From Brucella thiophenivorans (GTDB taxonomy: Bacteria > Pseudomonadota > Alphaproteobacteria > Rhizobiales > Rhizobiaceae): a stretch of 64,000 bases of DNA. Location of the stretch: contig NZ_NNRJ01000019.1 in NCBI RefSeq assembly GCF_002252445.1, forward strand, positions 186,001-250,000. The letters run 5' to 3'. The position numbers and the translations under genes are program-made. Shown in pieces: positions 1 to 64,000 of this stretch. Numbering within the stretch: the first letter of the stretch is position 1; each line of letters opens with the position of its first letter. The notes under the pieces were generated by a model. The model saw only the letters and a list, made by a program, of their open reading frames with translations. It was not told where the DNA came from and did not search any database.

Positions 1-324
1 GCCGCCAACTGCGATAAGGCGCTTAACGCCAGCTTTTTTCGCAGCTTCATTGATTGAGCGGCTGCCCTTGATATGGTTGTCGCGAATATTCGCGTCGGTC
101 CAGCCGGGATTGTATGCCGAAATAACAATGTCATGGCCTGCAATCTGCTTAGCAAGCGCATCGGTGTCGAACACATCGACTGTTACAGCTTTAACATTAT
201 CGAGCTTTGCCACCTTATCTGTATTTCGGACGAGGGCTGTGACGCTGTGGCCACGCGATTGCGCTTCCTTGAGGACTGCTGCGCCTACAAAGCCGGTAGC
301 GCCAATAAGTGCGATTTTAGTCAT
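1..324 (-). CDS. NAD(P)-binding oxidoreductase, NmrA/SDR-like (3' end cut off)
   Basis: This is the N-terminal 108 codons of a Rossmann-fold protein; the rest lies beyond the left edge. The protein opens with a beta strand and the dinucleotide loop GATGFVG at residues 8-14, followed by an alternating alpha/beta pattern typical of the atypical SDR/NmrA group of NAD(P)H-binding proteins. Such proteins are cytosolic reductases or redox sensors, and the substrate cannot be told here. The ATG at 324 is preceded by an AAGGAAC-type ribosome-binding site. It is transcribed divergently from the HxlR-type regulator at 576, a common arrangement in which the regulator controls the oxidoreductase (inference). 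Confidence 0.85.
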   Translation of the reverse strand, partial: MTKIALIGATGFVGAAVLKEAQSRGHSVTALVRNTDKVAKLDNVKAVTVDVFDTDALAKQIAGHDIVISAYNPGWTDANIRDNHIKGSRSINEAAKKAGVKRLIAVGG

Positions 325-575
325 TTCATGTTCCTTTCAAATCGACCATTGAAGTGATGTTTAATAATCAGGTTCTTTATGGTAACTAGGTAGCCGATGC
401 GATGAACCTTGTGAAGAACGCACTTTTTCATGATTAGGGTACATGGAAGTAACTGCATATTCGGCAAGGTGGCTTGGAGAGCATTGCGGAAATTGTGAAA
501 CGGTTCCCGGGCACCATGCGCGTTAAAACAAAAGAATTTGAACGCTGATCGGATAGGCGCTCTAAGGAAAACAAA

Positions 576-998
576 ATGAAAATCGCGGCTCAACCGGATG
601 CGAATACGCCACTCTTGTCATCGACGGACGCCTTCCAGTCAGATCAGGAATGTGAAGGCTCATGCCCCATTCGCGAAGTGCTCGACAGGGTAGGCGATAC
701 ATGGAGCATTCTAGTGGTACTCAATCTGCAAATGGGATCAATGCGGTTCAATGCATTGCGCCGTTCGGTTGAAGGCATCTCACAAAGAATGCTGACCGTT
801 ACGCTGCGGTCTCTTGAACGCGACGGGCTTGTCGCGCGGCATGTCCGCCCGACATCGCCGCCAGAAGTCACGTATTCGCTGACCGATCTTGGTCATTCAC
901 TTGCCGTTCCGATTGATGTTCTGGGACAATGGGCGGTCAAAAATCGTGAGCAAATGCGCAATGCGCGTCTACGCTTCGATGCAGCGGTGGATAGATAA
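576..998 (+). CDS. HxlR-family winged-helix transcriptional regulator
   Basis: A 140-residue DNA-binding protein. The family core is clear: a Cys followed by PIREVLDRVGDTWSILVV near residues 28-45, then the recognition region GISQRMLTVTLRSLERDGLV and a wing ending in VTYSLTDLGHSL. HxlR proteins are small dimeric winged-helix regulators, many of which sense electrophiles or oxidants through the N-terminal Cys; that Cys (about residue 28) is present. AAGGAAA lies just upstream of the ATG. The 250-base gap to the divergent oxidoreductase holds two similar boxes (GGTAACTA near 381 and AAGTAACT near 448) that could be its operators, which is only a guess. Confidence 0.9.
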   Translation: MKIAAQPDANTPLLSSTDAFQSDQECEGSCPIREVLDRVGDTWSILVVLNLQMGSMRFNALRRSVEGISQRMLTVTLRSLERDGLVARHVRPTSPPEVTYSLTDLGHSLAVPIDVLGQWAVKNREQMRNARLRFDAAVDR

Positions 999-1050
999 GG
1001 AACTCGATGTTGAAATGACCGTTAACCCTTTCATCAAGGGAGTAACGGAC

Positions 1051-1248
1051 ATGACAGCAAAATCAAAAGCACAGCAAAAAGCAGCCGGTTCAGCACTTTC
1101 CGCAAAGCGCGGTGAGATAAAGAAGAGTAAACTCGTTGGCGCTTCAAAAGAAATGTATGAATCGATGACCGAGAGCGAACTGGAAGAGTTTGCGGAGACA
1201 AAGCACAAAGGTCTTCCAGAGCATGTGCCAGATAAAAAGAGCAGCTGA
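1051..1248 (+). CDS. DUF3008 family small basic protein
   Basis: A 65-residue hydrophilic protein that matches the DUF3008 pattern: an N-terminal MTAKSKAQQKAAG block, a central Lys/Ser-rich stretch, and an acidic ESELEEFAETKHKGLP ending. The function of the family is unknown. I chose the ATG at 1051 because AAGGGAG sits at the right distance and the family starts there; in-frame upstream starts at 889 and 1015 would run back into the HxlR gene or lack a site. It lies 50 bases after the HxlR gene and may be co-transcribed with it. Confidence 0.8.
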   Translation: MTAKSKAQQKAAGSALSAKRGEIKKSKLVGASKEMYESMTESELEEFAETKHKGLPEHVPDKKSS

Positions 1249-1286
1249 CGCTTAATCAGCTGCGCTCTGATTGGTCTGTCGGGTAC

Positions 1287-1712
1287 CTATTTCGTACCTT
1301 TAGAGGATGCAAACTCGATTGCTTTGAGTTTGCCGCCAGTAATGCCGCAGCGTAAGGTAATCGTATCCCATTGCGCTCCGCCATTTTTACGCCGTGCTTC
1401 GCCGGGAACAGAGATTACTGCCGAAACTTTTCGGGCGTCTTGTATGCTGAATTTGGCCGATTTGTCGTTGGTTGTAGCGGTTGAAATATCGTCTTTGGTA
1501 AAGCCAAGGCGATCATATTTCTTGCTCTTTTTTACGTAATCATAGGCACTAGCAACGCAATCAGCGACTTGTGGTGATGCCTGCTGATCTTTGACCAGTG
1601 TCTGATAATTGGCGGTAAAATCTTTTGAGCGCTTTGGCACGCCATCTGCATGGGCTGCACCTGCCACACCAAAAGCGATAATTACAGACAGTATAATCTG
1701 GGGCGACTTCAT
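1287..1712 (-). CDS. Secreted protein of unknown function
   Basis: A 141-residue protein with an N-terminal signal peptide: two charged residues, a hydrophobic core (IILSVIIAFGVAGAA) and a likely signal-peptidase cut after AHA at about residue 22. The mature part is small, Lys-rich and contains two Cys (about residues 51 and 122) that could form a disulfide in the periplasm. I do not recognise the family. The start at 1712 places the signal peptide at the N terminus; a longer in-frame reading upstream has no signal character. It follows the extensin-like gene on the same strand with a gap of about 100 bases and may be read from the same transcript. Confidence 0.7.
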   Translation of the reverse strand: MKSPQIILSVIIAFGVAGAAHADGVPKRSKDFTANYQTLVKDQQASPQVADCVASAYDYVKKSKKYDRLGFTKDDISTATTNDKSAKFSIQDARKVSAVISVPGEARRKNGGAQWDTITLRCGITGGKLKAIEFASSKGTK

Positions 1713-1819
1713 GAATTGCTTCCTTAAAAAATCCACCGCGCAAAACGGCGATGAGCAAAATCGATAATGAAGATACATTATAAGGCAGTTTTTTGTTCCC
1801 AATCCGCTTGTAGAATATA

Positions 1820-2806
1820 TCACTGGCAGATTCGGGCAAGACAGGATTTTCCATGGCATCCCTGATCGAGATGCATGTTTGTAAGGTGTGCTGCATCACC
1901 ATCCGGGCCGATTACAGTCATGAAAAGCTTGCAGCTCGCGTCATGAACCGCACGCCAGAAAGCCTTTTCCTTTTCTGATCCATTCCAGCCGCTTTCAAGC
2001 TCTGTCTTGGAGCCATCAGAAAATTTGAACGACATGATGTCCAGCGCATTGGCAAAGGCATGTTCTGAAACACGCCCCTCAGATGCGCCATTGACGTTGC
2101 GACACTGATAATCGGAGCCTGTGCCAATTTCTGTTATTTTGACGCTGTCGCCATAGACCTTGCTGGCAGCGCCACTGACATCTGTCGACCATTTGGCAAG
2201 CGTAAAAGCCATTGCGCAATTTGTTGTCACTGGATTTGCGAATTTCAAAGGCCGTGTCTTTCCAATCGCGGTCAGCGACAGTGGCGATTGTGCACTGCAT
2301 TGCGGACCGTCATTAATTGGTGGTGAGAGCGTTCCCTGCACCTCGCCTTCCATCAGTGCCGGGCAGGATACCTGATAAATGCGCTCGCTCTTCTTTGGTT
2401 CAGGCTGTTCAACCGCAGGCTTGGCTGGTTGTGTGGACTGCTCAGGCTTTTTTTCGGGGACAGGGGCAGTGTCTGCCGGTGTTGGTGCTGGTTCAGGGGT
2501 CGGAGTTGGTGGCGATGTCGGCTTTTGTGAGGAAACCTCTTCGCGTCCGGGTGCGGGTGTTGGGATGGGAATCGCTGTGGTGGGCGCAGACTGTTCCTTT
2601 GATTGTTGCTGTTTGGTATTGCGCTTCTTCTTGGTGCGTTTTTGAGGCGTGGTCTTCTTTGCATTGCCACTCAGCACTCTTTCAATAAGATTCTGGGCAT
2701 TTGCGGTAGAACTCCCGAACCAGTTTTCTCCGGGCACGAATATGAGCGCAAATGCGAGGAGACAGGTGGTCATAGCTTTTTGAATGAAAGACAAAGAAAC
2801 GGCCAT
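1820..2806 (-). CDS. Extensin-like C-terminal domain protein
   Basis: A 328-residue exported protein. An N-terminal hydrophobic segment (residues about 8-25) is followed by a low-complexity Lys/Arg/Gln stretch and a Pro/Thr/Ala-rich linker (about 65-135). The C-terminal 180 residues are a Cys-rich globular domain containing TNCAMAFTLAKW, SEHAFANALDIMSF and NMHLDQGCHG, which match the bacterial extensin-like C-terminal domain. In that fold the His/Asp residues (SEHAFANALD, HLTNMH) resemble those of zinc peptidases acting on cell-wall peptides, so an envelope role is likely but unproven. ATG 2806 follows GAGGTG; a GTG at 2812 is the alternative start. Confidence 0.8.
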   Translation of the reverse strand: MAVSLSFIQKAMTTCLLAFALIFVPGENWFGSSTANAQNLIERVLSGNAKKTTPQKRTKKKRNTKQQQSKEQSAPTTAIPIPTPAPGREEVSSQKPTSPPTPTPEPAPTPADTAPVPEKKPEQSTQPAKPAVEQPEPKKSERIYQVSCPALMEGEVQGTLSPPINDGPQCSAQSPLSLTAIGKTRPLKFANPVTTNCAMAFTLAKWSTDVSGAASKVYGDSVKITEIGTGSDYQCRNVNGASEGRVSEHAFANALDIMSFKFSDGSKTELESGWNGSEKEKAFWRAVHDASCKLFMTVIGPDGDAAHLTNMHLDQGCHGKSCLARICQ

Positions 2807-2925
2807 GTTCACCTCTTTTGATAATGAGCGCTATGTTCTAATGTGTGAGATGCACTTGTCGTTCCTTCACGCTTGATGGCATGCGTTTATAAATGGCCAA
2901 ATAGCGCAAAATCCGGGCTTTAGCC

Positions 2926-2953
2926 TTGACAAGATGACACACTAATGACTAAA
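2926..2953 (+). promoter_or_regulatory. Predicted sigma70-type promoter of rpsD
   Basis: TTGACA at 2926-2931 is followed after 16 bases by ACTAAA at 2948-2953. The -35 box is a perfect match and the -10 is moderate. It lies 168 bases upstream of the rpsD ATG and would give a long leader that contains the hairpin at 2963. The rest of 2807-3120 shows no open gene. Confidence 0.45.
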
Positions 2954-2962
2954 AGCCGCCAT

Positions 2963-2986
2963 CGCTGGAGCTTCAACGCTCCGGCG
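2963..2986 (+). promoter_or_regulatory. Leader hairpin upstream of rpsD
   Basis: Nine-base arms CGCTGGAGC and GCTCCGGCG (one G-T pair) enclose a six-base loop and are followed by TTTCATTT. The form is that of a weak intrinsic terminator or attenuator placed between the predicted promoter and the rpsD start. Confidence 0.4.
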
Positions 2987-3120
2987 TTTCATTTGACGTG
3001 TCCCGTGGATGAAGATCGCAGCTGCGCGCTTCATTCTGTCAGTCTTTGGAAATCAAGGGCAGAGGAGGGCGCGTTTCCTGTCTGCACCGCAAGGTGCATC
3101 AACTTTTTAAAGGAAATGCG

Positions 3121-3738
3121 ATGAGCAAGCGCGAATCCGCTAAGTACAAAATCGATCGCCGTCTTGGCGAAAACATCTGGGGCCGTCCGAAGTCCCCTGT
3201 AAACCGTCGTGAATATGGCCCAGGCCAGCACGGTCAGCGCCGTAAGGGTAAGCTGTCCGACTTCGGTGTACAGCTCCGCGCAAAGCAGAAGCTCAAGGGC
3301 TTCTACGGCGACATCTCGGAAAAGCAGTTCCGCAAGACCTATGATGAAGCAGCACGCCGCAAGGGCGACACCGGTGAAAACCTCATCGGCTTGCTCGAAT
3401 CGCGTCTGGACGCTGTTGTGTACCGCGCAAAGTTCGTTCCAACGATCTTTGCTGCACGCCAGTTCATCAACCACGGTCACGTGAACGTAAACGGTCGCCG
3501 CGTCAACATTCAGTCGTTCCGCCTCAAGGCTGGTGACGTTGTTGAAGTTCGCGAAAAGTCGAAGCAGCTCGTTGTTGTTCTCGAAGCTGTTTCGCTCGCA
3601 GAACGTGATGTTCCTGACTACGTTGAAGCAGATCACAACAAGATGGTTGCGACCTACTCCCGCGTTCCAACTCTTGCTGACGTTCCATACGCAGTCCAGA
3701 TGGAACCAAACCTCGTCGTCGAATTCTATTCGCGTTAA
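3121..3738 (+). CDS. rpsD: 30S ribosomal protein S4
   Basis: A 205-residue protein with the full S4 layout. The N-terminal domain starts [20 protein letters not shown], continues through [17 protein letters not shown], and is followed by the RNA-binding S4 domain (about 95-160), which contains [14 protein letters not shown] and [17 protein letters not shown]4 binds 16S rRNA early and nucleates assembly of the 30S body. AAAGGAAATGCG gives a good ribosome-binding site for the ATG at 3121. In the alphaproteobacterial layout used here rpsD stands alone rather than in the alpha operon, with its own long leader (see the hairpin at 2963) and a strong terminator at 3772. Confidence 0.98.
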
Positions 3739-3771
3739 TTCTGAGCTTTCGTTCAGAAATAAAAATAAATG

Positions 3772-3803
3772 GCCGCCCTTGGTTTTCCCAGGGGCGGCTT
3801 TTC
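3772..3803 (+). terminator. Intrinsic terminator after rpsD
   Basis: An 11-pair GC-rich stem (3772-3782 with 3788-3798) with a five-base loop is followed by TTTT. It lies between rpsD and ttcA. An in-frame ATG at 3769 lies in this stem and is therefore not a credible start for ttcA. Confidence 0.85.
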
Positions 3804-3843
3804 TGTATGTAGATTTAAATTCCTCTTATTCGCAGGAAGCACT

Positions 3844-4722
3844 ATGAACGCTTTCGATCCTAGTATTGCGGAAGATTCGGGCACGGATGGTTGTCATCCT
3901 CTTTTCCGCGATGTGCCAGCTTCCGTCGAATTCAACAAGCTGCGCAAACGGCTGCTGCGTCAGACGCGTCAGGCGATAGACGATTTTGCAATGGTAAAGC
4001 CCGGCGAGCGCTGGATGGTTTGCCTGTCAGGCGGTAAGGATTCTTATGGTCTTCTGGCGCTGTTGCTCGATTTGAAATGGCGTGGCCTACTTCCCGTTGA
4101 GCTGATTGCAGTCAATCTTGATCAGGGACAGCCGAATTTTCCAAAGCATGTCCTGCCCGATTTCCTGAATCAGTATGGCATTGAGCACCGTATCGAATAT
4201 CAGGACACTTATTCGATCGTGACCGAAAAGCTGCCCGAAAACAGCACCTATTGCTCGCTTTGCTCGCGCCTGCGTCGTGGAAATCTGTATCGTATTGCGC
4301 GCGAAGAAGGCTGCTCGGCAATTGTTCTTGGGCATCATCGCGAAGATATTCTCGAAACCTTTTTCATGAACCTGTTTCATGGTGGTCGTCTTGCGGCGAT
4401 GCCGCCAAAGCTCCTCAATGATGAGGGCGACCTGATGCTGTTTCGTCCGCTGGCTTACGCTGCGGAAGAAGATATGGAAAAATTTGCGAACGCAATGCAG
4501 TTTCCAATTATTCCTTGCGATCTCTGCGGCAGTCAGGAAGGGCTTCAGCGCAATGCCATGAAGGCGATGCTATCCGATATTGAAAAGCGGATGCCTGGCC
4601 GCAAGGACACGATGATCCGCGCCATGACCAATGTGCGTCCGAGTCATCTGCTTGATCGAAAGCTGTTTGACTTTGCGGGTTTGATGGCAAATTCCGATGT
4701 GGAGAATGACAGTGCAGTTTGA
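3844..4722 (+). CDS. ttcA: tRNA 2-thiocytidine(32) synthetase TtcA
   Basis: A 292-residue PP-loop ATPase. The ATP-binding loop SGGKDSYGL lies at about residues 62-70, and the two CxxC pairs expected for the 4Fe-4S cluster are present: [10 protein letters not shown] near 140 and CDLCGSQ near 225. TtcA activates C32 of certain tRNAs as an adenylate and transfers sulfur to it, giving s2C32 in the anticodon loop. ATG 3844 follows GCAGGAAGC and lies beyond the rpsD terminator. The last codons overlap the start of the next gene, so the two are probably translated from one message. Confidence 0.95.
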
Positions 4723-5539
4723 TGAAAAGCAGATCGATTGGTTGGCTGACCTTCTGGCGGAGGCAGCAAATCAGGAGATCATGCCGCGTTTTCGGCAGTT
4801 GGGGCAGGGCGACATTCGCCAGAAAACCTCTGCTGCTGATCTTGTCACTGAAGCGGATGTGAATGCGGAACGCTATATCACCGCGCAACTCAGGGAGCTT
4901 TTTCCAAGCGCCCTCATCGTTGGTGAAGAAGCCTGTTCCGATGATGAGAGCCTGTTGAATGGGCTTGGAGAAGCCGATCTCGCATTCACCATTGATCCGG
5001 TGGATGGCACATTTAATTTCGCATCCGGCGTTCCGCTTTTCGGCGTGATGCTTGCCGTTGTTTCCAAAGGCGAAACGGTTGCCGGTATTATTTACGATCC
5101 GGTAGGCCGCGACTGGATACTGGCTGCAAAGGGCAGCGGTAGCCGTATTCGCCAGGCTAATGGCTCAACAAGCCCTGTGAAGATTGCGGATGCTGCGGAT
5201 ATTTCGCAGATGACGGGTTCTGTTTCATGGCAATATACTGCCGAGCCGATCCGCTCACGTTTGGCGCGCAATCATACGAAGTTTTTGTCCCAGATCGGTT
5301 ATCGTTGCGCTGCGCACGAATATCGCATTATCGCAACCGGTGGCGCGCATTTCGCGTGTTACAATAAGCTGATGCCATGGGACCACTTGCCCGGTGCACT
5401 TATCCATCAGGAAGCGGGTGGCTATCTCGCGCGATGGGATGAAAGCCCTTATCTGCCATCGCATACGGGCGGCGGACTTCTGGTGGCACCTGACAAGGAA
5501 AGCTGGAAAGAAATTCAGGCAGCCCTTTTTGCAGAATGA
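4712..5539 (+). CDS. Inositol monophosphatase family protein
   Basis: A 275-residue Mg-dependent phosphatase of the IMPase/HisN/CysQ superfamily. Metal-binding motifs are complete: VGEEA (about 73-77), [10 protein letters not shown] (about 97-106) and the C-terminal WDHLPGALI (about 215-223). Substrates in this group include inositol phosphates, histidinol phosphate and PAP; the sequence alone does not decide among them. I chose the GTG at 4712, which has GGAG seven bases upstream; ATGs at 4706 and 4697 are in frame but have no well-spaced site. The gene overlaps the end of ttcA by 11 bases, which suggests coupled translation. Confidence 0.88.
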
Positions 5540-5540
5540 A

Positions 5541-5569
5541 AAAAGCCCGGAGATGTCTCCGGGCTTTTA
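5541..5569. terminator. Bidirectional terminator
   Basis: A ten-pair stem AGCCCGGAGA/TCTCCGGGCT with flanking A and T runs on both sides serves the phosphatase gene from the left and the MFS gene from the right. Confidence 0.85.
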
Positions 5570-5580
5570 CTTTTTAATAT

Positions 5581-6834
5581 TTAGGTCGGCTTGTTATGGG
5601 GCTTAAATAGCTTGCCGCGTTCAGCAATCAACACGCAGATAAATGCGATGAAGCCGAGCACACAGTAGCCTACCGCAACGGGTGTTGTGGTTCCATCAAA
5701 TGCCTGACCGATGACCGCGCCGAGTGCTGCACCAATCACCGTCTGGGCAAAGCCAAGTACAGATGAAGCCGTGCCTGCCACTTCACCGAGCGGTTCCATG
5801 GCGAGTGCATTGAAATTGGAAACCACAAGGCTGAACGAGAACATGATGGTCATGTAGATCACCATCAGGATCCAGAACGGCACAGGTCCGGTAAAGCTCA
5901 ACGAAAGTACGACCCACAACAAGCTGAAGCCGACGAACACTAGCAACATAGTCTGAGAAATGCGGCGCATTCCATAACGCCCAACCAGGCGCGAATTCAG
6001 AAATGACGCAAGGGCGAGTGTCATTGCCACGGCTGCAAAAGCGAGCGGGAACATTGTGCCAAGATCATAAATGCCGACGAAAATCTGCTGTGCTGAGTTG
6101 ATGTAGCCAAACAGTGCGCCGAGAATGAACGACGTCCCAAACATGTAGAAAAGCGCCACACGATTGGAGAGGACGATACCAAAACCTCCTATGACGCTTT
6201 TCACGGTCAGCGCACGGCGGTGATCGACGGGCAGGGTTTCTGGCAGGCGTATATAGGCCCATATACCCACAACAGCGGCCATAATAGCCATAGACAAGAA
6301 AATCAGGTGCCATTCCCCAAACAGCATAATCAACTGTCCGGTGGCCGGTGCAATGACCGGAAGGATCATGAACACCATCATGACGAGCGACATCACTTCC
6401 GCCATCTGACGTCCGGCAAAGCGGTCGCGCACGACGGAGACGGCGATAACCCGTGTCGAGGCAGCACCCAGACCTTGCAGTACGCGCAGGATAATCAACG
6501 TTGTAAAATCAGTCACAAAGGCAGCACCAAGTGCGGCAAGGATATAAATCAGCAGGCCAGCAAACAGGGGCGCGCGTCTGCCGAAACGGTCACTTAATGG
6601 GCCGTAGAAAAGCTGAGAAACACCAAAACCAAGCAGATAAGCCGTGATTACATATTGAACGTGATTTTCCGACACAATGCCAAGGCTTGCGCCAATCTGC
6701 GGCAGGCCGGGCAACATAATGTCGACAGCCAACGCATTGATGGCCATGATTGCAGCAATAAGTGCAATAAATTCGCCACGCGGACGTATAGCTGTCTGTT
6801 GGTCCGACGAACCCTTTTGAATATCAAGCGGCAT
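5581..6834 (-). CDS. MFS multidrug exporter, Bcr/CflA type
   Basis: A 417-residue integral membrane protein with twelve predicted hydrophobic helices. The first helix carries the typical DIMLPGLPQIG of DHA1 exporters, and the loop between helices 2 and 3 carries motif A (GPLSDRFGRR). Members of the Bcr/CflA group expel drugs or small metabolites by proton antiport across the inner membrane. The start at 6834 is chosen because AAGGAC lies upstream and the cytosolic N-terminal tail is then about 20 residues; an upstream in-frame ATG at 6906 adds an unlikely 24 residues. It stands alone, converging on the phosphatase gene at a shared terminator. Confidence 0.88.
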   Translation of the reverse strand: MPLDIQKGSSDQQTAIRPRGEFIALIAAIMAINALAVDIMLPGLPQIGASLGIVSENHVQYVITAYLLGFGVSQLFYGPLSDRFGRRAPLFAGLLIYILAALGAAFVTDFTTLIILRVLQGLGAASTRVIAVSVVRDRFAGRQMAEVMSLVMMVFMILPVIAPATGQLIMLFGEWHLIFLSMAIMAAVVGIWAYIRLPETLPVDHRRALTVKSVIGGFGIVLSNRVALFYMFGTSFILGALFGYINSAQQIFVGIYDLGTMFPLAFAAVAMTLALASFLNSRLVGRYGMRRISQTMLLVFVGFSLLWVVLSLSFTGPVPFWILMVIYMTIMFSFSLVVSNFNALAMEPLGEVAGTASSVLGFAQTVIGAALGAVIGQAFDGTTTPVAVGYCVLGFIAFICVLIAERGKLFKPHNKPT

Positions 6835-6901
6835 TAAGGAAGTCCTTGATCGAGCAACGCACCGGCAAACGTCTAGGCGATGCAATAGGTAGCGCATTTC
6901 C

Positions 6902-7018
6902 AGCAAAAGTGTGAAGCGGTTTTGCGTAGGATAATGCTTAAAAACAAAGGGATAGAGCGGTTTCTACGATTTCGCTTCAACAGGAACTGCTCTACAGTTT
7001 TAAAAAGTAGGCCAGAAA
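6902..7018. repeat. Rhizobiales-type extragenic repeat
   Basis: The stretch with AAAAGTGTGAAGCGGTTTT, AATGCTTAAAAACAAAGG and GATAGAGCGGTTTC, then a partial inverted GAACTGCTCTA, resembles (from memory) the extragenic repeat common between genes of Rhizobiales. Related pieces occur at 13365 and 17519 in this window. Nothing coding is seen between 6835 and 7129. Confidence 0.55.
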
Positions 7019-7058
7019 GTTAAAATGACCAGTTATGTGCCAAAATATCAGGCAATAT

Positions 7059-7086
7059 AAAAAGGCGCCATTGAACGGCGCCTTTT
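7059..7086 (-). terminator. Terminator of grxD
   Basis: Stem GGCGCC...GGCGCC with A/T runs extends the pairing on both sides. Read leftward it is followed by a T run and lies 45 bases beyond the grxD stop. Confidence 0.8.
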
Positions 7087-7129
7087 AGAAAAGGTGAGCT
7101 GTAAAAGCCGTTTTAAGAGTAATTAATCC

Positions 7130-7462
7130 TCAAGCGGCTTTGGTAGCAATACCTTTATCGGCAAAAAGTGTCTGCAATTCGTTCGACTGGAACATTTCGC
7201 GCACGATGTCACAACCGCCGATGAACTCACCCTTTACATAAAGCTGTGGGACGGTTGGCCAGTTGGAATAATCCTTGATCCCCTGACGGATTTCGTCGGA
7301 GGCCAGAACGTTGACGCCCTTATAGTCGACGCCAATATAGTCGAGAATCTGCACGACCTGACCGGAGAAACCGCATTGTGGAAAACCTGGGGTGCCTTTC
7401 AGAAACAGCACGACATCATTGGTTTTCACTTCATTGTCGATAAAATCGTTAATTCCGGTCAT
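7130..7462 (-). CDS. grxD: Monothiol glutaredoxin, Grx4/GrxD family
   Basis: A 110-residue thioredoxin-fold protein with the monothiol active site CGFS at about residues 30-33, the glutathione-binding [16 protein letters not shown] at about 68-83, and the GCDI that follows it. Proteins of this type hold a bridging 2Fe-2S cluster with glutathione and act in iron-sulfur cluster delivery, often together with a BolA partner. The BolA-family gene lies 200 bases upstream on the same strand, in line with that partnership. The ATG at 7462 follows AAAGGAAAT. Confidence 0.95.
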
Positions 7463-7665
7463 TTTATTTCCTTTCAGGACACCGGTTCAAATCCCGGCCC
7501 GCGTAGGGAGAGGTTGTGCCTCTATATAGGTGGCTGTAACTTGGTAATCACCCTCTAAAGGTGAAAGCAAGTCAAATTAGCGCGAAAACCGTGAACTGTG
7601 GGGGCAACATCTTGCCGCAGGAAGATAATCACTGAGCAAAAAGTGGGTTTTCGCGCTTGTTACAC

Positions 7666-7899
7666 TTATTCCGGTATGCTGGTCTGAAGTGCTAATGCAT
7701 GAAGCACGCCACCCATATTCCCCTTAAGCGCATCATAGACCATCTGGTGCTGCTGTACGCGCGACATGCCGCGGAAGCTTTCCGCAACCACTTCGGCAGC
7801 ATAATGATCTCCGTCACCGGCAAGGTCGCGGATCGTCACCTTTGCGCCGGGAATACCTTCGCGTATCAGTTTTTCGATCTCATGAGCGTCCATAGCCAT
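7666..7899 (-). CDS. BolA/IbaG family protein
   Basis: A 77-residue protein of the small BolA fold: an N-terminal helix (IEKLIREGIPGAKV), the YAAEVVAESFRGMSRVQQHQMVYDAL core with the conserved His (VQQHQ), and the C-terminal GGVLHALALQT. BolA-family proteins bind the monothiol glutaredoxin through a shared 2Fe-2S cluster. The gene sits between purL and grxD on the same strand, an order common in alphaproteobacteria. GGAGAG precedes the ATG at 7899; a second in-frame ATG lies two codons later. Confidence 0.92.
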   Translation of the reverse strand: MAMDAHEIEKLIREGIPGAKVTIRDLAGDGDHYAAEVVAESFRGMSRVQQHQMVYDALKGNMGGVLHALALQTSIPE

Positions 7900-8002
7900 G
7901 CAAACTCTCCTGCCGTTTTGGGCTTTTTCATATTATAGAATCGTAACGTACCAACATGATACGCCAATTCTCAACTATTTAACGTTTAAATTGCTCTCAA
8001 GC

Positions 8003-8036
8003 AAACCGCCCGGCGCGGGGTTTCCGGGCCGGGCGG
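8003..8036 (-). terminator. Terminator of purL
   Basis: Nine-base perfect arms CCGCCCGGC (8006-8014) and GCCGGGCGG (8028-8036) are followed on the minus strand by TTTG. It lies 28 bases past the purL stop. Confidence 0.75.
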
Positions 8037-8063
8037 CAATTCGTATCAGCTAGTCACAGATGA

Positions 8064-10286
8064 TCAGTTATCGACCGCTGCTTCACCGCTCATGAAGTTC
8101 GGGAACCAACCTTCAAAAGCAGCCGTAAGATCTGCAACCGAAACATCGACTGTCGAACCGAATGTCAGACGGTCGCCGCCGACCGTGCCGAGAAGACGGA
8201 ATGCAATACCAGCGCCTTCCGCATTGAGTGCGATCAGCTTCGCCATTTCAGGCGTGGCCGAGACGACATAACGTGCCTGATCTTCACCGAAAAGCGCTGC
8301 ATGTGGCAGACCGTCACCAGCATCCAGCGTTGCACCTTTGCCCGACTTGATTGCCATTTCAGCAACCGCAATCGCAAGACCGCCATCGGACAGATCGTGA
8401 CAAGCCGTCACCTGACCGTTGCGGATCACCGAGCGAACAAACTCGCCCGTACGCTTTTCAAGTGCGAGATCAACGGTCGGTGCCGGACCATCAGCGCGAT
8501 CAAACAGATCACGCAGATAGATCGACTGACCAAGATGTGAACCGTCAACGCCAAGCAAAACCAACGTGTCGCCATCCTGCATGCCGCCGATCTTGGCCAT
8601 TTGCGACCAATCCGGGATTAGGCCGACACCGGCAATGGTCGGGGTTGGCAGGATCGCCTGACCATTGGTCTCGTTGTAAAGCGAAACATTGCCCGAAACG
8701 ATCGGGAAATCGAGTGCACGGCAAGCTTCACCAATGCCTTCAATGGCCTTGACAAGCTGTCCCATGATTTCCGGCTTTTCAGGATTACCGAAATTGAGAT
8801 TGTCGGTTGAAGCGAGTGGTTCTGCACCCGTTGCCGTGATGTTGCGCCAGCATTCGGCAACAGCCTGCTTGCCGCCTTCAAATGGATCCGCTTCGCAATA
8901 GCGTGGCGTCACGTCAGAAGAGAAAGCCAGCGCCTTGGTAGCATGGCCTTCGACGCGGACAACGCCGGCGTCGCCACCTGGGAGCTGCAACGAATTGCCC
9001 TGAATGAGTGTGTCATACTGCTCATAGACCCAGCGGCGTGATGAGCCATCAGGCGAGCCTATGAGCTTCAAAAGCGCTTGGGAATAATCTTCAACCTGTT
9101 CGACATTGCTGGCAGGCAGCGGAGCGTGCTTGCCCGGCTCCATCCACGGACGATCATATTCAGGAGCCTCATCACCCAGTTCCTTGATCGGCAGATTGGC
9201 GACTTCTTCACCCTGATGAATGACACGAAAACGCAGATCATCGGTGGTTTTGCCAACGATTGCGAAATCAAGGCCCCACTTGCGGAAGATTGCCTTGGCT
9301 TCTTCTTCCATTTCGGGCTTGAGAACCATGAGCATACGCTCCTGGCTTTCCGACAGCATCATTTCATAAGCTGTCATATTCACTTCACGAACCGGAACAT
9401 GGTCGAGAATAAGTTCAATACCAAGATCGCCCTTGGCGCCCATTTCAACAGCCGAGCAGGTCAGACCAGCCGCACCCATATCCTGAATAGCGATAACCGC
9501 ACCCGAAGCCATTAGCTCAAGGCAGGCTTCCAGAAGGCACTTTTCGGTGAATGGATCGCCAACCTGAACGGTAGGACGCTTTTCTTCAATTGATTCGTCG
9601 AATTCGGCTGAGGCCATTGTGGCACCGCCGACGCCGTCACGTCCCGTCTTGGCACCGAGGTAGACAACTGGGAGTCCAACGCCCTTGGCTTCCGACAGGA
9701 AAATGCCGTCATGCTTTGCAAGGCCCGCCGCAAATGCATTGACGAGGATGTTTCCATTGTAGCGCTTGTCGAAGTTGACTTCGCCGCCAACAGTCGGAAC
9801 GCCAAAAGCATTGCCATAACCGCCGACGCCCGACACAACACCTGACACGAGGTGGCGGGTCTTTGGATGATCAGGCTCACCAAAGCGAAGGGCATTCATG
9901 GCTGCGATCGGGCGCGCGCCCATGGTGAAGACGTCACGCAGAATGCCGCCAACGCCAGTTGCCGCACCCTGATAAGGCTCAATGTAAGACGGGTGATTAT
10001 GGCTTTCCATCTTAAAGACGACGCAATCGCCATCGCCAATGTCTACAACACCGGCATTTTCGCCGGGGCCCTGAATAACGCGAGAGCCAGTTGTCGGGAG
10101 CGTACGCAGCCACTTCTTCGAGGACTTATAGGAACAATGTTCGTTCCACATGGCCGAGAAGATGCCGAGTTCCGTAAAACTTGGTTCCCGTCCGATCAGG
10201 TCGAGAATACGCTGATATTCATCGGGCTTGAGGCCGTGGGATTGGATGAGTTCCGGCGTGATGTCGCGCTTATTGGAAATAGTCAT
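8064..10286 (-). CDS. purL: Phosphoribosylformylglycinamidine synthase subunit PurL
   Basis: A 740-residue protein of the short (three-subunit) PurL type. It has the N-terminal [11 protein letters not shown] block, the ATP/FGAR motif [18 protein letters not shown], and two AIRS-like halves. PurL catalyses the ATP-dependent amination of FGAR to FGAM in purine synthesis, using ammonia from PurQ with PurS as bridge. Both partners are encoded about 4 kb further along on the same strand, split from purL by unrelated genes. Length and motif order are normal and no frameshift is seen. About 130 bases separate its start from the end of the upstream MocR gene. Confidence 0.98.
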
Positions 10287-10417
10287 GGAGATGAGGAACC
10301 CCGTCGCAGGCTGCGGTACCCGGAAACTTCTGCCGAAGGGCGGACACCTAAGGTTTTAAGGCGTCTCTTTAACCTAACTCTGTTAGAAGCGCGACAGGAA
10401 AATGCCGATTTCCCGGC

Positions 10418-11839
10418 TCAAATGCTGCCTTCATAGCCAGCTCGTTCATTTTCCAGCAATTGCCGCAATGTTTCGAAGCCATTTTCGACATGTTTGCGGT
10501 CAGTGGGAGATGAAAAAGCAATCCGAACCCGGTGGTCTGTCCGGTCAACACGCCCGGCTTTGAACTCATCTTCATCGTCAATGAGAAGCCCGTTTTCATA
10601 AGCAGCCGCCTTGAATGTTCCCGCAAGCCATGGTTCTGGCAGTTTCAGCCAAAGAATGGGCACATAAGGTGATGACACAAGATCGTAACCTTTAAAGATT
10701 TTGCGTGCGAGTTGTTCCCGCCATTCTATCTCTGTTGAACATTGAGCTAGCAATTTCTCAGCCTGTCCTGAAAGCACCAATTGTGCGGCGGTTTCAGCAA
10801 GCAAAAACGAAACGCCCCCCGTCATCAGCTTATGCGTGACACGCAGACGTTGGGCACAATGCGGAGGGCAGGCGACCCAACCGCAGCGCAACCCGGCGGT
10901 GACTGCTTTTGAAAGGCTACCCAGCAGGAAGGTGCGTTCAGGCGCGATGTCAGCGATTTTCGGTATGTTTGATCGCGTCATTACCCCGTATGTGTCGTCT
11001 TCAATAAGCCAGACATTGTGCCTCGCTGCGATCTTGGCAATTGCTACCCTGCGCTCATAGGGCATGGTCGCAAGTGTTGGGTTGTGAATGCTTGGCATAA
11101 GAAATGCCATGGTTGGGTGCTGCTGATTGCAAACTCGCTCAAATTCTTCAGGGATCATGCCATGTTCATCGCTCGCAGCAATTGCGATGCGTCGCCCGGT
11201 AATTCGAACGGAGCGGCTGATCTGAGTATAGGTCAGATCTTCAAAAACAATCCTGTCGCCAGGTGCGGTGAAGGCTGTGATTGCTGCAATAGCACCTGCA
11301 TGGGCACCGTTGGTGACAACGATATTGCTTGCGTCAGCGGGAGCGTGTTCCTGATTGAGCCATTGCCGGCCGGCCTCAAGCCAATGATGCGGGAAATGCC
11401 GTGTGTAATTGACAATTTCATGGGGGAAGTTGCGGATAACAGACGCAATCAGCGGCTCAAGCACCGTGTTTTGCCCAACGTCGGGAGCGGCGGTTGTGTC
11501 AAAACGTCCTTTATCCAAGGGTGCATCCTGAATGCGTGTGCCTGCAATACCGTCGCTGGAATAGGCGGCAGACGCATTCTTAGGGTCGTGCTTTGCAAGC
11601 ACGTAAGTACCGCGACCCACTTCGCCCGTTACAAGCCCACGCTCATGGGCCAGCGCATAGGCGCGGCCGATTGTACCGATTGTCACCTTAAGATCGAAAG
11701 CCAAGTTGCGTTGCGGCGGTAACTTCTCCCCTGCAGGCAAAGAATTGTCCGTGATTGCTTCTTCAATCGCATCGGCGAGCTGAAGATAAAGCGGGCCGGT
11801 CTTTCCGGTGATGTCGGGGAGCCAATTTGTCATGGTCAC
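10418..11839 (-). CDS. MocR-type regulator: GntR winged helix fused to PLP aminotransferase
   Basis: A 473-residue fusion. Residues about 12-82 form a GntR-type winged helix (PLYLQLADAIEEAI, LPAGEKLPPQRNLAFDL, RGLVTGEVGRGTYV). The rest is a fold-type I aminotransferase domain with VVTNGAHAGAIAAI, the Asp of WLIEDDTYG and the PLP lysine in GSLSKAVTAGLRCGW. MocR proteins are transcription factors in which the bound PLP or a PLP adduct acts as ligand. It is divergent from the DUF1127 gene at 11940, with 100 bases between them that probably hold both promoters. The regulated pathway is not evident. Confidence 0.93.
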   Translation of the reverse strand: MTMTNWLPDITGKTGPLYLQLADAIEEAITDNSLPAGEKLPPQRNLAFDLKVTIGTIGRAYALAHERGLVTGEVGRGTYVLAKHDPKNASAAYSSDGIAGTRIQDAPLDKGRFDTTAAPDVGQNTVLEPLIASVIRNFPHEIVNYTRHFPHHWLEAGRQWLNQEHAPADASNIVVTNGAHAGAIAAITAFTAPGDRIVFEDLTYTQISRSVRITGRRIAIAASDEHGMIPEEFERVCNQQHPTMAFLMPSIHNPTLATMPYERRVAIAKIAARHNVWLIEDDTYGVMTRSNIPKIADIAPERTFLLGSLSKAVTAGLRCGWVACPPHCAQRLRVTHKLMTGGVSFLLAETAAQLVLSGQAEKLLAQCSTEIEWREQLARKIFKGYDLVSSPYVPILWLKLPEPWLAGTFKAAAYENGLLIDDEDEFKAGRVDRTDHRVRIAFSSPTDRKHVENGFETLRQLLENERAGYEGSI

Positions 11840-11939
11840 AATATAAGCATTGTATCGATATTCGAGTCAATTGTATTTACCGCATGCAGATAAATTACCT
11901 CAAAAATGGCGCATTAGCCAGTAATGAAGGTTTGTTGCT

Positions 11940-12188
11940 ATGGCATTTATACCCGTTAATCAGGATGAAATAGATACAATTGCTACAATCCGTGTGCGGG
12001 AGCGGTGCGTCGCCGCTGTTTCACGCTCGCTTTGGCAGCGATTTGCGGATTGGTTCGCCTTGCGCCTTATGTTGCGCCGCAGCCGCATCGAATTGATGGA
12101 CCTGACAGATGAACAACTTCTCGATATAGGCATAACGCGGTCTGCGGCAGACAAGGAAGCACGTAAAGTGCGCTTCCATATCCGTTAA
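11940..12188 (+). CDS. DUF1127 (YjiS-like) small protein
   Basis: An 82-residue protein whose C-terminal half is a DUF1127 module: an amphipathic basic helix (LMLRRSRIELMDLTDEQLLDIG) with the LLDIGITRSAADKEA ending. Proteins of this type are small, Arg-rich and common in alphaproteobacteria; some bind RNA or act in phosphate and carbon control. AAGG lies upstream of the ATG. Its divergent neighbour is a MocR-type regulator, which could control it. Confidence 0.85.
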   Translation: MAFIPVNQDEIDTIATIRVRERCVAAVSRSLWQRFADWFALRLMLRRSRIELMDLTDEQLLDIGITRSAADKEARKVRFHIR

Positions 12189-12204
12189 TGTCATAACGCC
12201 TTAA

Positions 12205-12615
12205 TCAGCAGTCTTTTTCACCTTCTGCCCAGCGATTAATGTCCTTGGCAATGCGGCTGCCATTGCTTTGCTGCATCATCGGGCCAAAAGCCTCTATCCG
12301 CGCCGGGTTACCTTCTGCTTGCACGACAAGCAGGGGGCGCCCCCCCAGATTACGCGCAGGCACGACCAGAAAACGTGGACGTCCGGTGAAAGAGTTTAGT
12401 TCAGGGGCCAGTGCGTAGCCGCGGAAATCCTTGTCTTTTGACTTGAACCAGCAGCTATTGGCACCCACAGCAATGCGCTCCATCGTGGGAAGCGCTGCTT
12501 TGTTGGTATTAATGGAAACTGGGCCGGGGGCAGGCTTTGGCGCACAGGCGGCAAACAATGCCAGCGCCGGGAGTGCTGCAAGCGCGATGGTTTTAATCTT
12601 CAAGGAAGGCTCCAT
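12205..12615 (-). CDS. Predicted lipoprotein of unknown function
   Basis: A 136-residue protein with a lipoprotein signal: MEPSLKIKT, a hydrophobic stretch and the lipobox LFAAC at about residues 19-23, so the mature protein would begin at Cys 23 with a Pro/Ala linker. The mature domain has a few Cys and a conserved-looking NSCWFKSKDKDFRGYALAPE block. No family is recognised. I chose the ATG at 12615 because it places the signal correctly; a more upstream ATG at 12654 adds 13 unneeded residues. The gene converges on the DUF1127 gene. Confidence 0.75.
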   Translation of the reverse strand: MEPSLKIKTIALAALPALALFAACAPKPAPGPVSINTNKAALPTMERIAVGANSCWFKSKDKDFRGYALAPELNSFTGRPRFLVVPARNLGGRPLLVVQAEGNPARIEAFGPMMQQSNGSRIAKDINRWAEGEKDC

Positions 12616-12677
12616 AAGAGCATTTCCGGCAAGGGTAGCCTGCCGGAAATGCATAGAAACTGGATTAGATAGTTGGA

Positions 12678-13325
12678 TCAGGCGAGTTGCGGCATAAAAG
12701 CCTTCAGCCCGTCATTCATCTCATTCCAGATGAGTTCGAACACCGGGTCCTGCTTTGCTTTCACTGCATATGTGTCGAATTTGGGGTATGCATTGAGCAA
12801 ATCTGCCTTGCCTGAAAGCTTCTCAAGCGGCTCCAGAAGGAAGCGTATTGGCAGAAGCCATGCATCGGCAAGCGTTGGCGCATCGCTAAGGGCAAAGCTC
12901 TTGTCGGAAAGGCGCGATTCGACCACGCTTAGCCCTCTGTTCAGCTTCGCAAAAAGCCGATCGATCGAAGCGTCGTCTCGTTCGGATTTGCTCAAAAGAA
13001 TAAACAGCTTCATTGCCGGTCCAAGCACTTCCAACTCAGCCACGCGTGCCAAAAGCCGGATCAATGCGCGCTCGCGCGGGCTACCGGGCAGAACGGGCGT
13101 TTCTGGAAAATGATCTTCCAGATATTCGGCGATGACGGCTGCTTCATAAAGGGTCTCGCCAGAGCCTGTAATCAGTACAGGTACGCGCTTGAGCGGGGTT
13201 ACCTGCGCAAAGTCTGCCGGATATGGATAGGGTAGGTTGATGGGTTTGAACGGCAGTTCCTTGATGTAAAGAATGCTGCGTACAAAAGCGGAATAGGGGG
13301 AGAGTAGGCGGGAATATAATTGCAT
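12678..13325 (-). CDS. Glutathione S-transferase family protein
   Basis: A 215-residue cytosolic GST. The N-terminal thioredoxin-like domain runs LYSRLLSPYSAFVRSILY and contains the cis-Pro region KRVPVLITGSGETLYEAAVIAEYL, in which the Glu/Ala pair contacts the glutathione gamma-glutamyl group. The all-helical C-terminal domain contains APTLADAWLLPIRFLL, with the structural N-capping Asp. The Ser residues at about 9 and 12 could be the activating residue. The substrate is unknown. It precedes the lipoprotein gene on the same strand with a gap of about 60 bases. Confidence 0.9.
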   Translation of the reverse strand: MQLYSRLLSPYSAFVRSILYIKELPFKPINLPYPYPADFAQVTPLKRVPVLITGSGETLYEAAVIAEYLEDHFPETPVLPGSPRERALIRLLARVAELEVLGPAMKLFILLSKSERDDASIDRLFAKLNRGLSVVESRLSDKSFALSDAPTLADAWLLPIRFLLEPLEKLSGKADLLNAYPKFDTYAVKAKQDPVFELIWNEMNDGLKAFMPQLA

Positions 13326-13364
13326 CGATCGTTCCCCGATTCGGTTGCCGTAGGAAGTATTCGC

Positions 13365-13408
13365 TTAGAGCGCGATGCAGCTATATGGCTGCACAAAAGA
13401 CGCTCTAA
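13365..13408. repeat. Two-tier inverted repeat (TTAGAGCG...CGCTCTAA)
   Basis: Outer arms TTAGAGCG and CGCTCTAA enclose inner arms TGCAGC and GCTGCA around TATATG. The outer arms match the TAGAGCG boxes at 6902 and 17519. It lies in the 280-base gap between the GST gene and purQ, where I see no gene. Confidence 0.5.
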
Positions 13409-13544
13409 ATTATGTATCTACGCATCATGCTTACCAAAAATCGAATCTAATTTTTGGGTCGATGCTGGCAAGCTGACACGAATTTCTGCATGACGCCAGT
13501 GGATTGCGTTTTGTGACAGAACTGAACCAATCACAGCAGGCGCA

Positions 13545-13579
13545 ACAAAAAACGGCCTCCGCTTAAGACGAAGGCCGTT
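13545..13579 (-). terminator. Terminator of purQ
   Basis: Arms AACGGCCT and AGGCCGTT around a 13-base loop; read leftward the stem is followed by a run of T. It lies 27 bases beyond the purQ stop. Confidence 0.85.
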
Positions 13580-13605
13580 CATGATGTGAAAATGGAATCG
13601 CTTGT

Positions 13606-14277
13606 TTAAGCTGCAATTCCCAAAGCACCTGCAAAAAGCGCACGGCCATCATCGCCGCCATGTGCACCTTCAATCAGGTTTTCAGGATGCGGCATCATGC
13701 CAAGCACATTGCCGCCTGCGTTGACGATTCCTGCAATGTCGTTGACCGAACCGTTGGGGTTTGTGCCTTCAGCATAGCGGAACACAACCTGACCTTCGCC
13801 TTCGATACGCTTGAGCGTTTCCGCATCGGCAAAATAGTTGCCATCGTGATGCGCGACCGGGCAGCGAATAATCTGGCCCGGCTGATAACCACGTGTGAAC
13901 GCAGTGTTTGCGTTGCTGATTTCGAGCTTCACTTCACGGCAGACAAATTTCAGCGAGGTATTGCGCATCAAGGCACCCGGCAACATTCCGGCTTCGACGA
14001 GAATCTGGAAACCGTTGCATACACCGATAACCATCACGCCCTTGTCGGCCTTCTCGCGAATGGCCTGCATGATCGGCATACGCGCTGCAATCGCTCCGCA
14101 ACGCAGGTAATCACCGTAGGAAAAACCGCCGGGAATCAGGATCAGATCCACATCGTCGGGAATGCTGGTATCCGTTTGCCAGACGGTGACAGGTGCTTGT
14201 CCGGAAATCTTGGTGATGGCCGCAATCATGTCGCGGTCACGGTTGAGGCCGGGGAGAAGAACGACAGCTGCTTTCAT
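13606..14277 (-). CDS. purQ: Phosphoribosylformylglycinamidine synthase subunit PurQ
   Basis: A 223-residue class I glutamine amidotransferase. The nucleophile Cys lies in GVCNGFQIL (about residue 87), preceded by [17 protein letters not shown], and the His/Glu of the triad are in the C-terminal [11 protein letters not shown]. PurQ splits glutamine and passes ammonia to PurL. It follows purS by about 90 bases on the same strand and ends in a strong terminator, so the transcript purC-purS-purQ is likely. Confidence 0.97.
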
Positions 14278-14365
14278 GGCGTTTTATGTCTCTTTGAATC
14301 TGAGGGCCTCAGAGCGCGTGGTGCGTTCTGAAAGCGCGCAAAAAATACCTGCTGAGCGCAGTGCG

Positions 14366-14608
14366 TCAGGCGATGACGATTGCGTAGTCTTCAATAACCG
14401 TGTTTGCGAGCAGCTTCTCGCACATGGCTTTGATTTCGGCTTCAGCTTTAGCTTTGTCCGAACCTTCGACTTCAAGATCGAAGACTTTGCCCTGGCGGAC
14501 AGAATTGACGCCTTCGAAATTCAGGCTGCTGAGCGCGCCGACAATAGCTTTGCCCTGCGGGTCGAGAACGCCGTTTTTGAGTGTAACGGTGACGCGTGCC
14601 TTGATCAC
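14366..14608 (-). CDS. purS: Phosphoribosylformylglycinamidine synthase subunit PurS
   Basis: An 80-residue protein of the PurS family: an N-terminal strand KARVTVTLKNGVLDPQG, GKAIVGALSSLNF, VRQGKVFDLEVEG and a C-terminal KLLANTVIEDYAI. PurS dimers bridge PurL and PurQ and stabilise the ammonia channel. Size and position between purC and purQ are as expected for alphaproteobacteria and Gram-positive bacteria that use the three-part enzyme. Confidence 0.96.
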   Translation of the reverse strand: MIKARVTVTLKNGVLDPQGKAIVGALSSLNFEGVNSVRQGKVFDLEVEGSDKAKAEAEIKAMCEKLLANTVIEDYAIVIA

Positions 14609-14644
14609 TGAGTAGTTCCTACTGATCTTTAATCACTAACAATG

Positions 14645-14676
14645 AAAACAGCCCGGAACGCGAGTTGCCGGGCTGT
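14645..14676 (-). terminator. Terminator or attenuator between purC and purS
   Basis: Nine-pair arms ACAGCCCGG/CCGGGCTGT lie just after the purC stop, followed on the minus strand by TTTTC. It sits inside the presumed purC-purS-purQ transcript and may only partly stop it. Confidence 0.7.
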
Positions 14677-14683
14677 GCGGATT

Positions 14684-15448
14684 TTACTTCACAAGGGTCG
14701 GACCTGCGGGACGCGGCGTTTCGTTCTCGTTCATGATTCCGAGACGGCGCGCCACTTCCTGATAGGCCTCAACCAGTCCGCCCATATCGCGGCGGAAGCG
14801 GTCCTTATCGAGCTTGTCATTGGTGTTGACATCCCAAAGGCGCGCTGAGTCTGGCGAAATTTCGTCAGCGACGACGATACGCATCATGTCGCCTTCGAAC
14901 AGACGTCCGCATTCCATCTTGAAATCGACAAGCTGAATGCCAATGCCCAGAAATAGACCTGTGAGGAAGTCGTTGACGCGAATGGCGAGAGCCATGATGT
15001 CGTCGATTTCCGCAGGGCTGGCCCAACCGAAAGCAGTGATATGCTCTTCGGTGACCATTGGGTCATTGAGGGCGTCTGCTTTGTAATAGAACTCGATAAT
15101 CGAGCGAGGCAGAACAGTGCCTTCTTCGATGCCGAGGCGCGTGGACAGCGAACCCGCCGCAACGTTACGGACAACGACTTCAAGCGGGATGATTTCCACT
15201 TCCTTGATCAGCTGCTCACGCATGTTGAGGCGGCGGATGAAGTGGGTTGGAATACCAATGCGATTAAGCTGGGTAAAAATGTGCTCGGAGATGCGGTTGT
15301 TCAACACGCCTTTTCCGTCAACAACTTCATGCTTCTTCGCGTTGAACGCGGTCGCGTCATCTTTGAAGAACTGGACAAGAGTACCGGGTTCAGGGCCTTC
15401 ATAAAGAATCTTGGCCTTGCCCTCGTAAATACGGCGGCGACGGTTCAT
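14684..15448 (-). CDS. purC: SAICAR synthetase (phosphoribosylaminoimidazole-succinocarboxamide synthase)
   Basis: A 254-residue ATP-dependent ligase. The signatures are [12 protein letters not shown] at the N terminus, [15 protein letters not shown] in the centre, and [10 protein letters not shown] and [15 protein letters not shown] in the C-terminal part. It joins aspartate to CAIR, the eighth step of purine synthesis. The length is normal. It is the first gene of a leftward purine group with purS and purQ. The 260-base divergent gap to the DUF1476 gene should hold promoters for both but no operator is recognised. Confidence 0.98.
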
Positions 15449-15709
15449 GGCTTTTCTCGGATTTCCAAAAATGTGATGATCGGCATTTGCCGCTATTCTC
15501 GCGGGCTACGTATAGCAATTGTGGGCTTTTAACAATCCTGCTTTGTACCCGTTCCCCCGTTTTAAACGTTTCAGAGCCAGATAAATCAAGAAAGTGACTT
15601 TTGGCTCTTGTATAATCTTGCGCCCCTTGCCAGCTTTAGGCAAGAGAACGGTTGACGATCTCACATAACTTGATGTCCTGCATAACTTAATTTTCTGGGA
15701 GTTGTATGA

Positions 15710-16033
15710 ATGGCCACTGGCATGGATGATCGCCGCAATGCTTTCGAAAGCAAATTCGCACTCGATGCTGAATTGCGTTTTAAGGCTGAAGCCCGCCGCA
15801 ACAAGATTCTCGGTCTCTGGGCGGCAGAACTTCTCGGTAAGCATGATGCGGATGCAGACGCCTATGCGCGTGAAGTTGTTGCCGCTGACTTTGAAGAAGC
15901 AGGCGATGAAGACGTATTCCGCAAGCTGCGCGCTGATTTTGACGCCACCAGCGTGAGCATTACGGATGCAACCATTCGTGAAAAGATGTTCGCTTTCCTT
16001 GAGGAAGCGATCCAGCAGGTTCAGAAAGACTAA
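15710..16033 (+). CDS. DUF1476 protein (zeta-type F1-ATPase inhibitor)
   Basis: A 107-residue helical protein with the family core MDDRRNAFESKFALDAELRFK, the Arg/Lys-rich RRNKILGLWAAELLG and FEEAGDEDVFRKLRADF. In Paracoccus and relatives this family is the zeta subunit, which blocks ATP hydrolysis by the F1Fo ATP synthase through its N-terminal inhibitory region. The assignment to that role here is by family only. GGGAG precedes the ATG at 15710, and a terminator follows directly. Confidence 0.92.
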   Translation: MATGMDDRRNAFESKFALDAELRFKAEARRNKILGLWAAELLGKHDADADAYAREVVAADFEEAGDEDVFRKLRADFDATSVSITDATIREKMFAFLEEAIQQVQKD

Positions 16034-16040
16034 CGTAATA

Positions 16041-16080
16041 AAGGGCGGAAATGCAAAATGCGTTTCCGCCCTTAGTTTTT
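16041..16080 (+). terminator. Terminator after DUF1476 gene
   Basis: Eleven-pair arms AAGGGCGGAAA/TTTCCGCCCTT followed by AGTTTTTG. Confidence 0.88.
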
Positions 16081-16099
16081 GTAACGCAGGGGAATAAGC

Positions 16100-16861
16100 A
16101 TGTCTTTGTCTTCGCGTCTTCGTGCCGGAGAAACAATTCTTTCCGCTTGGTCATCTTTGCCGGAAGCCCTTACCGTCGAAGTTCTGGCGCATAGCGCATT
16201 TGACGCTGTAACACTCGATATGCAGCATGGCGGCCACGACGAGCAGAGTGTGTTGCGTAGTCTTGGACTGATCCTGAATGCAGGCAAGCCGCCAGTCGTT
16301 CGCATTCCAGTCGGACGCTTTGATATGGCAAGCCGGGCGCTCGATTTCGGTGCGCAGGCCGTGATTGCGCCAATGATCAACTCTGTCGAAGATGCACGCA
16401 AATTTGCAGCCTCAATGAAATATCCGCCAATCGGCGAGCGTTCATGGGGCGTGTTCCGCGCTAATGCCGATTACGGCACGCCGGGCTCGAACGATTATCT
16501 CGTTACTGCAAATCAGGACACGCTGGCTTTTGCGATGATCGAAACGCGCGATGCCTATGATGCGCTGGATGCAATTCTCGATGTGCGTGGCATTGATGGC
16601 GTTTTTGTTGGTCCTGCCGATTTCTCTATTGCGTGGAGCAATGGCCGCGAAGCTAACCCGGATTCCGAAGCCATAGTTGAACCTATCAGCACTATTGCTC
16701 GTAAGGCTGCTGCCGCTGGCAAGTTCGCTGGAATCTATTCGCCATCAGCAGAATTTGCACGGCGCTATATCCCGCTCGGCTTTCAGTTTTTAACGCTTGC
16801 CAGTGACGGCGGCTATATGCGCCTTGGTGCTAAAACACTCGTTGATGCCATTCGCGCATAA
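16100..16861 (+). CDS. HpcH/HpaI family class II aldolase
   Basis: A 253-residue TIM-barrel enzyme of the HpcH/HpaI family. Seen are the barrel start LSAWSSLPEALTVEVLAHS, the metal/substrate region TLDMQHGGHDEQS, RIPVGRFD, MIETRDA with the metal-binding Glu, and the FVGPADFSIAW motif with the second metal ligand Asp. Enzymes of this family split 2-keto-4-hydroxy acids into pyruvate and an aldehyde. The natural substrate is not clear and no degradation operon surrounds it. AGGGGAA lies well placed before the ATG. Confidence 0.9.
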   Translation: MSLSSRLRAGETILSAWSSLPEALTVEVLAHSAFDAVTLDMQHGGHDEQSVLRSLGLILNAGKPPVVRIPVGRFDMASRALDFGAQAVIAPMINSVEDARKFAASMKYPPIGERSWGVFRANADYGTPGSNDYLVTANQDTLAFAMIETRDAYDALDAILDVRGIDGVFVGPADFSIAWSNGREANPDSEAIVEPISTIARKAAAAGKFAGIYSPSAEFARRYIPLGFQFLTLASDGGYMRLGAKTLVDAIRA

Positions 16862-16893
16862 AAAATAAAGCGGCAGATGTTTCGTCTGCCGCT
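16861..16893 (-). terminator. Terminator of the RBBP9-type hydrolase gene
   Basis: Arms AGCGGCAG and CTGCCGCT; read leftward the stem is followed by TTATTTTT. It may also act weakly on the convergent aldolase transcript. Confidence 0.75.
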
Positions 16894-16944
16894 CCGCAAG
16901 GTTATCTGAATCTATTTCATCAGCAATTTATATAACACTTTGAT

Positions 16945-17511
16945 TTAATGCGATTTTGGCGGCTGAAGTTTAGTCATAAACTCAGCAAATACCATCGAGC
17001 CTTCTGGCCATGGTCCATGCCCTGACTCCGAATTGATATGCCCCGCATCACCAGCATCAATCAGCAATGCGCCCCAATCTTTTACGATCTCTTCGGCTGC
17101 TTCATAGCTGGAGAAGGGATCATTGCGGCTGGCCACGGTGATCGTCGGAAATGGCAGACGTTCACGCGGATAAGGGCCGAATGTCATCAGGTGCTTGGGC
17201 CTGATCTTCTCATTCGAGACATCTGGGGGAGCAACAAAGAATGCACCTGCCACCTTATGCTGGATATGCGGCATTGCATGGAGTGCGGTTGCGACACCCA
17301 GCGAATGGGCCACAAGCACGATTGGCTTTGTCGCTTCATTGGCGGCTTTAACCAGTTGCGCTACCCAATCGTCTTTGACGGGCTTGGACCATTCAGCTTG
17401 CTCAACGCGTCGCGCCGTCGAGAGTTTGCTCTCCCAACGGGTCTGCCAGTGATCAGGGCCGGAATTGGTGTAACCGGGAATGATGAGAATATCGGAATCT
17501 TTAACTTTCAT
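16945..17511 (-). CDS. RBBP9/YdeN family serine hydrolase
   Basis: A 188-residue alpha/beta hydrolase. It shows the oxyanion region IIPGYTNSGPDHWQTRWE, the nucleophile elbow VAHSLGVATALH (Ser about 71), and the catalytic His in GDAGHINSESGHGPWPEG near the C terminus. The arrangement matches the RBBP9/YdeN group of small esterases whose bacterial substrates are mostly unknown. It ends at the shared terminator region with the aldolase and is divergent from the VOC gene at 17692. Confidence 0.9.
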   Translation of the reverse strand: MKVKDSDILIIPGYTNSGPDHWQTRWESKLSTARRVEQAEWSKPVKDDWVAQLVKAANEATKPIVLVAHSLGVATALHAMPHIQHKVAGAFFVAPPDVSNEKIRPKHLMTFGPYPRERLPFPTITVASRNDPFSSYEAAEEIVKDWGALLIDAGDAGHINSESGHGPWPEGSMVFAEFMTKLQPPKSH

Positions 17512-17518
17512 GATCCCT

Positions 17519-17644
17519 ATTTAGAGCCGTTTCAAAGCATCTTCAAGGTGAGCTATAGCGCTGGCGGGTGAACGCAGATGATGCAAATGATGCAAATGAT
17601 GAACAGCTTGTTCGCAGATCGCTATCTTGTGAAACGCTCTCTAA
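17519..17644. repeat. Inverted pair of TAGAGC-GTTTC boxes
   Basis: ATTTAGAGCCGTTTCA (17519-17534) and TGAAACGCTCTAAAT (17630-17644) are near-perfect inverted copies about 95 bases apart, matching the boxes at 6902 and 13365. They frame the divergent promoter gap between the hydrolase and VOC genes. Confidence 0.5.
17578..17603. repeat. Nine-base tandem repeat (ATGATGCAA, about 2.9 copies)
   Basis: ATGATGCAA is repeated twice and followed by ATGATGAA. It lies about 90 bases upstream of the VOC gene and could vary in copy number. Confidence 0.7.
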
Positions 17645-17691
17645 ATTGTGATCTTTAGCGGGAAGATAACACCAAAGAGGATCTTGCGACT

Positions 17692-18648
17692 ATGGCCATC
17701 AGCAGAAGAACGATACTCGGAACTGCGGGTGCTGCCGTCATGAGTAATATTCTTTCCGCACGTGCGGAAACGCCGTCGAAGGAGAATGAAATGATTGAAA
17801 CTGAAAACAAAGTAGCCAATCAGAAAGTGGCTTCAAATGCTCTTTTACCATTTGCAATGACGACTCCTGTTCGGGTGGCGCGCATTGGTTTGAAGGCGCG
17901 TGATGCTGAAACTCTGGCCGAATACTACCGCGATGTTGTCGGCCTTCGCGAGATGACGCGCCGTGGGGCTTCGATTGTGCTTGGTGCTGGTGATCGCGAA
18001 CTGATGGAAATCGAACAGTTTTCTGCTGCGAAAGCAGATGACCCTCGCAGTGCTGGTTTATATCACACGGCATTTCTGCTGCCGACACGCGGCGATTTGG
18101 CGCGCTGGTCGCGCCGCGCCATCGACAAGCAGCTGCCCGTTGCTGGTGCATCAGATCACAACGTCAGCGAAGCGATTTATCTCACCGATCCCGAAGGCAA
18201 TGGCATCGAAATCTATTCTGACCGCCCGCATAAGACATGGCAGTGGAATGGTGACCGCGTTGTCATGGGTACGGAAGCGCTCGATGTGAAAAACCTTCTC
18301 GACGTTATTGATCGCGAAGGTGGTGAATGGAACGGTGCACCACAGAATACGGTTGTCGGCCACGTTCACCTGCGCGTTGGCAATGCGAAGGATGCCGAAG
18401 CCTTCTGGAACAAAGAACTAGGCTTTAATACCGTGCAGACCTATGGCGATAAGGCTGTGTTCCTATCGACGGGCGGTTATCACCATCACATCGGTGCAAA
18501 TGCATGGCAGAGCTCAGGTGCTGGCTTGCGCGATAAAGACCGGACGGGTCTCGCATGGGTTGAAATGGAAGACACACGTGGTGGCAATAACCACGTCTTT
18601 GAAGACCCATGGGGCAATGTGATCAACACGATCAAAAAGAGCGCCTAA
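17692..18648 (+). CDS. Two-domain VOC (glyoxalase/dioxygenase fold) protein with Tat-like leader
   Basis: A 318-residue protein. Residues about 60-180 and 218-315 are two vicinal-oxygen-chelate domains (VARIGLKARDAETLAEYYRD; LYHTAFLLPTRGDLARW; VVGHVHLRVGNAKDAEAFW; GGYHHHIGANAW; WGNVINTI), in the arrangement of CatE-type catechol 2,3-dioxygenases. Metal-ligand candidates are His in YHTAF and HVHLR and Glu in GIEIY. The N terminus, SRRTILG plus a hydrophobic stretch and ARA, resembles a Tat signal. A second in-frame ATG at 17791 has a very good AAGGAG and would give a protein without the leader. The reaction is not known. Confidence 0.85.
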   Translation: MAISRRTILGTAGAAVMSNILSARAETPSKENEMIETENKVANQKVASNALLPFAMTTPVRVARIGLKARDAETLAEYYRDVVGLREMTRRGASIVLGAGDRELMEIEQFSAAKADDPRSAGLYHTAFLLPTRGDLARWSRRAIDKQLPVAGASDHNVSEAIYLTDPEGNGIEIYSDRPHKTWQWNGDRVVMGTEALDVKNLLDVIDREGGEWNGAPQNTVVGHVHLRVGNAKDAEAFWNKELGFNTVQTYGDKAVFLSTGGYHHHIGANAWQSSGAGLRDKDRTGLAWVEMEDTRGGNNHVFEDPWGNVINTIKKSA

Positions 18649-18658
18649 GTTAGAATAG

Positions 18659-18697
18659 AAAAAGCCCCATGTTTACAAAAACATGGGGCTTTTTTCG
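18659..18697. terminator. Bidirectional terminator between VOC gene and purB
   Basis: A 13-pair perfect stem around ACAA, AAGCCCCATGTTT with its complement, with A and T runs on the two sides. It serves both convergent genes. Confidence 0.92.
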
Positions 18698-18721
18698 GAC
18701 TCAATTTATGAAGGCTAATAT

Positions 18722-20023
18722 TTAGCCGAAGACGCGTTTGAAAATCGTATCGACGTGTTTTGTGTGGTAGCCGAGGTCGAACTTTTCGCGGATCTGTTCT
18801 TCTGAGAGCGCAGCACGCACTTCCTGATCAGCCAGCAGTTCTTCGAGGAAGTCAGCTCCCTGTTCCCAAACGCGCATCGCATTGCGCTGTACGAGACGGT
18901 AGGAATCTTCACGCGAAACGCCAGCCTGTGTGAGCGCCAGCAGTACGCGCTGCGAATGCACGAGACCGCGGAACTTGTTCATGTTCTTGAGCATGTTTTC
19001 CGGGTAGATCACCAGCTTTTCGATGACGCCAGCCAGACGGTTCAGCGCAAAATCAAGAGTGATGGTGGTGTCTGGGCCAATCGCACGTTCAACGCTTGAA
19101 TGCGAAATATCACGTTCATGCCAGAGAGCGACGTTTTCCATAGCAGGCACAACCGACATACGAACCAGACGAGCGAGACCAGTCAGGTTTTCTGTCAGAA
19201 CTGGGTTGCGCTTGTGTGGCATTGCCGACGACCCCTTCTGGCCGGGCGAGAAGAACTCTTCTGCTTCCAGAACTTCCGTGCGCTGCATGTGGCGGATTTC
19301 GATTGCAACATTTTCAATCGACGAGGCGATAACGCCAAGCGTTGCAAAGAACATGGCGTGACGGTCGCGCGGGATAACCTGCGTGGAAACTGGCTCTGCT
19401 TCGAGGCCGAGCTTTTCGCAGACATATTCTTCAACGCGTGGATCGATATTGGCGAATGTGCCGACAGCACCCGAAACTGCGCCGGTCGCGATTTCGGTGC
19501 GTGCCGCAACGAGACGGGCGCGGTTACGCAGCATTTCCGCATAGAAACGCGCGAAGGTCAGCCCCATCGTGGTTGGCTCGGCATGGATGCCATGGCTGCG
19601 GCCAATACGAACTGTATCTTTGTGTTCAAACGCGCGTGTCTTGAGCGCTGCAAGAACACGGTCCATGCCGACGAGAAGCAAGTCAGATGCGCGAACAAGC
19701 TGTACATTGAGCGTGGTATCAAGCACGTCTGACGAGGTCATGCCCTGATGTACGAAACGACTGTCCGGGCCGATAAACTCAGCAAGATGCGTTAGGAACG
19801 CGATAACGTCATGCTTGGTAACGGCTTCGATTTCATCAATGCGCGCAACGTCGAATTTCGCAGCATCGCCCTTTTCCCAAATGGTCTTTGCAGCTTCCTT
19901 GGGGATTACGCCCAGTTCGGCAAGCGCCTCACATGCATAGGCCTCAATTTCAAACCAGATGCGGAATTTGGTTTCGGGAGACCAGATGGCGACCATTTCT
20001 GGTCGGGAGTAGCGCGGGATCAT
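18722..20023 (-). CDS. purB: Adenylosuccinate lyase
   Basis: A 433-residue member of the fumarase/aspartase superfamily. Conserved regions are TKHDVIAFLTHL, the catalytic-base region VHQGMTSSDVLDTTLNVQL, RSHGIHAEPTTMGL with the active His, and the signature loop PGQKGSSAMPHKRNP. It splits SAICAR to AICAR and adenylosuccinate to AMP, so it acts twice in purine synthesis. ATG 20023 with AGGA seven bases upstream gives the usual length. An upstream in-frame ATG at 20116 would add 31 atypical residues. Confidence 0.98.
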   Translation of the reverse strand: MIPRYSRPEMVAIWSPETKFRIWFEIEAYACEALAELGVIPKEAAKTIWEKGDAAKFDVARIDEIEAVTKHDVIAFLTHLAEFIGPDSRFVHQGMTSSDVLDTTLNVQLVRASDLLLVGMDRVLAALKTRAFEHKDTVRIGRSHGIHAEPTTMGLTFARFYAEMLRNRARLVAARTEIATGAVSGAVGTFANIDPRVEEYVCEKLGLEAEPVSTQVIPRDRHAMFFATLGVIASSIENVAIEIRHMQRTEVLEAEEFFSPGQKGSSAMPHKRNPVLTENLTGLARLVRMSVVPAMENVALWHERDISHSSVERAIGPDTTITLDFALNRLAGVIEKLVIYPENMLKNMNKFRGLVHSQRVLLALTQAGVSREDSYRLVQRNAMRVWEQGADFLEELLADQEVRAALSEEQIREKFDLGYHTKHVDTIFKRVFG

Positions 20024-20130
20024 GGGCATATCCTGTTTTGGCGGCCCGTCTTGCGGGCTGCAAGTCTTGGGTAAAGGGAATGCGCGGTGTTTAGCAGAGC
20101 ATGGCGCTCTGCTCAACGCACAAAAGCCGC

Positions 20131-20802
20131 TTATCTTGCTGCTTCTGCGGCTTCGCGAATGGCTTTGATGTTGGCGGCATAGCTCTCGACAGAGTTGCCT
20201 TTGTAAACAGCAGAACCCGCAACGAGAATATTGGCACCGGCTGCAACAACCGATCCGGCAGTCTCAGGCGTGATGCCGCCATCGACTTCAATGTCAATCG
20301 GGCGGTCGCCAATCATGTCACGCACGCGCTTGATCTTATCCAGCATCGGCGCGATGAACTTCTGACCACCAAAGCCCGGGTTGACCGTCATGACGAGAAC
20401 GAGATCAACGTCATCAATGACGTTGGTCAATGCTTCGACAGGGGTTGCCGGATTGAGCGCCAGACCAGACTTTTTGCCCAAAGCGCGGATGCTCTGGAGC
20501 GAACGGTGTGTATGCGCACCAGCTTCTGCGTGGATTGTAATGAGATCGCAGCCCGCATCCGCAAATGGTTCAAGATATGGATCGCAAGGCGCGATCATCA
20601 GATGAGTGTCGAAGAAAGCCTTGGTGCGTGGACGAATTGCTTTCACAACCTGCGGACCGAACGTGATATTCGGCACGAAATGACCATCCATGACGTCGAT
20701 GTGAATCCAGTCGGCACCGGCTTCAAGCACGGCATCAACTTCTTCTCCCAGGCGCGCAAAGTCGGCGGAAAGGATGGATGGGGCGATTGCGATAGGACGC
20801 AT
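20131..20802 (-). CDS. rpe: Ribulose-phosphate 3-epimerase
   Basis: A 223-residue TIM barrel. The first strand is [17 protein letters not shown], followed by [18 protein letters not shown] with the metal-binding His and Asp, then [13 protein letters not shown] and [20 protein letters not shown]. It interconverts ribulose 5-phosphate and xylulose 5-phosphate in the pentose phosphate cycle. The ATG at 20802 is preceded by AAGGGAG. It lies between the lipid A cluster and purB, all leftward. Confidence 0.97.
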
Positions 20803-20883
20803 GGTTGTCTCCCTTGGCAAGCATTTGCCTTATTCAAACAAAAAAAGCGTCCGGCCAGTTCTGACTGAACGCATATATTGAGT

Positions 20884-21807
20884 TTAGCCCCAGCGCTTGT
20901 GGAACCACATCCACTGGCCGGGATATTCACGCACCCATCCTTCAACGGTATCGTTGAGAAGCTGTGCGGTTGCAGCGATATCAATCTCGCCTTTGTCGTC
21001 GCGTGGCAATTCCATGCGCTCTTTCAACTCAAGGCGGTAACGGCCACCGGGAAGGCGGATACAGCGCGCCGGATAAACATCGCAATCATACTGACGCGCA
21101 AGCTTTGCCAGCAGTGGATTGGTTTTCACCGGACGATTGAAGAACGTCGAAGGTACGCCACGCTGGAACTTCTGATCCACCAGCATGCCGACATTGCCAC
21201 CATTATCCAGAACACGCGCTAACGACCATGCAGCTCCGGCCTTGGAAGGCACCAGATGGCCCATATTGGTCTTACGTGCTTTTAAAACGGTCTTGGCGAT
21301 ATAGGGATTATTCGGCGGGCGGAAGAGGGCGGTAACATCAAGGCCGAACGTACCCGCACAAATCGGCAGAAGCTCGAAATTGCCTGTATGCGCGGTGAAG
21401 AAAATGTGCGGCTTAGTCTCGTTGCGGAGACGCTCGAAAATCGGAATGCCTTCAACTTCGATCAGGCCCGGCTCTGTCGCATTGGGATCAAAATCGAAGA
21501 TCGCATCGAGGAAGATATATTCCGCGAAAAGACGCGCCATCGAATCCCACATCTCGATGGCGATCTTTTCAATTTCAGCATCGCTCTTCTCAGGATAGGC
21601 AAGACGCAGATTGTTGGTTGCAACCTTATGCCGTGGTGTGAGTGGCCCCACTTTGCGCGCAAACCATGCGGAAAAGCGGATCGCGCTTTTTGCTGGCAGC
21701 AAACGCAGCAGTGCCAGCGCGATAAACACAGCCTGCGCCCAAAGCCAGTAATTAAACTGCTTGAGCTTACGCGACCACTTGAAGAGAAGAAGCTTGAACT
21801 TGAACAT
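20884..21807 (-). CDS. lpxXL: LpxXL-type lipid A very-long-chain fatty acid acyltransferase
   Basis: A 307-residue member of the HtrB/LpxL acyltransferase family. It has an N-terminal membrane anchor (WLWAQAVFIALALLRLLP), the catalytic HxxxxE motif in FTAHTGNFELLP, RPPNNPYI, the LVDQKFQRGV block and a C-terminal PGQWMWFHKRW. In Rhizobium, LpxXL transfers the 27-hydroxy C28 acyl chain from AcpXL to lipid A; its place as last gene of the acpXL cluster supports the same role here. The ATG at 21807 is eight bases past the stop of the alcohol dehydrogenase, so translation is probably coupled; an in-frame TTG lies one codon earlier. Confidence 0.9.
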   Translation of the reverse strand: MFKFKLLLFKWSRKLKQFNYWLWAQAVFIALALLRLLPAKSAIRFSAWFARKVGPLTPRHKVATNNLRLAYPEKSDAEIEKIAIEMWDSMARLFAEYIFLDAIFDFDPNATEPGLIEVEGIPIFERLRNETKPHIFFTAHTGNFELLPICAGTFGLDVTALFRPPNNPYIAKTVLKARKTNMGHLVPSKAGAAWSLARVLDNGGNVGMLVDQKFQRGVPSTFFNRPVKTNPLLAKLARQYDCDVYPARCIRLPGGRYRLELKERMELPRDDKGEIDIAATAQLLNDTVEGWVREYPGQWMWFHKRWG

Positions 21808-21814
21808 CAAATGC

Positions 21815-22843
21815 TTAGTCGATCTGCAATACGATCTTGCCGAAGACGTCGCGGCCTTCCATGCGCTTTAACGCAGTGCCGATGTCATCAAAGCCCACGA
21901 TAGTGTCGATAACCGGATGAACAACACCCTGCGCCATTTTCTGCATCGCATCAGCCATGTTTTCCATGCGGCAACCAAAGGAGCCGAGGATTTTAAGCTG
22001 CTGCTGGAAAAGCTGCATCAGGTTCATGTTGGTTGAAACACCGGAGGTCGAACCGCAGGTGACAAGACGTGCGCCGCGCTTCATGCAAAGCATTGACCCT
22101 GCCCAAGTATCTGCACCGACATGCTCAAACACAACGTCGACGCCCTTCTTCTTGGTGAGCTTGCGCACAACACCTTCAAAGCGGTCAACACGGTAATTGA
22201 TCACGTGATCAGCACCGAGCGCCTTGGCCTTTTCGATCTTGTCGTCTGAACCAACGGTGGTGATGACCGTGCAGCCCATCTTTTTTGCAAGCTGGATTGC
22301 TGCCGAACCAATACCCGAACCACCGGCCTGAACCAGAACTGTTTCGCCCGGCTGGAGTTTCGCATTGTCAAACAGCATATGCTCGACTGTACCGAAGGTT
22401 ACAGGAGCAACAGCAGCGCCAATGGCATCAACACCGGGGGGTGCTGGAACGAGCAAACGTGCTGGCAGATTGACGGCTTCGCAAGCAAAGCCATCAAGGT
22501 GAAAGCCATGGACGCCACCGACATGTTCACAGAGATTGTCGCGACCTTCACGGCATGCTTTGCAAAGACCGCAAGTGCGTGCGCCATAGATCGAAACGAG
22601 CTGGCCGGGAAGCACGTTGGATACGCCGGGGCCGATTGCATCGACCACGCCCGAAGCTTCCGCGCCGATGATGAGCGGCATCTTACGCTTGGCAAATGCC
22701 ATGCCGCGCCAGCCCCATACGTCGATGTGATTGAGCGCAACGGCCTTGATCTTCACTGTTACTTCGCCATTTCCGGGGGCGGGTGGCGGAGCAATATCTG
22801 TCATTTCGAGACGACGATCATCAAGAAGCTGCAAGGCGCGCAT
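21815..22843 (-). CDS. Zinc-type alcohol dehydrogenase/quinone reductase-like enzyme of the VLCFA cluster
   Basis: A 342-residue medium-chain dehydrogenase. The GroES-like domain holds the structural zinc knot CGLCKACREGRDNLC (about residues 90-104), and the Rossmann domain has VLVQAGGSGIGSAAIQLAK. The usual catalytic-zinc Cys near residue 40 is absent (ALNHIDVWGWRG), so it is nearer to the quinone-oxidoreductase branch, which includes enoyl reductases. In rhizobia the gene at this spot (adh2XL) is needed for normal C28 chain synthesis, possibly as an enoyl reductase. AAGGAT precedes the ATG. Confidence 0.88.
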   Translation of the reverse strand: MRALQLLDDRRLEMTDIAPPPAPGNGEVTVKIKAVALNHIDVWGWRGMAFAKRKMPLIIGAEASGVVDAIGPGVSNVLPGQLVSIYGARTCGLCKACREGRDNLCEHVGGVHGFHLDGFACEAVNLPARLLVPAPPGVDAIGAAVAPVTFGTVEHMLFDNAKLQPGETVLVQAGGSGIGSAAIQLAKKMGCTVITTVGSDDKIEKAKALGADHVINYRVDRFEGVVRKLTKKKGVDVVFEHVGADTWAGSMLCMKRGARLVTCGSTSGVSTNMNLMQLFQQQLKILGSFGCRMENMADAMQKMAQGVVHPVIDTIVGFDDIGTALKRMEGRDVFGKIVLQID

Positions 22844-22864
22844 GAATTTATCCTTTTCAAGACA

Positions 22865-22897
22865 TAATCCCGGAGAGCATTCGGCCTTCCGGGATTA
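22865..22897 (-). terminator. Intra-cluster hairpin between fabF1XL and adh
   Basis: Ten-base perfect arms TAATCCCGGA/TCCGGGATTA with a 13-base loop and no T run. It may pause, attenuate or protect RNA rather than stop transcription. Confidence 0.4.
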
Positions 22898-22926
22898 CCG
22901 AGAATGTATAATTTTTATCAGTCCGA

Positions 22927-24204
22927 TTAATTCGGATTTGCCGTCAAAACAAGGCTGGCATTTTGTCCACCAAAACCAAATGAGTTGGAAAGTACAGCGG
23001 AAACCTGTCCGTCGCGCTTCACATTTGGCACCACATCCAGCGGAATCGCCGGATCGGGATTGTCGTAATTGATGGTTGGCGGCAAGGTGCCGGTCTGAAT
23101 TGTCAGAAGTGAAAACACGGCTTCAATTGCACCGGCAGCAGTAAGTGTGTGGCCGATCATCGATTTGTTCGACGAAACCGGGATCGACGCGATCTTCTCA
23201 CCAAAGACAGTTGAAAGAGCAAGATATTCCATCTTGTCATTTTCAGGCGTCGAGGTGCCATGTGCATTGACGTAGGAAATCTGATCTTCCGTCAGGCCTG
23301 CATCTGCAAGGGCTGCACGCACAGTACCAATCGCAGGTGAGGCGTCCGGCTTGGAGCGGGTGCGGTGGAAGTCGTCAGCTTTTTCGCCACAACCGGCGAG
23401 AATGCCAAGCACCTTTGCACCGCGTGCAATGGCGCTTTCGAGCGATTCCATAACCAGCGCGCCCGAACCCTCAGCCATTGCAAAACCATCACGGTCTTTG
23501 GAGAATGGCTTTGAAGCCTTTTCCGGCTTGTCGTTCTGCGTGGAGAGTGCTGAGAGCAGCGAGAAGCGAATGAGAGATTCAGCCGACACGGAACCATCCG
23601 TGCCAATTGAAAGCACTCGGTCGCTTTCGCCGCGACGAATGGCTTCAACGCCAAGCTGGATAGCTGTTGCACCGGAAGCACAAGCCGTTGAAAGTGTTAC
23701 AGGCAGGCCGCGTGTTCCGAAAATCTCAGACAATCGCTCGGCGATATAGCCAAACTGCGTTGTGTTAAAAAGCTCATCCTGACGCGCGCGACGGCAGGCT
23801 TCGAGCAGAAGCTGATAACTCGCAGGGCCTTCATCTTTGACGCTTGCATCAAGCGCAAAGCGGCTTTTCCAGTCGAGTTCAACCGGAGGTGCCGCAAGGA
23901 AAAGTGGACCAGCAAAATCTTTGACCGACAGGCCCGATTGAGCAATAGCTTCTTCACCTGCAAGACGCGCCAGCGCTTCCGAAAGTGCAGACGAGCCAAC
24001 ATTGCTTTCCGGCAGAAAGTCGACCGTGCCGGAAAAGCGTGTTTTCAGGCTTTCTGTTGGAAAACGGGTAATTTCATGAATGCCGGAGCGTCCGCTAGTC
24101 AGTGCGGCCCAGTTGTCTTCCTTGCCTTGTCCAAGCGATGAAACAACGCCTGCACCGGTAATGGCAACGATAGGACGGCCGAGATGGTCGGTAAATGTGG
24201 TCAT
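22927..24204 (-). CDS. fabF1XL: Beta-ketoacyl-ACP synthase of the VLCFA cluster (FabF1XL)
   Basis: A 425-residue thiolase-fold condensing enzyme with a complete Cys-His-His triad: Cys 175 in STACASGAT, His in NAHGTSTPEND and His in SMIGHTLTAAGA. It should extend the AcpXL-bound chain towards C28 by Claisen condensation with malonyl-ACP. The start ATG lies one base after the fabF2XL stop, which points to equal, coupled translation with that protein, probably as a heterodimer (inference). Confidence 0.93.
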   Translation of the reverse strand: MTTFTDHLGRPIVAITGAGVVSSLGQGKEDNWAALTSGRSGIHEITRFPTESLKTRFSGTVDFLPESNVGSSALSEALARLAGEEAIAQSGLSVKDFAGPLFLAAPPVELDWKSRFALDASVKDEGPASYQLLLEACRRARQDELFNTTQFGYIAERLSEIFGTRGLPVTLSTACASGATAIQLGVEAIRRGESDRVLSIGTDGSVSAESLIRFSLLSALSTQNDKPEKASKPFSKDRDGFAMAEGSGALVMESLESAIARGAKVLGILAGCGEKADDFHRTRSKPDASPAIGTVRAALADAGLTEDQISYVNAHGTSTPENDKMEYLALSTVFGEKIASIPVSSNKSMIGHTLTAAGAIEAVFSLLTIQTGTLPPTINYDNPDPAIPLDVVPNVKRDGQVSAVLSNSFGFGGQNASLVLTANPN

Positions 24205-24205
24205 C

Positions 24206-25399
24206 TTATGCTCTCACCAGCTTTGCAGCACCCTCAGCGCGCGTTGCGCCGATGGTTGTGACAATGGCTTCGTTGATCGCTTTGTCCACGACATTTTCGG
24301 ATGGATCGCGAGAGGCAAATGCCTCACCTTTCCAGACAGAAATGGCGGCAAGGGCAAGGGCCAACGGAAACTGTGCTTCGCGCAAATGCCCGGTTAGACC
24401 GGATATGCCGCGATAGGCTGTGGAAATTTCGTCAAGAACGGCTTTTTCTGCAGAGGTTGCCGCATGTGCGCCGGAAGCGCCCGAAACAACATAATCAGGA
24501 TTTGCGCCACCATTGGCTGCCAGCACGAGTTCGCGCACGGCTTTCGCAAGATCATCCTTATCACGATTGATCTGCGCACTCTCGATCTGTGCGATTTCCG
24601 CATAGGCACGCGCGCCGCGCTTTTGCGCATGTTCAGCGCTTTCAAGCACTAGAAACACGCCGCCAGAGCCTGAAATCATGCCACCACCGGCCTGACCTTC
24701 ACGCGCCCAGAGCTCTGACCAGCCATCATGTGCGAGCAGCCCGCCCAGCTCATGGCCGAGAATCATGTCGAAATGTTCAGCATTGTAAGAGCCACCCACC
24801 AGCGCATGGGTACTTTGGCCAGAGCGAATACGTGCGGCAGCGGTCTCAATAGCCGAAATGCCGGAACCTTCTTCGCCCATGAATGTGCGCGAAGAGCCTG
24901 TGACCTTGTGAACAATGGAAATATTGCCAGCCAGCAAATTGGAAAGCTGGGCAAGAAACAGGGTAGGGCGCAACTCGGTCGAAAGTTTCTCGTTGAGCAT
25001 TTTTCCACGCTCATTGTCCTGATCGCTATAGGTACGACCTTCTTCGAGAATCTGCATATCGACGGTGATGTCGCGTTCGCCACCACCGGCGCCCACGATC
25101 ATATCCATGCTTGTGCAAAGCGCTTCGTCATCCTTGATACCGGCATCTTCAAGGGCCAGACCAGCTGCATACGTGCCAAGCCGCTGCCATGTTTCCATCT
25201 GGCGCTGATCGCCGCGCTTGGGAATTTGCAAACCCCAATCGACTTCGCCCAGCGGATGAACCGTATATGGCGCAAAGGCTTGCTTTTCGAGGCGCGGCTG
25301 ACCGTCTGCCGTTGAAAAGGCATTCCAATGCGCTTCTCCCCCTTCGCCAAGCGAAGAGATGATGCCAATGCCGGTAATGACGACTTTATTGCTCTGCAT
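24206..25399 (-). CDS. fabF2XL: Ketosynthase-like protein lacking the catalytic Cys (FabF2XL)
   Basis: A 397-residue thiolase-fold protein. The N terminus VVITGIGIISSLGEG and the general fold are those of FabF, but the active-site segments have changed. At about residues 165-180, where the nucleophile Cys should be, it reads HKVTGSSRTFMGEEGSG with no Cys. The NAHGTST loop is replaced by VSGASGAHAATSAE, and GHTLTAAGA by GLTGHLREAQ. This is the pattern of chain-length factors in KS-CLF pairs. It is the gene after acpXL. ATG 25399 is supported by family start; an upstream in-frame ATG at 25444 adds 15 residues. Confidence 0.9.
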   Translation of the reverse strand: MQSNKVVITGIGIISSLGEGGEAHWNAFSTADGQPRLEKQAFAPYTVHPLGEVDWGLQIPKRGDQRQMETWQRLGTYAAGLALEDAGIKDDEALCTSMDMIVGAGGGERDITVDMQILEEGRTYSDQDNERGKMLNEKLSTELRPTLFLAQLSNLLAGNISIVHKVTGSSRTFMGEEGSGISAIETAAARIRSGQSTHALVGGSYNAEHFDMILGHELGGLLAHDGWSELWAREGQAGGGMISGSGGVFLVLESAEHAQKRGARAYAEIAQIESAQINRDKDDLAKAVRELVLAANGGANPDYVVSGASGAHAATSAEKAVLDEISTAYRGISGLTGHLREAQFPLALALAAISVWKGEAFASRDPSENVVDKAINEAIVTTIGATRAEGAAKLVRA

Positions 25400-25511
25400 G
25401 GTTTGGCTCTGCCCGTAAATGCTGTGCTTGTGGATGCGATGCATGATCCAGAAACGGAATCAGGGCGAACACGAATGTTCACCCTCTCATACCGTCAGCT
25501 TGCGTGGCTAA

Positions 25512-25793
25512 TCAGCCCTTTTTGGCTGCAACCAGCTCGTCGATTTTGGCGCAGAGATTCTTCAGAACGAAATATTCTTCGGTCGGCGCTTTGCCTTCGT
25601 TGACTTCCTGCGTCCACTGTTCAAGCGGAATCTTGATGCCGAATTCTTTGTCGATTGCGAACACGATGTCGAGAAAATCGAGGCTGTCGATGCCGAGATC
25701 ATCAATGGTATGGCTTTCCGGCGTGATGGTGTCACGGTCGATTTCGCTCGTTTCGGCAATGATGTCGGCGACTTTGTCAAAAGTAGAGGACAA
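25512..25793 (-). CDS. acpXL: Acyl carrier protein AcpXL
   Basis: A 93-residue acidic carrier protein with the phosphopantetheine attachment Ser in [20 protein letters not shown]. The sequence and length match AcpXL, the dedicated carrier for the 27-hydroxyoctacosanoate of rhizobial and Brucella lipid A, rather than the housekeeping AcpP. The start is a TTG with AAGGA eight bases upstream; an in-frame stop four codons before it rules out a longer form. It is the first gene of the leftward cluster acpXL-fabF2XL-fabF1XL-adh-lpxXL. Confidence 0.95.
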
Positions 25794-26141
25794 GTTTCGA
25801 TTCCTTTAATTCTTGCGATGCCGCAATGGGCATGCATCTGAGTATCTGCGCGTATCTAGCGTTTTTCCAGTGACAGGGAAAGTCATAATAGCTCGACCTT
25901 CACCGGCATTTTGCTCAAGTTTGATTGCGCATATAAGGTGCACAACTGGTGAAGCGCAACATAAAGCCAATTACAAAATTTTGAAATGCTCTCATTTGAG
26001 GTCGTTCGGAACGGTATTAATCGAAGATTTCGGACGAAACCGAGCCGAGATATTTCAGCCTTTTAAAGATAGTCTCTTGCACCATTGTTACTATGCGGAT
26101 TTGATACAGCTCTCAAAAATGCATCAAAATGGGCGAACAAA
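25794..26141. other. Divergent intergenic region between acpXL and galM
   Basis: About 350 bases without a credible gene. It must carry the promoter of the acpXL cluster and that of galM. I see no operator, RNA structure or repeat I can name. Confidence 0.6.
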
Positions 26142-27158
26142 TTGACATCGGAAATTTTTGGATATGCACCGGACGGGCAGGCGGTTCATCGGTTGACCAT
26201 TGCAAATGGTCCGCTTGAGGCAAAGATCATCACATGGGGTGCAGCCATTCAGGACCTGCGCATGGAAGGACACGATGCGCCATTGGTCATCGGCTATCGT
26301 GATTTTGCCGATTATCCGGCGCATTCGCCGCATCTGGGCGCGATTGCTGGTCGCTTTTCCAATCGCATCCGCAATGCCCGCTTCGAGCTTGATGGCAAGA
26401 CTTTTGAGGTCGAACCGAATTATCAGGGCATTCATAATTTGCATGGCGGAAGTCATGGTCTTGGCAACCGCGTCTGGAAAGTCACAGCTTCCGGTGCCGA
26501 TTTTGTGACGCTTGCAACCCTTGCAGCCGATGGCGAAATGGGTTTTCCGGGCAATCTCAATGTAAGCTGCACCTATATGCTCAACGCGAACGGCACATTG
26601 ATCGTGCGCCTTGAAGCAGTCACCGACAAACCAACACCCTGCAGTCTTCTGCATCACAGCTATTTCAATCTCGATGATGGTGGCGAGGGTGATATTCTAG
26701 ATCACCACCTCAAGATCGAAGCTGATGCTTACATGCCTGTTGATGAAGCTCTGATACCAGATGGACGCGTTCTGCCGGTCAAAGACACGGCCTATGATTT
26801 CCGCGATTTCCGTCCGATCCGTTTTGATGAAAACGGCGAGCAGCTCGAATATGACAGCAATTTCTGCCTGACGGCAGCGCGTGGTCCATTGCGTCCCTGT
26901 GCCTCCGTCAAGGGCGCTCGCTCCGGCATTCGTCTTGATATTGCGACCACCGAACCCGGCGTTCAGTTCTATGCGGGTAATACGATGGCCAATGATTGCA
27001 TTGGCTTGACCGGGAAACGCTACGGCAAACATGCAGGTTTTTGTCTGGAGCCGCAGTTATGGCCCGGCTCGCTGGAATATTCCTATGTGCCGCAGTCGAT
27101 CCTGCGTCCGGGCGAGGTTTACGCCCAGACGAGCCATTTTACATTTACGCGGGACTAG
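26142..27158 (+). CDS. galM: Aldose 1-epimerase (galactose mutarotase)
   Basis: A 338-residue beta-sandwich enzyme. Conserved blocks are ITWGAAIQDLRM, GAIAGRFSNRIRNARF, the NLHGGSHGLGNRVW region with the acid His, LLHHSYFNLDDG with the second His, and the C-terminal GFCLEPQLWPGSL carrying the catalytic base Glu. It interconverts alpha and beta anomers of aldoses. I take the TTG at 26142 as start because homologous proteins begin at this TSEIFGYAPDG; an ATG at 26085 is in frame but would add 19 unrelated residues. The last 14 bases overlap the end of the convergent kinase gene. Confidence 0.9.
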   Translation: MTSEIFGYAPDGQAVHRLTIANGPLEAKIITWGAAIQDLRMEGHDAPLVIGYRDFADYPAHSPHLGAIAGRFSNRIRNARFELDGKTFEVEPNYQGIHNLHGGSHGLGNRVWKVTASGADFVTLATLAADGEMGFPGNLNVSCTYMLNANGTLIVRLEAVTDKPTPCSLLHHSYFNLDDGGEGDILDHHLKIEADAYMPVDEALIPDGRVLPVKDTAYDFRDFRPIRFDENGEQLEYDSNFCLTAARGPLRPCASVKGARSGIRLDIATTEPGVQFYAGNTMANDCIGLTGKRYGKHAGFCLEPQLWPGSLEYSYVPQSILRPGEVYAQTSHFTFTRD

Positions 27159-28083
27159 ATTCATTACGATAAGCGGCGCGCGCAATCTCCATTGGAGCAA
27201 GCGCGCCGCGACTTTCAACAACGCGAGCAGCAACCGCGTGTGCTTTGCGCGCAGCCTTCACAGGGGGCAGGCCTTCAAGGCGTGCCGCCAGATAGCCCCC
27301 GTTAAAGCTGTCGCCAGCGCCTGTCGTATCAACCGCATTGGCTTTGACCGAAGGCACAAGCGCCTGTTTTCCGTCAGCTATAACCAGCGCAGGCTCCGTG
27401 CCGTCTTTCACGACGATTTCCTTTACACCCAGACCGATAAGCCGTTCGGCACAGGCCTGTGCAGTCTCGTCGCCAAATAGCGCCTGCTCATCAGGAAAGG
27501 TCGGTAGCGCAATATCGGAAATCTGCATCGCTTCGCTGATGATCCTTTGGGCGGCTTCGCGATCTGGCCAAAGCTGATGGCGGAAATTCGGATCAAACGC
27601 GATAAGCGCACCATTGGCCCGACATTCGCGCAGAACCTCGAACAATGTTTCGCGATGTTCGGGAAACACGATGCTGACCGAGATACCGGAAAAATAGATC
27701 ATATTGCGGCCAGCGAGGCTTTCGCGTAGCGCATCCTTATCGCTTGCAAGGCGCTTTGCTGCGGCGTCACTGCGCCAATAGGTGAAGGAGCGTTCGGCAC
27801 CGTTAAGCGTAATTGCATAAAGACCCGGATGAACACCCTTTATGATAGGGCTGTGGGCAATGCCAATACCGTTGGCAGCCAGAAAGTCACGCTGTTTTTG
27901 CGAGAATTCGTCTTCGCCAAATGCACTGACATAATCAACCGCAAAGGTCGGATTCGTGAGTGCGCGCGCATACCAGGCTGTATTGAGCGTATCGCCAGCA
28001 TATCCCATGCGCCATTGATCGTCACCGCTGCCCGAAAGCTCGATCATGCACTCACCGATCGACGCAAAACCACCCATAATCAT
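27145..28083 (-). CDS. kdgK: PfkB-family sugar kinase, probable 2-keto-3-deoxygluconate kinase
   Basis: A 312-residue ribokinase-fold protein. It has the N-terminal FASIGECMIEL, GYAGDTLNTAWYARAL with the sugar-binding Gly-Asp, a lid region, and the C-terminal signature DTTGAGDSFNGGYLAARL with the catalytic Asp. The GECMIEL start and NTAWYAR block are typical of KDG kinases, which feed the Entner-Doudoroff route. It is convergent with galM and their 3' ends overlap by 14 bases. A Met two codons in could also be the start. Confidence 0.85.
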   Translation of the reverse strand: MIMGGFASIGECMIELSGSGDDQWRMGYAGDTLNTAWYARALTNPTFAVDYVSAFGEDEFSQKQRDFLAANGIGIAHSPIIKGVHPGLYAITLNGAERSFTYWRSDAAAKRLASDKDALRESLAGRNMIYFSGISVSIVFPEHRETLFEVLRECRANGALIAFDPNFRHQLWPDREAAQRIISEAMQISDIALPTFPDEQALFGDETAQACAERLIGLGVKEIVVKDGTEPALVIADGKQALVPSVKANAVDTTGAGDSFNGGYLAARLEGLPPVKAARKAHAVAARVVESRGALAPMEIARAAYRNESSPA

Positions 28084-28207
28084 CTCCTCATTTTTATCCG
28101 AGACTACGCCTATACGAATTTGTCGGGATGTAAAATATTGATGTGATCACCCTTTTATCGACTTGCCACAATCGGCGTGTAACGATCCCGGCAAAAGAGG
28201 AATCACT

Positions 28208-28939
28208 ATGCGTTACGCTATTTATTTCACGCCGCCATCGGGGGATGCGCTTTTGAAAGTAGCTGCAAACTGGCTGGGCCGCAGTGCATTCAGTGGAGAG
28301 GCAGTGAAGGTTCCTGCGATTCGCACACTCGCAGCCGAAGATATTGCTGCTTTGACCGCAGAACCGCGCCGCTATGGCTTTCACGGAACGCTCAAAGCGC
28401 CTTTCAGTCTTGATGCTTCCTATGAGGAAAGCGATTTGCTTTCGGCGCTGATGTATTTTGCATCATCGACCCGGCCTTTTATGATTCCACGTTTGCAGGT
28501 GCAGGGTATCGGCCCGTTCTTTGCGCTTGTCCCGGAAGAGCCGGTTGCAGAGCTAAACCAGCTTGCCAATGATGTTGTGGTTTCATTTGATCGTTTTCGT
28601 GCACCTTTGCGCGATGCTGAAATTGCAAAGCGTCGTCCCGAACGCTTAAGCGAAGCGCAGCGACAAAATCTCGATCGCTGGGGTTATCCCTATGTTTTCG
28701 ACGAGTTTCGTTTTCACATGACCCTCACCGGACCCGTCGATGAAAAGCAACGCCCACAGGTCGAGCGCGCGCTTGATGATTTCTTCGCACCTGTTCTGGA
28801 TGATGCTGTCGAGATTGCCAATCTTGCTTTGTTTGTCGAACCTGAAAAAGGTGCGCCTTTTGAGATTCATTCGCTACATCCGATGACTGGTGGTAATAAG
28901 TTTTCCAAACGGTCCTCGCGGGCCGTGGGGAGGCCTTGA
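28208..28939 (+). CDS. DUF1045 protein, 2H phosphoesterase-like, phosphonate-linked
   Basis: A 243-residue protein with the two His-x-Thr motifs of the 2H phosphoesterase fold: GFHGTLKAPF (about 57-66) and FHMTLTGPV (about 170-178). DUF1045 genes occur next to phn genes and the family is thought to act on phosphonate-pathway ribose phosphates, possibly a cyclic phosphate (established association, inferred reaction). AGAGGAA lies six bases before the ATG at 28208; a more upstream ATG has none. The stop is three bases before phnM, so the two are one operon. Confidence 0.9.
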   Translation: MRYAIYFTPPSGDALLKVAANWLGRSAFSGEAVKVPAIRTLAAEDIAALTAEPRRYGFHGTLKAPFSLDASYEESDLLSALMYFASSTRPFMIPRLQVQGIGPFFALVPEEPVAELNQLANDVVVSFDRFRAPLRDAEIAKRRPERLSEAQRQNLDRWGYPYVFDEFRFHMTLTGPVDEKQRPQVERALDDFFAPVLDDAVEIANLALFVEPEKGAPFEIHSLHPMTGGNKFSKRSSRAVGRP

Positions 28940-28942
28940 AGA

Positions 28943-30082
28943 ATGACGACGGAATTAATTTTGAAAAATGCGAATATCGTTCTGCCGGATGAACTCATCA
29001 GCGGCACGGTAAAGATTGTCGATGGTATCATTGTTGATATTGCTTCCGGCGCGTCTGTTTCCGGCAAGGATATGGAAGGCGATTATCTGACGCCGGGACT
29101 GGTGGAATTGCATACCGACCATCTTGAGGGGCATTATGCGCCGCGCCCCAAAGTGCGCTGGAACCCGATTGCCGCTGTGCAAGCCCATGATGCGCAGATT
29201 GCAGCATCTGGCATTACAACCGTATTTGATGCCTTGCGCATTGGCTTTGACGAAGAAGCTGCCACTGGCGTTGAAGATATGCGTAAGCTTTCCTCTGCCA
29301 TCGCAGAGGGCCGTGAAGCCGGACGGCTGCGCGCTGATCATTATCTGCATTTGCGCTGCGAGGTTTCGGCCCCTGATTGCCTGAGTGCTTTTGAGCGTTT
29401 TGGTGTTCATCCGCTGGTCAAACTTGTATCACTGATGGATCACGCGCCCGGTCAGCGTCAGTTTACCGATATTGAGACCTATAAGCTTTATTACATGAGC
29501 AAGCTTAAGGTCTCCGAAGAAGAGTTCATCAGCTATTGCGAAAAGCGTATGGGCCAGTCTCAGCAGCATTCGGCATCAAACCGGACTGCGATCTCAGGGG
29601 CCTGTAATGCTCGAGGAATTGTGCTTGCCAGCCATGATGATGCAACTGCAGATCATGTCGCGGAAGCAAAGACGCAAGGCATTCGCGTTGCAGAATTTCC
29701 AACCACGCATCTTGCTGCGAAGACCTCAAAGGATTCCGGCATGTCGGTTCTGATGGGCGCGCCCAATGTGGTGCGCGGTGGCTCGCATTCTGGCAATGTT
29801 TCGGCGCGTGAACTGGCTGAGGCTGGACATCTTGATATCATTTCGTCGGATTATATCCCGGCAAGCATGATGCAGGCGGCATTTTTTATGGCTGATGTGA
29901 TGGACGAAATCACGTTGCCGCAGGCAATGCGGTTCGTGTCCACCAATCCTGCAAAGGCTGTCGGTCTTAATGATCGTGGTGAAATTGCCATTGGCAAGCG
30001 CGGCGATTTAGTGCGGGTACAAATTGCCGAGCATGTGCCGATTATTCGCACGGTCTGGCGTGAAGGACGGCGCGTGATTTAA
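28943..30082 (+). CDS. phnM: Alpha-D-ribose 1-methylphosphonate 5-triphosphate diphosphatase
   Basis: A 379-residue amidohydrolase-fold enzyme. Seen are LVELHTDHLEGHYAPRPKV with the metal-binding His pair, MDHAPGQRQF, LASHDDATADHVAEA, EFPTTHLAAK and the C-terminal GDLVRVQI typical of the superfamily. PhnM removes pyrophosphate from the ribose-methylphosphonate triphosphate formed by PhnGHIL, ahead of C-P bond cleavage by PhnJ. GGGGAGG precedes the ATG. The rest of the C-P lyase set is not in this window. Confidence 0.95.
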   Translation: MTTELILKNANIVLPDELISGTVKIVDGIIVDIASGASVSGKDMEGDYLTPGLVELHTDHLEGHYAPRPKVRWNPIAAVQAHDAQIAASGITTVFDALRIGFDEEAATGVEDMRKLSSAIAEGREAGRLRADHYLHLRCEVSAPDCLSAFERFGVHPLVKLVSLMDHAPGQRQFTDIETYKLYYMSKLKVSEEEFISYCEKRMGQSQQHSASNRTAISGACNARGIVLASHDDATADHVAEAKTQGIRVAEFPTTHLAAKTSKDSGMSVLMGAPNVVRGGSHSGNVSARELAEAGHLDIISSDYIPASMMQAAFFMADVMDEITLPQAMRFVSTNPAKAVGLNDRGEIAIGKRGDLVRVQIAEHVPIIRTVWREGRRVI

Positions 30083-30100
30083 CACGCGCCTTTCAATTTT
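30069..30100 (+). terminator. Terminator overlapping the phnM stop
   Basis: Eight-base perfect arms GGCGCGTG/CACGCGCC enclose the stop codon in the loop and are followed by TTTCAATTTTAT. Confidence 0.75.
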
Positions 30101-30103
30101 ATA

Positions 30104-30805
30104 TCAGATTGAAGCGTCACTCAGCGACAGGATGCCTGTCTCGGGGTCAACCGACAGTTTCAGTTCATTGTAGCTATTAATACTTTTATGAGCGGTTTCC
30201 GGCGAATGTGGATGTGTTGCCGTCACGACGATCACATGAGCGCCCGCGGTTTCCCCTGCAACAATACCGGCAGGTGCATCTTCAAAAACCAGACAATTAT
30301 GCGGGTCAAAACCAAGCCGCTTTGCACCGAGCTGAAAGCATTCGGGGCTCGGTTTGCCGCGCTCAACATCTTCTGCTGAAACGACGATTTTTGGCAGAGC
30401 AATACCCGCAGCCTCAAGTCTACGGCGCGCCAGTTCAATAGGCGCAGACGTGACAATTGCCCAACGATCCTCTGGCAATGATTTGAGGAAATCAATTGCA
30501 CCCTCAATGGCCTTAATTCCATCCAGATCGGCCATTTCCGCATCAAGCAGAATTTTGGCTTCGGTATCCGGGTCCAGATGCGGCAGACCAAGCCTGCGCA
30601 CTGTATCTACTGCACGCACGCCATGAATGGTTGGAACGAACGTCACCGGATCAATCCCATGACGAGTGGCCCATTGTCCCCAGACGCGTTCCGTCGCAGC
30701 AATGGAACTCAGAACAGTGCCGTCCATATCAAACAGAAAGGCATCGAACGACTTATTGAAGGGGGACAGGTCGGTCAAAATATGGTCCTCAAATTTTGGT
30801 ATCAA
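30104..30805 (-). CDS. HAD-superfamily sugar phosphatase
   Basis: A 233-residue HAD phosphatase of subfamily IA. Motif I is FDMDGTVLSS (about 25-34), motif II is VTSAP (about 116-120), the Lys is in VERGKPSPECF, and the acidic motif III/IV is FEDAPAGIVAG. The cap domain is helical and the order resembles the DOG/GppB-type sugar phosphatases. The first codon as drawn is a TTG with no clear ribosome-binding site; another TTG lies nine codons in, so the start is uncertain by a few residues. The 3' end faces phnM. Confidence 0.88.
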   Translation of the reverse strand: MIPKFEDHILTDLSPFNKSFDAFLFDMDGTVLSSIAATERVWGQWATRHGIDPVTFVPTIHGVRAVDTVRRLGLPHLDPDTEAKILLDAEMADLDGIKAIEGAIDFLKSLPEDRWAIVTSAPIELARRRLEAAGIALPKIVVSAEDVERGKPSPECFQLGAKRLGFDPHNCLVFEDAPAGIVAGETAGAHVIVVTATHPHSPETAHKSINSYNELKLSVDPETGILSLSDASI

Positions 30806-31146
30806 GAATCGCGTATGATGATCTTAATGCGTAATAAGCGTGAAAGTCACAGTTTTCGTTGATTTGAACGCTCTCGTGGCCTCAAAACTTGATCATTCGT
30901 GTTGTTTGTGGCTTTTTGCGCGACTAAAGCACGGCGATCGATCTCAAGCTCTCATGCTTACATGAATCGCATTCTCAGGATTGTTGTTTAAATGACTGAA
31001 ATAAAGATTAAAAATAGCAATTATCCTGACCATCGGTTTTCCGTGGCACCTATGCTGGATGGGAACTGTTTTTCTAATTAGATATAAATAAAACAACTAG
31101 TTAATGCATGTTCTGGCAGGGATGTTGTACCGTTTAAGGTACAACA
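30806..31146. other. AT-rich junction between host genes and prophage
   Basis: About 340 bases without a credible gene, becoming AT-rich after 30950. No integrase, tRNA or recognisable attachment core is seen. The left prophage end should lie somewhere here, because the next gene leftward is host and the next rightward is phage-like. Confidence 0.55.
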
Positions 31147-31147
31147 T
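31122..31147. terminator. Perfect inverted repeat at the end of the leftward phage operon
   Basis: Ten-base arms ATGTTGTACC/GGTACAACAT with a six-base loop overlap the stop of the PrtN-family gene. There is no T run on either side, so it may be a weak terminator or an operator. Confidence 0.5.
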
Positions 31148-31407
31148 TATCCGTGAAATTGTTTGTATTCTCGCATAGCAGCCGTCCGTCGATCATCCAG
31201 ATACGTTGCCAGATCATTAATATGAACGCCCTTCGCGGCCTTTTGACTTTCTTCGATTCGTACAAGTGGGATCTTGATGTCGCCGCAAGTCACTTTGCGT
31301 ACGAATTTTTCAGGCGTGAGGTGAGGGAAGTAATCACGGCAAAGGTCATCCACCGGGATTATAGCTTTGCCGCTGTATTGAGCCATTAGAAGGAAAGCGG
31401 TGTTCAT
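31147..31407 (-). CDS. PrtN-family (pyocin activator) protein
   Basis: An 86-residue protein with the PrtN-like pattern: NTAFLLMAQYSGKAIIPVDD, then a CRDYFPHLTPEKFVRKV segment and the C-terminal GVHINDLATYLDDRR. In Pseudomonas, PrtN turns on pyocin genes after RecA-driven loss of PrtR. The family also occurs in many rhizobial prophages as a small putative activator. It is the last gene of the leftward operon and overlaps the methyltransferase gene by four bases. Its targets here are unknown. Confidence 0.75.
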   Translation of the reverse strand: MNTAFLLMAQYSGKAIIPVDDLCRDYFPHLTPEKFVRKVTCGDIKIPLVRIEESQKAAKGVHINDLATYLDDRRTAAMREYKQFHG

Positions 31408-31886
31408 TTCTGCACCTCGTAAGGCTTAAGGAAGCAAATCCAGTGCGTATTCGCCTGCTTGCCAGACACATGCCCGACGACAGGCCGAACATCAGTAAGC
31501 GCGAGTATTTCCCGCACTTTGATCTGCGTTTCGTTCCATTTGAAAATCAGTGTGCCGTTTGGTTTCAAGACGCGGAAAGCTTCAGAAAAACCCTGCCGAA
31601 GATCCTCGCGCCAAGTTGCGCGGTTCAACGCACCATATTTTGCGCGAAGCCAACTTCTCTCACCGGCATTGACCAGATGCGGCGGATCAAAGACGGCAAG
31701 GCTGAATGTCTCGTCGTCAAACGGTAGGTTTCGGAAGTCGATAACGCGGTCTGGCGAAATGATTAACTCGCGGCCGTCGCAAAGAACGTGGCTTTCTTCG
31801 CGAATGTCGCCAAACACAGCTCGGTCATCCGTCTTGTTAAACCAGAACATGCGGGATCCGCAGCACAAGTCGAGGATGGGCTTCAT
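31404..31886 (-). CDS. Phage SAM-dependent methyltransferase
   Basis: A 160-residue class I methyltransferase. Motif I is ILDLCCGSRMFWF at the N terminus, and the catalytic-type motif is FDPPHLVNAGERSW at about 71-84, a DPPH variant of the DPPY of N-methylating enzymes. FRVLKPNGTLIFKW follows. Similar short proteins are common in phages and may methylate DNA. The ATG at 31886 overlaps the stop of the C5 methylase gene by four bases, so translation is coupled. Confidence 0.8.
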   Translation of the reverse strand: MKPILDLCCGSRMFWFNKTDDRAVFGDIREESHVLCDGRELIISPDRVIDFRNLPFDDETFSLAVFDPPHLVNAGERSWLRAKYGALNRATWREDLRQGFSEAFRVLKPNGTLIFKWNETQIKVREILALTDVRPVVGHVSGKQANTHWICFLKPYEVQK

Positions 31887-33856
31887 GCTGCTTCCTTTCG
31901 GGCGATGAGGTTTTCGCAATTTGCGGATACGAGCGCGGCGGCAACGGGCGGGCAAACACTGTTGCCGCAGCATGAAACCTGTACTGATTTTGAAAATGTC
32001 TGTCCGTCTGGACCGCGTTCGATCTCATAACCTTCTGGAAAGCCCTGAGCGCGGTAAAGCTCGCGCGGCACAAGCATGCGCATGCCGATATCGACAATGA
32101 TGTAAGTCACGCCACCGGATTCGATGGTGACGAATTCACGATGATCCCAGAAACCAAACGACCTAAGAAAATCAGCCACCGTGCGGGCGCCCACGGCCTG
32201 TTCCGGCGTAAATGGTGGAACATCAAGCGCAGCCTCAACATGGCCGTGACGATCTTTGGTTGTCACCGTGCGCACTGGCTCGTTTTCGGCACCGCCGTCG
32301 CCAGTGCCATAGTATGCTTGGAGGAAGGGTGCGACGATGCCTTGCTGGCTTCCCGTCTGCGTGACAGTCGATAGCGGCTCGCTCACAGATCTTCCGGGAT
32401 TGACACCACCGGCACGACGGCTGTCGTTGTTATGCTGCGCCACATAGGCGGCAATCAGCTGCGACTTGCCTGCGCCGTCTGCCATTACCGTGTGAGTCGG
32501 CTCTTCAATACTATGGCCCGTAGATGTCCCAAATTGGCGAGCGATGAATGTAGAGGCGACGGCGTGTTTGATACCGCCTGCAACAGCGGTTCCCAATGGT
32601 TGTTCGATATCCAGTGCGCGCGGTGCTTGCGCTTTGCGCTCGCCATAGCCGATCTGCACTAATGTCGGTGCAATGACGCTGTTCTGATCCTTGCGGCTGG
32701 CCGTGATTGTGTGCGACGGTGCATTGATTGGCCTGTTGGATCCACCGTGCTGTGCAGCGGTCAGAATAGGCGCGATAACTGCATGGCGATTTTCTGTAAC
32801 TACCGTGGCGATAGGCGCGTCAAGCTTCGAAACTCGCTCTGATCTTTCGTTGCCGTGCCCGTAGTATGATGCAAGGTGAGGCGCGATGATGCCTAGTGGC
32901 GCAGCGCCTCCCGGTCTTTTGATGTAGCTGTTGGAGGTAATGGTCGATAGCGGCTCGCGAAGATCCTGACCTGTCGCACCCGTATTAAAGCGAATGATTG
33001 ATGGTGCAGCGAGATTGACCAGAAATGGCGCCTCTGCATCCAGCACATATCGCTTCATGCCACGCGCCACGCGGGCCATGGTATTGTGCGCCAGCGGACG
33101 AATGGCGCGGAGGCCATGCTTTTCCATGATGTCTGCACCTGTGTCGAAGATTGAAGGGCAGGGCAGTGACCAGTCAATGATTTCAGCTGCGGTACGCCAT
33201 GGCTGCTTTTTGCCTGCCATAACGTCTTTATCGTCGGGTGCGCCGTGGGTCGGTTCTGGCCATACAATTGGCTCGCCATCAAAGCGCATGATGACGAAGA
33301 AGCGCTTCCGGATTGTGGGCGCACCATAGTCGCATCCTCGGATCTCGCGCCATTCAATCTTTGCGCCAAGCCGCTTGAGCTTTTTGCACCAACGCTGGAA
33401 ATCTTCGCCCTTGCGCTCTGGATCTGGCATTAGGCCGGCTGATGTTTCAATCAGCGGTCCCCAGTCGCGGAACTCCTCGACGTTTTCGAGAATTGCAACA
33501 TCCACCTTGCCGCCACTTTTCTGAATGCGTTCGATCCAGCCCGGAATGATCCATGCCAGATCCCGGATATTGCGCTCGACAGTCTTACCGCCTTTCGCCT
33601 TGGAAAAGTGCTTACAGTCAGGCGAAAACCACGCCAGCCCGACATGAGCACGTTGCAGGTAGTCAAGTGGATCAATCTTGTAGACGTTCTGCGAAACATG
33701 GAGCGTCTGCGGGTGGTTTGCTTCGTGCAATGCCAGCGCCGCCGCATTGTGATTAATGGCAATGTCAGGCGAACGGCCAAGGGCCATTTCAATGCCGGTG
33801 CTGGCACCGCCGCCGCCTGCAAAAGAATCAACGATGATGGGCTGGCTTGTTTGCAT
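31883..33856 (-). CDS. Phage DNA cytosine-C5 methyltransferase
   Basis: A 657-residue C5 methylase. Motif I is DSFAGGGGASTGIEMALG, motif IV with the nucleophile Cys is WFSPDCKHFSKAKGG, motif VI is ILENVEEF, motif VIII is near GCDYGAPTIRKRFF, and motifs IX/X are ELYRAQGFPEGYEI and SCCGNSVCPP. The target-recognition region (about 270-520) is large and contains several similar blocks such as TVVTENRHAVIAP and TVTTKDRHGHVEA. It probably protects phage DNA from host restriction. It is the main gene of the leftward operon. Confidence 0.93.
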   Translation of the reverse strand: MQTSQPIIVDSFAGGGGASTGIEMALGRSPDIAINHNAAALALHEANHPQTLHVSQNVYKIDPLDYLQRAHVGLAWFSPDCKHFSKAKGGKTVERNIRDLAWIIPGWIERIQKSGGKVDVAILENVEEFRDWGPLIETSAGLMPDPERKGEDFQRWCKKLKRLGAKIEWREIRGCDYGAPTIRKRFFVIMRFDGEPIVWPEPTHGAPDDKDVMAGKKQPWRTAAEIIDWSLPCPSIFDTGADIMEKHGLRAIRPLAHNTMARVARGMKRYVLDAEAPFLVNLAAPSIIRFNTGATGQDLREPLSTITSNSYIKRPGGAAPLGIIAPHLASYYGHGNERSERVSKLDAPIATVVTENRHAVIAPILTAAQHGGSNRPINAPSHTITASRKDQNSVIAPTLVQIGYGERKAQAPRALDIEQPLGTAVAGGIKHAVASTFIARQFGTSTGHSIEEPTHTVMADGAGKSQLIAAYVAQHNNDSRRAGGVNPGRSVSEPLSTVTQTGSQQGIVAPFLQAYYGTGDGGAENEPVRTVTTKDRHGHVEAALDVPPFTPEQAVGARTVADFLRSFGFWDHREFVTIESGGVTYIIVDIGMRMLVPRELYRAQGFPEGYEIERGPDGQTFSKSVQVSCCGNSVCPPVAAALVSANCENLIARKEAA

Positions 33857-33859
33857 AAG

Positions 33860-34027
33860 TCAGCCCCAAAGAATTTGTGCGCCGAGGATGGACGCGATGC
33901 TGACGCTGGCAATGAGGGACGCCATGGCAACTTTTTGATTAAGCTGCCGAACGTGAGAGGTATAAGCGGCTGGCAGGTGAAAACCGCCGCATTCAACTTC
34001 TGTTTTGAATTTTGGCTCATCAAGCAT
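33860..34027 (-). CDS. Small phage protein with one C-terminal membrane segment
   Basis: A 55-residue protein: a soluble N-terminal part of about 30 residues and a hydrophobic end (VAMASLIASVSIASILGAQIL) that could cross the membrane. The family is not recognised. Its ATG at 34027 overlaps the end of the upstream 78-residue gene by eight bases, and its stop lies three bases before the C5 methylase start, so it is well embedded in the leftward operon. A longer reading from 34075 is possible but would overlap the upstream gene more. Confidence 0.6.
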   Translation of the reverse strand: MLDEPKFKTEVECGGFHLPAAYTSHVRQLNQKVAMASLIASVSIASILGAQILWG

Positions 34028-34256
34028 GGCTGTCGATCCTCTTAACGGAAAGACGACGAGCTTGTGCTGCTGCACGGGTTCCTAGTCTTGATACAACGTC
34101 ACTTGTGAAGCCGTACCGTTCCAGTGTTTCGGGCGTGACGTTGTCGCCCGAAAAGGCGAGTTCGCGCATGGCGTCAGCCATTCTCGTCGTTAATTGGTCA
34201 ATGCAAGTTGCAGGAGTGACGGTCTGGGCAGGTTTTGGCTTAATATTGATCATCAT
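34020..34256 (-). CDS. First gene of the leftward phage operon, unknown function
   Basis: A 78-residue protein, Thr/Arg/Ala-rich, with a short helical segment (IDQLTTRMADAMRELAF) followed by DNVTPETLERYGFTSDVVSRLG, which may form a small helix-turn-helix-like bundle. No family is recognised. The start lies directly beside the leftmost operator (34259), so its message is under repressor control. An ATG one codon in is an alternative start. Confidence 0.65.
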   Translation of the reverse strand: MMINIKPKPAQTVTPATCIDQLTTRMADAMRELAFSGDNVTPETLERYGFTSDVVSRLGTRAAAQARRLSVKRIDSHA

Positions 34257-34258
34257 GG

Positions 34259-34273
34259 TTACCTATTTGTCTA
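34259..34273. promoter_or_regulatory. Repressor operator copy 1 (degenerate)
   Basis: TTACCTATTTGTCTA; its complement differs from TTGACAAATAGGCAA at two of fifteen positions. It lies at the start of the leftward operon. Confidence 0.6.
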
Positions 34274-34307
34274 AGCGGCAATTTTAACAGGCTGATAGCC
34301 ATTAAAA

Positions 34308-34322
34308 TTGCCAAATAGGCAA
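34308..34322. promoter_or_regulatory. Repressor operator copy 2 (perfect)
   Basis: TTGCCAAATAGGCAA, perfect five-base arms around AAATA. On the minus strand it lies between TTGACT (34327-34332 complement) as -35 and the likely -10, so bound repressor would block the leftward promoter. Confidence 0.85.
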
Positions 34323-34340
34323 AGTCAGTCAAGTGAAAAA

Positions 34341-34355
34341 TTGACAAATAGGCAA
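34341..34355. promoter_or_regulatory. Repressor operator copy 3
   Basis: TTGACAAATAGGCAA, one mismatch in the left arm, 33 bases from copy 2 (three helical turns). Confidence 0.8.
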
Positions 34356-34363
34356 AATAAAAA

Positions 34364-34397
34364 ATGGCAAAAATAAAACCCACCGTATTGGTGGGTT
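34364..34397 (-). terminator. Terminator of the repressor gene
   Basis: Stem AACCCACC/GGTGGGTT with a five-base loop; read leftward it is followed by TTATTTTTG. Confidence 0.85.
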
Positions 34398-34422
34398 GAA
34401 ATTATGAATATTATGTAGGCCT

Positions 34423-35076
34423 TCACGCCATCTTCGACAATTCATGATGCCCGAACGATTTGGGCAATTTTCGCCATTGTCCGATACGGATTACAGATTG
34501 GACTGCTGCTATCCATGTCAATTCAACGTTTCTGATAGGCGGAGCATTATGACTCTCTAAATCAAATGTCCCTGGTGTGCCGCCGCGTAGAATCCTTTTT
34601 AGAAATCTACGACCGTCTGAAGTTTTAACCGCGGCTTCCCACCCAATGACTTCATTTGCCGCGATTCCCTGTCGATAGCATATGATAACGTCTCCCTCGT
34701 CATATCTTGGATACATCGAGTCGCCCGCAACTTCGAAAGCGATTGCATCGTCTGGAATCGGAAATGGTGTCTCTATCTCATACAGCCCCTCAGGGGGTAT
34801 CTGTTCTTCATCGGGTGAAATTTCAGCGCCTGCTCCTATTCTACCCATAATACTCACCACGTTACTCTTGGGTTTAGGGCTGGAAAGTAGATCCTGAGGT
34901 TGAACCTTTAGCGCGTGAGCGAACAAATTCATGTTTCGCACCGAAAGGTTTCGCCCACCGCTTTCCAGTCTTGAAATATAAGAAACCGACAGACCAGTCT
35001 CTTCTGCGAGCTTCTCGATGGTCATATCGTGAGCTTCGCGGATTTCACGAATGCGATTTGGTAAAGATTTGTCCAT
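34423..35076 (-). CDS. Phage repressor: XRE helix-turn-helix with S24 (LexA-like) domain
   Basis: A 217-residue CI-like repressor. Residues about 5-60 form an XRE-type HTH (MTIEKLAEETGLSVSYISRLESG), and the C-terminal half is an S24 peptidase-like domain with the Ser in FEVAGDSMYPRYDEGDV and a Lys in DGRRFLKRIL. Such repressors usually self-cleave when RecA is activated; a possible Ala-Gly cut site lies in RIGAGAE. I chose the ATG at 35076, where the HTH family starts; 35109 and 35172 are in frame but lie inside the operator region. It is the obvious reader of the TTGCC-N5-GGCAA sites on both sides of it. Confidence 0.9.
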   Translation of the reverse strand: MDKSLPNRIREIREAHDMTIEKLAEETGLSVSYISRLESGGRNLSVRNMNLFAHALKVQPQDLLSSPKPKSNVVSIMGRIGAGAEISPDEEQIPPEGLYEIETPFPIPDDAIAFEVAGDSMYPRYDEGDVIICYRQGIAANEVIGWEAAVKTSDGRRFLKRILRGGTPGTFDLESHNAPPIRNVELTWIAAVQSVIRIGQWRKLPKSFGHHELSKMA

Positions 35077-35111
35077 ATGGCAAAAGTCTGTTATTTTTTG
35101 ATTGTTGACCA

Positions 35112-35126
35112 TGGCCAAATAGGCAA
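35112..35126. promoter_or_regulatory. Repressor operator copy 4
   Basis: TGGCCAAATAGGCAA, one arm mismatch, between the repressor start and the rightward gene. Confidence 0.8.
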
Positions 35127-35145
35127 AATTACGCTTGACGTGAGT

Positions 35146-35160
35146 TTGCCTATTTGGCAA
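35146..35160. promoter_or_regulatory. Repressor operator copy 5 (perfect)
   Basis: TTGCCTATTTGGCAA, five bases after TTGACG (35135-35140), the same geometry as copy 2 with its TTGACT. It ends ten bases before the ATG at 35171. Confidence 0.87.
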
Positions 35161-35170
35161 GTTGCTTTTC

Positions 35171-35596
35171 ATGACAACGCTCCATTCATATCTGGAAGTT
35201 CAGAACGTTTCTCTTTCGGCATTTGCTCGCAGTATTGGAAGATCTGCGAGTACTTTGACGAGAGCGTTATGCGGTCAGCGGGCACCAAGCTTTAGTTTGG
35301 CACTCGATGTCGAACGAGGAACCAGCTCTATTGTTACCGCTGAAGAGTTCCTTAGTATCTGCATGATTGCGCATCGGTCTCTGTATTATCCTGACCGTGA
35401 TCGAACATTGTCTTCTTCTCCCGTCAGTTCCTCTGCGGGAGATGTTGCCGGAGCGCTCGTTACGCCCCCCGCCCAAAAACGCGCTCCGGCAAGCCTTTCT
35501 AATTCGCCTGAAGTCCTCTCATCGGGCGACGCCGGGGCGCAGTCTATGGGCATTGGCTGCGCCCCTGCATCCGTTCGCAGGGAGGTGGTTCGATGA
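35171..35596 (+). CDS. Cro-like early phage DNA-binding protein
   Basis: A 141-residue protein. Residues about 10-50 (NVSLSAFARSIGRSASTLTRALCG) fit a helix-turn-helix, and the C-terminal half is Ser/Ala/Pro-rich and probably unordered. It is the first rightward gene opposite the repressor, the position of Cro. No Shine-Dalgarno sequence is seen and the expected transcription start falls at or next to the ATG, so the message may be leaderless (inference). A TTG at 35162 is an alternative start. Confidence 0.7.
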   Translation: MTTLHSYLEVQNVSLSAFARSIGRSASTLTRALCGQRAPSFSLALDVERGTSSIVTAEEFLSICMIAHRSLYYPDRDRTLSSSPVSSSAGDVAGALVTPPAQKRAPASLSNSPEVLSSGDAGAQSMGIGCAPASVRREVVR

Positions 35597-35671
35597 TCTG
35601 GCGAGGTTGCGATCCATGACTTCAATTTCCTGATGCCGTTCTAACGGTCTGAAAATCTCAAATCTTTGATC

Positions 35672-35686
35672 TTCCCGCTACGGGAA
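35672..35686. promoter_or_regulatory. Second-class operator, copy 1
   Basis: TTCCCGCTACGGGAA, perfect six-base arms, distinct from the repressor sites. It lies in the gap before the gene at 35740. Confidence 0.75.
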
Positions 35687-35699
35687 ACAATTGCGGCTT

Positions 35700-35714
35700 T
35701 TCCCGCCACGGGAA
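35700..35714. promoter_or_regulatory. Second-class operator, copy 2
   Basis: TTCCCGCCACGGGAA, perfect arms, 28 bases from copy 1 centre to centre and 25 bases before the ATG at 35740. Confidence 0.75.
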
Positions 35715-35739
35715 AGCCTTGTCTTTTTTGGAGCTTTCC

Positions 35740-36231
35740 ATGGCTTTGTATGCCGGTGATGCATGGTTCTATCGTGTGAAAAGCGCACAGACAGAACTGA
35801 TCAAAAAGAATGGCGGTATCAACTGCGCTGCCGATGTTGCTGATTTCAGCAAGTCCGTTGTTGGGCGCTGGAATGCCAAGACATCGCCTGACCTGATGTG
35901 TCTTCCTGCAATTGTTAGACTGGAAAGCGCATTTGGTGAGCCGATTGTTTCTGCTGCATTGCAGGAAATTGCTGCTGATCTCGCCGCCGATAATGCGGTT
36001 CCAATTATGCCGCGCGCGTCCATCATGGATGTAATTTCCAGCTTTTTTGAAGCCAAAAGCGATCTCAGTCAGAAGTTCACCATGGCTGCGATCGACGGGT
36101 TTCTGTCGGTTAATGAGGCAGATGTTTTAGATCCGGCAATTAGCGAATTGCAGGCGGTTCTTGATGACATGAAGCGCATGACCGCTGAAGCTCGCGCCAA
36201 GGGCGGTCTGCGCGTGGTGAGCAAGCCATGA
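35740..36231 (+). CDS. Phage early protein, probable DNA-binding regulator
   Basis: A 163-residue protein. The N-terminal part (FYRVKSAQTELIKKNGG, CAADVADFSKSVVGRW, LMCLPAIVRLESAFG) looks like a helix-turn-helix of the kind found in CII-like phage regulators. The C-terminal part is helical (LDPAISELQAVLDDMKRM). No named family is recognised. GGAG stands seven bases before the ATG. It directly follows the two TTCCCG-N3-CGGGAA palindromes, which it may bind (inference). Confidence 0.65.
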   Translation: MALYAGDAWFYRVKSAQTELIKKNGGINCAADVADFSKSVVGRWNAKTSPDLMCLPAIVRLESAFGEPIVSAALQEIAADLAADNAVPIMPRASIMDVISSFFEAKSDLSQKFTMAAIDGFLSVNEADVLDPAISELQAVLDDMKRMTAEARAKGGLRVVSKP

Positions 36232-36449
36232 TTTCAGGTCGCGCGTTCAAGTTTCTTATCATCGATGAGCTGGGTCAACCGGAAGCACCACGCTGGCGGT
36301 ATCCGTTTTCGCGCTTTGGCTGCGAGCGCTCGCGCAAACTCGTTTCCCGCTTTCCACATCAGGCTGACCGCATTGCGCGCCGTTCTGTCGAGGCGGGTTC
36401 ACCTCTCACTAAAAAGCTAACACCCACAGTCTTAGGAGGACTTCAATGA
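36228..36449 (+). CDS. Small basic phage protein, unknown
   Basis: A 73-residue Arg-rich protein (FSRFGCERSRKLVSRFPHQADRIARR split by short loops). No family is recognised. Its ATG overlaps the preceding stop by four bases and its own stop overlaps the next ATG in the same way, so it is a real, tightly packed gene of the early operon. The net positive charge would suit nucleic-acid binding. Confidence 0.6.
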   Translation: MISGRAFKFLIIDELGQPEAPRWRYPFSRFGCERSRKLVSRFPHQADRIARRSVEAGSPLTKKLTPTVLGGLQ

Positions 36450-36787
36450 GCCGGGTTATGCGTTCGTTCCGGGAAATGCTCGGACTGCTGTCGCGTGGTG
36501 ATTTCACGCACAAACTTGATGAAGAAATGGCGCTTGCAATCGAGGCATTGGAAAACATGCCCGGTGATAAGGGCAAGGCCACGATGACCGTGACCATCGA
36601 TTTTAACTATGAGCTGGGCCGCATCGACATTGATCCAAAGGTCAAGGTCAAGCTGCCCGATACTGCCAAGTTCATGAAAACACCGTTCTGGTCTTTGGAC
36701 GGTGCACTGAGCATCGAGCATCCAAGCCAAGTTGACATGTTCCTTCGTGACGCCGGGCCAACGTCAAGCGCCGCCGCCGAAGGCTGA
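36446..36787 (+). CDS. Phage early protein, unknown
   Basis: A 113-residue protein with an N-terminal helical part (FREMLGLLSRGDFTHKLDEE, then MALAIEALENM) and a beta-rich middle (TMTVTIDFNYELGRIDIDPKV). I do not recognise the family, but such a protein commonly precedes the DUF2303 gene in rhizobial prophages. AGGAGG stands before the ATG. It may act with the DUF2303 protein (inference from position). Confidence 0.65.
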   Translation: MSRVMRSFREMLGLLSRGDFTHKLDEEMALAIEALENMPGDKGKATMTVTIDFNYELGRIDIDPKVKVKLPDTAKFMKTPFWSLDGALSIEHPSQVDMFLRDAGPTSSAAAEG

Positions 36788-36812
36788 TCTTTTTTAACCG
36801 GAGAGTAAAACC

Positions 36813-37736
36813 ATGGAAGATACGAAATCCATTGTCGGCCTCAATGCCGCAATTCTCACACTAACCGGGCTGGCCAATAAGGCCAGTGATCCGGAGATCG
36901 TAAGTGTTTCCACGAAAGGCTTGGCCAAAGGGCTGGCCGACGAAGTGCCGCTGGCGTTTGATCGCAACAATCAAAAGTTTGCCTCGGTCAAAAACCTGCT
37001 TGAAGAGCATCGCATTGCGCCAGAACGCCGCCGCGGTACTGCGCATACCGATGTTCTGGCAAGCTTCATTGATCTCACGAACCGTCACAAGGATGACGGC
37101 TCAGTCATCTTCGGCAAAGCCAGCTGGCCCAATCCGAAACTCACATCGATCATTGATTACCATGATCTCGATAATGAGCCCCGCTTTGGTGAGCATCGCG
37201 TCGAATACGCATTCCCGGTAACGGAAGAATTCACCGCGTGGGTGAAGAACAATGCGCAGCCGATGGAACAGGCGGAATTTGCGCTATTCCTTGAAGAGCA
37301 TTCCGTTGAATTGTGCGCACCGACCGATGGTGAACGGACTGAGTGCGAACGGCTCTTCAACGAAAAGATGGCGACACCTTCCGAGCTGGTCATGCTCGCC
37401 CGTCATCTGGAAGTATTTGTCAGCGCAACAGTCAAGCAAGGCACGCGGTTGCAGACCGGCGAACGCACTGTTGAGTTTAAGGAAGAGCATCAGAATGCCA
37501 AGGGTGAGCCGGTCGTTATTCCGGGCATCTTTATGATTTCGGTGCCTGCCTTTGTCGATGGTGACAAAGTCCGCATTCCGGCGCGCCTGCGTTATCGCAT
37601 CAAGGGCGGCGATATTGTCTGGTTCTATCAGCTTTATCGTTGGGAGAACGTTCTTCGTGAGCAGGTCCAGCGCGATCTTGCAGAAGCTGCCGCAAAAACC
37701 GGCCTTCCATTCTTCGAAGGCTCGGCAGAACGCTAA
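36813..37736 (+). CDS. DUF2303 (YfdQ-like) phage protein
   Basis: A 307-residue protein of the DUF2303 family, as judged from HTDVLASFIDLTNRHKDDGS, the SIIDYHDLDNEPRFGEHRV block and FEEHSVEL-like and LVMLARHLEVFVSATVKQG segments. YfdQ of the E. coli CPS-53 prophage belongs here; the function is unknown, and the genes lie among recombination or early genes of phages. It is preceded by CCGGAGAG and joined to the next gene by a TAATG overlap. Confidence 0.85.
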   Translation: MEDTKSIVGLNAAILTLTGLANKASDPEIVSVSTKGLAKGLADEVPLAFDRNNQKFASVKNLLEEHRIAPERRRGTAHTDVLASFIDLTNRHKDDGSVIFGKASWPNPKLTSIIDYHDLDNEPRFGEHRVEYAFPVTEEFTAWVKNNAQPMEQAEFALFLEEHSVELCAPTDGERTECERLFNEKMATPSELVMLARHLEVFVSATVKQGTRLQTGERTVEFKEEHQNAKGEPVVIPGIFMISVPAFVDGDKVRIPARLRYRIKGGDIVWFYQLYRWENVLREQVQRDLAEAAAKTGLPFFEGSAER

Positions 37737-38302
37737 TGTTTTACGCTTCCTCGCGCCGCACAGAAAGCAATCCGATAACTGCCGCAGCTATGCGCGCGCA
37801 GCGCTTGCGCGAGGAAGCACGCAAAGCTCCGGTGGTGCCAAAGCTGGCACCACCGGTTGAGGTCGCGTCTGTCGTTACCACGGATCCCGCGTCACCGAAG
37901 AAAACGCGGCCTAAGAAGTTAAGCAATGCCATCGCCGATGACGTCATCCTTCGTCGGGTGAATCGCAAATGGGTTCAATTTTTTGCTGAGTTGGCCAAAG
38001 CGGGTGTTTTGCCAGTTTCTGATCTTTATCGCCCCGATCTCGTCACCATTATTCGCCGCATATGTCGCGCCTTCTCCATATCGCCCCGCGATGTCCTTTC
38101 AAAATCGCGTCGTGTTGATCTCATTCTGCCTCGTCAGGCGATCTATTACTGGGCGCTTCGTTTGACCCCACTTAGCAGTGTCGAAATCGGCGTGAAGCTT
38201 GGCGGACGCGACCATTCAACAATTATTTATGGCGTCCGTAACTATCGCAAAAAGCGCCAACAGAGCGGCCGCTTCCTTCGCACAGTGAGGCGCGCACGAT
38301 GA
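37736..38302 (+). CDS. Phage protein with DnaA domain IV (DnaA-box-binding helix-turn-helix)
   Basis: A 188-residue protein. The first 60 residues are Pro/Lys-rich and flexible. Residues about 105-173 match the DNA-binding domain IV of DnaA: FSISPRDVLSKSRR, LPRQAIYYWALRLT, then GGRDHSTIIYGVRNY, close to the DnaA signature GGRDHTTV. The AAA+ ATPase domain of DnaA is missing. It could guide the phage replisome to DnaA boxes, or compete with host DnaA for them. It starts in a TAATG overlap with the DUF2303 gene and ends in an ATGA overlap with the next. Confidence 0.85.
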   Translation: MFYASSRRTESNPITAAAMRAQRLREEARKAPVVPKLAPPVEVASVVTTDPASPKKTRPKKLSNAIADDVILRRVNRKWVQFFAELAKAGVLPVSDLYRPDLVTIIRRICRAFSISPRDVLSKSRRVDLILPRQAIYYWALRLTPLSSVEIGVKLGGRDHSTIIYGVRNYRKKRQQSGRFLRTVRRAR

Positions 38303-38415
38303 ATGATCGTCTATCGCCACGCGAAACTATTTTGATCATCATCATCGCTGTTCTGGCTGAAACGCCAGTCGCAGCTTTCCTCGTTTACATCATTTGGTTC
38401 GCAGGAGAGCGCTGA
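38299..38415 (+). CDS. 38-residue single-span membrane protein
   Basis: A very small gene with an ATGA overlap to the gene before it and one base before the methylase start. The product has a charged N terminus (MNDRLSPRE) and one long hydrophobic segment (about residues 10-34), ending in Glu-Arg. The exact packing between two genes and the membrane-span pattern support it. The function is unknown. Confidence 0.6.
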   Translation: MNDRLSPRETILIIIIAVLAETPVAAFLVYIIWFAGER

Positions 38416-38416
38416 C

Positions 38417-39253
38417 ATGCGTGAGTACGATCCCGCTGACGATTCCAAAAAATGCTATGACCTTGCTGTCCAAGTGAAGCGCGAGCGTGGCGATACGCAT
38501 TGGCCGCAACGCGATCCGCATGAGCGCAAGGTCGTCATCGGCAATTGCACGCTCTATCTCGGTGACTGCAACGCGATTGTTCCCACGCTCGGAATGATCG
38601 ATGCCGTTGTCTCGGATCCTCCATATGAGTTTGAAACATCGGGCGGCGGCAAGTTTCGCTCAAAACGGCCGAACATGGACCTAATTGCGGCGGGCGGTCT
38701 TGATCAAGGCTTTGATCATAGCGTTTTCACTAGCAAGCAATTCGGCTCTGCTGTGTTTTTCGCGCACAATGATCAGTGGGCTGATCTACTGCCGTATCTC
38801 GCGTCACAGTATGATCGCTATGCAATCATTCCATGGATGAAGCCGAATGCCATGCCGGTGGCGAATAAGCATTATCGGCCCGATATCGAAATATATGTTC
38901 ATGCCTGGAATAGCGGTTTCCACCCGGTCGGCGATCTTCATCAGAAAAAGCGCTTCATCATCGCCAAGAATGGCCAAGACAGCGATGTCGCGCATCCGAC
39001 GGTCAAGCCCCAGACCGTCATGTCGAAAATCATCTGCAATGTTGCAGGGCAGGTGGTGCTTGATCCGTTTATGGGCAGTGGATCAACCGGCGTTGCTTGC
39101 GTGAGCGCTGGCCGCTCTTTTATCGGCATAGAACGCCATGAGCCTTATTTTGAGATTGCATGCGAACGCATTCGCAAGGCTCATGCACAGTCCGACATGC
39201 TGGTTTCCGCGCCGCCGCTATCCGCGCCTGCAAAGCAGGAGGGCTTTCTGTGA
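38417..39253 (+). CDS. Phage DNA N-methyltransferase, beta class
   Basis: A 278-residue N6-adenine or N4-cytosine methylase. The catalytic motif DPPYEFETSGGGKF comes first (about 70-83) and the SAM motif LDPFMGSGSTGVAC last (about 214-227), the order of beta-class enzymes such as CcrM. AHPTVKPQTVMSKII precedes the SAM motif. It is probably an anti-restriction or regulatory methylase. It ends in a GTGA overlap with the next gene. Confidence 0.93.
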   Translation: MREYDPADDSKKCYDLAVQVKRERGDTHWPQRDPHERKVVIGNCTLYLGDCNAIVPTLGMIDAVVSDPPYEFETSGGGKFRSKRPNMDLIAAGGLDQGFDHSVFTSKQFGSAVFFAHNDQWADLLPYLASQYDRYAIIPWMKPNAMPVANKHYRPDIEIYVHAWNSGFHPVGDLHQKKRFIIAKNGQDSDVAHPTVKPQTVMSKIICNVAGQVVLDPFMGSGSTGVACVSAGRSFIGIERHEPYFEIACERIRKAHAQSDMLVSAPPLSAPAKQEGFL

Positions 39254-39570
39254 CCGCAAGCCCGAACCTTATCGGCGGCATGAACGATAACATTCTGCCA
39301 ATCTTGCAGGGCATAATCTGTGCTACAAATGACGCCGACCGCGCATTGGTACTGCTCGTTTGCCCTATCCGTATCATGATCCAGTATCAGCCATTCTTGG
39401 AGCGCACATGCTCTGAGCAAGGCTTTGAGGCTGGCTGCGAATATCTCACGTGCTTTTACGCCGCCATGAACCAGACGCGCCGCAATGGCGAGATGGTCAA
39501 TTCAGCGCTCGATCAAGCACGCCAAACGCTACTTCTTCTTCTTACACAAAATGACGGGGGTGACGCATGA
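39250..39570 (+). CDS. Phage early protein, unknown
   Basis: A 106-residue helical protein starting at a GTG that overlaps the methylase stop. Its middle is NDNILPILQGIICATNDADR and the C-terminal half is helical, with QTRRNGEMVNSALDQARQTL. No family is recognised. The overlaps on both sides (GTGA before, ATGA after) support it as a real gene. Confidence 0.65.
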   Translation: MTASPNLIGGMNDNILPILQGIICATNDADRALVLLVCPIRIMIQYQPFLERTCSEQGFEAGCEYLTCFYAAMNQTRRNGEMVNSALDQARQTLLLLLTQNDGGDA

Positions 39571-40103
39571 GCGATAAGCTTATTCGCCAGTCTGTCAGCG
39601 TGCGCGATGCAACCAGATCCACTGGTCGGCGCATCATGCAGGGATATGTCAGCAATGGACTGGCTATCGTTGCGCATGAAATCGTTGACGAACTGAAAAC
39701 TGATCAAGCGATAGCGCGCTGGATTGACGGCGGTCGCAGGGGCGAGCGTCCCGGCGAACAAGTCTCGGCTGGCTTTATCCTCGTCCATGAAAATAGCGGC
39801 TATGTGCTGACACCTGTAGGTTGGCTTTTGCCAACCCGCGATGCGGCGGCAACTTGCGTTCGACGCCTTGTGAACCGCTTTGGCAATCTGTTTGAGGGCG
39901 GCGTGAATAGCATCCAGTCGCTATCCAGTGCGGTTTGTCAGGCGCAGCGTGACGCTGGCGCGCTGACCGGCAGGCATCATCATTTGCGCCAGATGGATGC
40001 TCTTTTTGATGAGGCCGAGTATCAGCGCAAGCTAGCCGAATTGCGCGCCATTAAGCAGCCCGCTCACCATGGCGTGTCTGCCTATCAGGAGGCGGCGGAA
40101 TGA
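39567..40103 (+). CDS. Phage early protein, unknown
   Basis: A 178-residue soluble protein with an N-terminal basic part, a central VSAGFILVHENSGYVLTPVGW beta region interrupted by a turn, and a helical C terminus with a GRHHHLRQMDALFDEAEYQRK stretch. No family is recognised. It overlaps its neighbours by four bases on each side. Its place between the methylase and the replication gene suggests a DNA-metabolism role, but nothing in the sequence proves it. Confidence 0.65.
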   Translation: MSDKLIRQSVSVRDATRSTGRRIMQGYVSNGLAIVAHEIVDELKTDQAIARWIDGGRRGERPGEQVSAGFILVHENSGYVLTPVGWLLPTRDAAATCVRRLVNRFGNLFEGGVNSIQSLSSAVCQAQRDAGALTGRHHHLRQMDALFDEAEYQRKLAELRAIKQPAHHGVSAYQEAAE

Positions 40104-41281
40104 AGGAAGAGGCAACAATCCGCCGTGGCGCTCGAAACGCGCGTTATGCGGCAATTCCTAATCATGTGTTCGAGGAAGTGCGTCTCTCAATGGAGGCTCG
40201 CTGGCTTCTTGGTTATCTGCTGTCCAAGCCGGATAACTGGACGGTGGTGCTGCGCGACATCATCAATAAGGGCAATTGCGGTCGCGACAAGGCGCGCCGA
40301 ATGGTTGCTGAACTTGTCGAGCTTGGCTATGCGCAGAAAGAGCAGGCGAGGGACGGCGGACGTTTTAGCGCCTTGTCACTTGTCATCTATGATGAGCCGT
40401 TTGCAGTCGAAGTGACTGAAAGTGTTGCATCTTTACCGCAGACTGAAAAACCGTCGACGGTAAATCCGTCAACGGAAAAACCGGCGCCGGTAAATCCCCC
40501 CCTAGTAATAACTGATAATCTAGAAAATACAGATAATAGATCTGAGAGAGGCGCGAGCGCGAATGATCAGGAAGATCGAAAGAAAATAGAGAAGGCTTAC
40601 TGGAAGCTGGTTCGGTCATGGCCAAAGCTCGATGGAACACCGCAGGCCAAGTGGTTCGATTCATGGCTGGCACTAACGCCGGAAGAGCGCATTCTTGCCG
40701 CTGAAAAGCGCGATGCGTGGGTTGAGTTACTTCGCTCCAATGGTCGCGATCATATCCACGTTCCCGGTACTTACTTCGAAAACAAGCTTTGGGAGCAAGT
40801 GCCAGACGCCCCGACGGTATCAACAGATCAACCAGCTCGCCTCGAAGCCAAGCCGTTCGGTAAGCTGTTCGCTATCGAGGTCTATCGGAATTTCTTGACA
40901 GTCTCGCCGGGGATGATTTCTGCGCCTACGGCTTTTGAGCGTGCACAGATCGAACGTTGTGAGCGAATCGAAGGCGACATCTATCGCGAAAAGCTGGTGA
41001 AACAAGGATGGACCGATGTCGAGGGCATGTTTGAGCGTGCCGCGACGGGCCGTTCTGTTGTGGTCTCTGGTCGTTTGGCTGGCCTTGCCGATCGGATGGA
41101 ATCAATCAGTGTCGGCAGTGAACGTTGGCTTGCATGGAAAGCATACCACGAAGATCGTGGCTGGCGTTGGTATCCATCTCCTGACTGGTTGAAATGGGTT
41201 TGTTTCCCATCAGGTGGCCCAGATGGAATGAAAGACTTTGAAACAGCTTTGAGGGGAATTGGTGATGATGATGGCAGATAA
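40100..41281 (+). CDS. Phage replication protein with N-terminal winged helix
   Basis: A 393-residue protein. Residues about 8-110 form a winged helix-turn-helix of the type at the N terminus of phage replication initiators (YAAIPNHVFEEVRLSMEARW, GRDKARRMVAELVELGYAQK). A short Thr/Pro linker with repeated KPSTVNPSTEKP-like text follows, then a second domain with a VRSWPKLDGTPQAKWFDSW segment. It may be an origin-binding or helicase-loading protein. The ATG overlaps the previous stop, and its end overlaps the NusG-like gene by about 17 bases. Confidence 0.75.
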   Translation: MKEEATIRRGARNARYAAIPNHVFEEVRLSMEARWLLGYLLSKPDNWTVVLRDIINKGNCGRDKARRMVAELVELGYAQKEQARDGGRFSALSLVIYDEPFAVEVTESVASLPQTEKPSTVNPSTEKPAPVNPPLVITDNLENTDNRSERGASANDQEDRKKIEKAYWKLVRSWPKLDGTPQAKWFDSWLALTPEERILAAEKRDAWVELLRSNGRDHIHVPGTYFENKLWEQVPDAPTVSTDQPARLEAKPFGKLFAIEVYRNFLTVSPGMISAPTAFERAQIERCERIEGDIYREKLVKQGWTDVEGMFERAATGRSVVVSGRLAGLADRMESISVGSERWLAWKAYHEDRGWRWYPSPDWLKWVCFPSGGPDGMKDFETALRGIGDDDGR

Positions 41282-41918
41282 GCGTCTCACTGACCAGGCA
41301 GAAGAAATTGACCTCACACGGTGCTATGCAAAGCTGGATCGGTTCATGGATGAACGTAAGCGCAGGCGTGCTGCAATTGAAAAGGCCGCTGTTCGCGGCG
41401 ATAGTGATTCGCCTTGGATGGTGCTTCAAGTCAGCACTGGTAGGGAAATAACGGTGCATGATACGCTTATCGGTGGTGGAATAGAAACGATTGCCCCCAT
41501 GAAAATGGGGAAGAAAATACATCGAAGAGGGCACGTTTTACCGGCAAAAAAGGTACCAATTTTCATCGGTTATCTCTTCGTACGTTGTGTAGTAAACAAT
41601 GATAATCTTGCGTGCCTATTGGGTTTTGACCATGTGCAATCAATACTTGGAGGCTACGAGAATCCGTTCTTGGTCGATTCTATAAAAGTATTATCATTCA
41701 ATGATAAAGCGGGAAAAGGTCACTTTGATTATGAAGTTCCACAACGGGTCTTTCAACGCGGAATGAAGGTACGTATTAAGGACGGAATTTTTGAGAATAT
41801 GTCCGGTGAAGTTGTGACAGGCGGACATACTGGAAAGGGTGATGCAGTGGTTGATATTAATTTCTTCGGTAGATCAACGCACGCAATTATGCCTCTTGCA
41901 ATTCTCGAACCTTTGTGA
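41265..41918 (+). CDS. NusG-like protein encoded by the phage
   Basis: A 217-residue protein with a basic N-terminal extension of about 48 residues, a NusG N-terminal-type domain (WMVLQVSTGREITVHDTLI at 51-69 and PIFIGYLFVRC at 98-108), and a C-terminal KOW-like segment (RGMKVRIKDGIFENMSGEVV, about 165-184, ending in IMPLAILEPL). NusG binds RNA polymerase and modulates pausing and termination; specialised paralogues such as RfaH act on single operons. Here it is the last early gene, before a structured gap and the late genes, the place of a lambda Q-type antiterminator. GAGGGGAA precedes the ATG chosen. Base composition is AT-richer than its neighbours. Confidence 0.82.
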   Translation: MMMADKRLTDQAEEIDLTRCYAKLDRFMDERKRRRAAIEKAAVRGDSDSPWMVLQVSTGREITVHDTLIGGGIETIAPMKMGKKIHRRGHVLPAKKVPIFIGYLFVRCVVNNDNLACLLGFDHVQSILGGYENPFLVDSIKVLSFNDKAGKGHFDYEVPQRVFQRGMKVRIKDGIFENMSGEVVTGGHTGKGDAVVDINFFGRSTHAIMPLAILEPL

Positions 41919-42142
41919 GTCTTATTGGTTAACGGATAGTCTGATGATCCTGTAGTTAGCCTCTGAGAACACCTAGACAGCGGGAACGTAAGTTCTGAGG
42001 TTGGTAAACCGGTCGGACCCCAGCCCTGACAGTCTCAATCAAGAGATATCGATTCAGGGTCAGAGCGTAAGCTATGTCTGAAATTCACCACCGATACTGA
42101 GCGCCCTTTGTGGCGCTCTTACCATATGTATATGAGGCTGAC
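41919..42142 (+). ncRNA. Structured intergenic region before the late genes
   Basis: About 220 bases with no gene but several possible stems: CCTCTGAGAAC with GTTCTGAGG near 41961-42001, CCCTGA with TCAGGG near 42023-42060, and a seven-pair hairpin GAGCGCC/GGCGCTC at 42099-42118 that looks like a weak terminator. It could be the RNA or DNA site at which the NusG-like protein acts, or a late leader. No known RNA family is recognised. Confidence 0.4.
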
Positions 42143-42457
42143 GTGAGCCAACGTATTGAGCGCGAGCGTGATGCAGCTGCGCCATGGCGCAAGTGGTATA
42201 AGACCGCTCAATGGCAGAAGCTGCGGGAGGATGTTCTCAATCGTGACCTGTTCACCTGCCAGCAATCCGGGGTTCTCCTGATTGGCAAGTATCCCGCTCC
42301 GAACAGCGCTGTTGTCGATCACATCAAAGAGCATCGCGGTAACGCTGATCTCTTCTGGGATATCAACAACCTTCAGGCTTTGAGCAAAGCTTATCACGAC
42401 ACCGAAAAGCAGAAGCAAGAGCAGGCAACCCTGCATCATCGTGGCGTTTGGGATTAG
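42143..42457 (+). CDS. HNH endonuclease, phage packaging type
   Basis: A 104-residue HNH nuclease with WYKTAQWQKLREDVLNRD at the start, a Cys in FTCQQSG, the catalytic AVVDHIKEHRGN, and NNLQALSKAYHDTEKQKQE with the HNH Asn and His. In HK97-type phages an HNH protein next to the terminase stimulates cutting at cos, and the gene lies in that place. The GTG at 42143 has GAGG upstream; a GTG at 42110 lies in the terminator-like hairpin and is less likely. Confidence 0.88.
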   Translation: MSQRIERERDAAAPWRKWYKTAQWQKLREDVLNRDLFTCQQSGVLLIGKYPAPNSAVVDHIKEHRGNADLFWDINNLQALSKAYHDTEKQKQEQATLHHRGVWD

Positions 42458-42460
42458 TGA

Positions 42461-42694
42461 TTAAACCTTGTTGGCTGACTGACGCGATTGCCAATAACGG
42501 TTACGCAAACGAGGCGCGATCAACCACGAAATGCCGGGGCTGAGAACAATGCTTGTAACGACAGCGACTGGTAGCCAAAACTTAGCGTCTTCATTCAGAG
42601 CAGGGATCGAGAGCACCGCAATGGTTCCTATCCCGAAGATGACAGCATTGACCATCAGGCTGATGAGTGCGGCAATCTGAAAACGAACTGACAT
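42461..42694 (-). CDS. Small membrane protein on the opposite strand (probable moron)
   Basis: A 77-residue protein with two hydrophobic segments (ALISLMVNAVIFGIGTIAVL and PVAVVTSIVLSPGISWLI) and a basic C terminus. It runs against the late operon between the HNH and terminase genes and has an excellent AGGAGG before its ATG, so it has its own promoter and was probably inserted as a cargo gene. No family is recognised. A role in superinfection exclusion would fit a small membrane protein but is a guess. Confidence 0.7.
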   Translation of the reverse strand: MSVRFQIAALISLMVNAVIFGIGTIAVLSIPALNEDAKFWLPVAVVTSIVLSPGISWLIAPRLRNRYWQSRQSANKV

Positions 42695-42758
42695 ATCGAA
42701 GTCCTCCTCATAAATGAACGCTCATGCACGGTGCAGGTTCCTTGGATCAAGAATGCGG

Positions 42759-42842
42759 CGTGAAACATCGCCCGTGAAACATCAGGCAGGGGGGGCGGGT
42801 CGAAAGTCAAAAAGGGGTCTGCCTCCTAGACCCGCGTCCCCC
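42759..42842. promoter_or_regulatory. Candidate cos / terminase-binding region
   Basis: Two 11-base direct repeats CGTGAAACATC (42759-42769 and 42773-42783, 14-base spacing) stand beside a very GC-rich imperfect stem, a G7-CGGGTC arm at 42789-42801 with GACCCGC-GTCCCCC at 42829-42842. A second arm, GGGTCT (42815-42820), can pair with the same right side. It lies directly before the small terminase gene, where cos sites of HK97-like phages are found. Confidence 0.5.
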
Positions 42843-42863
42843 ACATGAAGAGATTTTTTTCTC

Positions 42864-43346
42864 ATGACGATTGAATTTGACCTCTTCGGTCAGCCTGTTC
42901 GTGAAGGTTTTGGCAAGAAGGGACGGCCACCATATGCGCCATCTGAAAAAGATCGTAATAAAGTCAAGCTGTTACTGGCTTTAGGGTGGTCAATCTCTCG
43001 GATTGGTAACGCGCTTGATGTGTCGGGAAAGACAATTCAGCGGTATTTTAGTCTCGAGCTAAAATCGCGAGACGGCATGCGGGATAGACTGGATGCGCGG
43101 CGATTTGAGATTGCCATGGATCAAGCCAACGCCGGGAACGTCACAGCACTTCGAGAACTTGGCGCGATGATTGAGCGCAACGACCGCATGGTGATTGAGG
43201 CTGCAATGGGTTCTAAGGGTAATGATGATGATCGGCCCGCAGATCGACCAGGCAAAAAAGCAACCGACGAACAGCGAGCGATGGCCGCAGACGCTGATCT
43301 GATGGCGGAGCTCGAAGCCGAGGCTTCGCAGAATGTCATCCAGTAA
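42864..43346 (+). CDS. Phage terminase small subunit
   Basis: A 160-residue protein with a helix-turn-helix in the first half (LLALGWSISRIGNALDVSGK, TIQRYF), a central helix MRDRLDARRFEIAMDQANAG and an acidic/Lys C-terminal tail. This matches the role of small terminases that recognise cos or pac and recruit the large subunit. It overlaps the large subunit start by 14 bases. The DNA it should bind lies just upstream (direct repeats at 42759). Confidence 0.8.
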   Translation: MTIEFDLFGQPVREGFGKKGRPPYAPSEKDRNKVKLLLALGWSISRIGNALDVSGKTIQRYFSLELKSRDGMRDRLDARRFEIAMDQANAGNVTALRELGAMIERNDRMVIEAAMGSKGNDDDRPADRPGKKATDEQRAMAADADLMAELEAEASQNVIQ

Positions 43347-45039
43347 TACCCTGCCGCGCTTTGCCTGCCCAGATTGGTGGGATCGGATTCAGGCCGGACA
43401 GACCCCCATGGCAGATGTTCCGCTTAACCCTGAGAAAGCAGCGAAAGCGCTGGCATTCTTTAATCGCTTGCGACTGCCAGATGTTCCCGGCAACCCGGCT
43501 TTGGCAGATGCTTGCGGTGATTGGTTTCGCGATATTCTATGTGCATTTTTGGCGAGTGAGGATCCCGAAACGCGAAAGCGGCTCGTTTGGGAGCTGCTCT
43601 GCATGGTTCCTAAGAAGAACTCGAAGACAACATATGTTGCGGCCTTGGGCCTGACAGCGCTTTTCATGGAGGAAGCGCCTAACCGTCAAATGCTGATTGT
43701 TGCACCGAGTCAGAATATCTCGGAGCGCTGTTTTGATCAGGCACAGGGCATGATCCGAATTGATCCGCGTCTTGATGCGATATTCAAGGTGCAGGATCAT
43801 CTCAAATGCATCACGCGTCGTAAGACCGGCACGAAACTGGATGTGAAAACCTTCGACACGTCGATTGTCACCGGCGAAATCCCAATCCTGACAATCATCG
43901 ATGAGTTGCACGAGCTCGGCAAGAAAGCCAAGGCCGCAGCCGTCATGCAGCAAATCCGGGGCGGCGGTATAACCATGCAGGGCGGTCAAGTCCTGATGAT
44001 TACCACTCAATCGGATGAACAACCGGCAGGGATCTGGAAAACCGAACTCGATAAGGCTCGCAAGGTTCGTGACGGTGTCGGCGGTCAATCGCCAATCCTC
44101 CTGCCGGTGCTTTATGAGTTTCCTGCCGATTTGCAGCGCAGTCAGGATTTCTGGCGAAGCCATAGGAACTGGCGCTATGTGCTACCGAATATTGGGCGTT
44201 CAATTGACCCACAGCGGCTTCTTGACGATTACGAGAATAACGGCAAGGTCAACAAAGAGGCTGAAAAGATATGGCTTAGCCAGCATCTCAACATCGAAAT
44301 CGGCGTTGGTCTTACCGATGATGCGTGGCGAGGCGGCGACTACTGGGAAGATCGCGCAGATCCAACACTCACACTTGATGAGTTGATACGGCGCTCGGAA
44401 GTTGCCGTCATGGGAACGGATGGCGGCGGTCTGGATGATCTTTTCGGTGTCTGTGTCATTGGTCGTGAGAAGGTGACACGGCGCTGGCTGGTTTGGTGTC
44501 ATGCCTATGCGCATCCGAGTGTTCTTGAAACACGTAAGGAAATAGCCGCTAATCTGAGAGACTTTGAAGCGGAAGGTAGTCTCACATTCTGCGATGTTTC
44601 CAAATACATCAATGAGATAGCGGATATTGCTTCTCGATTGCGCGATGCGGGCCTGTTTCCCGAAAAGGACGCAATAGGCTCTGATCCAAACAATATAGCG
44701 GCGTTCATCGATGCGTTGGCCGAACGCAATATCGTCGATGAAATGTTTCGTCGCATTCGTCAGGGTACGGCGCTTTCCCCGGCAATATGGGGGCTGGAGC
44801 ACAAGCTCAGCAACGATACGCTCAGCCATGACGGTAGCACGCTGATGAACTGGGTTATCGGCAACGTCAAAATCGAGATTCGCGATAATGGCAACCTCGC
44901 CACGAAACAGGCGGCAGGCCGAGCGAAGATCGATCCATTCATTGCGATGCTTTGCGCCACAATCCTGATGAGCTGGAACCCGGAAGCGACCGGCACTGGC
45001 ATGAATGATTACTTCAATAGCTTGGCAGGTGCAGGGTGA
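43333..45039 (+). CDS. Phage terminase large subunit
   Basis: A 568-residue packaging motor of the HK97/Terminase_1 type. The Walker A-like segment is MVPKKNSKTTYVAALG (about 93-108), the Walker B with catalytic Glu is ILTIIDELHELGKK, and the C-terminal nuclease domain begins AVMGTDGGGLDDLFGV with the metal-binding Asp residues. It cuts concatemers and pumps DNA into the prohead using ATP. It ends in a GTGA overlap with the portal gene. Confidence 0.96.
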   Translation: MSSSNTLPRFACPDWWDRIQAGQTPMADVPLNPEKAAKALAFFNRLRLPDVPGNPALADACGDWFRDILCAFLASEDPETRKRLVWELLCMVPKKNSKTTYVAALGLTALFMEEAPNRQMLIVAPSQNISERCFDQAQGMIRIDPRLDAIFKVQDHLKCITRRKTGTKLDVKTFDTSIVTGEIPILTIIDELHELGKKAKAAAVMQQIRGGGITMQGGQVLMITTQSDEQPAGIWKTELDKARKVRDGVGGQSPILLPVLYEFPADLQRSQDFWRSHRNWRYVLPNIGRSIDPQRLLDDYENNGKVNKEAEKIWLSQHLNIEIGVGLTDDAWRGGDYWEDRADPTLTLDELIRRSEVAVMGTDGGGLDDLFGVCVIGREKVTRRWLVWCHAYAHPSVLETRKEIAANLRDFEAEGSLTFCDVSKYINEIADIASRLRDAGLFPEKDAIGSDPNNIAAFIDALAERNIVDEMFRRIRQGTALSPAIWGLEHKLSNDTLSHDGSTLMNWVIGNVKIEIRDNGNLATKQAAGRAKIDPFIAMLCATILMSWNPEATGTGMNDYFNSLAGAG

Positions 45040-46277
45040 ACGTATTACAGAAAATGTTCGACGGCGTGTCCAGGCTCTTGCCAATCAAGCGTAACACCTC
45101 GCTTGAAGATCTTCGACATAGTGGCCTTTCCGCTTCAGGTGAGATCGTCACTGATACAAGTGCGCTTTCACTTTCTTCGGTCTGGGCTTGCGTCAATCTA
45201 ATATCCGGCACGATCTCATCGCTGCCAATCATGGTTTACCGTACGAATGCTGACGGAAACCGCGACGTTGCGAAGGATCATTCACTTTATCGCCTGTTGC
45301 ACGACAGCCCAAACTATGACCAATCGGCATTAGATTTCTGGGATTTCATCTCTGCATCAATTGAGCTTCGCGGAAATGGATTTGCTCAGATCGTAAGACT
45401 GAATGGCAAGATTGTTTCCCTCAACCCCGTCAATCCAGCCCACATGCAGGTTCGTAGGCTGCCTTCCGGTGAGTTGCAATACAGTTGGAGTTCAGAGGGA
45501 AAGAGCTATGTCTCCAGTGATCGCGATATGCTTCATATTCGTGGTTTCGGCGGCAATCCTCTCGGCGGTATGTCCACGTTGCGTTTCGCGCGCAATTCGT
45601 TCGGATTGGCAATATCTGCTGAACGATCTGCAGCAGATATGTTCCGAAATGGTCTTCGACCTACGGGCGTATTGAAGTTCAAGCCATGGCTCACGCCAGA
45701 GCAACGCAAGATCGCAGAGAATGAACTTGCCGCCAAAATGGGCGCGGGCAATTCTGGAAAGCCGCTTGTTCTTGAGGGTGATACCAGTTGGGAACAGCTG
45801 ACGATATCGCCAGAAGATGCCCAGATGCTGGAAAGCCGCACTTTCTCTGTGGAAGATATTTGCCGGTTCTTTGGCGTTCCGCCACACATGGTCGGACATA
45901 CAACAAAGGCAACCAGTTTCGGCACAGGCATTGAAAGCCAGACATTAGGCTTCCAGAAGTTCACATTGCGTCGTCGCTTTAAACGTATTGAGCAGGCTCT
46001 GGAAAAGCAGCTTCTCACGGCGGCTGATCGGGCGGCAGGTATCGCTATTGAGTTCAATCAGGAGGGCTTGCTTCGCGGAGATAGCAAGGGCCGCTCTGCA
46101 TTCTATCAGGTCATGACTGCCATCGGCGCGATGACGATTAATGAAGTTCGCAGGCTTGAAAATCTTCCCCCAGTTGAAGGCGGCGACGTTCCCCGCATCC
46201 AGATGCAGAACGTGCCAATCACCGAAACCGAAAACGATTTGATCGGCCACAACGGTGGTCCGCCACTTGAGGATTGA
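45036..46277 (+). CDS. Phage portal protein, HK97 family
   Basis: A 413-residue portal protein with the family blocks SSVWACVNLISGTISSLP, FWDFISASIELRGNGFAQIV, DMLHIRGFGGNPLGGMSTLR and ICRFFGVPPHMVGH. Twelve copies form the vertex through which DNA enters and leaves the head. The start is a GTG overlapping the terminase stop. Its end comes just before the protease gene, in standard head-gene order. Confidence 0.95.
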   Translation: MNVLQKMFDGVSRLLPIKRNTSLEDLRHSGLSASGEIVTDTSALSLSSVWACVNLISGTISSLPIMVYRTNADGNRDVAKDHSLYRLLHDSPNYDQSALDFWDFISASIELRGNGFAQIVRLNGKIVSLNPVNPAHMQVRRLPSGELQYSWSSEGKSYVSSDRDMLHIRGFGGNPLGGMSTLRFARNSFGLAISAERSAADMFRNGLRPTGVLKFKPWLTPEQRKIAENELAAKMGAGNSGKPLVLEGDTSWEQLTISPEDAQMLESRTFSVEDICRFFGVPPHMVGHTTKATSFGTGIESQTLGFQKFTLRRRFKRIEQALEKQLLTAADRAAGIAIEFNQEGLLRGDSKGRSAFYQVMTAIGAMTINEVRRLENLPPVEGGDVPRIQMQNVPITETENDLIGHNGGPPLED

Positions 46278-46282
46278 TCGTT

Positions 46283-46969
46283 ATGAAAACTAAAGATTTC
46301 GCCCTTCAGGTGAAAGGGCTGTCTGATGATGGCAGCTTCGAAGGCTATGCCAGCACGTTTGGTGGATCTCCGGACAGTTATGGCGATATCGTGGCGCCGG
46401 GTGCTTTTGCTGAAACTCTGGTCGAACATCACCGATCAGGCACCATGCCGATGATGTATTTTGGGCATGATTCCCGGTCTTTGCCGATTGGTGATTGGTT
46501 GGAAATGGCTGAGGACGGTAAAGGTCTTTTGGCCAAAGGCCAGATCGATATCGAAGACGAGTTTGGCTTCCGCATTCACAACGCCATGAAAAAGAAGCGG
46601 GTGAGGGGATTATCCATCGGATACTCCATTCCTGCGGGCGGTTCTGAGCCAGACGAAAAGCGCCCCGGCGTTACGATCCTGAAAAAGATCAAGCTGGTTG
46701 AAGTGTCTGTGGTGAACAACCCTGCAAATAAGCGCTCTCTGATAGAGACTGTAAAGTCTGACCGCATGGAGGAATTTGCCCGACGCTTGCGCGACGGCGA
46801 TCCCATGCCAATCAAAGAATTTGAGGGCATCCTACGCGAGGTAGGGGTTCCCAATAGCCTAGCCACACAGATTGCCTCTGTTGGTTACGCGAAAGCCGTT
46901 CTGGGCGAGCCAGAGGGCGAAAAGGCAGATCCAAGGGCCGACTTTATGCGGGCAATGATGCGCGCCTGA
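46283..46969 (+). CDS. HK97-type prohead protease
   Basis: A 228-residue serine protease of the U35/herpes-assemblin-like group. It has FEGYASTFGGSPDSYGDIV at the N terminus, the catalytic His in MMYFGHDSRSLPIG and the Ser in RVRGLSIGYSIPAGG. It trims the scaffold part of the capsid protein during maturation. ATG 46283 has GAGG upstream; a TTG three codons earlier is in frame. It lies between the portal and capsid genes as expected. Confidence 0.93.
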   Translation: MKTKDFALQVKGLSDDGSFEGYASTFGGSPDSYGDIVAPGAFAETLVEHHRSGTMPMMYFGHDSRSLPIGDWLEMAEDGKGLLAKGQIDIEDEFGFRIHNAMKKKRVRGLSIGYSIPAGGSEPDEKRPGVTILKKIKLVEVSVVNNPANKRSLIETVKSDRMEEFARRLRDGDPMPIKEFEGILREVGVPNSLATQIASVGYAKAVLGEPEGEKADPRADFMRAMMRA

Positions 46970-47000
46970 CGGCCAAGTTTATTCCTCACGGAGATATTCC

Positions 47001-48347
47001 ATGAAAACGGTTACCTTTAACCGGGTGTTTGTACTCGGTATTTTCGCATGCCTTGCGCTCGCCTCCGTCGCTGTATTGTTCGGCGTCGATCACGGCGTAG
47101 CAGGCAGTTTTATGATGGCAACCGCTGGCGCTGGCGCGTCTGCCGGTGTCGAAGAACTCGCCGCAGACCTGAAAAAGAGCTTTGCCAAAGAGCACGACAA
47201 GGTCAAAGAACTGGCAGAACAGGCTCTTACCGAAGCCAAGAAAAACGGCGATATGAGTCAGGGGCTGAAGGAAAAGGCCGATGAAGCCCTTTCCGGCATG
47301 AATGAAATCAAGGCTCGCCTTGATGACATTGAGCAGAAATCGGCACGAAACGGTTCTGGCGAACAGCAGCATCGCACGCTGGGTCAGCAGTTTGTTGATC
47401 TGGAAGAACTGGAAGCGATGAAGTCCGCTCCTCGCAGCGGAGCATCGGCTAGCCTTATGATCAAGGCTGACATCACGTCTGGTACCGCCGATTCAGCCGG
47501 TAATGTTGGTGCAGCAATCGCGCCGAACCGCCTGCCGGGTGTTCTTGCTCTGCCGCAGCGCAAGCTCACTGTTCGTGATCTGCTGTCGCCCGGACAGACG
47601 GATAGCCCGAACATCCTGTACGTTCAGGAAACGGGATTCACCAACAATGCCGCACCTGTCGGTGAAGGTGGTCTTAAGCCTCAGTCTGATCTGAAGCTGA
47701 CGGATAAGAACATTTCCACGAAGGTTATCGCTCACTGGTTCCGTGCATCTAAGCAGATCCTGAGCGATTTCTCGCAGGTACGTTCGCTGATCGATGAGCG
47801 GCTGATCTACGGCTTGAAGCTAGTCGAAGAAAACCAGATCCTCAATGGTGACGGCACCGGCGAAAATCTGGAAGGCATCGTTCCACAGGCAACCGCTTAC
47901 GCTGTCCCTGCCGGTTTGACCTCTCCAGTACCGGTGACGGGCATCGATGTTCTGCGTATCGCCATGTTGCAGGCGGCTCTGGCAGAGTATCCCGCAACTG
48001 GCCACGTTCTTCATCCTATCGACTGGGCTTCTATCGAACTGCTCAAGGATACTGAAGGTCGCTACGTTATCGGAAATCCGCAAGGGTCGCTTAATCCGAC
48101 GCTGTGGAACCTTCCGGTTGTCGAAACGCAGGCAATCTCGGTCGGCAAGTTCCTGACTGGCGCATTCAAGCTCGGTGCGCAGATCTTTGACCAATGGACC
48201 AGCCGTATCGAAGTTGGATTCCAGAATGATGACTTCGTTCGCAACAAGGTGACGATCCTTGGTGAAGAGCGCCTGGCTCTCGCTGTCTACCGTCCTGAAG
48301 GCTTTATTTACGGCAACGTGACACCGGCATCTGGCGGCGGCGGCTGA
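47001..48347 (+). CDS. Major capsid protein, HK97 fold
   Basis: A 448-residue capsid protein. Residues about 48-125 are a coiled, Lys/Glu-rich delta domain (AADLKKSFAKEHDKVKELAE), and residues about 150-445 are the HK97 fold, with VRDLLSPGQTDSPNILYVQE, WFRASKQILSDFSQVRSLID and NQILNGDGTGENLEGI. The protease should remove the delta domain. The first 37 residues include a hydrophobic run (VFVLGIFACLALASVAVLFG) that looks like a membrane segment, unusual for a capsid protein. ACGGAGA supports the ATG at 47001. A hairpin follows the stop. Confidence 0.95.
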   Translation: MKTVTFNRVFVLGIFACLALASVAVLFGVDHGVAGSFMMATAGAGASAGVEELAADLKKSFAKEHDKVKELAEQALTEAKKNGDMSQGLKEKADEALSGMNEIKARLDDIEQKSARNGSGEQQHRTLGQQFVDLEELEAMKSAPRSGASASLMIKADITSGTADSAGNVGAAIAPNRLPGVLALPQRKLTVRDLLSPGQTDSPNILYVQETGFTNNAAPVGEGGLKPQSDLKLTDKNISTKVIAHWFRASKQILSDFSQVRSLIDERLIYGLKLVEENQILNGDGTGENLEGIVPQATAYAVPAGLTSPVPVTGIDVLRIAMLQAALAEYPATGHVLHPIDWASIELLKDTEGRYVIGNPQGSLNPTLWNLPVVETQAISVGKFLTGAFKLGAQIFDQWTSRIEVGFQNDDFVRNKVTILGEERLALAVYRPEGFIYGNVTPASGGGG

Positions 48348-48366
48348 TCTTGATCGGCTCAGATCG

Positions 48367-48390
48367 ACGGGCGGCGCAATCCGCCCGTTT
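48367..48390 (+). terminator. Terminator-like hairpin after the capsid gene
   Basis: Eight-base arms ACGGGCGG/CCGCCCGT with a six-base loop, followed by TTTCC. It could lower expression of genes after the capsid gene. Confidence 0.6.
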
Positions 48391-48412
48391 CCTGAACCGA
48401 AGGAGAAAGACC

Positions 48413-48847
48413 ATGAAATTCGAAGTTCTTCGCGAGCATATCGGCGACAAGTTTTACAAGGAAGGTGAAACCCGTGATGCGGATGAACTCACCGTCAAGC
48501 AGCTTGTCCGTAATGGCGTGCTTCGCCCTATCTCGGACGAAAAATCCTCCAGTACCGCCTCAATTGACCAGTTGCAGGCTGGGACGAATGGCGGCGACAA
48601 CTCTGCACCATCGGGCTCGGCGAGCGCAAATTCAGATGGCAACGATTGTACGGCTAGCGATCAAACCGATGACGCTCAAAAGGCGGGCGCGGTGCAGACA
48701 GAAGCGCTTGCGGCAACATCGGCGGAAGATATTACTGTGACGAAAGCTTCTGGCGAGCCAGCTGTGACATCAAATGAACAAAAGTCAGAAGGTGATGCCG
48801 CTCAGAATAAGGCAGAGCCAGCTGCACCCAAGAACAAGAGCAAGTGA
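48413..48847 (+). CDS. Phage head protein with disordered C terminus
   Basis: A 144-residue protein. The first 45 residues are ordered (FEVLREHIGDKFYKEGETRD, LTVKQLVRNGVL), resembling small head-decoration or joining proteins found after capsid genes. The remaining 100 residues are Ser/Ala/Asp/Lys-rich low complexity. GAAGGAG precedes the ATG at 48413. Function is only inferred from its place between the capsid and connector genes. Confidence 0.7.
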   Translation: MKFEVLREHIGDKFYKEGETRDADELTVKQLVRNGVLRPISDEKSSSTASIDQLQAGTNGGDNSAPSGSASANSDGNDCTASDQTDDAQKAGAVQTEALAATSAEDITVTKASGEPAVTSNEQKSEGDAAQNKAEPAAPKNKSK

Positions 48848-48848
48848 T

Positions 48849-49412
48849 ATGCAGCTCGCGCCAGTTCGCGTCGGCGTCACGGGCGAGCAGCCTGTGTCGC
48901 GGGATGAAGCCAAGCGGCACGTAGGTGCCGTTGGTTTCACTTCTGATGATCTGGATATTGATGGCTTTATCAAAAGCGCAACAGGGTATCTGGAAAAGCT
49001 GTTGGGGACGGCGCTTGTTAAGCAGAAATGGCGACAGGATCTTTCTTGTTTCCCGTCACGCTTTTATCTGACGCCGTTTCCAGTCATTTCGTTGTCGTCG
49101 GTGAAATATCTATCAGACAACAGTCTCGAAACACTCGATATGCAGGATTACGAACTTTATACGGACATCACTGGTCCGTTCGTTCAATTCTTCACGCAAA
49201 GCTTTCCGCAGACTGCGGATCGACCTGACGCTGTCCAGATCACTTATGAAAGCGGTTTCGAGACTGATCAATTACCAGCCGAATTGAAGGCAGCAATCCT
49301 GATTCATGTCGGATATCTCTATGGACATCGCGGTCAGCCCGATATGCCGACGATTGAGGATATCCCTGCGTATAAGATGTTGGTTTGGCCGCATCGCAGA
49401 CTGGGGGTGTAG
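48849..49412 (+). CDS. Head-tail connector protein (gp6-like)
   Basis: A 187-residue protein of the HK97 gp6/SPP1 gp15-type connector group: VSRDEAKRHVGAVGFTSDDL with IDGFIKSATGYLEKLLG, PFPVISLSSVKYLSDN, and the C-terminal LPAELKAAILIHVGYLYGHR. It forms a ring below the portal. The start at 48849 lies just after the preceding stop; the long upstream open reading is a frame shadow. Confidence 0.9.
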   Translation: MQLAPVRVGVTGEQPVSRDEAKRHVGAVGFTSDDLDIDGFIKSATGYLEKLLGTALVKQKWRQDLSCFPSRFYLTPFPVISLSSVKYLSDNSLETLDMQDYELYTDITGPFVQFFTQSFPQTADRPDAVQITYESGFETDQLPAELKAAILIHVGYLYGHRGQPDMPTIEDIPAYKMLVWPHRRLGV

Positions 49413-49414
49413 CT

Positions 49415-49762
49415 ATGGCAAAAACCTCAGGCAGTCTGTTTCATGAGGTCGCATTTGATCGGCGCGAAGCGACGGGTGGGGATGGCGCTGGAAACATCGA
49501 TGGCGATTGGGTTGAGCAATTTCGTTGCCGCGCTGAATTCATTCAGCTTCGTGGTGGTGAGGCGGTACTTGCGGGTCGATTGCAGGGGCGCCATACGCAA
49601 GTCATCCGAATTCGTGTCTCGGAGCATACTGTTTTGATCACGGCGGATTGGCAGGTGCGTGATATCCGGCGCGCAACTGTCTTCAATATTCGCGACATTG
49701 AGTTCGAAGAAAACCGCCAGTTCTTATCGCTCACATGCGAAAGCGGCGTAGCTACGGGGTGA
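49415..49762 (+). CDS. Phage head closure / head-tail adaptor
   Basis: A 115-residue beta-rich protein with WVEQFRCRAEFIQLRGGEAV, RLQGRHTQVIRIRVSEHT and ATVFNIRDIEFEENRQFLSL, matching the SPP1 gp16-type head-tail adaptor family. It closes the connector below the gp6-like ring. The ATG at 49415 lies two bases after the previous stop. Confidence 0.9.
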   Translation: MAKTSGSLFHEVAFDRREATGGDGAGNIDGDWVEQFRCRAEFIQLRGGEAVLAGRLQGRHTQVIRIRVSEHTVLITADWQVRDIRRATVFNIRDIEFEENRQFLSLTCESGVATG

Positions 49763-49766
49763 TGTC

Positions 49767-50201
49767 ATGGTTGAAGGATTAGATCGCCTTAAGCGAAAGC
49801 TGACAAAAACTATTCCGCAGGCTGTGTTCGACGTGACGATTAAGGCCATGGAACAGGGCGCTAGTGATGTCGTCGCCATGATGCGCCGTCTTGCACCAAA
49901 AGACAGTGGTGCGCTTGCACAGTCCATCAACTGGACGTGGGGAGATGCGCCTAAGGGCGCAATGGTGCTCGGTAAGTCATCCCCAACGCGTGACGGATTG
50001 GTCATCACAATCTACGCAGGTGATCAAACCACGATGGTTGGTGAACGCGAGCAGTTTCAGCTTGCCAGACTGCAAGAGTTTGGAACCCAGCACATGCAAG
50101 CTCATCCCTACTTTTTTCCATCTTGGAGAACTTTGCGGAAGAGGGTTCGCAGCCGGGTTACGAGACAAATGCGAAAAGCTGTGAGGGATGCTGCAAAGTG
50201 A
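49767..50201 (+). CDS. HK97 gp10-like tail component
   Basis: A 144-residue protein with the HK97-gp10 pattern: KTIPQAVFDVTIKAMEQGAS, MMRRLAPKDSGALAQSINW, and AGDQTTMVGEREQFQLARLQ leading to FGTQHMQAHPYFFPSWR. Proteins of this family sit at the head-tail interface. The end overlaps the next gene in a GTGA. Confidence 0.9.
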   Translation: MVEGLDRLKRKLTKTIPQAVFDVTIKAMEQGASDVVAMMRRLAPKDSGALAQSINWTWGDAPKGAMVLGKSSPTRDGLVITIYAGDQTTMVGEREQFQLARLQEFGTQHMQAHPYFFPSWRTLRKRVRSRVTRQMRKAVRDAAK

Positions 50202-50614
50202 ACGTTTCCGAAGAGCTTCAAAGACACCTTTATGCTGAACTTCGAGCAGTCCTAGAGGTCTCGACGCTAGCTGAGGGGCGGGTTTACGACCGGGTGCCTA
50301 GCACAGACGGGCAGGTTACTGCGCAGTTTCCGTATGTGTCTTTCGGGCCGGTCAATATGGTTGATGATTCCGCTGATTGTGTTGATGGCGAAACCCACAC
50401 GATTCAACTTGATGTGTGGTCTCGTGCAGTCGGACAAGTTGAGTGCAAAAACATTGTTGATGGCATCCGTAAAGCTTTGAACCGCTCTCAGCCTGAATTG
50501 GCAGAAAGCGCTGTGGTTGCCGTGAATATACCGATCTGCCAGATCGTCCGCGATCCGGACGGATTGACGACACATGGCATCATTCAAGTTGAAATTATGG
50601 TCGAGGTGGCGTGA
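50198..50614 (+). CDS. DUF3168-type tail completion protein
   Basis: A 138-residue protein: SEELQRHLYAELRAVLEVST, GRVYDRVPSTDGQVTAQFPY, THTIQLDVWSRAVGQVECK and the C-terminal GIIQVEIMVEV. This is the DUF3168 pattern, equated with tail terminators. The GTG at 50198 overlaps the preceding stop; a longer reading upstream is a shadow of the previous gene. Confidence 0.88.
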   Translation: MNVSEELQRHLYAELRAVLEVSTLAEGRVYDRVPSTDGQVTAQFPYVSFGPVNMVDDSADCVDGETHTIQLDVWSRAVGQVECKNIVDGIRKALNRSQPELAESAVVAVNIPICQIVRDPDGLTTHGIIQVEIMVEVA

Positions 50615-50814
50615 TGTCTTGGGCAATATTTAAAGTGGAATGCAACTGGTCGCGTCCGTGCAGTCGTTATTCGTTCAACGCCAAGGCATCGGCAGAACCG
50701 CAAGAACGTCCGCAAGACTTCATTGATTACTGCGTATCGAAAGGCTGGGCCGAAGCGGTCGCAAGCCCGACACGCGATGAGAAACGCGCCCTCAAGGGCC
50801 GTAAACGGGCTTAG
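50614..50814 (+). CDS. Small phage protein, unknown
   Basis: A 66-residue basic protein (WAIFKVECNWSRPCSRYSFN, then RPQDFIDYCVSKGWAEAV). It starts in a TGATG overlap with the tail completion gene, a GTG one codon earlier being the alternative. I do not recognise the family, but proteins with this FIDYCVSKGWAE text are known to me from tail regions of rhizobial prophages. Confidence 0.65.
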   Translation: MSWAIFKVECNWSRPCSRYSFNAKASAEPQERPQDFIDYCVSKGWAEAVASPTRDEKRALKGRKRA

Positions 50815-50830
50815 CCCAATCACCTGAAAC

Positions 50831-50875
50831 CGGGCCTCAAGCCCTATCAAGGCTGGCGTATTGCTGGCCCGTTTT
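50831..50875 (+). terminator. Hairpin before the tail-tube gene
   Basis: CGGGCC (50831-50836) pairs with GGCCCG (50866-50871), followed by TTTT, with an inner AGCC/GGCT pair. It may set the level of tail-tube message relative to the upstream genes. Confidence 0.45.
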
Positions 50876-50891
50876 CTCATGGAGAATTATC

Positions 50892-51344
50892 ATGGCCGTT
50901 AAGCCAATCACCGCCGAGTTTCAGCATCTGGTTGTTGAAATTGAAACAGATGTCGAGGGCACTTTCTCAAAGATCTGCGGCATCACACAGCGCGGTATCA
51001 ACCGTCAGCACAATATGCAGACAACGGAAGTTCCTGCCGATTGTGAGGATGAAAGCCTGCCAGCAGTTGTCGAACGTGCTGTTCAGTCGTCGGAAGTCAC
51101 AATTTCAGGTACTGGCGTCTGGGCCAGTCAGAGCCACCAAATGATGCTTGATTGGTGGTATTCCGGTGGCAAGAAGACAATTCGCGTTCAGCATGTGAAT
51201 GCGAAAATTGGTGATACCGAATATGAAACCGGATTAGCAATCCTCGTGAATCTCAACAATGCCGTTGAAAAAGGCCAGAAGGTATCGGCGGAAATCGAAA
51301 TTCAATTCGACGGCCTGCCAACGCGTACCGCTAAGGCTGCGTAA
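50892..51344 (+). CDS. Phage major tail (tube) protein
   Basis: A 150-residue protein with QHLVVEIETDVEGTFSKICG, a TEVPADCEDESLPAVVERAV block, SEVTISGTGVWASQSHQMML and the C-terminal KVSAEIEIQFDGLP. The fold signals and the position before the tail chaperones and tape measure support a tail-tube subunit. GGAGAA precedes the ATG, and the stop overlaps the next ATG by one base. Confidence 0.88.
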   Translation: MAVKPITAEFQHLVVEIETDVEGTFSKICGITQRGINRQHNMQTTEVPADCEDESLPAVVERAVQSSEVTISGTGVWASQSHQMMLDWWYSGGKKTIRVQHVNAKIGDTEYETGLAILVNLNNAVEKGQKVSAEIEIQFDGLPTRTAKAA

Positions 51345-51742
51345 TGGCGAAGGCTATCACTTGGGCTGGCGGGGAGCATGATTTTGAACTCCGCCTTGAA
51401 CACCTTCGCGCCCTGCAAGACAAATGCGATGCGGGGCCGCAATGGATACTGATGCGGCTCACGTCTAAGCAATGGTTCATTGATGATGTGATCCAGCCAA
51501 TCCGCCTCGGCCTTGAGGGTGGCGGCATGGAAAAGGAAGCTGCCCGTAAGCTCGTCCAGAAATTCGTTGAAGATCTACCGCTCACATTGTCGGTGCTGAC
51601 AGCGCAGGCCGTGTTGATGGTTGCTCTCTTTGGCGATGAGGATGATCAGCCGGGGGAGGGACAAGCGGGGGCGAAGAAGACCCGAACCCGCTCCCGCGTG
51701 GCAAATGGAAGTTCAACCGCTTCTACCAATGGGCCGGTATAA
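51344..51742 (+). CDS. Tail assembly chaperone, GTA-type (upstream product)
   Basis: A 132-residue protein with ITWAGGEHDFELRLEHLRAL and a helical middle (LVQKFVEDLPLTLSVLTAQA), ending in a Lys/Arg/Ser tail after a Gly-rich turn. It belongs to the gene-transfer-agent-like chaperone family that coats the tape measure during tail building. The reading frame -1 relative to it stays open from 51646 to the stop just at the tape-measure start, the layout of the gpG/gpGT pair. Confidence 0.85.
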   Translation: MAKAITWAGGEHDFELRLEHLRALQDKCDAGPQWILMRLTSKQWFIDDVIQPIRLGLEGGGMEKEAARKLVQKFVEDLPLTLSVLTAQAVLMVALFGDEDDQPGEGQAGAKKTRTRSRVANGSSTASTNGPV

Positions 51743-51885
51743 TCAATCGCGACATCGGCAAGATGACGGTTTGGGAATTTCGCTGTGCCGTTGAAGGCTT
51801 CAAATCCGCCAATGCGCCCGAAGAAAAAGCCGCTCCGGGTATGAGCGACGATCAACTTGCAGAACTTGGAATTGAGGGCTTCTGA
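51646..51885 (+). CDS. Tail assembly chaperone T part, reached by -1 frameshift
   Basis: An 80-codon open stretch in the -1 frame, without its own usable start before residue 39, overlapping the chaperone gene by 97 bases. Its protein text is ordered and phage-like: KWKFNRFYQWAGIINRDIGK, MTVWEFRCAVEGFKSANAPE and DDQLAELGIEGF. Its stop overlaps the tape-measure ATG (TGATG). The G-rich run 51651-51672 is the likely slip region. A separate start at the ATG 51762 is the alternative. Confidence 0.75.
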   Translation, partial: SAGGGTSGGEEDPNPLPRGKWKFNRFYQWAGIINRDIGKMTVWEFRCAVEGFKSANAPEEKAAPGMSDDQLAELGIEGF

Positions 51886-54884
51886 TGGCAACTGACGTTG
51901 AACGCCTTGTCGTGGCTATGGAGGCCCGGACTGCGGCTTTTGAAAAGGCGCTCAACCGCTCTTACAGTCAGGCGGCAAAGCAATCTAATCAGATTGAACG
52001 TCGCTTTCGCGATATGAATAAGAATATCGAAAGCGTGTTCTCTCGCGGCGGCATTGGTTCTGCGATCAAGAAAGACCTTGATGCTTCTGTTGCGGCTGTA
52101 TCGACGGCTGAAGCCAAGCTTAGCCAGTCTACAACATCCATGAAAGGGATGATGACTGGACTGGCTGGCATATTTGCAGCCCGCGAACTGGTCATAATGG
52201 CCGATAGTTGGTCTGACGTTTCCGCCCGTGTCGGTATCGCCGTGGGTGAAATGTCAGAAGCTCCTGCGGTTATGGAGCGTCTATATAATCTTGCGCAGGA
52301 CACCTATTCAGGTTTTCAGCAGACAGCAGAAAGCTTCATTGCCAATAGCACGGCCCTCAAAGAGCTAGGCTACAACACCAATCAGCAGCTTGATTACACG
52401 GAAGCACTTAACAACGCCCTTGTTGTATCGGGTGCAAAGGGTGATCGTGCAACCAGTGTCACGAACGCGCTGTCAAAGGCGATGGCGGCTGGCAAACTGT
52501 CAGGTGATGGCCTCAATACCATCATCGAAACAGGCGGACGTGTAGCTGAGGTTCTGGCGGCTGAACTTGGCGTGGGTGTGAACGCACTGCGCGATGTTGG
52601 CGCACAGGGCAAGATTACATCTCAGGTCATCTACAGTGCACTGACAAAACGCATGGAGCAGCTTGCTGATCAGGCAGGCTCAATGCCAGCCACCATCGGT
52701 GATGCTTTACAGCAGATCCAGAACGCGGCGTTAAAGTCTGTTGGTGCGCTCGATCAGACTGGAAAGGTTTCAGAAAAGCTTTCTGGCCTGCTGGGCGGTG
52801 TTGCCAAGAATATGGATACCGTTGCCGTCGCAGGTGTCGCAATGGCAGCAGCCTTCGGTGCGCGCCAGATTGGGAACGCATCGACAGATCTTACCAAGTA
52901 TGCAAAATCCTCTACCGATGCAGCCAAGGCTTCACGCATTTCAGCGCTTGAAACGGCGCAGTCGGCACGTGACGTTGCATTGCAGGAACATGCAGTTGCT
53001 ACAGCGCGGTTGCGAAGCGCGGAAGCCGCAATGGCTGGCATTCGTACAAATGGGCTTGTTACCGCATCTTATCGAAACGTCAGTCGTGAACTGTTGGCAG
53101 CTCGCATGACCATGAGCGCCGCGAATGCACAGTTGTCTGTTGCTGATAGTTCTCTTGCAAAGAATGTTGCATCAATTACACCAGCAGCTACCGCTGCAAA
53201 TGCAGCCATTCGAGGCCTTTCAGGGGCAATGACTGCGCTCGGTGGGCCGGTTGGTGTCGGGTTGCTGGCCCTGACTGGCATTATGTATGCGATTTCTACG
53301 CGCTCTCAGGAAGCTGAAGAGCGTGCAAATCGTTATGCTGAAGCCATCCGCAAGGCGGCTGAAGTTACCGATTATGCCGGACTTGGTATCGAAAAGACTG
53401 CTGAAAAGCTGTTCACTCTTTCCAGCGGTCTTACGGAAGCCCAGAAAGCAATTCGTGTTGATGAGGCAACCGCAAACGCAGAAAATTCGGTTGCAGCGCT
53501 GGAAGAGGCTTTCAACTCTGCCGGTCGCGGGATCGCAGGTCTAAGCACCTATCTTTCATCCGTTTATGGTGAAATGGGTGATCTGGTTGAGCGTTTCAAA
53601 GACGGTGAAATTTCTGTCGAGGATTTCAACTCTGAATTAGACCGTTTGTCTGGCATCGACCCGAATATAACTGCTGTTGTCGCGCGTATGCAGCAAATTG
53701 CATCAGAAGCTGCCGCTGCACGTGGTGAGGTCAACGCCCTTGGGCTGGCACTTTCCAGTCTCGGCGGCAAAGGTGGTCGCGTTGGAAAAGAAACCGATGC
53801 GGAACGCGAAGCGCGTGAAGCTGGCGTTCGCCAATCTCAGGTCAACTTCAATGAGCGCTTTGGTGATTTTGAGGAAACAAAGAAAAGCTTAGAAGCACAG
53901 GCGAAGGCCATTGAAGATGCCGCGAAAAAAGCGGCTGGTGGCAGTAAGGGCCGCAAAGGTGGCGGCGGACGTTCGAAGAAAGATCGACCAGATGATTTGC
54001 AGCGTGAAATCGAGCAGATCAAAGAGCGCACAGCAGCTATTCAGGCTGAAACCGAAGCGCAGGCGGGCATAAATCCGCTCATTGATGATTACGATTATGC
54101 AATCACCAAAGCTCGCGCTACGCAAGAGTTGCTCAATGCTGCCAAGAAAGCCGGGATTGAAATCACGCCCGCCTTGAAAGAGCAAATTGAAGGTCTGGCA
54201 GAAGGTTATGCCAACGCCACGGTTAAAGCCAATAAGCTCGCGGAAAGTCAGGATCAGGCGCGAGAGGCAGCGGACTTCTTCAAAGGCTCTATGATGGATG
54301 CTTTTCAGTCGATGATACCGGCGATTGAAACCGGCAATTCGGCTCTTGATAAGTTTCTTAATACGCTCATTGAGGCGGTCTTGCAGGCCACGTTGCTTGG
54401 AAAGGGTCCACTCGCTGGCATCTTTGGCGGCGGTGGATCTGGGTTATTTGGCGGTATCGGCAAGCTCTTGGGCTTCGACAAAGGTGGCTACACTGGTTCT
54501 GGTGGGAAATACGAACCGGCTGGCGTTGTCCATAAGGGCGAATATGTCTTTGACCAAGATGCGGTTCGCGCAGCTGGTGGGCCTGCCGCTTTGGATGCAA
54601 TGCGACGTGGTCTGAAAGGCTATGCCAACGGTGGTTATGTCGGCCCACTGCCGACTTCAAACGCACCCACAGCAACCAGCATTAAGGGTATGCGGGGGCA
54701 GGGTTCGAATGAGACTATTCGCATCATGCTTCAAGACGACAGTGGAAGAATGGCATCAATTGCCGATCAGCGGATCCAGACGGCAGCGGGGCCAATTGTC
54801 GAAATTTCTGTTCGCAAAAGCACAGCAACGGTGAAGGGCGCCCTTCCATCAATGATCGCTGACGCACAAACAAGGCAAATGTAA
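51885..54884 (+). CDS. Phage tail tape measure protein
   Basis: A 999-residue protein. It starts with a helical segment typical of tape measures (LVVAMEARTAAFEKALNRSY), has a TMP domain (about 90-270), a hydrophobic middle (GLSGAMTALGGPVGVGLLAL, about 445-475), long coiled coils and a Gly/Lys linker. It ends in the tape-measure tail FDKGGYTGSGGKYEPAGVVH and KGEYVFDQDAVRAAGGPAAL. Its length would correspond to a tail of roughly 150 nm by the usual 0.15 nm per residue rule. It overlaps the following gene by one base. Confidence 0.96.
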   Translation: MATDVERLVVAMEARTAAFEKALNRSYSQAAKQSNQIERRFRDMNKNIESVFSRGGIGSAIKKDLDASVAAVSTAEAKLSQSTTSMKGMMTGLAGIFAARELVIMADSWSDVSARVGIAVGEMSEAPAVMERLYNLAQDTYSGFQQTAESFIANSTALKELGYNTNQQLDYTEALNNALVVSGAKGDRATSVTNALSKAMAAGKLSGDGLNTIIETGGRVAEVLAAELGVGVNALRDVGAQGKITSQVIYSALTKRMEQLADQAGSMPATIGDALQQIQNAALKSVGALDQTGKVSEKLSGLLGGVAKNMDTVAVAGVAMAAAFGARQIGNASTDLTKYAKSSTDAAKASRISALETAQSARDVALQEHAVATARLRSAEAAMAGIRTNGLVTASYRNVSRELLAARMTMSAANAQLSVADSSLAKNVASITPAATAANAAIRGLSGAMTALGGPVGVGLLALTGIMYAISTRSQEAEERANRYAEAIRKAAEVTDYAGLGIEKTAEKLFTLSSGLTEAQKAIRVDEATANAENSVAALEEAFNSAGRGIAGLSTYLSSVYGEMGDLVERFKDGEISVEDFNSELDRLSGIDPNITAVVARMQQIASEAAAARGEVNALGLALSSLGGKGGRVGKETDAEREAREAGVRQSQVNFNERFGDFEETKKSLEAQAKAIEDAAKKAAGGSKGRKGGGGRSKKDRPDDLQREIEQIKERTAAIQAETEAQAGINPLIDDYDYAITKARATQELLNAAKKAGIEITPALKEQIEGLAEGYANATVKANKLAESQDQAREAADFFKGSMMDAFQSMIPAIETGNSALDKFLNTLIEAVLQATLLGKGPLAGIFGGGGSGLFGGIGKLLGFDKGGYTGSGGKYEPAGVVHKGEYVFDQDAVRAAGGPAALDAMRRGLKGYANGGYVGPLPTSNAPTATSIKGMRGQGSNETIRIMLQDDSGRMASIADQRIQTAAGPIVEISVRKSTATVKGALPSMIADAQTRQM

Positions 54885-55564
54885 TGGCAACGATACTCTG
54901 GCCGCGTTCTGTCCTGAAGCCTAAGCACGATCCGTTCAATATTGCGCCACGCACATTGGCCGGGCCTGCGAGCGTATCAGGTGTTTCGCAGGTCTCAGCG
55001 TCAGATGCTGGTATCTGGAAGGCCACGTTCGCAGACATCATCATAAAGCGTGGGACGGCTTCAATCTTAGCGTTCCGCGCTATTTCCACCATGCTAGAGG
55101 GCAGGTTGCACCCCATTCTTGTTCCACGATGCTGTGCCTATCAGCCGTTCGATCCAGACTGGAAAGACTTGCTTAATAGGGTTCCTCATTCGGATACCAG
55201 TCCGTTTAGTGATGGTGGCTTGTATCGTTCACGCGCAATCGACATTCGCTTGACAAGCAATATCCCGTTACGTGGAACAACGGCAAACATTGCCATTGTT
55301 GCAGCGGGTCAATTGCAGCCTGGGCAAGATTTCTCAGTCGGTGAGCGCATGTATCGTATTCGTACGGTTCAGATGACTGGGGAGAATACGGCAACAATCA
55401 CGTTCCGTCCTCCAGCGCGTGAGGCTGTCGCGGCTGGAACGGATATGGAGTTTGACCGTCCTGTCTGCCGCATGCGCCTTGCAACTGACGGTGAGATGGA
55501 TCTCGACTTAGACCTTGTTGCGCCGTGGTCATACCCGACAGTCAATTTCATTGAGGATGTGTGA
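54884..55564 (+). CDS. Distal tail protein-like component
   Basis: A 226-residue beta-rich protein: FNIAPRTLAGPASVSGVSQV, AISTMLEGRLHPILVPRCC, RSRAIDIRLTSNIPLRGTTA and the C-terminal LDLDLVAPWSYPTVNFIED. It lies right after the tape measure, the place of distal tail or tip-ring proteins. The family is inferred from position and content; a precise one is not assigned. Confidence 0.75.
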   Translation: MATILWPRSVLKPKHDPFNIAPRTLAGPASVSGVSQVSASDAGIWKATFADIIIKRGTASILAFRAISTMLEGRLHPILVPRCCAYQPFDPDWKDLLNRVPHSDTSPFSDGGLYRSRAIDIRLTSNIPLRGTTANIAIVAAGQLQPGQDFSVGERMYRIRTVQMTGENTATITFRPPAREAVAAGTDMEFDRPVCRMRLATDGEMDLDLDLVAPWSYPTVNFIEDV

Positions 55565-56154
55565 TGTCTTTTTTCACGTCGCAGCAATTGGCTGAGTTCT
55601 CAAAAGGTGAGGTTCGGCTTGATATGCTTGTCGAGTTCCGCTTTGCGTCTGAAACAATGCGGGTATGGAACGGCAACACCAAACTGCCAGCTGGCGGCAA
55701 TTTCTATGAGCCGATGTATGGATACGGCTCAATTGATGGCATCGGCATGGGGTCATCAACTGCCGCAGATAGCGTGTCGTTTCAGTTGAGCGGCTTGCCG
55801 GATGCAACGCTGAACTTTCTCGCCATGGCATTGGATGCGAACGATGAGGTTGATCAGCGGATTGTTGTGGTTTCGATCCAGTTGTTCGATACCGAATGGC
55901 AACCGCTCGGTACCCCCGCGCCAATCTGGTGGGGGTTTATGCAGCCGCCACGTATCAGCCGTTCGGAAATGCAGGGGATTGATGGCGCGATCCAGTCAAT
56001 TTCTATGACTGCTGAGAATGCATTCTTCAATCGGTCCCGGCCTGCTTATGGTCGGTACACTGACCGCGATCAGCAAGCCAGATCGAACGGGGATAAGTTC
56101 TTTCAGTTTGTTGGGTCGCTGCTGTTCAAAAGCTTCAAATACCCCGACTACTAA
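55564..56154 (+). CDS. Phage tail tip protein, DUF2163-like position
   Basis: A 196-residue beta-rich protein with LVEFRFASETMRVWNGNTKL, PMYGYGSIDGIGMGSSTAAD and WWGFMQPPRISRSEMQ. Similar proteins precede the NlpC-type peptidase and host-specificity protein in GTA-like tails. The ATG at 55564 overlaps the previous stop in a GTGATG; the GTG is an alternative start. Confidence 0.75.
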   Translation: MSFFTSQQLAEFSKGEVRLDMLVEFRFASETMRVWNGNTKLPAGGNFYEPMYGYGSIDGIGMGSSTAADSVSFQLSGLPDATLNFLAMALDANDEVDQRIVVVSIQLFDTEWQPLGTPAPIWWGFMQPPRISRSEMQGIDGAIQSISMTAENAFFNRSRPAYGRYTDRDQQARSNGDKFFQFVGSLLFKSFKYPDY

Positions 56155-56167
56155 TGGGAGGTAAATC

Positions 56168-56356
56168 ATGCCTAAAGATGAAACAGCTACTGATTTCGCC
56201 GAAGCTTTCCAGAGATGGTGCTTACGGAATAATGTTGATCCAAGTTCCAAGAGTTTCGTCAGTTCGCTTTCGGTCACAATCGCGAATTATCATCGTGAGC
56301 GTTCATCCGGCTGCGGTGATAGCCTTATAAAGAGCAGTGAGTGCTACAGGGACTAG
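56168..56356 (+). CDS. Small protein beside the opposite-strand cargo gene
   Basis: A 62-residue hydrophilic protein (DFAEAFQRWCLRNNVDPSS, SLSVTIANYHRERS). GGGAGG stands seven bases before the ATG. Its last 54 bases overlap the convergent gene at 56303. No family is recognised, and it may belong to the inserted cargo unit rather than to the tail operon. Confidence 0.5.
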   Translation: MPKDETATDFAEAFQRWCLRNNVDPSSKSFVSSLSVTIANYHRERSSGCGDSLIKSSECYRD

Positions 56357-56701
56357 AGATTTTATTCCGTCTTTCGCCGTGTCTTGGCCCGTTTCTTTCA
56401 TCCATTCATACAGTGTCTCGCCAATTGACTTGGTGTCTTGGAGCGGATTTGGCTTCTGCAAAACTTCCCATGCAGTATCAGTCAGCTGTAGGTAAAACTG
56501 CTTGTCTTGATGGATATATCCAGACCTAACAAGATAAGAGACGGTGCTATCGAATAGATCGCTCTCCTGATCGTCCAAAACTTCATTGCCAAAGAACGTA
56601 CCAGCATCGCGGTCTATTTCTATTGGATGCTCCGAATAGAGTTGTCCAAGAATACGCCCGACCATCGTTTTAAATTCTACAATATTCTGCGGTTCTTTCA
56701 T
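56303..56701 (-). CDS. Opposite-strand cargo gene in the tail operon, unknown
   Basis: A 132-residue soluble protein (NIVEFKTMVGRILGQLYSEH, FGNEVLDDQESDLFDSTVSY, QFYLQLTDTAWEVLQ, MKETGQDTAKDGIKSLVPVA) ending in a short hydrophobic stretch. The middle looks like a winged-helix (SYLVRSGYIHQDKQFYLQLT). GGGAGG stands seven bases before ATG 56701. It lies between tail genes on the other strand, typical of a moron. No named family is recognised. Confidence 0.65.
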   Translation of the reverse strand: MKEPQNIVEFKTMVGRILGQLYSEHPIEIDRDAGTFFGNEVLDDQESDLFDSTVSYLVRSGYIHQDKQFYLQLTDTAWEVLQKPNPLQDTKSIGETLYEWMKETGQDTAKDGIKSLVPVALTALYKAITAAG

Positions 56702-56755
56702 CTGTGCGCCTCCCATCTTGCTCGTCGATTTTTAAACCGCTTTGAAAGTTTGTCT

Positions 56756-57148
56756 ATGCACATTGCAGAGTTTGTAGCAGCCGAGGCGCTTAAGCCTTTC
56801 CGGTGGGGTGAGACTGACTGCTCTTCAACGGTAGATAGATGGATTAGCCTAAAGACGGGGCAATCACCCTTGGCGCAGGCCGGGTTGGTTTACCGGAATG
56901 AGTACGACGCAACAGCCCTTCTGATTGAACGTGGCAGTTTCCCTGTTGTTGTCAATCGCGCGATGAGGCTGATCGGCTTTGAAAAGACAGAAACACCACA
57001 AACCGGCGATGTCGGTCTCATCCTTCACAATCGAAAAATGTGCCTCGCCATTCACGCTGAAACATTCTGGTTCTCGCGGGACGAGAACGGACTGATCGGC
57101 GCGTCACTTGATGCAATCTGGAAAGCTTGGAGAATTCAATGCCAGTAG
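56756..57148 (+). CDS. NlpC/DUF6950-like tail peptidase
   Basis: A 130-residue protein with the WGETDCSSTVDRWI block (about 21-34), in which the Cys would be the nucleophile, and a second block GDVGLILHNRKMCLAIHAET with the His. This is the layout of the small NlpC/P60-like proteins at this place in GTA-like tails. It may process peptidoglycan or tail protein during infection. The ATG at 56756 has only a weak site, and the upstream open stretch is shadow of the cargo gene. Confidence 0.8.
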   Translation: MHIAEFVAAEALKPFRWGETDCSSTVDRWISLKTGQSPLAQAGLVYRNEYDATALLIERGSFPVVVNRAMRLIGFEKTETPQTGDVGLILHNRKMCLAIHAETFWFSRDENGLIGASLDAIWKAWRIQCQ

Positions 57149-58911
57149 CTCTGTCCGGCTTGATTGCAACAATCGTTGGCACTGGCGCAGTTGGCGCTGC
57201 TCTCCAAACGGGCCTTGCTGCTCTAACGATGTTTGCATCAACCACATTAGGCGGGTTGGCACTGTCTCTCGGTCTGTCATACTTGGCATCTTCGATCTTC
57301 CGTCCATCCCAACCAAAACCGGAAGATGTGCAGCAACAGGTTCGTCAGCCGACCGCACCGCGCATCAGACATTACGGTCGCGTAAAAATGTCAGGAACTT
57401 GGGCCTTTGCAGAAACCAAAAGCGGCAATTTTTACAAGGTTCTGGCATTGGGGCAGGGGCCATTTGAAGCCATTGAGGAAGTTTACGTTGATGATCTGGC
57501 GCTGGATCTGCAATCAGATGGAACGCCACGACCGCCAAGCAAGTTTCGTCAAGGCACAACGGGGTCATCGCTTTTGCGCATACAGACGCGTTTGGGCGTC
57601 ACTGTTGAAACGTCCTACAATGAATTGGTCTCAGCCTTTCCTGAATGGACGGCGCAACATCGAGGCGATGGCGTAGCTTCATTGTTGGCCTGCCAATATG
57701 CGGTAGGTCAGGAAAGCTATCTCAGTCTGTTTCCCAACGGTATAAACACAAACTACCGAGTGGTGGCTCGCACAGCGATTATTAAAAATCCCGTCACTGG
57801 CGGGATGGAATGGAATGACCGAGCGGCAGCGGTCATTCGCGATTACATGACGCATCGTGATGGCATGCGGCTGCCGGAAAGTCTATTCGCAACGCCGCTT
57901 GCACATGCTGGATGGCTACAAGCTTATGCGCGTTCCGATGAATCGATTGCGATAGCTGGTGGCGGCGCGGAGCCTCGATACAGGCTTTGGGGGTCATACC
58001 AGCTCAATGAGCGTCCAGCGGACGTTTTGGGTCGAATGCTGGCATGTTGTGATGGTCGTTTGGTACCGACACCAGATGGCGGTTTGACCCTCGATATCGG
58101 GGCATGGGAAGAGCCTACCGTTATTTTGACAGCTGACGCAATTACAGGATTTTCCGAAGTTGGGCGTGGTCGCGATGTGATGACATCAGCCAACACGATC
58201 CGCGCCACATTTCTTGATCCAAGTCAGGATTATCAATCGACAGATGCTGATCCATGGGCTGATGAGAACGATGTTTCTGAGCGCGGAGAGGAAGCCAAGG
58301 ACGTACAGTTCAACATGGCTCCATCGCACAGTCAGGCGCGGCGCTTGATGAAGTTGGAATGGTTCCGCGCAAACCCTGTTTGGGTAGGTACTTTCAATAC
58401 CAACCTCATGGGTCTGGCGGCTTTTGCCAAGCGTTTCATCCGTATTCAGTACCCGTTATTCGGTATCAACAGCGCGTTTGAGGTCTTGGACTTTAAATTT
58501 ATCATCGGAGAAGGTGGTATTCTGCAAGGCGCAACAATCCAAGTCCAGTCCATGCCGCAATCTGCTTATCAGTGGGATATGTCGCAGGAAGGTACCGCGC
58601 CAGTATCAGATAGCAGCAATGTGGATGATGATCTGCCGGTGCCAGCTGCACCTGCCGTTATTATCCAATCCGGGCCTGTTGCAGAATTGAGCTTTCCGCC
58701 GTCTGGCAATCTACTTCTCAGTTATATGGTCCGCTGGAAAAAGACAGCAGATACGGAATGGACAGCAGTCGGTCCGCTGGAAAATAAAGCTGAGCGATAC
58801 ACAACGCCAACGCTTGCAGCAGCAACCGAGTACGAATTCCAGTTGGCGATGCGAACCGAAAAGGGACGGGTAGGTTTTTACTCGCCAAGCACAGTCAGAA
58901 CGACGCCCTGA
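57139..58911 (+). CDS. Host specificity protein J-like tail tip protein
   Basis: A 590-residue protein. The N terminus has hydrophobic segments (LIATIVGTGAVGAALQTGLA, TTLGGLALSLGLSYLASSIF), followed by RQPTAPRIRHYGRVKMSGTW, a mark of J-like tip proteins in rhizobial phages. The C-terminal about 95 residues (FPPSGNLLLSYMVRWKKTAD, YEFQLAMRTEKGRV) form a fibronectin type III domain. It contacts the host surface. The ATG at 57139 follows TTGGAG; it overlaps the peptidase gene by ten bases. Confidence 0.88.
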   Translation: MPVALSGLIATIVGTGAVGAALQTGLAALTMFASTTLGGLALSLGLSYLASSIFRPSQPKPEDVQQQVRQPTAPRIRHYGRVKMSGTWAFAETKSGNFYKVLALGQGPFEAIEEVYVDDLALDLQSDGTPRPPSKFRQGTTGSSLLRIQTRLGVTVETSYNELVSAFPEWTAQHRGDGVASLLACQYAVGQESYLSLFPNGINTNYRVVARTAIIKNPVTGGMEWNDRAAAVIRDYMTHRDGMRLPESLFATPLAHAGWLQAYARSDESIAIAGGGAEPRYRLWGSYQLNERPADVLGRMLACCDGRLVPTPDGGLTLDIGAWEEPTVILTADAITGFSEVGRGRDVMTSANTIRATFLDPSQDYQSTDADPWADENDVSERGEEAKDVQFNMAPSHSQARRLMKLEWFRANPVWVGTFNTNLMGLAAFAKRFIRIQYPLFGINSAFEVLDFKFIIGEGGILQGATIQVQSMPQSAYQWDMSQEGTAPVSDSSNVDDDLPVPAAPAVIIQSGPVAELSFPPSGNLLLSYMVRWKKTADTEWTAVGPLENKAERYTTPTLAAATEYEFQLAMRTEKGRVGFYSPSTVRTTP

Positions 58912-58973
58912 CCAAACAAACAATCTAGTTAATCTCCCTGCTCTGGCGGGGCTATTTGCCATGGAGCAATCGC

Positions 58974-61082
58974 ATGACCGTTCGTACAATTGACGACATC
59001 TTCCGTGATTTCGTAATCGACGGAGTTCCGGCATCAGGTCCGTTCCATCCGTATAAGCCGGACATTCGCGATACGCTCAAGGCTTTGCTGGAGGGAATTA
59101 GCGCTTTCCCGGATAACCGCGTCATTCGGCTGAATAACGGCAATGAGGGGTCCCCAAACAATATCGTCGTTTCGGCGTCTGTTGCCATACCTGCGGCTGC
59201 GTATCAGGTGCTTTATATCATGAATGTCACTCAGGAAAATACAGGCCCGGTTACGGTATCAGGCGCAATCAATCGCGCACTGGTGACAAACACAAATAGA
59301 CCCATTGAGGCGGGTTATTTGCAGTCGGGCATGGCGCTACTCTGCATTGATACCGGCACGGAACTGCGACTACTTTCATATGGTGATGCTGAGGCCATTC
59401 AAGAGGCTGCGGAAGAGGCTGCGGGACGAGCGGAAGCTGCAGCGAGCTCTCTAAATCTACCTATTATTCAGCCGGGCGATGCCGGTAAGTCACTCGTCGT
59501 AAATCCTGACGAAGACGGATATGAGCTGGGTTCTCCTAGTTCGGGTGCTGGTGAATATGAAAGTCGTGCAAAGGTCGAGGAAACCGACATCCCCGAAACG
59601 GATAATTTCGTGCGCACGGCAGGATATTACTCTCCCGGCGACGGCGGTGGCGCGCTTTATATTCGCGTTTCTTCGGAGCCGTCTCACGCTGGCAAGGTGC
59701 AATCGGATGATGGAGCGTGGTGGGAATTGGTTAGATCCGGGCGTGTGAGCATCCTGTGTTTTGGCGCAAAGGGTGACGGCGTTACTGTGAACACAGCGAT
59801 ACAGGACGCTCTGAATTATATTAAAGCGACAAACGGTGGCACACTTTACATTCCGAGGGGGGTATATCGCACAGCCCCACTATCCTACACCGTGTCGAAC
59901 GGTGGCTTGTTTTCGGGTGGGCGGCTTAAGATAGAGGGTGAAGGCTCTGCAAACTCAATCATTCTCGGTTTGGACGGGGCGGGTAACAATGCGGCTACAC
60001 TTGAAGTAAAAAGCTCTTTCCCCGATCCAATTAACTCACTCTGGTTTGGCTCTGAAATACGAGGCGTTTCTTTCCGTAGAAATGACAATACAGGTATTGG
60101 ACTAAGCATCCAAAATTTTGTTAACGTGATCCTCTTTGATGTTACGTGTTCAGGGAACTTTGACGGCTGTAAGATGACTGGCGTTCTTTCGTCGTCATTG
60201 TACGAGTGTGGATTTGTCAACAACAAGACAGGTATTGCTTTGTTGGCCGGGGCGCTCTCTACTCCAAATCAAGTATCGTTCTTTTCGTGTAAAGTGGCCT
60301 CCAATGGCAATATTGGTATGTACGCAGAGCGTCCGGGCGGTATTCGCTTCTATGGCGGCTCGGTTGAAGGTAACGGGGTGGATAACCCAACCAATAGTGG
60401 TACCGGTGTAACGATTGACCATTCTGGCTCCAGTGTTGGAACTACTATGGCGTGTGTCTTTGATGGTGTTTACTTCGAGATTAACAACGGTGATGCTGAT
60501 GTATTGATCCAGCAAGCAAACACAACAGATAATATATTCGCTCGCTTTAGTGGATGTTCTTTCCAGTGCACAGGGGCAGCAGGCAGCTATGTCGTGAACC
60601 GTGTCTTAATTCAGCACACTAGCGCTAGGGCTGTTACCGTTCAGTTTGATGGCTGCACATTCTCTGAACTCGGCGGTTTTGTTCCGAATGCGTCACAAAG
60701 GTACATCCGTGTTACTGGGTCAGGCACAGGTAGGCGAAAAGTTACGACTAATGACTGTTACTTCAATACTGCTGCTGCTGCACCTGAGTCCGGCATAGGA
60801 TCTAGCGTAGAAATGCGTGGCCTTGTTAACCCTATGATGCAGATGGGTACGGTTGGGGATAGCTATGGCTCATCTGGTACTTTTACCTTTGATCGACCTT
60901 TTGCCTCTGCGCCTCAAGTATTCCCTGTAGCCACGGTGAATGATGGGGCAGGAGCATGCGTTGTTGAAATTTACAACACTACTACAACAGGGTTTTCTTT
61001 CCGTAAAAAGAAGGTTTCAGGGTCTACGCAGGTATTAGATAACTTCTGGTTCTCCTTCTTAGCGGTGGGTATAGGTAGTTAG
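58974..61082 (+). CDS. Tailspike with pectate-lyase-type beta-helix
   Basis: A 702-residue protein. The N-terminal about 170 residues form a virion-attachment part with a helical Ala/Glu stretch (AEAIQEAAEEAAGRAEAAAS), a linker PIIQPGDAGKSLVVNPDEDGY typical of phage fibre necks, and then, from about 240, a right-handed beta-helix beginning ILCFGAKGDGVTVNTAIQDA and YIPRGVYRTAPL. Such proteins bind and often cleave capsule or O-antigen. The C-terminal 80 residues (FTFDRPFASAPQVFPVATVN) resemble receptor-binding tips. GGAG precedes the ATG at 58974. Confidence 0.88.
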   Translation: MTVRTIDDIFRDFVIDGVPASGPFHPYKPDIRDTLKALLEGISAFPDNRVIRLNNGNEGSPNNIVVSASVAIPAAAYQVLYIMNVTQENTGPVTVSGAINRALVTNTNRPIEAGYLQSGMALLCIDTGTELRLLSYGDAEAIQEAAEEAAGRAEAAASSLNLPIIQPGDAGKSLVVNPDEDGYELGSPSSGAGEYESRAKVEETDIPETDNFVRTAGYYSPGDGGGALYIRVSSEPSHAGKVQSDDGAWWELVRSGRVSILCFGAKGDGVTVNTAIQDALNYIKATNGGTLYIPRGVYRTAPLSYTVSNGGLFSGGRLKIEGEGSANSIILGLDGAGNNAATLEVKSSFPDPINSLWFGSEIRGVSFRRNDNTGIGLSIQNFVNVILFDVTCSGNFDGCKMTGVLSSSLYECGFVNNKTGIALLAGALSTPNQVSFFSCKVASNGNIGMYAERPGGIRFYGGSVEGNGVDNPTNSGTGVTIDHSGSSVGTTMACVFDGVYFEINNGDADVLIQQANTTDNIFARFSGCSFQCTGAAGSYVVNRVLIQHTSARAVTVQFDGCTFSELGGFVPNASQRYIRVTGSGTGRRKVTTNDCYFNTAAAAPESGIGSSVEMRGLVNPMMQMGTVGDSYGSSGTFTFDRPFASAPQVFPVATVNDGAGACVVEIYNTTTTGFSFRKKKVSGSTQVLDNFWFSFLAVGIGS

Positions 61083-61451
61083 GCAATATTGTTAAAAACA
61101 ACATCGGCTCGGCAGAATATGTCAATAAGTCAATCTAAGGCGCATAAGTTGGAGGGCAGCTTTTCACCTCATTTAGCATTGCTTGTTTGATAAATTAACG
61201 TTTCAGGTGCATCAATACGTCCACTTGAGAAACAGGGCGAAGGCAAATACGTGCTGATAATTGTTATTCTAGCACAGCTGCAGGGACGCCCGATACTCGT
61301 GTGGGTAATCGTCTGGTGGCCCAGATCGGAGCTTGTTCTTACCTATCGCGACATTCAGGGGCGCGCTTGCTGCGCCTGAGTATTCGTGCAAGTGAAATAT
61401 TCATATAGATGCTTATGTAGTTTATGGGCATGTTTGGGGGGGTACAAAACT
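61083..61451. other. Intergenic region after the tailspike
   Basis: About 370 bases without a credible gene. On the minus strand 61269-61400 stays open for 44 codons with protein-like text (GKNKLRSGPPDDYPHEYRA) but without a start, so it may be a remnant gene. A bulged hairpin (TCAGGGGCGC...GCGCCTGA) lies at 61350-61380. No terminator with a T run was found after the tailspike. Confidence 0.45.
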
Positions 61452-62612
61452 ATGAACGCAGCGGTTAATGGGACTGAAGTAGTATTAAGTGTCAATGGGC
61501 GCTACGGCAAGATTAGTTTTCCAGTTCATGATGATCCAATTGGTAGGTCGATGCAAGAATTTGGAGAATGGGGACAATTGGAACTTGAGAAAGTTCTCTC
61601 TCTAATAAATCCGGGCGATTGGGTTCTTGATATTGGAGCAAATGTTGGTTCCTACACGCTGGCTTTTTCTGATAAAGTTGGACCATCAGGGCGCGTATTG
61701 GCGTTTGAAGCACAACCTTATCTCTGCAACCTATTAGAAAAGACTATACGGAGTAATGGCATTAATAACACGATTGTTTCTGGAAGTGCGGTGTCAGATG
61801 TAGAGGATGTACTATATTTTGATACTATTGATTATTCAGAACACGTTAATGCCGGTGCTGTGAAACTTTCTTCCCTTAATATAGAAGGCAAGCAGGTGGT
61901 TCAGGCTTTAACAATTGATAAGTTGGATTTGGAAAGATGCGATCTCATTAAATGTGACGTTGAAGGTATGTCCTGCAATGTTCTAGTTGGCGCAAAATTT
62001 ACTATTAACAAATTCAAGCCAATAGTAGTGTCAGAAGTGAATGATGTTAAAGAGGGCGTTGATCTATACAATGCACTAAAATCATTTAATTATGATGTGT
62101 GGTTGGTGCAATCAGATGCGTTTAATCCAGGCAATTTTTATGGCAATAAAAATAATATATTCGGACACGCTGCAGAACTCTCAATTATTTCAGCCCATCC
62201 TTCCAATCAATTATGCGTCGACCCCGATACATTTGGAAGTAAAATACTTTCTCATGATCAGCTGGCCAGTTTGATTCTTGCGTGTCCCAGATACGGTGAT
62301 GCGACACCCCATGATCGCAATCCTATCGAGCTTAATAGAAAGAATGAAAGTCTATTGTCTAAGTTGGAAGTTTTGGAAGACAACTGTAATCGCCTCTCAT
62401 ACCGCAACAAATTATTGGAGACCAGAATTGCTGATTCTAGCCATTTAAGATCACAAATCGAAGATCTTAAAACCACACTATGCGAAGTTAGGCATGAATA
62501 TGAAGCTGTGCATGCGCAGTTATCTCGTGTGTATTCGTCCCGTTCGTGGTGGCTTACTAAGCCATTTCGTTTTTGTGCTCGGACACTTCGTAAAATGATC
62601 GGGGGTGTTTAG
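61452..62612 (+). CDS. FkbM-type methyltransferase with C-terminal coiled coil
   Basis: A 386-residue protein. The SAM-binding motif is VLDIGANVGSYTLAF (about 57-71), followed by VLAFEAQPYLCNLLEKTI and the FkbM block LIKCDVEGMSCNVLVGAKF. The last 90 residues form a coiled coil (NESLLSKLEVLEDNCNRLSY) ending in SRSWWLTKPFRF, a text often seen at the ends of polysaccharide-assembly proteins. It probably O-methylates a surface glycan. AT-rich compared with the genes before 31 kb, which suggests transfer. ATG 61452 is chosen; an ATG at 61386 adds 22 Cys-rich residues. It may be phage cargo or host. Confidence 0.82.
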   Translation: MNAAVNGTEVVLSVNGRYGKISFPVHDDPIGRSMQEFGEWGQLELEKVLSLINPGDWVLDIGANVGSYTLAFSDKVGPSGRVLAFEAQPYLCNLLEKTIRSNGINNTIVSGSAVSDVEDVLYFDTIDYSEHVNAGAVKLSSLNIEGKQVVQALTIDKLDLERCDLIKCDVEGMSCNVLVGAKFTINKFKPIVVSEVNDVKEGVDLYNALKSFNYDVWLVQSDAFNPGNFYGNKNNIFGHAAELSIISAHPSNQLCVDPDTFGSKILSHDQLASLILACPRYGDATPHDRNPIELNRKNESLLSKLEVLEDNCNRLSYRNKLLETRIADSSHLRSQIEDLKTTLCEVRHEYEAVHAQLSRVYSSRSWWLTKPFRFCARTLRKMIGGV

Positions 62613-62613
62613 C

Positions 62614-64000
62614 ATGCAACATTTGCAGCCTGTTATTCCCACAAATCAGGAGTGGGAAGCGTTATTGTTGAATGCTTCAAAGTCCGATGATCATCCTGCC
62701 CTCCTTGATGTAATCATCCCCGTTTATAAAGGGCTAGAAGAAACAATGCGCTGTTTGTACAGCGTATGTTCTGTTAAGCAGCATGTATCGTTCAATATTA
62801 TAGTAATCAATGACCAGTCGCCTGATGATGAATTGGTCGAACAACTCAAGTGCTTGTCTCAGTCTGGTTTGATCGAATTACACCATAACGAAGAGAACTT
62901 AGGATTTGTTGGTACCGTAAATTATGGTATGAATCTCTATCCTGAAAGAGATGTCCTTCTGTTAAACTCCGACACTGAAGTATACGGAGACTGGCTTGAT
63001 AGAATACATGCGCATGCCTATTCAAGCCGAGATATAGGCACTGTTACCCCACTGTCGAATAATGCGGAGATTTGCAGCTATCCTCACTTCATTCAAGATA
63101 ACAATTATGAACTTGAGATATGCGGATTTGAATTAGATCAACTGGCAGCCAAGGCCAATCCCGGTTTCGGAGTTGATGCTCCAACGGGTGTAGGTTTTTG
63201 CATGTACATAAAGCGAGAATGCCTTTCAAGGGTTGGATATTTTGACAAAGAGGCGTTCGGGCGTGGATATGGTGAGGAGAATGATTTCTGCCAGAGGGCA
63301 ATAAAACTAGGATATCGAAATTCAATTTTGGCCGACACTTATGTTCGCCACTATGGCACTACGTCCTTTGGACCCGAGAAGGCTGAGCGCATCCAGGGGG
63401 CAATAGATACATTGTCGGCAAAGCACCCAAAATATCAGTCAGATGTCTCTGAGTTTATTAAACACGACCCACTTTTTCAAGCTCGGCGTACATTAGATGT
63501 TGAACGCCTACGCAGTTCTGGACGTCCCGTTCTAATATTTATCACCCATAACTGGGGTGGGGGTACTGAAAGGCACGTTCAAGACATGAAAGGTGTCATC
63601 GAGGCGTCCGGTGAAGGGTTAGTCTTGATCATGCGACCTAAACAAGATTCTAACGACATACTATTTGTTGATGATGAGAGGTACCCAAATCTTGGTGATT
63701 TTAGTCTAAAAGATGACGTTAAGTGCTTTGTGACATTCCTCTCCGATTTATCGGTAAAACTGATTCATGTACATCAATTGGTAGGAGCCGATGTAGAACT
63801 TTCCGATTTTATTCGTCAGTCCTGCTCGGTATCGAATATTCCTTATGATTTCACAGTCCACGACTATTACACTTACTGTCCTCGTATTCATTTATGGGAT
63901 CATTATAAGCAGTATTGTGGTGAACCTGACCAGAGCAGTTGCGAGGTGTGCTGCAAAGAGGGTGGTTATTTAGAAAGTTTAGGAGCAGCATCGGTTTGGC
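62614..64000 (+). CDS. Glycosyltransferase, GT2 domain followed by a GT4-like start (3' end cut off)
   Basis: 462 codons are visible and no stop occurs before the window edge. Residues about 30-250 are a GT2 domain: DVIIPVYKGLEETMRCLYSV, NENLGFVG-like HHNEENLGFVGTVNYGMN, LLNSDTEVYGDWLDR with the Asp-x-Glu metal site, and GYGEENDFCQRAIKLGYRN. From about residue 304 a second domain starts, FITHNWGGGTERHVQDM, the usual beginning of a GT-B (GT4) enzyme. The protein therefore may add two sugars to a surface glycan. It begins one base after the FkbM gene stop. Confidence 0.85.
   Translation, partial: MQHLQPVIPTNQEWEALLLNASKSDDHPALLDVIIPVYKGLEETMRCLYSVCSVKQHVSFNIIVINDQSPDDELVEQLKCLSQSGLIELHHNEENLGFVGTVNYGMNLYPERDVLLLNSDTEVYGDWLDRIHAHAYSSRDIGTVTPLSNNAEICSYPHFIQDNNYELEICGFELDQLAAKANPGFGVDAPTGVGFCMYIKRECLSRVGYFDKEAFGRGYGEENDFCQRAIKLGYRNSILADTYVRHYGTTSFGPEKAERIQGAIDTLSAKHPKYQSDVSEFIKHDPLFQARRTLDVERLRSSGRPVLIFITHNWGGGTERHVQDMKGVIEASGEGLVLIMRPKQDSNDILFVDDERYPNLGDFSLKDDVKCFVTFLSDLSVKLIHVHQLVGADVELSDFIRQSCSVSNIPYDFTVHDYYTYCPRIHLWDHYKQYCGEPDQSSCEVCCKEGGYLESLGAASVW

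What the first reader, a model, noticed from the sequence alone, without database searches (positions are those of the whole stretch)
41265..42122. Phage-encoded NusG paralogue in the Q-antiterminator position, followed by a structured leader
The last early gene encodes a NusG-like protein (NGN segment around W51, KOW-like segment around 165-184) with a basic N-terminal extension that host NusG lacks. It sits directly before a 220-base non-coding stretch with at least three stems, the last of which (42099-42118) looks like a terminator at the entrance to the HNH-terminase late operon. Specialised NusG paralogues (RfaH, LoaP) are processive antiterminators acting at a specific leader element. 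A phage using a NusG paralogue instead of a Q or N protein for its late switch would be a distinct control system. The function is inferred, while the domain and gene order are seen.
Basis: partly seen in the sequence, partly recalled or inferred. Interest (0 to 1): 0.8.

Follow-up and report, generated by a model that had tools for sequence, protein, structure and literature searches.

The report
Phage NusG antiterminator with RNA leader
Some phages, the named ones mostly from Rhizobium-like bacteria, carry their own version of the RNA-polymerase helper NusG, and directly behind that gene lies a conserved folded RNA signal that probably lets the protein switch on the phage's late (particle-building) genes, a switch unlike the textbook lambda N and Q systems.

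Summary
The ORF ending at 41918 is a NusG-family protein (Pfam NusG; AlphaFold2 pLDDT 88.8, NGN plus beta-barrel KOW), distinct from the host's own NusG. The gap behind it is a structured RNA with no Rfam match: a long-range helix starting 13-18 nt after the nusG stop, a two-part hairpin, an invariant mini-hairpin GC-KNNA-GC usually followed by UAUG, then a terminator-like hairpin. In reverse, 52 of 55 loci found by the protein carry the RNA. Pairing covaries beyond shuffled and slid controls. A terminator-like hairpin follows in 56 of 70. The genes behind it vary. Best reading: the NusG paralogue, loaded at its own leader RNA, is a processive antiterminator for the late operon. That function is inferred. 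The U-tract is weak in this copy, a promoter-like site lies inside nusG, and the 'basic' extension is only net +1. RfaH, LoaP and N/Q are near, but I found no description of this protein-RNA pair.

The parts
41265..41918 (+). Phage NusG paralogue (217 aa): N-terminal helical extension (1-50), NGN domain (from 51; Pfam match 51-142), KOW beta-barrel (strands 168-216)
41934..41944 (+). Leader helix P1, 5' strand (GGATAGTCTGA), begins 15 nt after the stop codon
41960..42000 (+). Possible P2 domain: CCTC (41960-41963) / GAGG (41997-42000) enclosing GAAC-GTAA-GTTC (41984-41995); missing or reduced in the 11 short leaders; covariation not tested
   Evidence: read from sequence; GAAC/GTTC hairpin in the fold
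42013..42020 (+). Leader helix P1, 3' strand (TCGGACCC)
42023..42060 (+). P3 hairpin: outer helix 42023-42029 / 42054-42060, inner helix P3b 42032-42036 / 42043-42047
42065..42076 (+). Invariant mini-hairpin GC-GTAA-GC followed by TATG; proposed loading site or pause (boxB-like RNA loop or ops-like)
   Evidence: comparison with ops
42099..42118 (+). Terminator-like hairpin GAGCGCC-CTTTGT-GGCGCTC with a weak U-tract in this copy
   Evidence: not listed by the scans
42143..42457 (+). First gene behind the leader: HNH endonuclease family (GTG start), then the phrog_12540 gene, TerL, portal, protease, capsid and tail genes

Best explanation
This is a phage-specific processive antitermination module. 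The early operon is transcribed through nusG and into the leader. At first RNA polymerase stops at the terminator just behind it. Once the NusG paralogue has been made, the leader RNA (P1 closing helix, P3 hairpin) and the invariant GC-KNNA-GC-UAUG element load it onto RNA polymerase as the leader emerges, probably while polymerase dwells near UAUG. The NGN domain then holds the clamp, as in other NusG-family factors, so that polymerase reads through the terminator and on through the roughly 20-kb late region. The protein thus does the job of lambda Q, with its site in the same transcript. Shown: the NusG family and fold, the tight pairing of protein and RNA, the covarying structure, the terminator-like hairpin behind it in most cases, the position before late genes. 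Inferred: binding, pausing, antitermination, timing.
For: NusG fold. Distinct from housekeeping NusG: the host has its own copy at G000:C45, and 24 phage and 30 housekeeping proteins separate with support 100/98. RNA to protein: 106 of 120 pattern matches have a NusG ORF upstream (96 distinct elements); 5 more are true elements cut by the contig end (63.6-86.9 bits) and 9 are chance (none above 16.2 bits). Protein to RNA: 52 of 55, one of them partial at a contig end. The exact pattern occurs only in the own genome among 397 genomes of the order and 398 of the phylum, sets that overlap. Structure: 57 leaders, 22 pairs, 91.6% of cells paired against 18-52% when slid; 111 two-sided changes against 41.2 shuffled, 0 of 500 as high. 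Core alignment of 71: 91.0% paired, 62 two-sided changes against 22.6, 0 of 500. Terminator-like hairpin within 100 nt in 56 of 70; 2.5 expected from shuffles of single bases, 1 of 68 in a control stretch. P1 begins 13-18 nt after the stop codon in 57 of 57 aligned leaders, which leaves no room for a promoter between gene and leader. No N- or Q-family match among the early proteins scanned.
Against: No expression or binding data. In 14 of 70 leaders no terminator-like hairpin follows. This copy's U-tract is weak and unlisted by the scans. A + strand promoter-like site lies inside nusG (41377-41405) and others lie in the late region at chance level, so separate late promoters are not excluded. 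Three of 55 protein-found loci lack the standard element. The reverse test started from proteins known to have the element, its loci include near-identical copies (37 distinct of 51 elements), and it overlaps the pattern set (20 of 30 distinct pattern-bearing stretches shared). The measure 'pairs with a change on both sides' does not exceed shuffles in the core alignment (246 of 500 as high) and only modestly in the full one (17 of 500). Fourteen of 71 leaders were left out by hand from the full alignment, and P1 fits them less well: 74 of 108 cells. The genome scans used an exact pattern and miss variants such as the true element in G187, which has CTGTG.
Confidence: 0.7

Rival explanations
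1. The leader acts by itself as an antitermination RNA (HK022 put-like) or as a regulated attenuator, and the NusG paralogue is merely its neighbour or a helper.
For: The RNA is large, covaries, and holds its score (53-91 bits, the chance hit L174 apart) across proteins down to about 20% identity to the window's.
Against: Co-occurrence in both directions (106 of 106 pattern matches that are true elements with enough upstream sequence; 52 of 55), kept while the genes behind differ. The three divergent NusG loci without the standard element have a changed leader, as expected if the two co-evolve.
Confidence: 0.12
2. The end element is read as DNA: an ops-like non-template hairpin (C-[KNNA]-G) at a pause, as in RfaH, while the upstream stems are a pause hairpin. 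The outcome would still be antitermination.
For: ops has a four-base loop G4-A7 closed by C3:G8 and is a pause (PMC5995543 passages); here the closing GC/GC and the fourth loop base A are the same in 37 of 37 distinct elements.
Against: G-type loops obey the RNA GNRA rule in 32 of 32 in the protein-found set and in 66 of 74 in the pattern-found set; the distance from loop to TG is one base longer than in ops as I recall it; P1 and P3 covary as RNA. The other loops (TACA, TATA) fit neither rule clearly.
Confidence: 0.25
3. The gap is a packaging site (cos or pac) next to terminase that happens to be structured.
For: Terminase or HNH genes lie behind it in some loci and here.
Against: Two-sided changes that keep RNA pairs, a place behind nusG in one orientation, 13-18 nt spacing to its stop codon, a terminator-like hairpin behind it in 56 of 70, and picked downstream ORFs of tail or neck families in many loci.
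Confidence: 0.04
4. The transcript ending at the terminator is itself the product: a stable phage small RNA, with NusG only affecting its yield.
For: A structured RNA of about 200 nt with a terminator, like the lambda 6S RNA of the late leader (recalled).
Against: 14 of 70 leaders have no terminator-like hairpin within 100 nt.
Confidence: 0.08

Closest known systems
LoaP (Bacillus NusG paralogue) and the dfn leader
   Same: NusG paralogue; acts at a leader RNA hairpin followed by an intrinsic terminator of a long operon; a pause lies between (PMC12691694, passages)
   Different: The LoaP hairpin is UNCG-type and small; here a leader of about 150 nt with a long-range helix and a GNRA/UACA mini-hairpin. 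LoaP model score 26.5 against cut-off 125. Phage late genes, not antibiotic genes
RfaH and the ops element
   Same: NusG paralogue recruited at a site with a four-base loop closed by C:G at a pause (PMC5995543, passages)
   Different: RfaH score 24.4 against 144.5; KOW modelled as a beta-barrel, not a helical hairpin; large covarying RNA; gene adjacent to its proposed target
UpxY family
   Same: NusG paralogues encoded within their target operons (PMC7593976, passage); best of the NCBIfam models here (49.1 bits)
   Different: Below the cut-off of 100; UpxY serve Bacteroides capsule operons (recalled); no such leader RNA known to me
Lambda Q / N antitermination
   Same: Same place in the phage programme: last early gene, before late genes, terminator-like hairpin at the entrance
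   Different: No N or Q family match in the proteins scanned; NusG fold; the site lies directly behind the regulator's own gene
'Transcription antiterminator' of phiLM21-like prophages
   Same: PMC12429752 (passages) says that all phiLM21-like prophages hold such an ORF and places antiterminator and HNH at the end of the early region
   Different: 'nusg' and 'hairpin' occur 0 times in that paper's main text; I did not compare the phiLM21 protein itself

Membership tests
NusG/Spt5 family | NGN domain | tested here: met
   Pfam NusG above cut-off; Foldseek NusG hits, RfaH from rank 15
NusG/Spt5 family | C-terminal KOW beta-barrel | tested here: met
   five strands between 168 and 216 in the model; profile aligned over the E. 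coli NusG C-terminal domain
Housekeeping NusG | equivalog score | tested here: not met
   40.6 against 135.7 bits; the host has another copy; separate in the tree
RfaH | NCBIfam RfaH cut-off | tested here: not met
   24.4 against 144.5 bits
RfaH | autoinhibited all-helical C-terminal domain | tested here: inconclusive
   modelled as a beta-barrel; one model cannot exclude a fold switch
RfaH | ops element read from non-template DNA | tested here: inconclusive
   ops-like C-[KNNA]-G before TATG, but G-loops follow the GNRA rule
LoaP | NCBIfam LoaP cut-off | tested here: not met
   26.5 against 125 bits
LoaP | UNCG-type leader hairpin | tested here: not met
   the invariant mini-hairpin has GNNA, TACA or TATA loops; other leader hairpins were not tested for this
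LoaP | leader with intrinsic terminator | tested here: met
   56 of 70 leaders; weak U-tract in this window
UpxY | NCBIfam UpxY cut-off | tested here: not met
   49.1 against 100 bits
Lambda Q or N | sequence family | tested here: not met
   no such PHROG match among the early proteins scanned; one early ORF, 39160-39570, was not scanned
Processive antiterminators | read-through of terminators depends on protein and site | not testable with these tools
   needs a transcription assay
Known Rfam RNA families | gathering score | tested here: not met
   0 matches in the whole window; two matches far below gathering score in 41900-42180

The most novel reading that the evidence does not exclude
A third type of phage antitermination besides N and Q: a phage NusG paralogue whose dedicated leader RNA starts about 16 nt behind its own stop codon. 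The ribosome finishing nusG, the folding of P1 and the loading of NusG at the GNRA/ops-like element may be coupled in one transcript, making a timer for the late genes.
Probability: 0.35. Interest if true: 0.85.

Novelty: new variant of a known kind. Interest (0 to 1): 0.74.

Why it matters
It gives an easily recognised protein-RNA pair, with dozens of naturally covarying variants, for asking how NusG paralogues find their sites. It would explain how a group of temperate phages turns on late genes without a recognisable Q. It adds an RNA family that the held copy of Rfam lacks. It would also connect phage antitermination with the RfaH/LoaP branch of NusG evolution.

Tried and rejected
Single-sequence folding of the gap was not informative (z -1.33). 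RNAalifold on the MAFFT core alignment found only 5 pairs because the inner loop is misaligned; the pairs were then named by hand, from reading the sequences, and counted, so control (b) of those counts leans towards them. RNA model search over 397 genomes of the order found 3: the own genome, G187 (a true element behind a NusG-like C-terminus, read by eye) and G369, which shows no element context on reading (L174) and was judged chance. In that search only 12 candidates per genome were scored, so the low count is not a frequency. A model search over 41 genomes of the family gave 2, the own one and G413, whose locus I did not read. No second element copy in the window or in any of the 66 sources.

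'Arginine-rich motif binding a boxB-like loop' was considered for the N-terminal extension and not adopted: the extension is only mildly positive and not conserved in sequence. A short ORF starting at the invariant ATG was looked at and left open, because related sequences inflate the count. Foldseek TM-scores over the whole chain are low (0.2-0.44 by query length) because the two domains sit differently; the E-values (best 3.8e-11) carry the identification.

Rows dropped before counts: 114 elements were reduced to 71 by a 0.92 similarity filter; 57 of the 71 were used for A6, 14 being left out by my choice (checked); 8 of 71 proteins were left out as shorter than 195 aa or without a start, 63 remaining; four rows from the phages collection were left out of A5. 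In one search one of 71 leaders had too little flank. Of 56 protein-found loci, L014 (42 residues at a contig end) was not examined.

Full report
What was claimed.

The protein. The ORF 41265-41918 (217 aa) matches Pfam NusG (E=7.5e-10) and phrog_6386, 'transcription antiterminator' (E=4.8e-31). It stays below the NCBIfam cut-offs for housekeeping NusG, RfaH, LoaP and UpxY. A profile of 59 proteins (the window's included) matches solved E. coli NusG over both domains (E about 1e-34). AlphaFold2 with these 59 sequences gives pLDDT 88.8, an N-terminal helix 17-41, an NGN domain and a beta-barrel KOW. Foldseek finds NusG structures first and RfaH from rank 15. The host has its own NusG on another contig. 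In a tree, 24 phage proteins and 30 housekeeping NusGs separate with support 100/98; long branches make the order within the phage group unsure. The position that I count as equivalent to E. coli NusG Phe165 (from the alignment, assuming a two-residue offset of that chain) is F in 37 of 59. A review says Phe165 is needed for S10 and Rho contacts (PMC6391919, a figure legend). Such contacts may thus be kept in part of the family.

The leader. Relatives L003-L013 (57-66% identical among those aligned; L004 is identical to the window) and four distant phages in GenBank (Rivra, Nsp-JY10, PPF1, phi3LM21; 27-38% identical) have the same element behind nusG. Of these 120, 106 (96 distinct elements) have a NusG-profile ORF ending 94-157 nt upstream. 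The other 14 divide cleanly by RNA-model score: 5 at 63.6-86.9 bits, which are cut off by the contig end before any nusG could be seen, and 9 that reach at most 16.2 bits and are chance. In reverse, the protein searches gave 56 loci, of which 55 were examined: 52 carry the element at E<0.01, one of them partial at a contig end. L216, L217 and L218 do not; they have a changed leader. The reverse test is not independent of the first: its queries came from phages with the element, many loci are near copies (37 distinct of 51 elements), and 20 of its 30 distinct pattern-bearing stretches are also in the pattern set. The exact pattern occurs in the own genome only, among 397 genomes of the order and 398 of the phylum, two sets that overlap. 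It misses variants: G187 of the order set holds a true element with CTGTG. The held Rfam has no match.

Structure. In 71 core sequences 91.0% of cells pair (slid controls 17-50%), with 62 two-sided changes against 22.6 in shuffles (0 of 500 as high). In 57 full leaders 22 pairs give 91.6% paired (slid 18-52%), 111 two-sided changes (shuffled 41.2), covariation 0.264 against 0.130 (0 of 500). The measure 'pairs with a change on both sides' does not exceed shuffles in the core set (246 of 500 as high) and does so modestly in the full set (17 of 500). The long-range helix P1 is clearest: column pair 30/160 is C-G in 31 and U-A in 20; 28/162 is U-A in 31 and G-C in 17. Fourteen leaders that I had left out by hand fit P1 less well (74 of 108 cells) and P3b poorly (35 of 55), but P3 well (92 of 96); part of this is probably misalignment. 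Two length classes exist; in the 11 short leaders the middle (P2) domain is missing or reduced.

The invariant end. Among 37 distinct elements found through the protein, hence not selected by the pattern, GC, the fourth loop base A and the following GC never vary; the first loop base is G (32) or T (5); TATG follows in 35, CATG and TATA in one each (where the motif is printed in groups C+loop base, rest of loop+G, CTATG). All 32 G-loops obey GNRA (GAAA 20, GTAA 6, GCAA 5, GTGA 1, recounted from that list). In the pattern-found set of 96 distinct elements, where the fourth A was fixed by the pattern, loops are GNRA 66, TACA 22, GNYA 8. The GNRA rule speaks for an RNA loop. The layout C-[four bases]-G at a pause is also that of the RfaH ops hairpin (PMC5995543, passages). 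Both readings stay open.

The terminator and late genes. Within 100 nt behind TATG a terminator-like hairpin is found in 56 of 70 leaders (2.5 expected from shuffles of single bases; 1 of 68 in a control stretch). In this window the stem is good and the U-tract poor; the consensus scans do not list it. The genes behind differ: of 54 downstream ORFs (one per locus, the longest starting within 700 nt, so not always the first gene), 14 match a minor tail family, 12 phrog_29138, 11 phrog_12540, 10 tail completion/neck, 7 HNH; one ORF may match several families. In the window the late genes with PHROG matches, from HNH to the tail region, are all on the + strand.

Promoters. The + strand has no sigma-70-like match in 41700-42900 and one inside nusG at 41377-41405 (9 of 12). 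Counts there (6 found, 6.7 expected) and in the late region (15 on both strands, 18.0 expected) are at chance level, and the scan may not suit this host. A separate late or leader promoter is therefore not excluded.

Spacing. P1 begins 13-18 nt behind the nusG stop codon in 57 of 57 aligned leaders (mode 16), although the leaders differ much in length. That leaves no room for a promoter between gene and leader and is about the reach of a terminating ribosome beyond the stop codon (recalled). A coupling of nusG translation to leader folding is a speculation worth testing.

Prior knowledge. Seven of nine literature searches were aimed at phage NusG, prophage antitermination or such a leader; the others were on ops and LoaP. 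From the listings I saw no paper describing such a leader. Only the held open-access papers were searched, and I read listings and passages, never a whole paper. Wang et al. [quoted passage not shown] PMC12429752 says that all phiLM21-like prophages hold a 'transcription antiterminator' ORF and puts it with HNH at the end of the early region (passages). LoaP shows that a NusG paralogue can act at a leader hairpin and pass an intrinsic terminator (PMC12691694, passages).

Verdict. The protein's label is known; the RNA element, its covarying structure and its close tie to this NusG group are, as far as these searches go, the new part. Function remains inferred.

Noticed in passing
window 42074-42100 and relatives: The ATG of the invariant TATG often opens a very short ORF (MSEIHHRY here; M-T-R-stop in 11 of 71); first in-frame stop within 10 codons in 43 of 71 against 17 and 26 in the other two frames. 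No clear Shine-Dalgarno seen; related sequences inflate the count.
   Followed up: partly
L216:1221-1420, L217:660-860, L218:3655-3855: Three divergent NusG loci carry a different leader (L216, L217: GGTGAAGC hairpin instead of P3, no GC-KNNA-GC-TATG), suggesting other leader specificities in the same family.
   Followed up: partly
window 31404-33856 (-): Two DNA methyltransferase genes; the 657-aa one spreads over about 295 positions of phrog_116, so it may hold a large insertion.
   Followed up: no
window 42461-42694 (-): A 77-aa hydrophobic ORF on the opposite strand between the HNH gene and the phrog_12540 gene, no PHROG match; perhaps a separately transcribed accessory gene.
   Followed up: no
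L045 (PP395642.1): 'Nostoc phage Nsp-JY10' carries the module and its leader is 76% identical to this window's; the stated cyanobacterial host may be worth checking, since the other phage records hit are from Rhizobium-like bacteria.
   Followed up: no
NZ_CP140896.1 9146-9308: The element also lies on a 50-kb Sinorhizobium medicae plasmid record, the match overlapping a NusG-family gene; perhaps a phage-plasmid.
   Followed up: no
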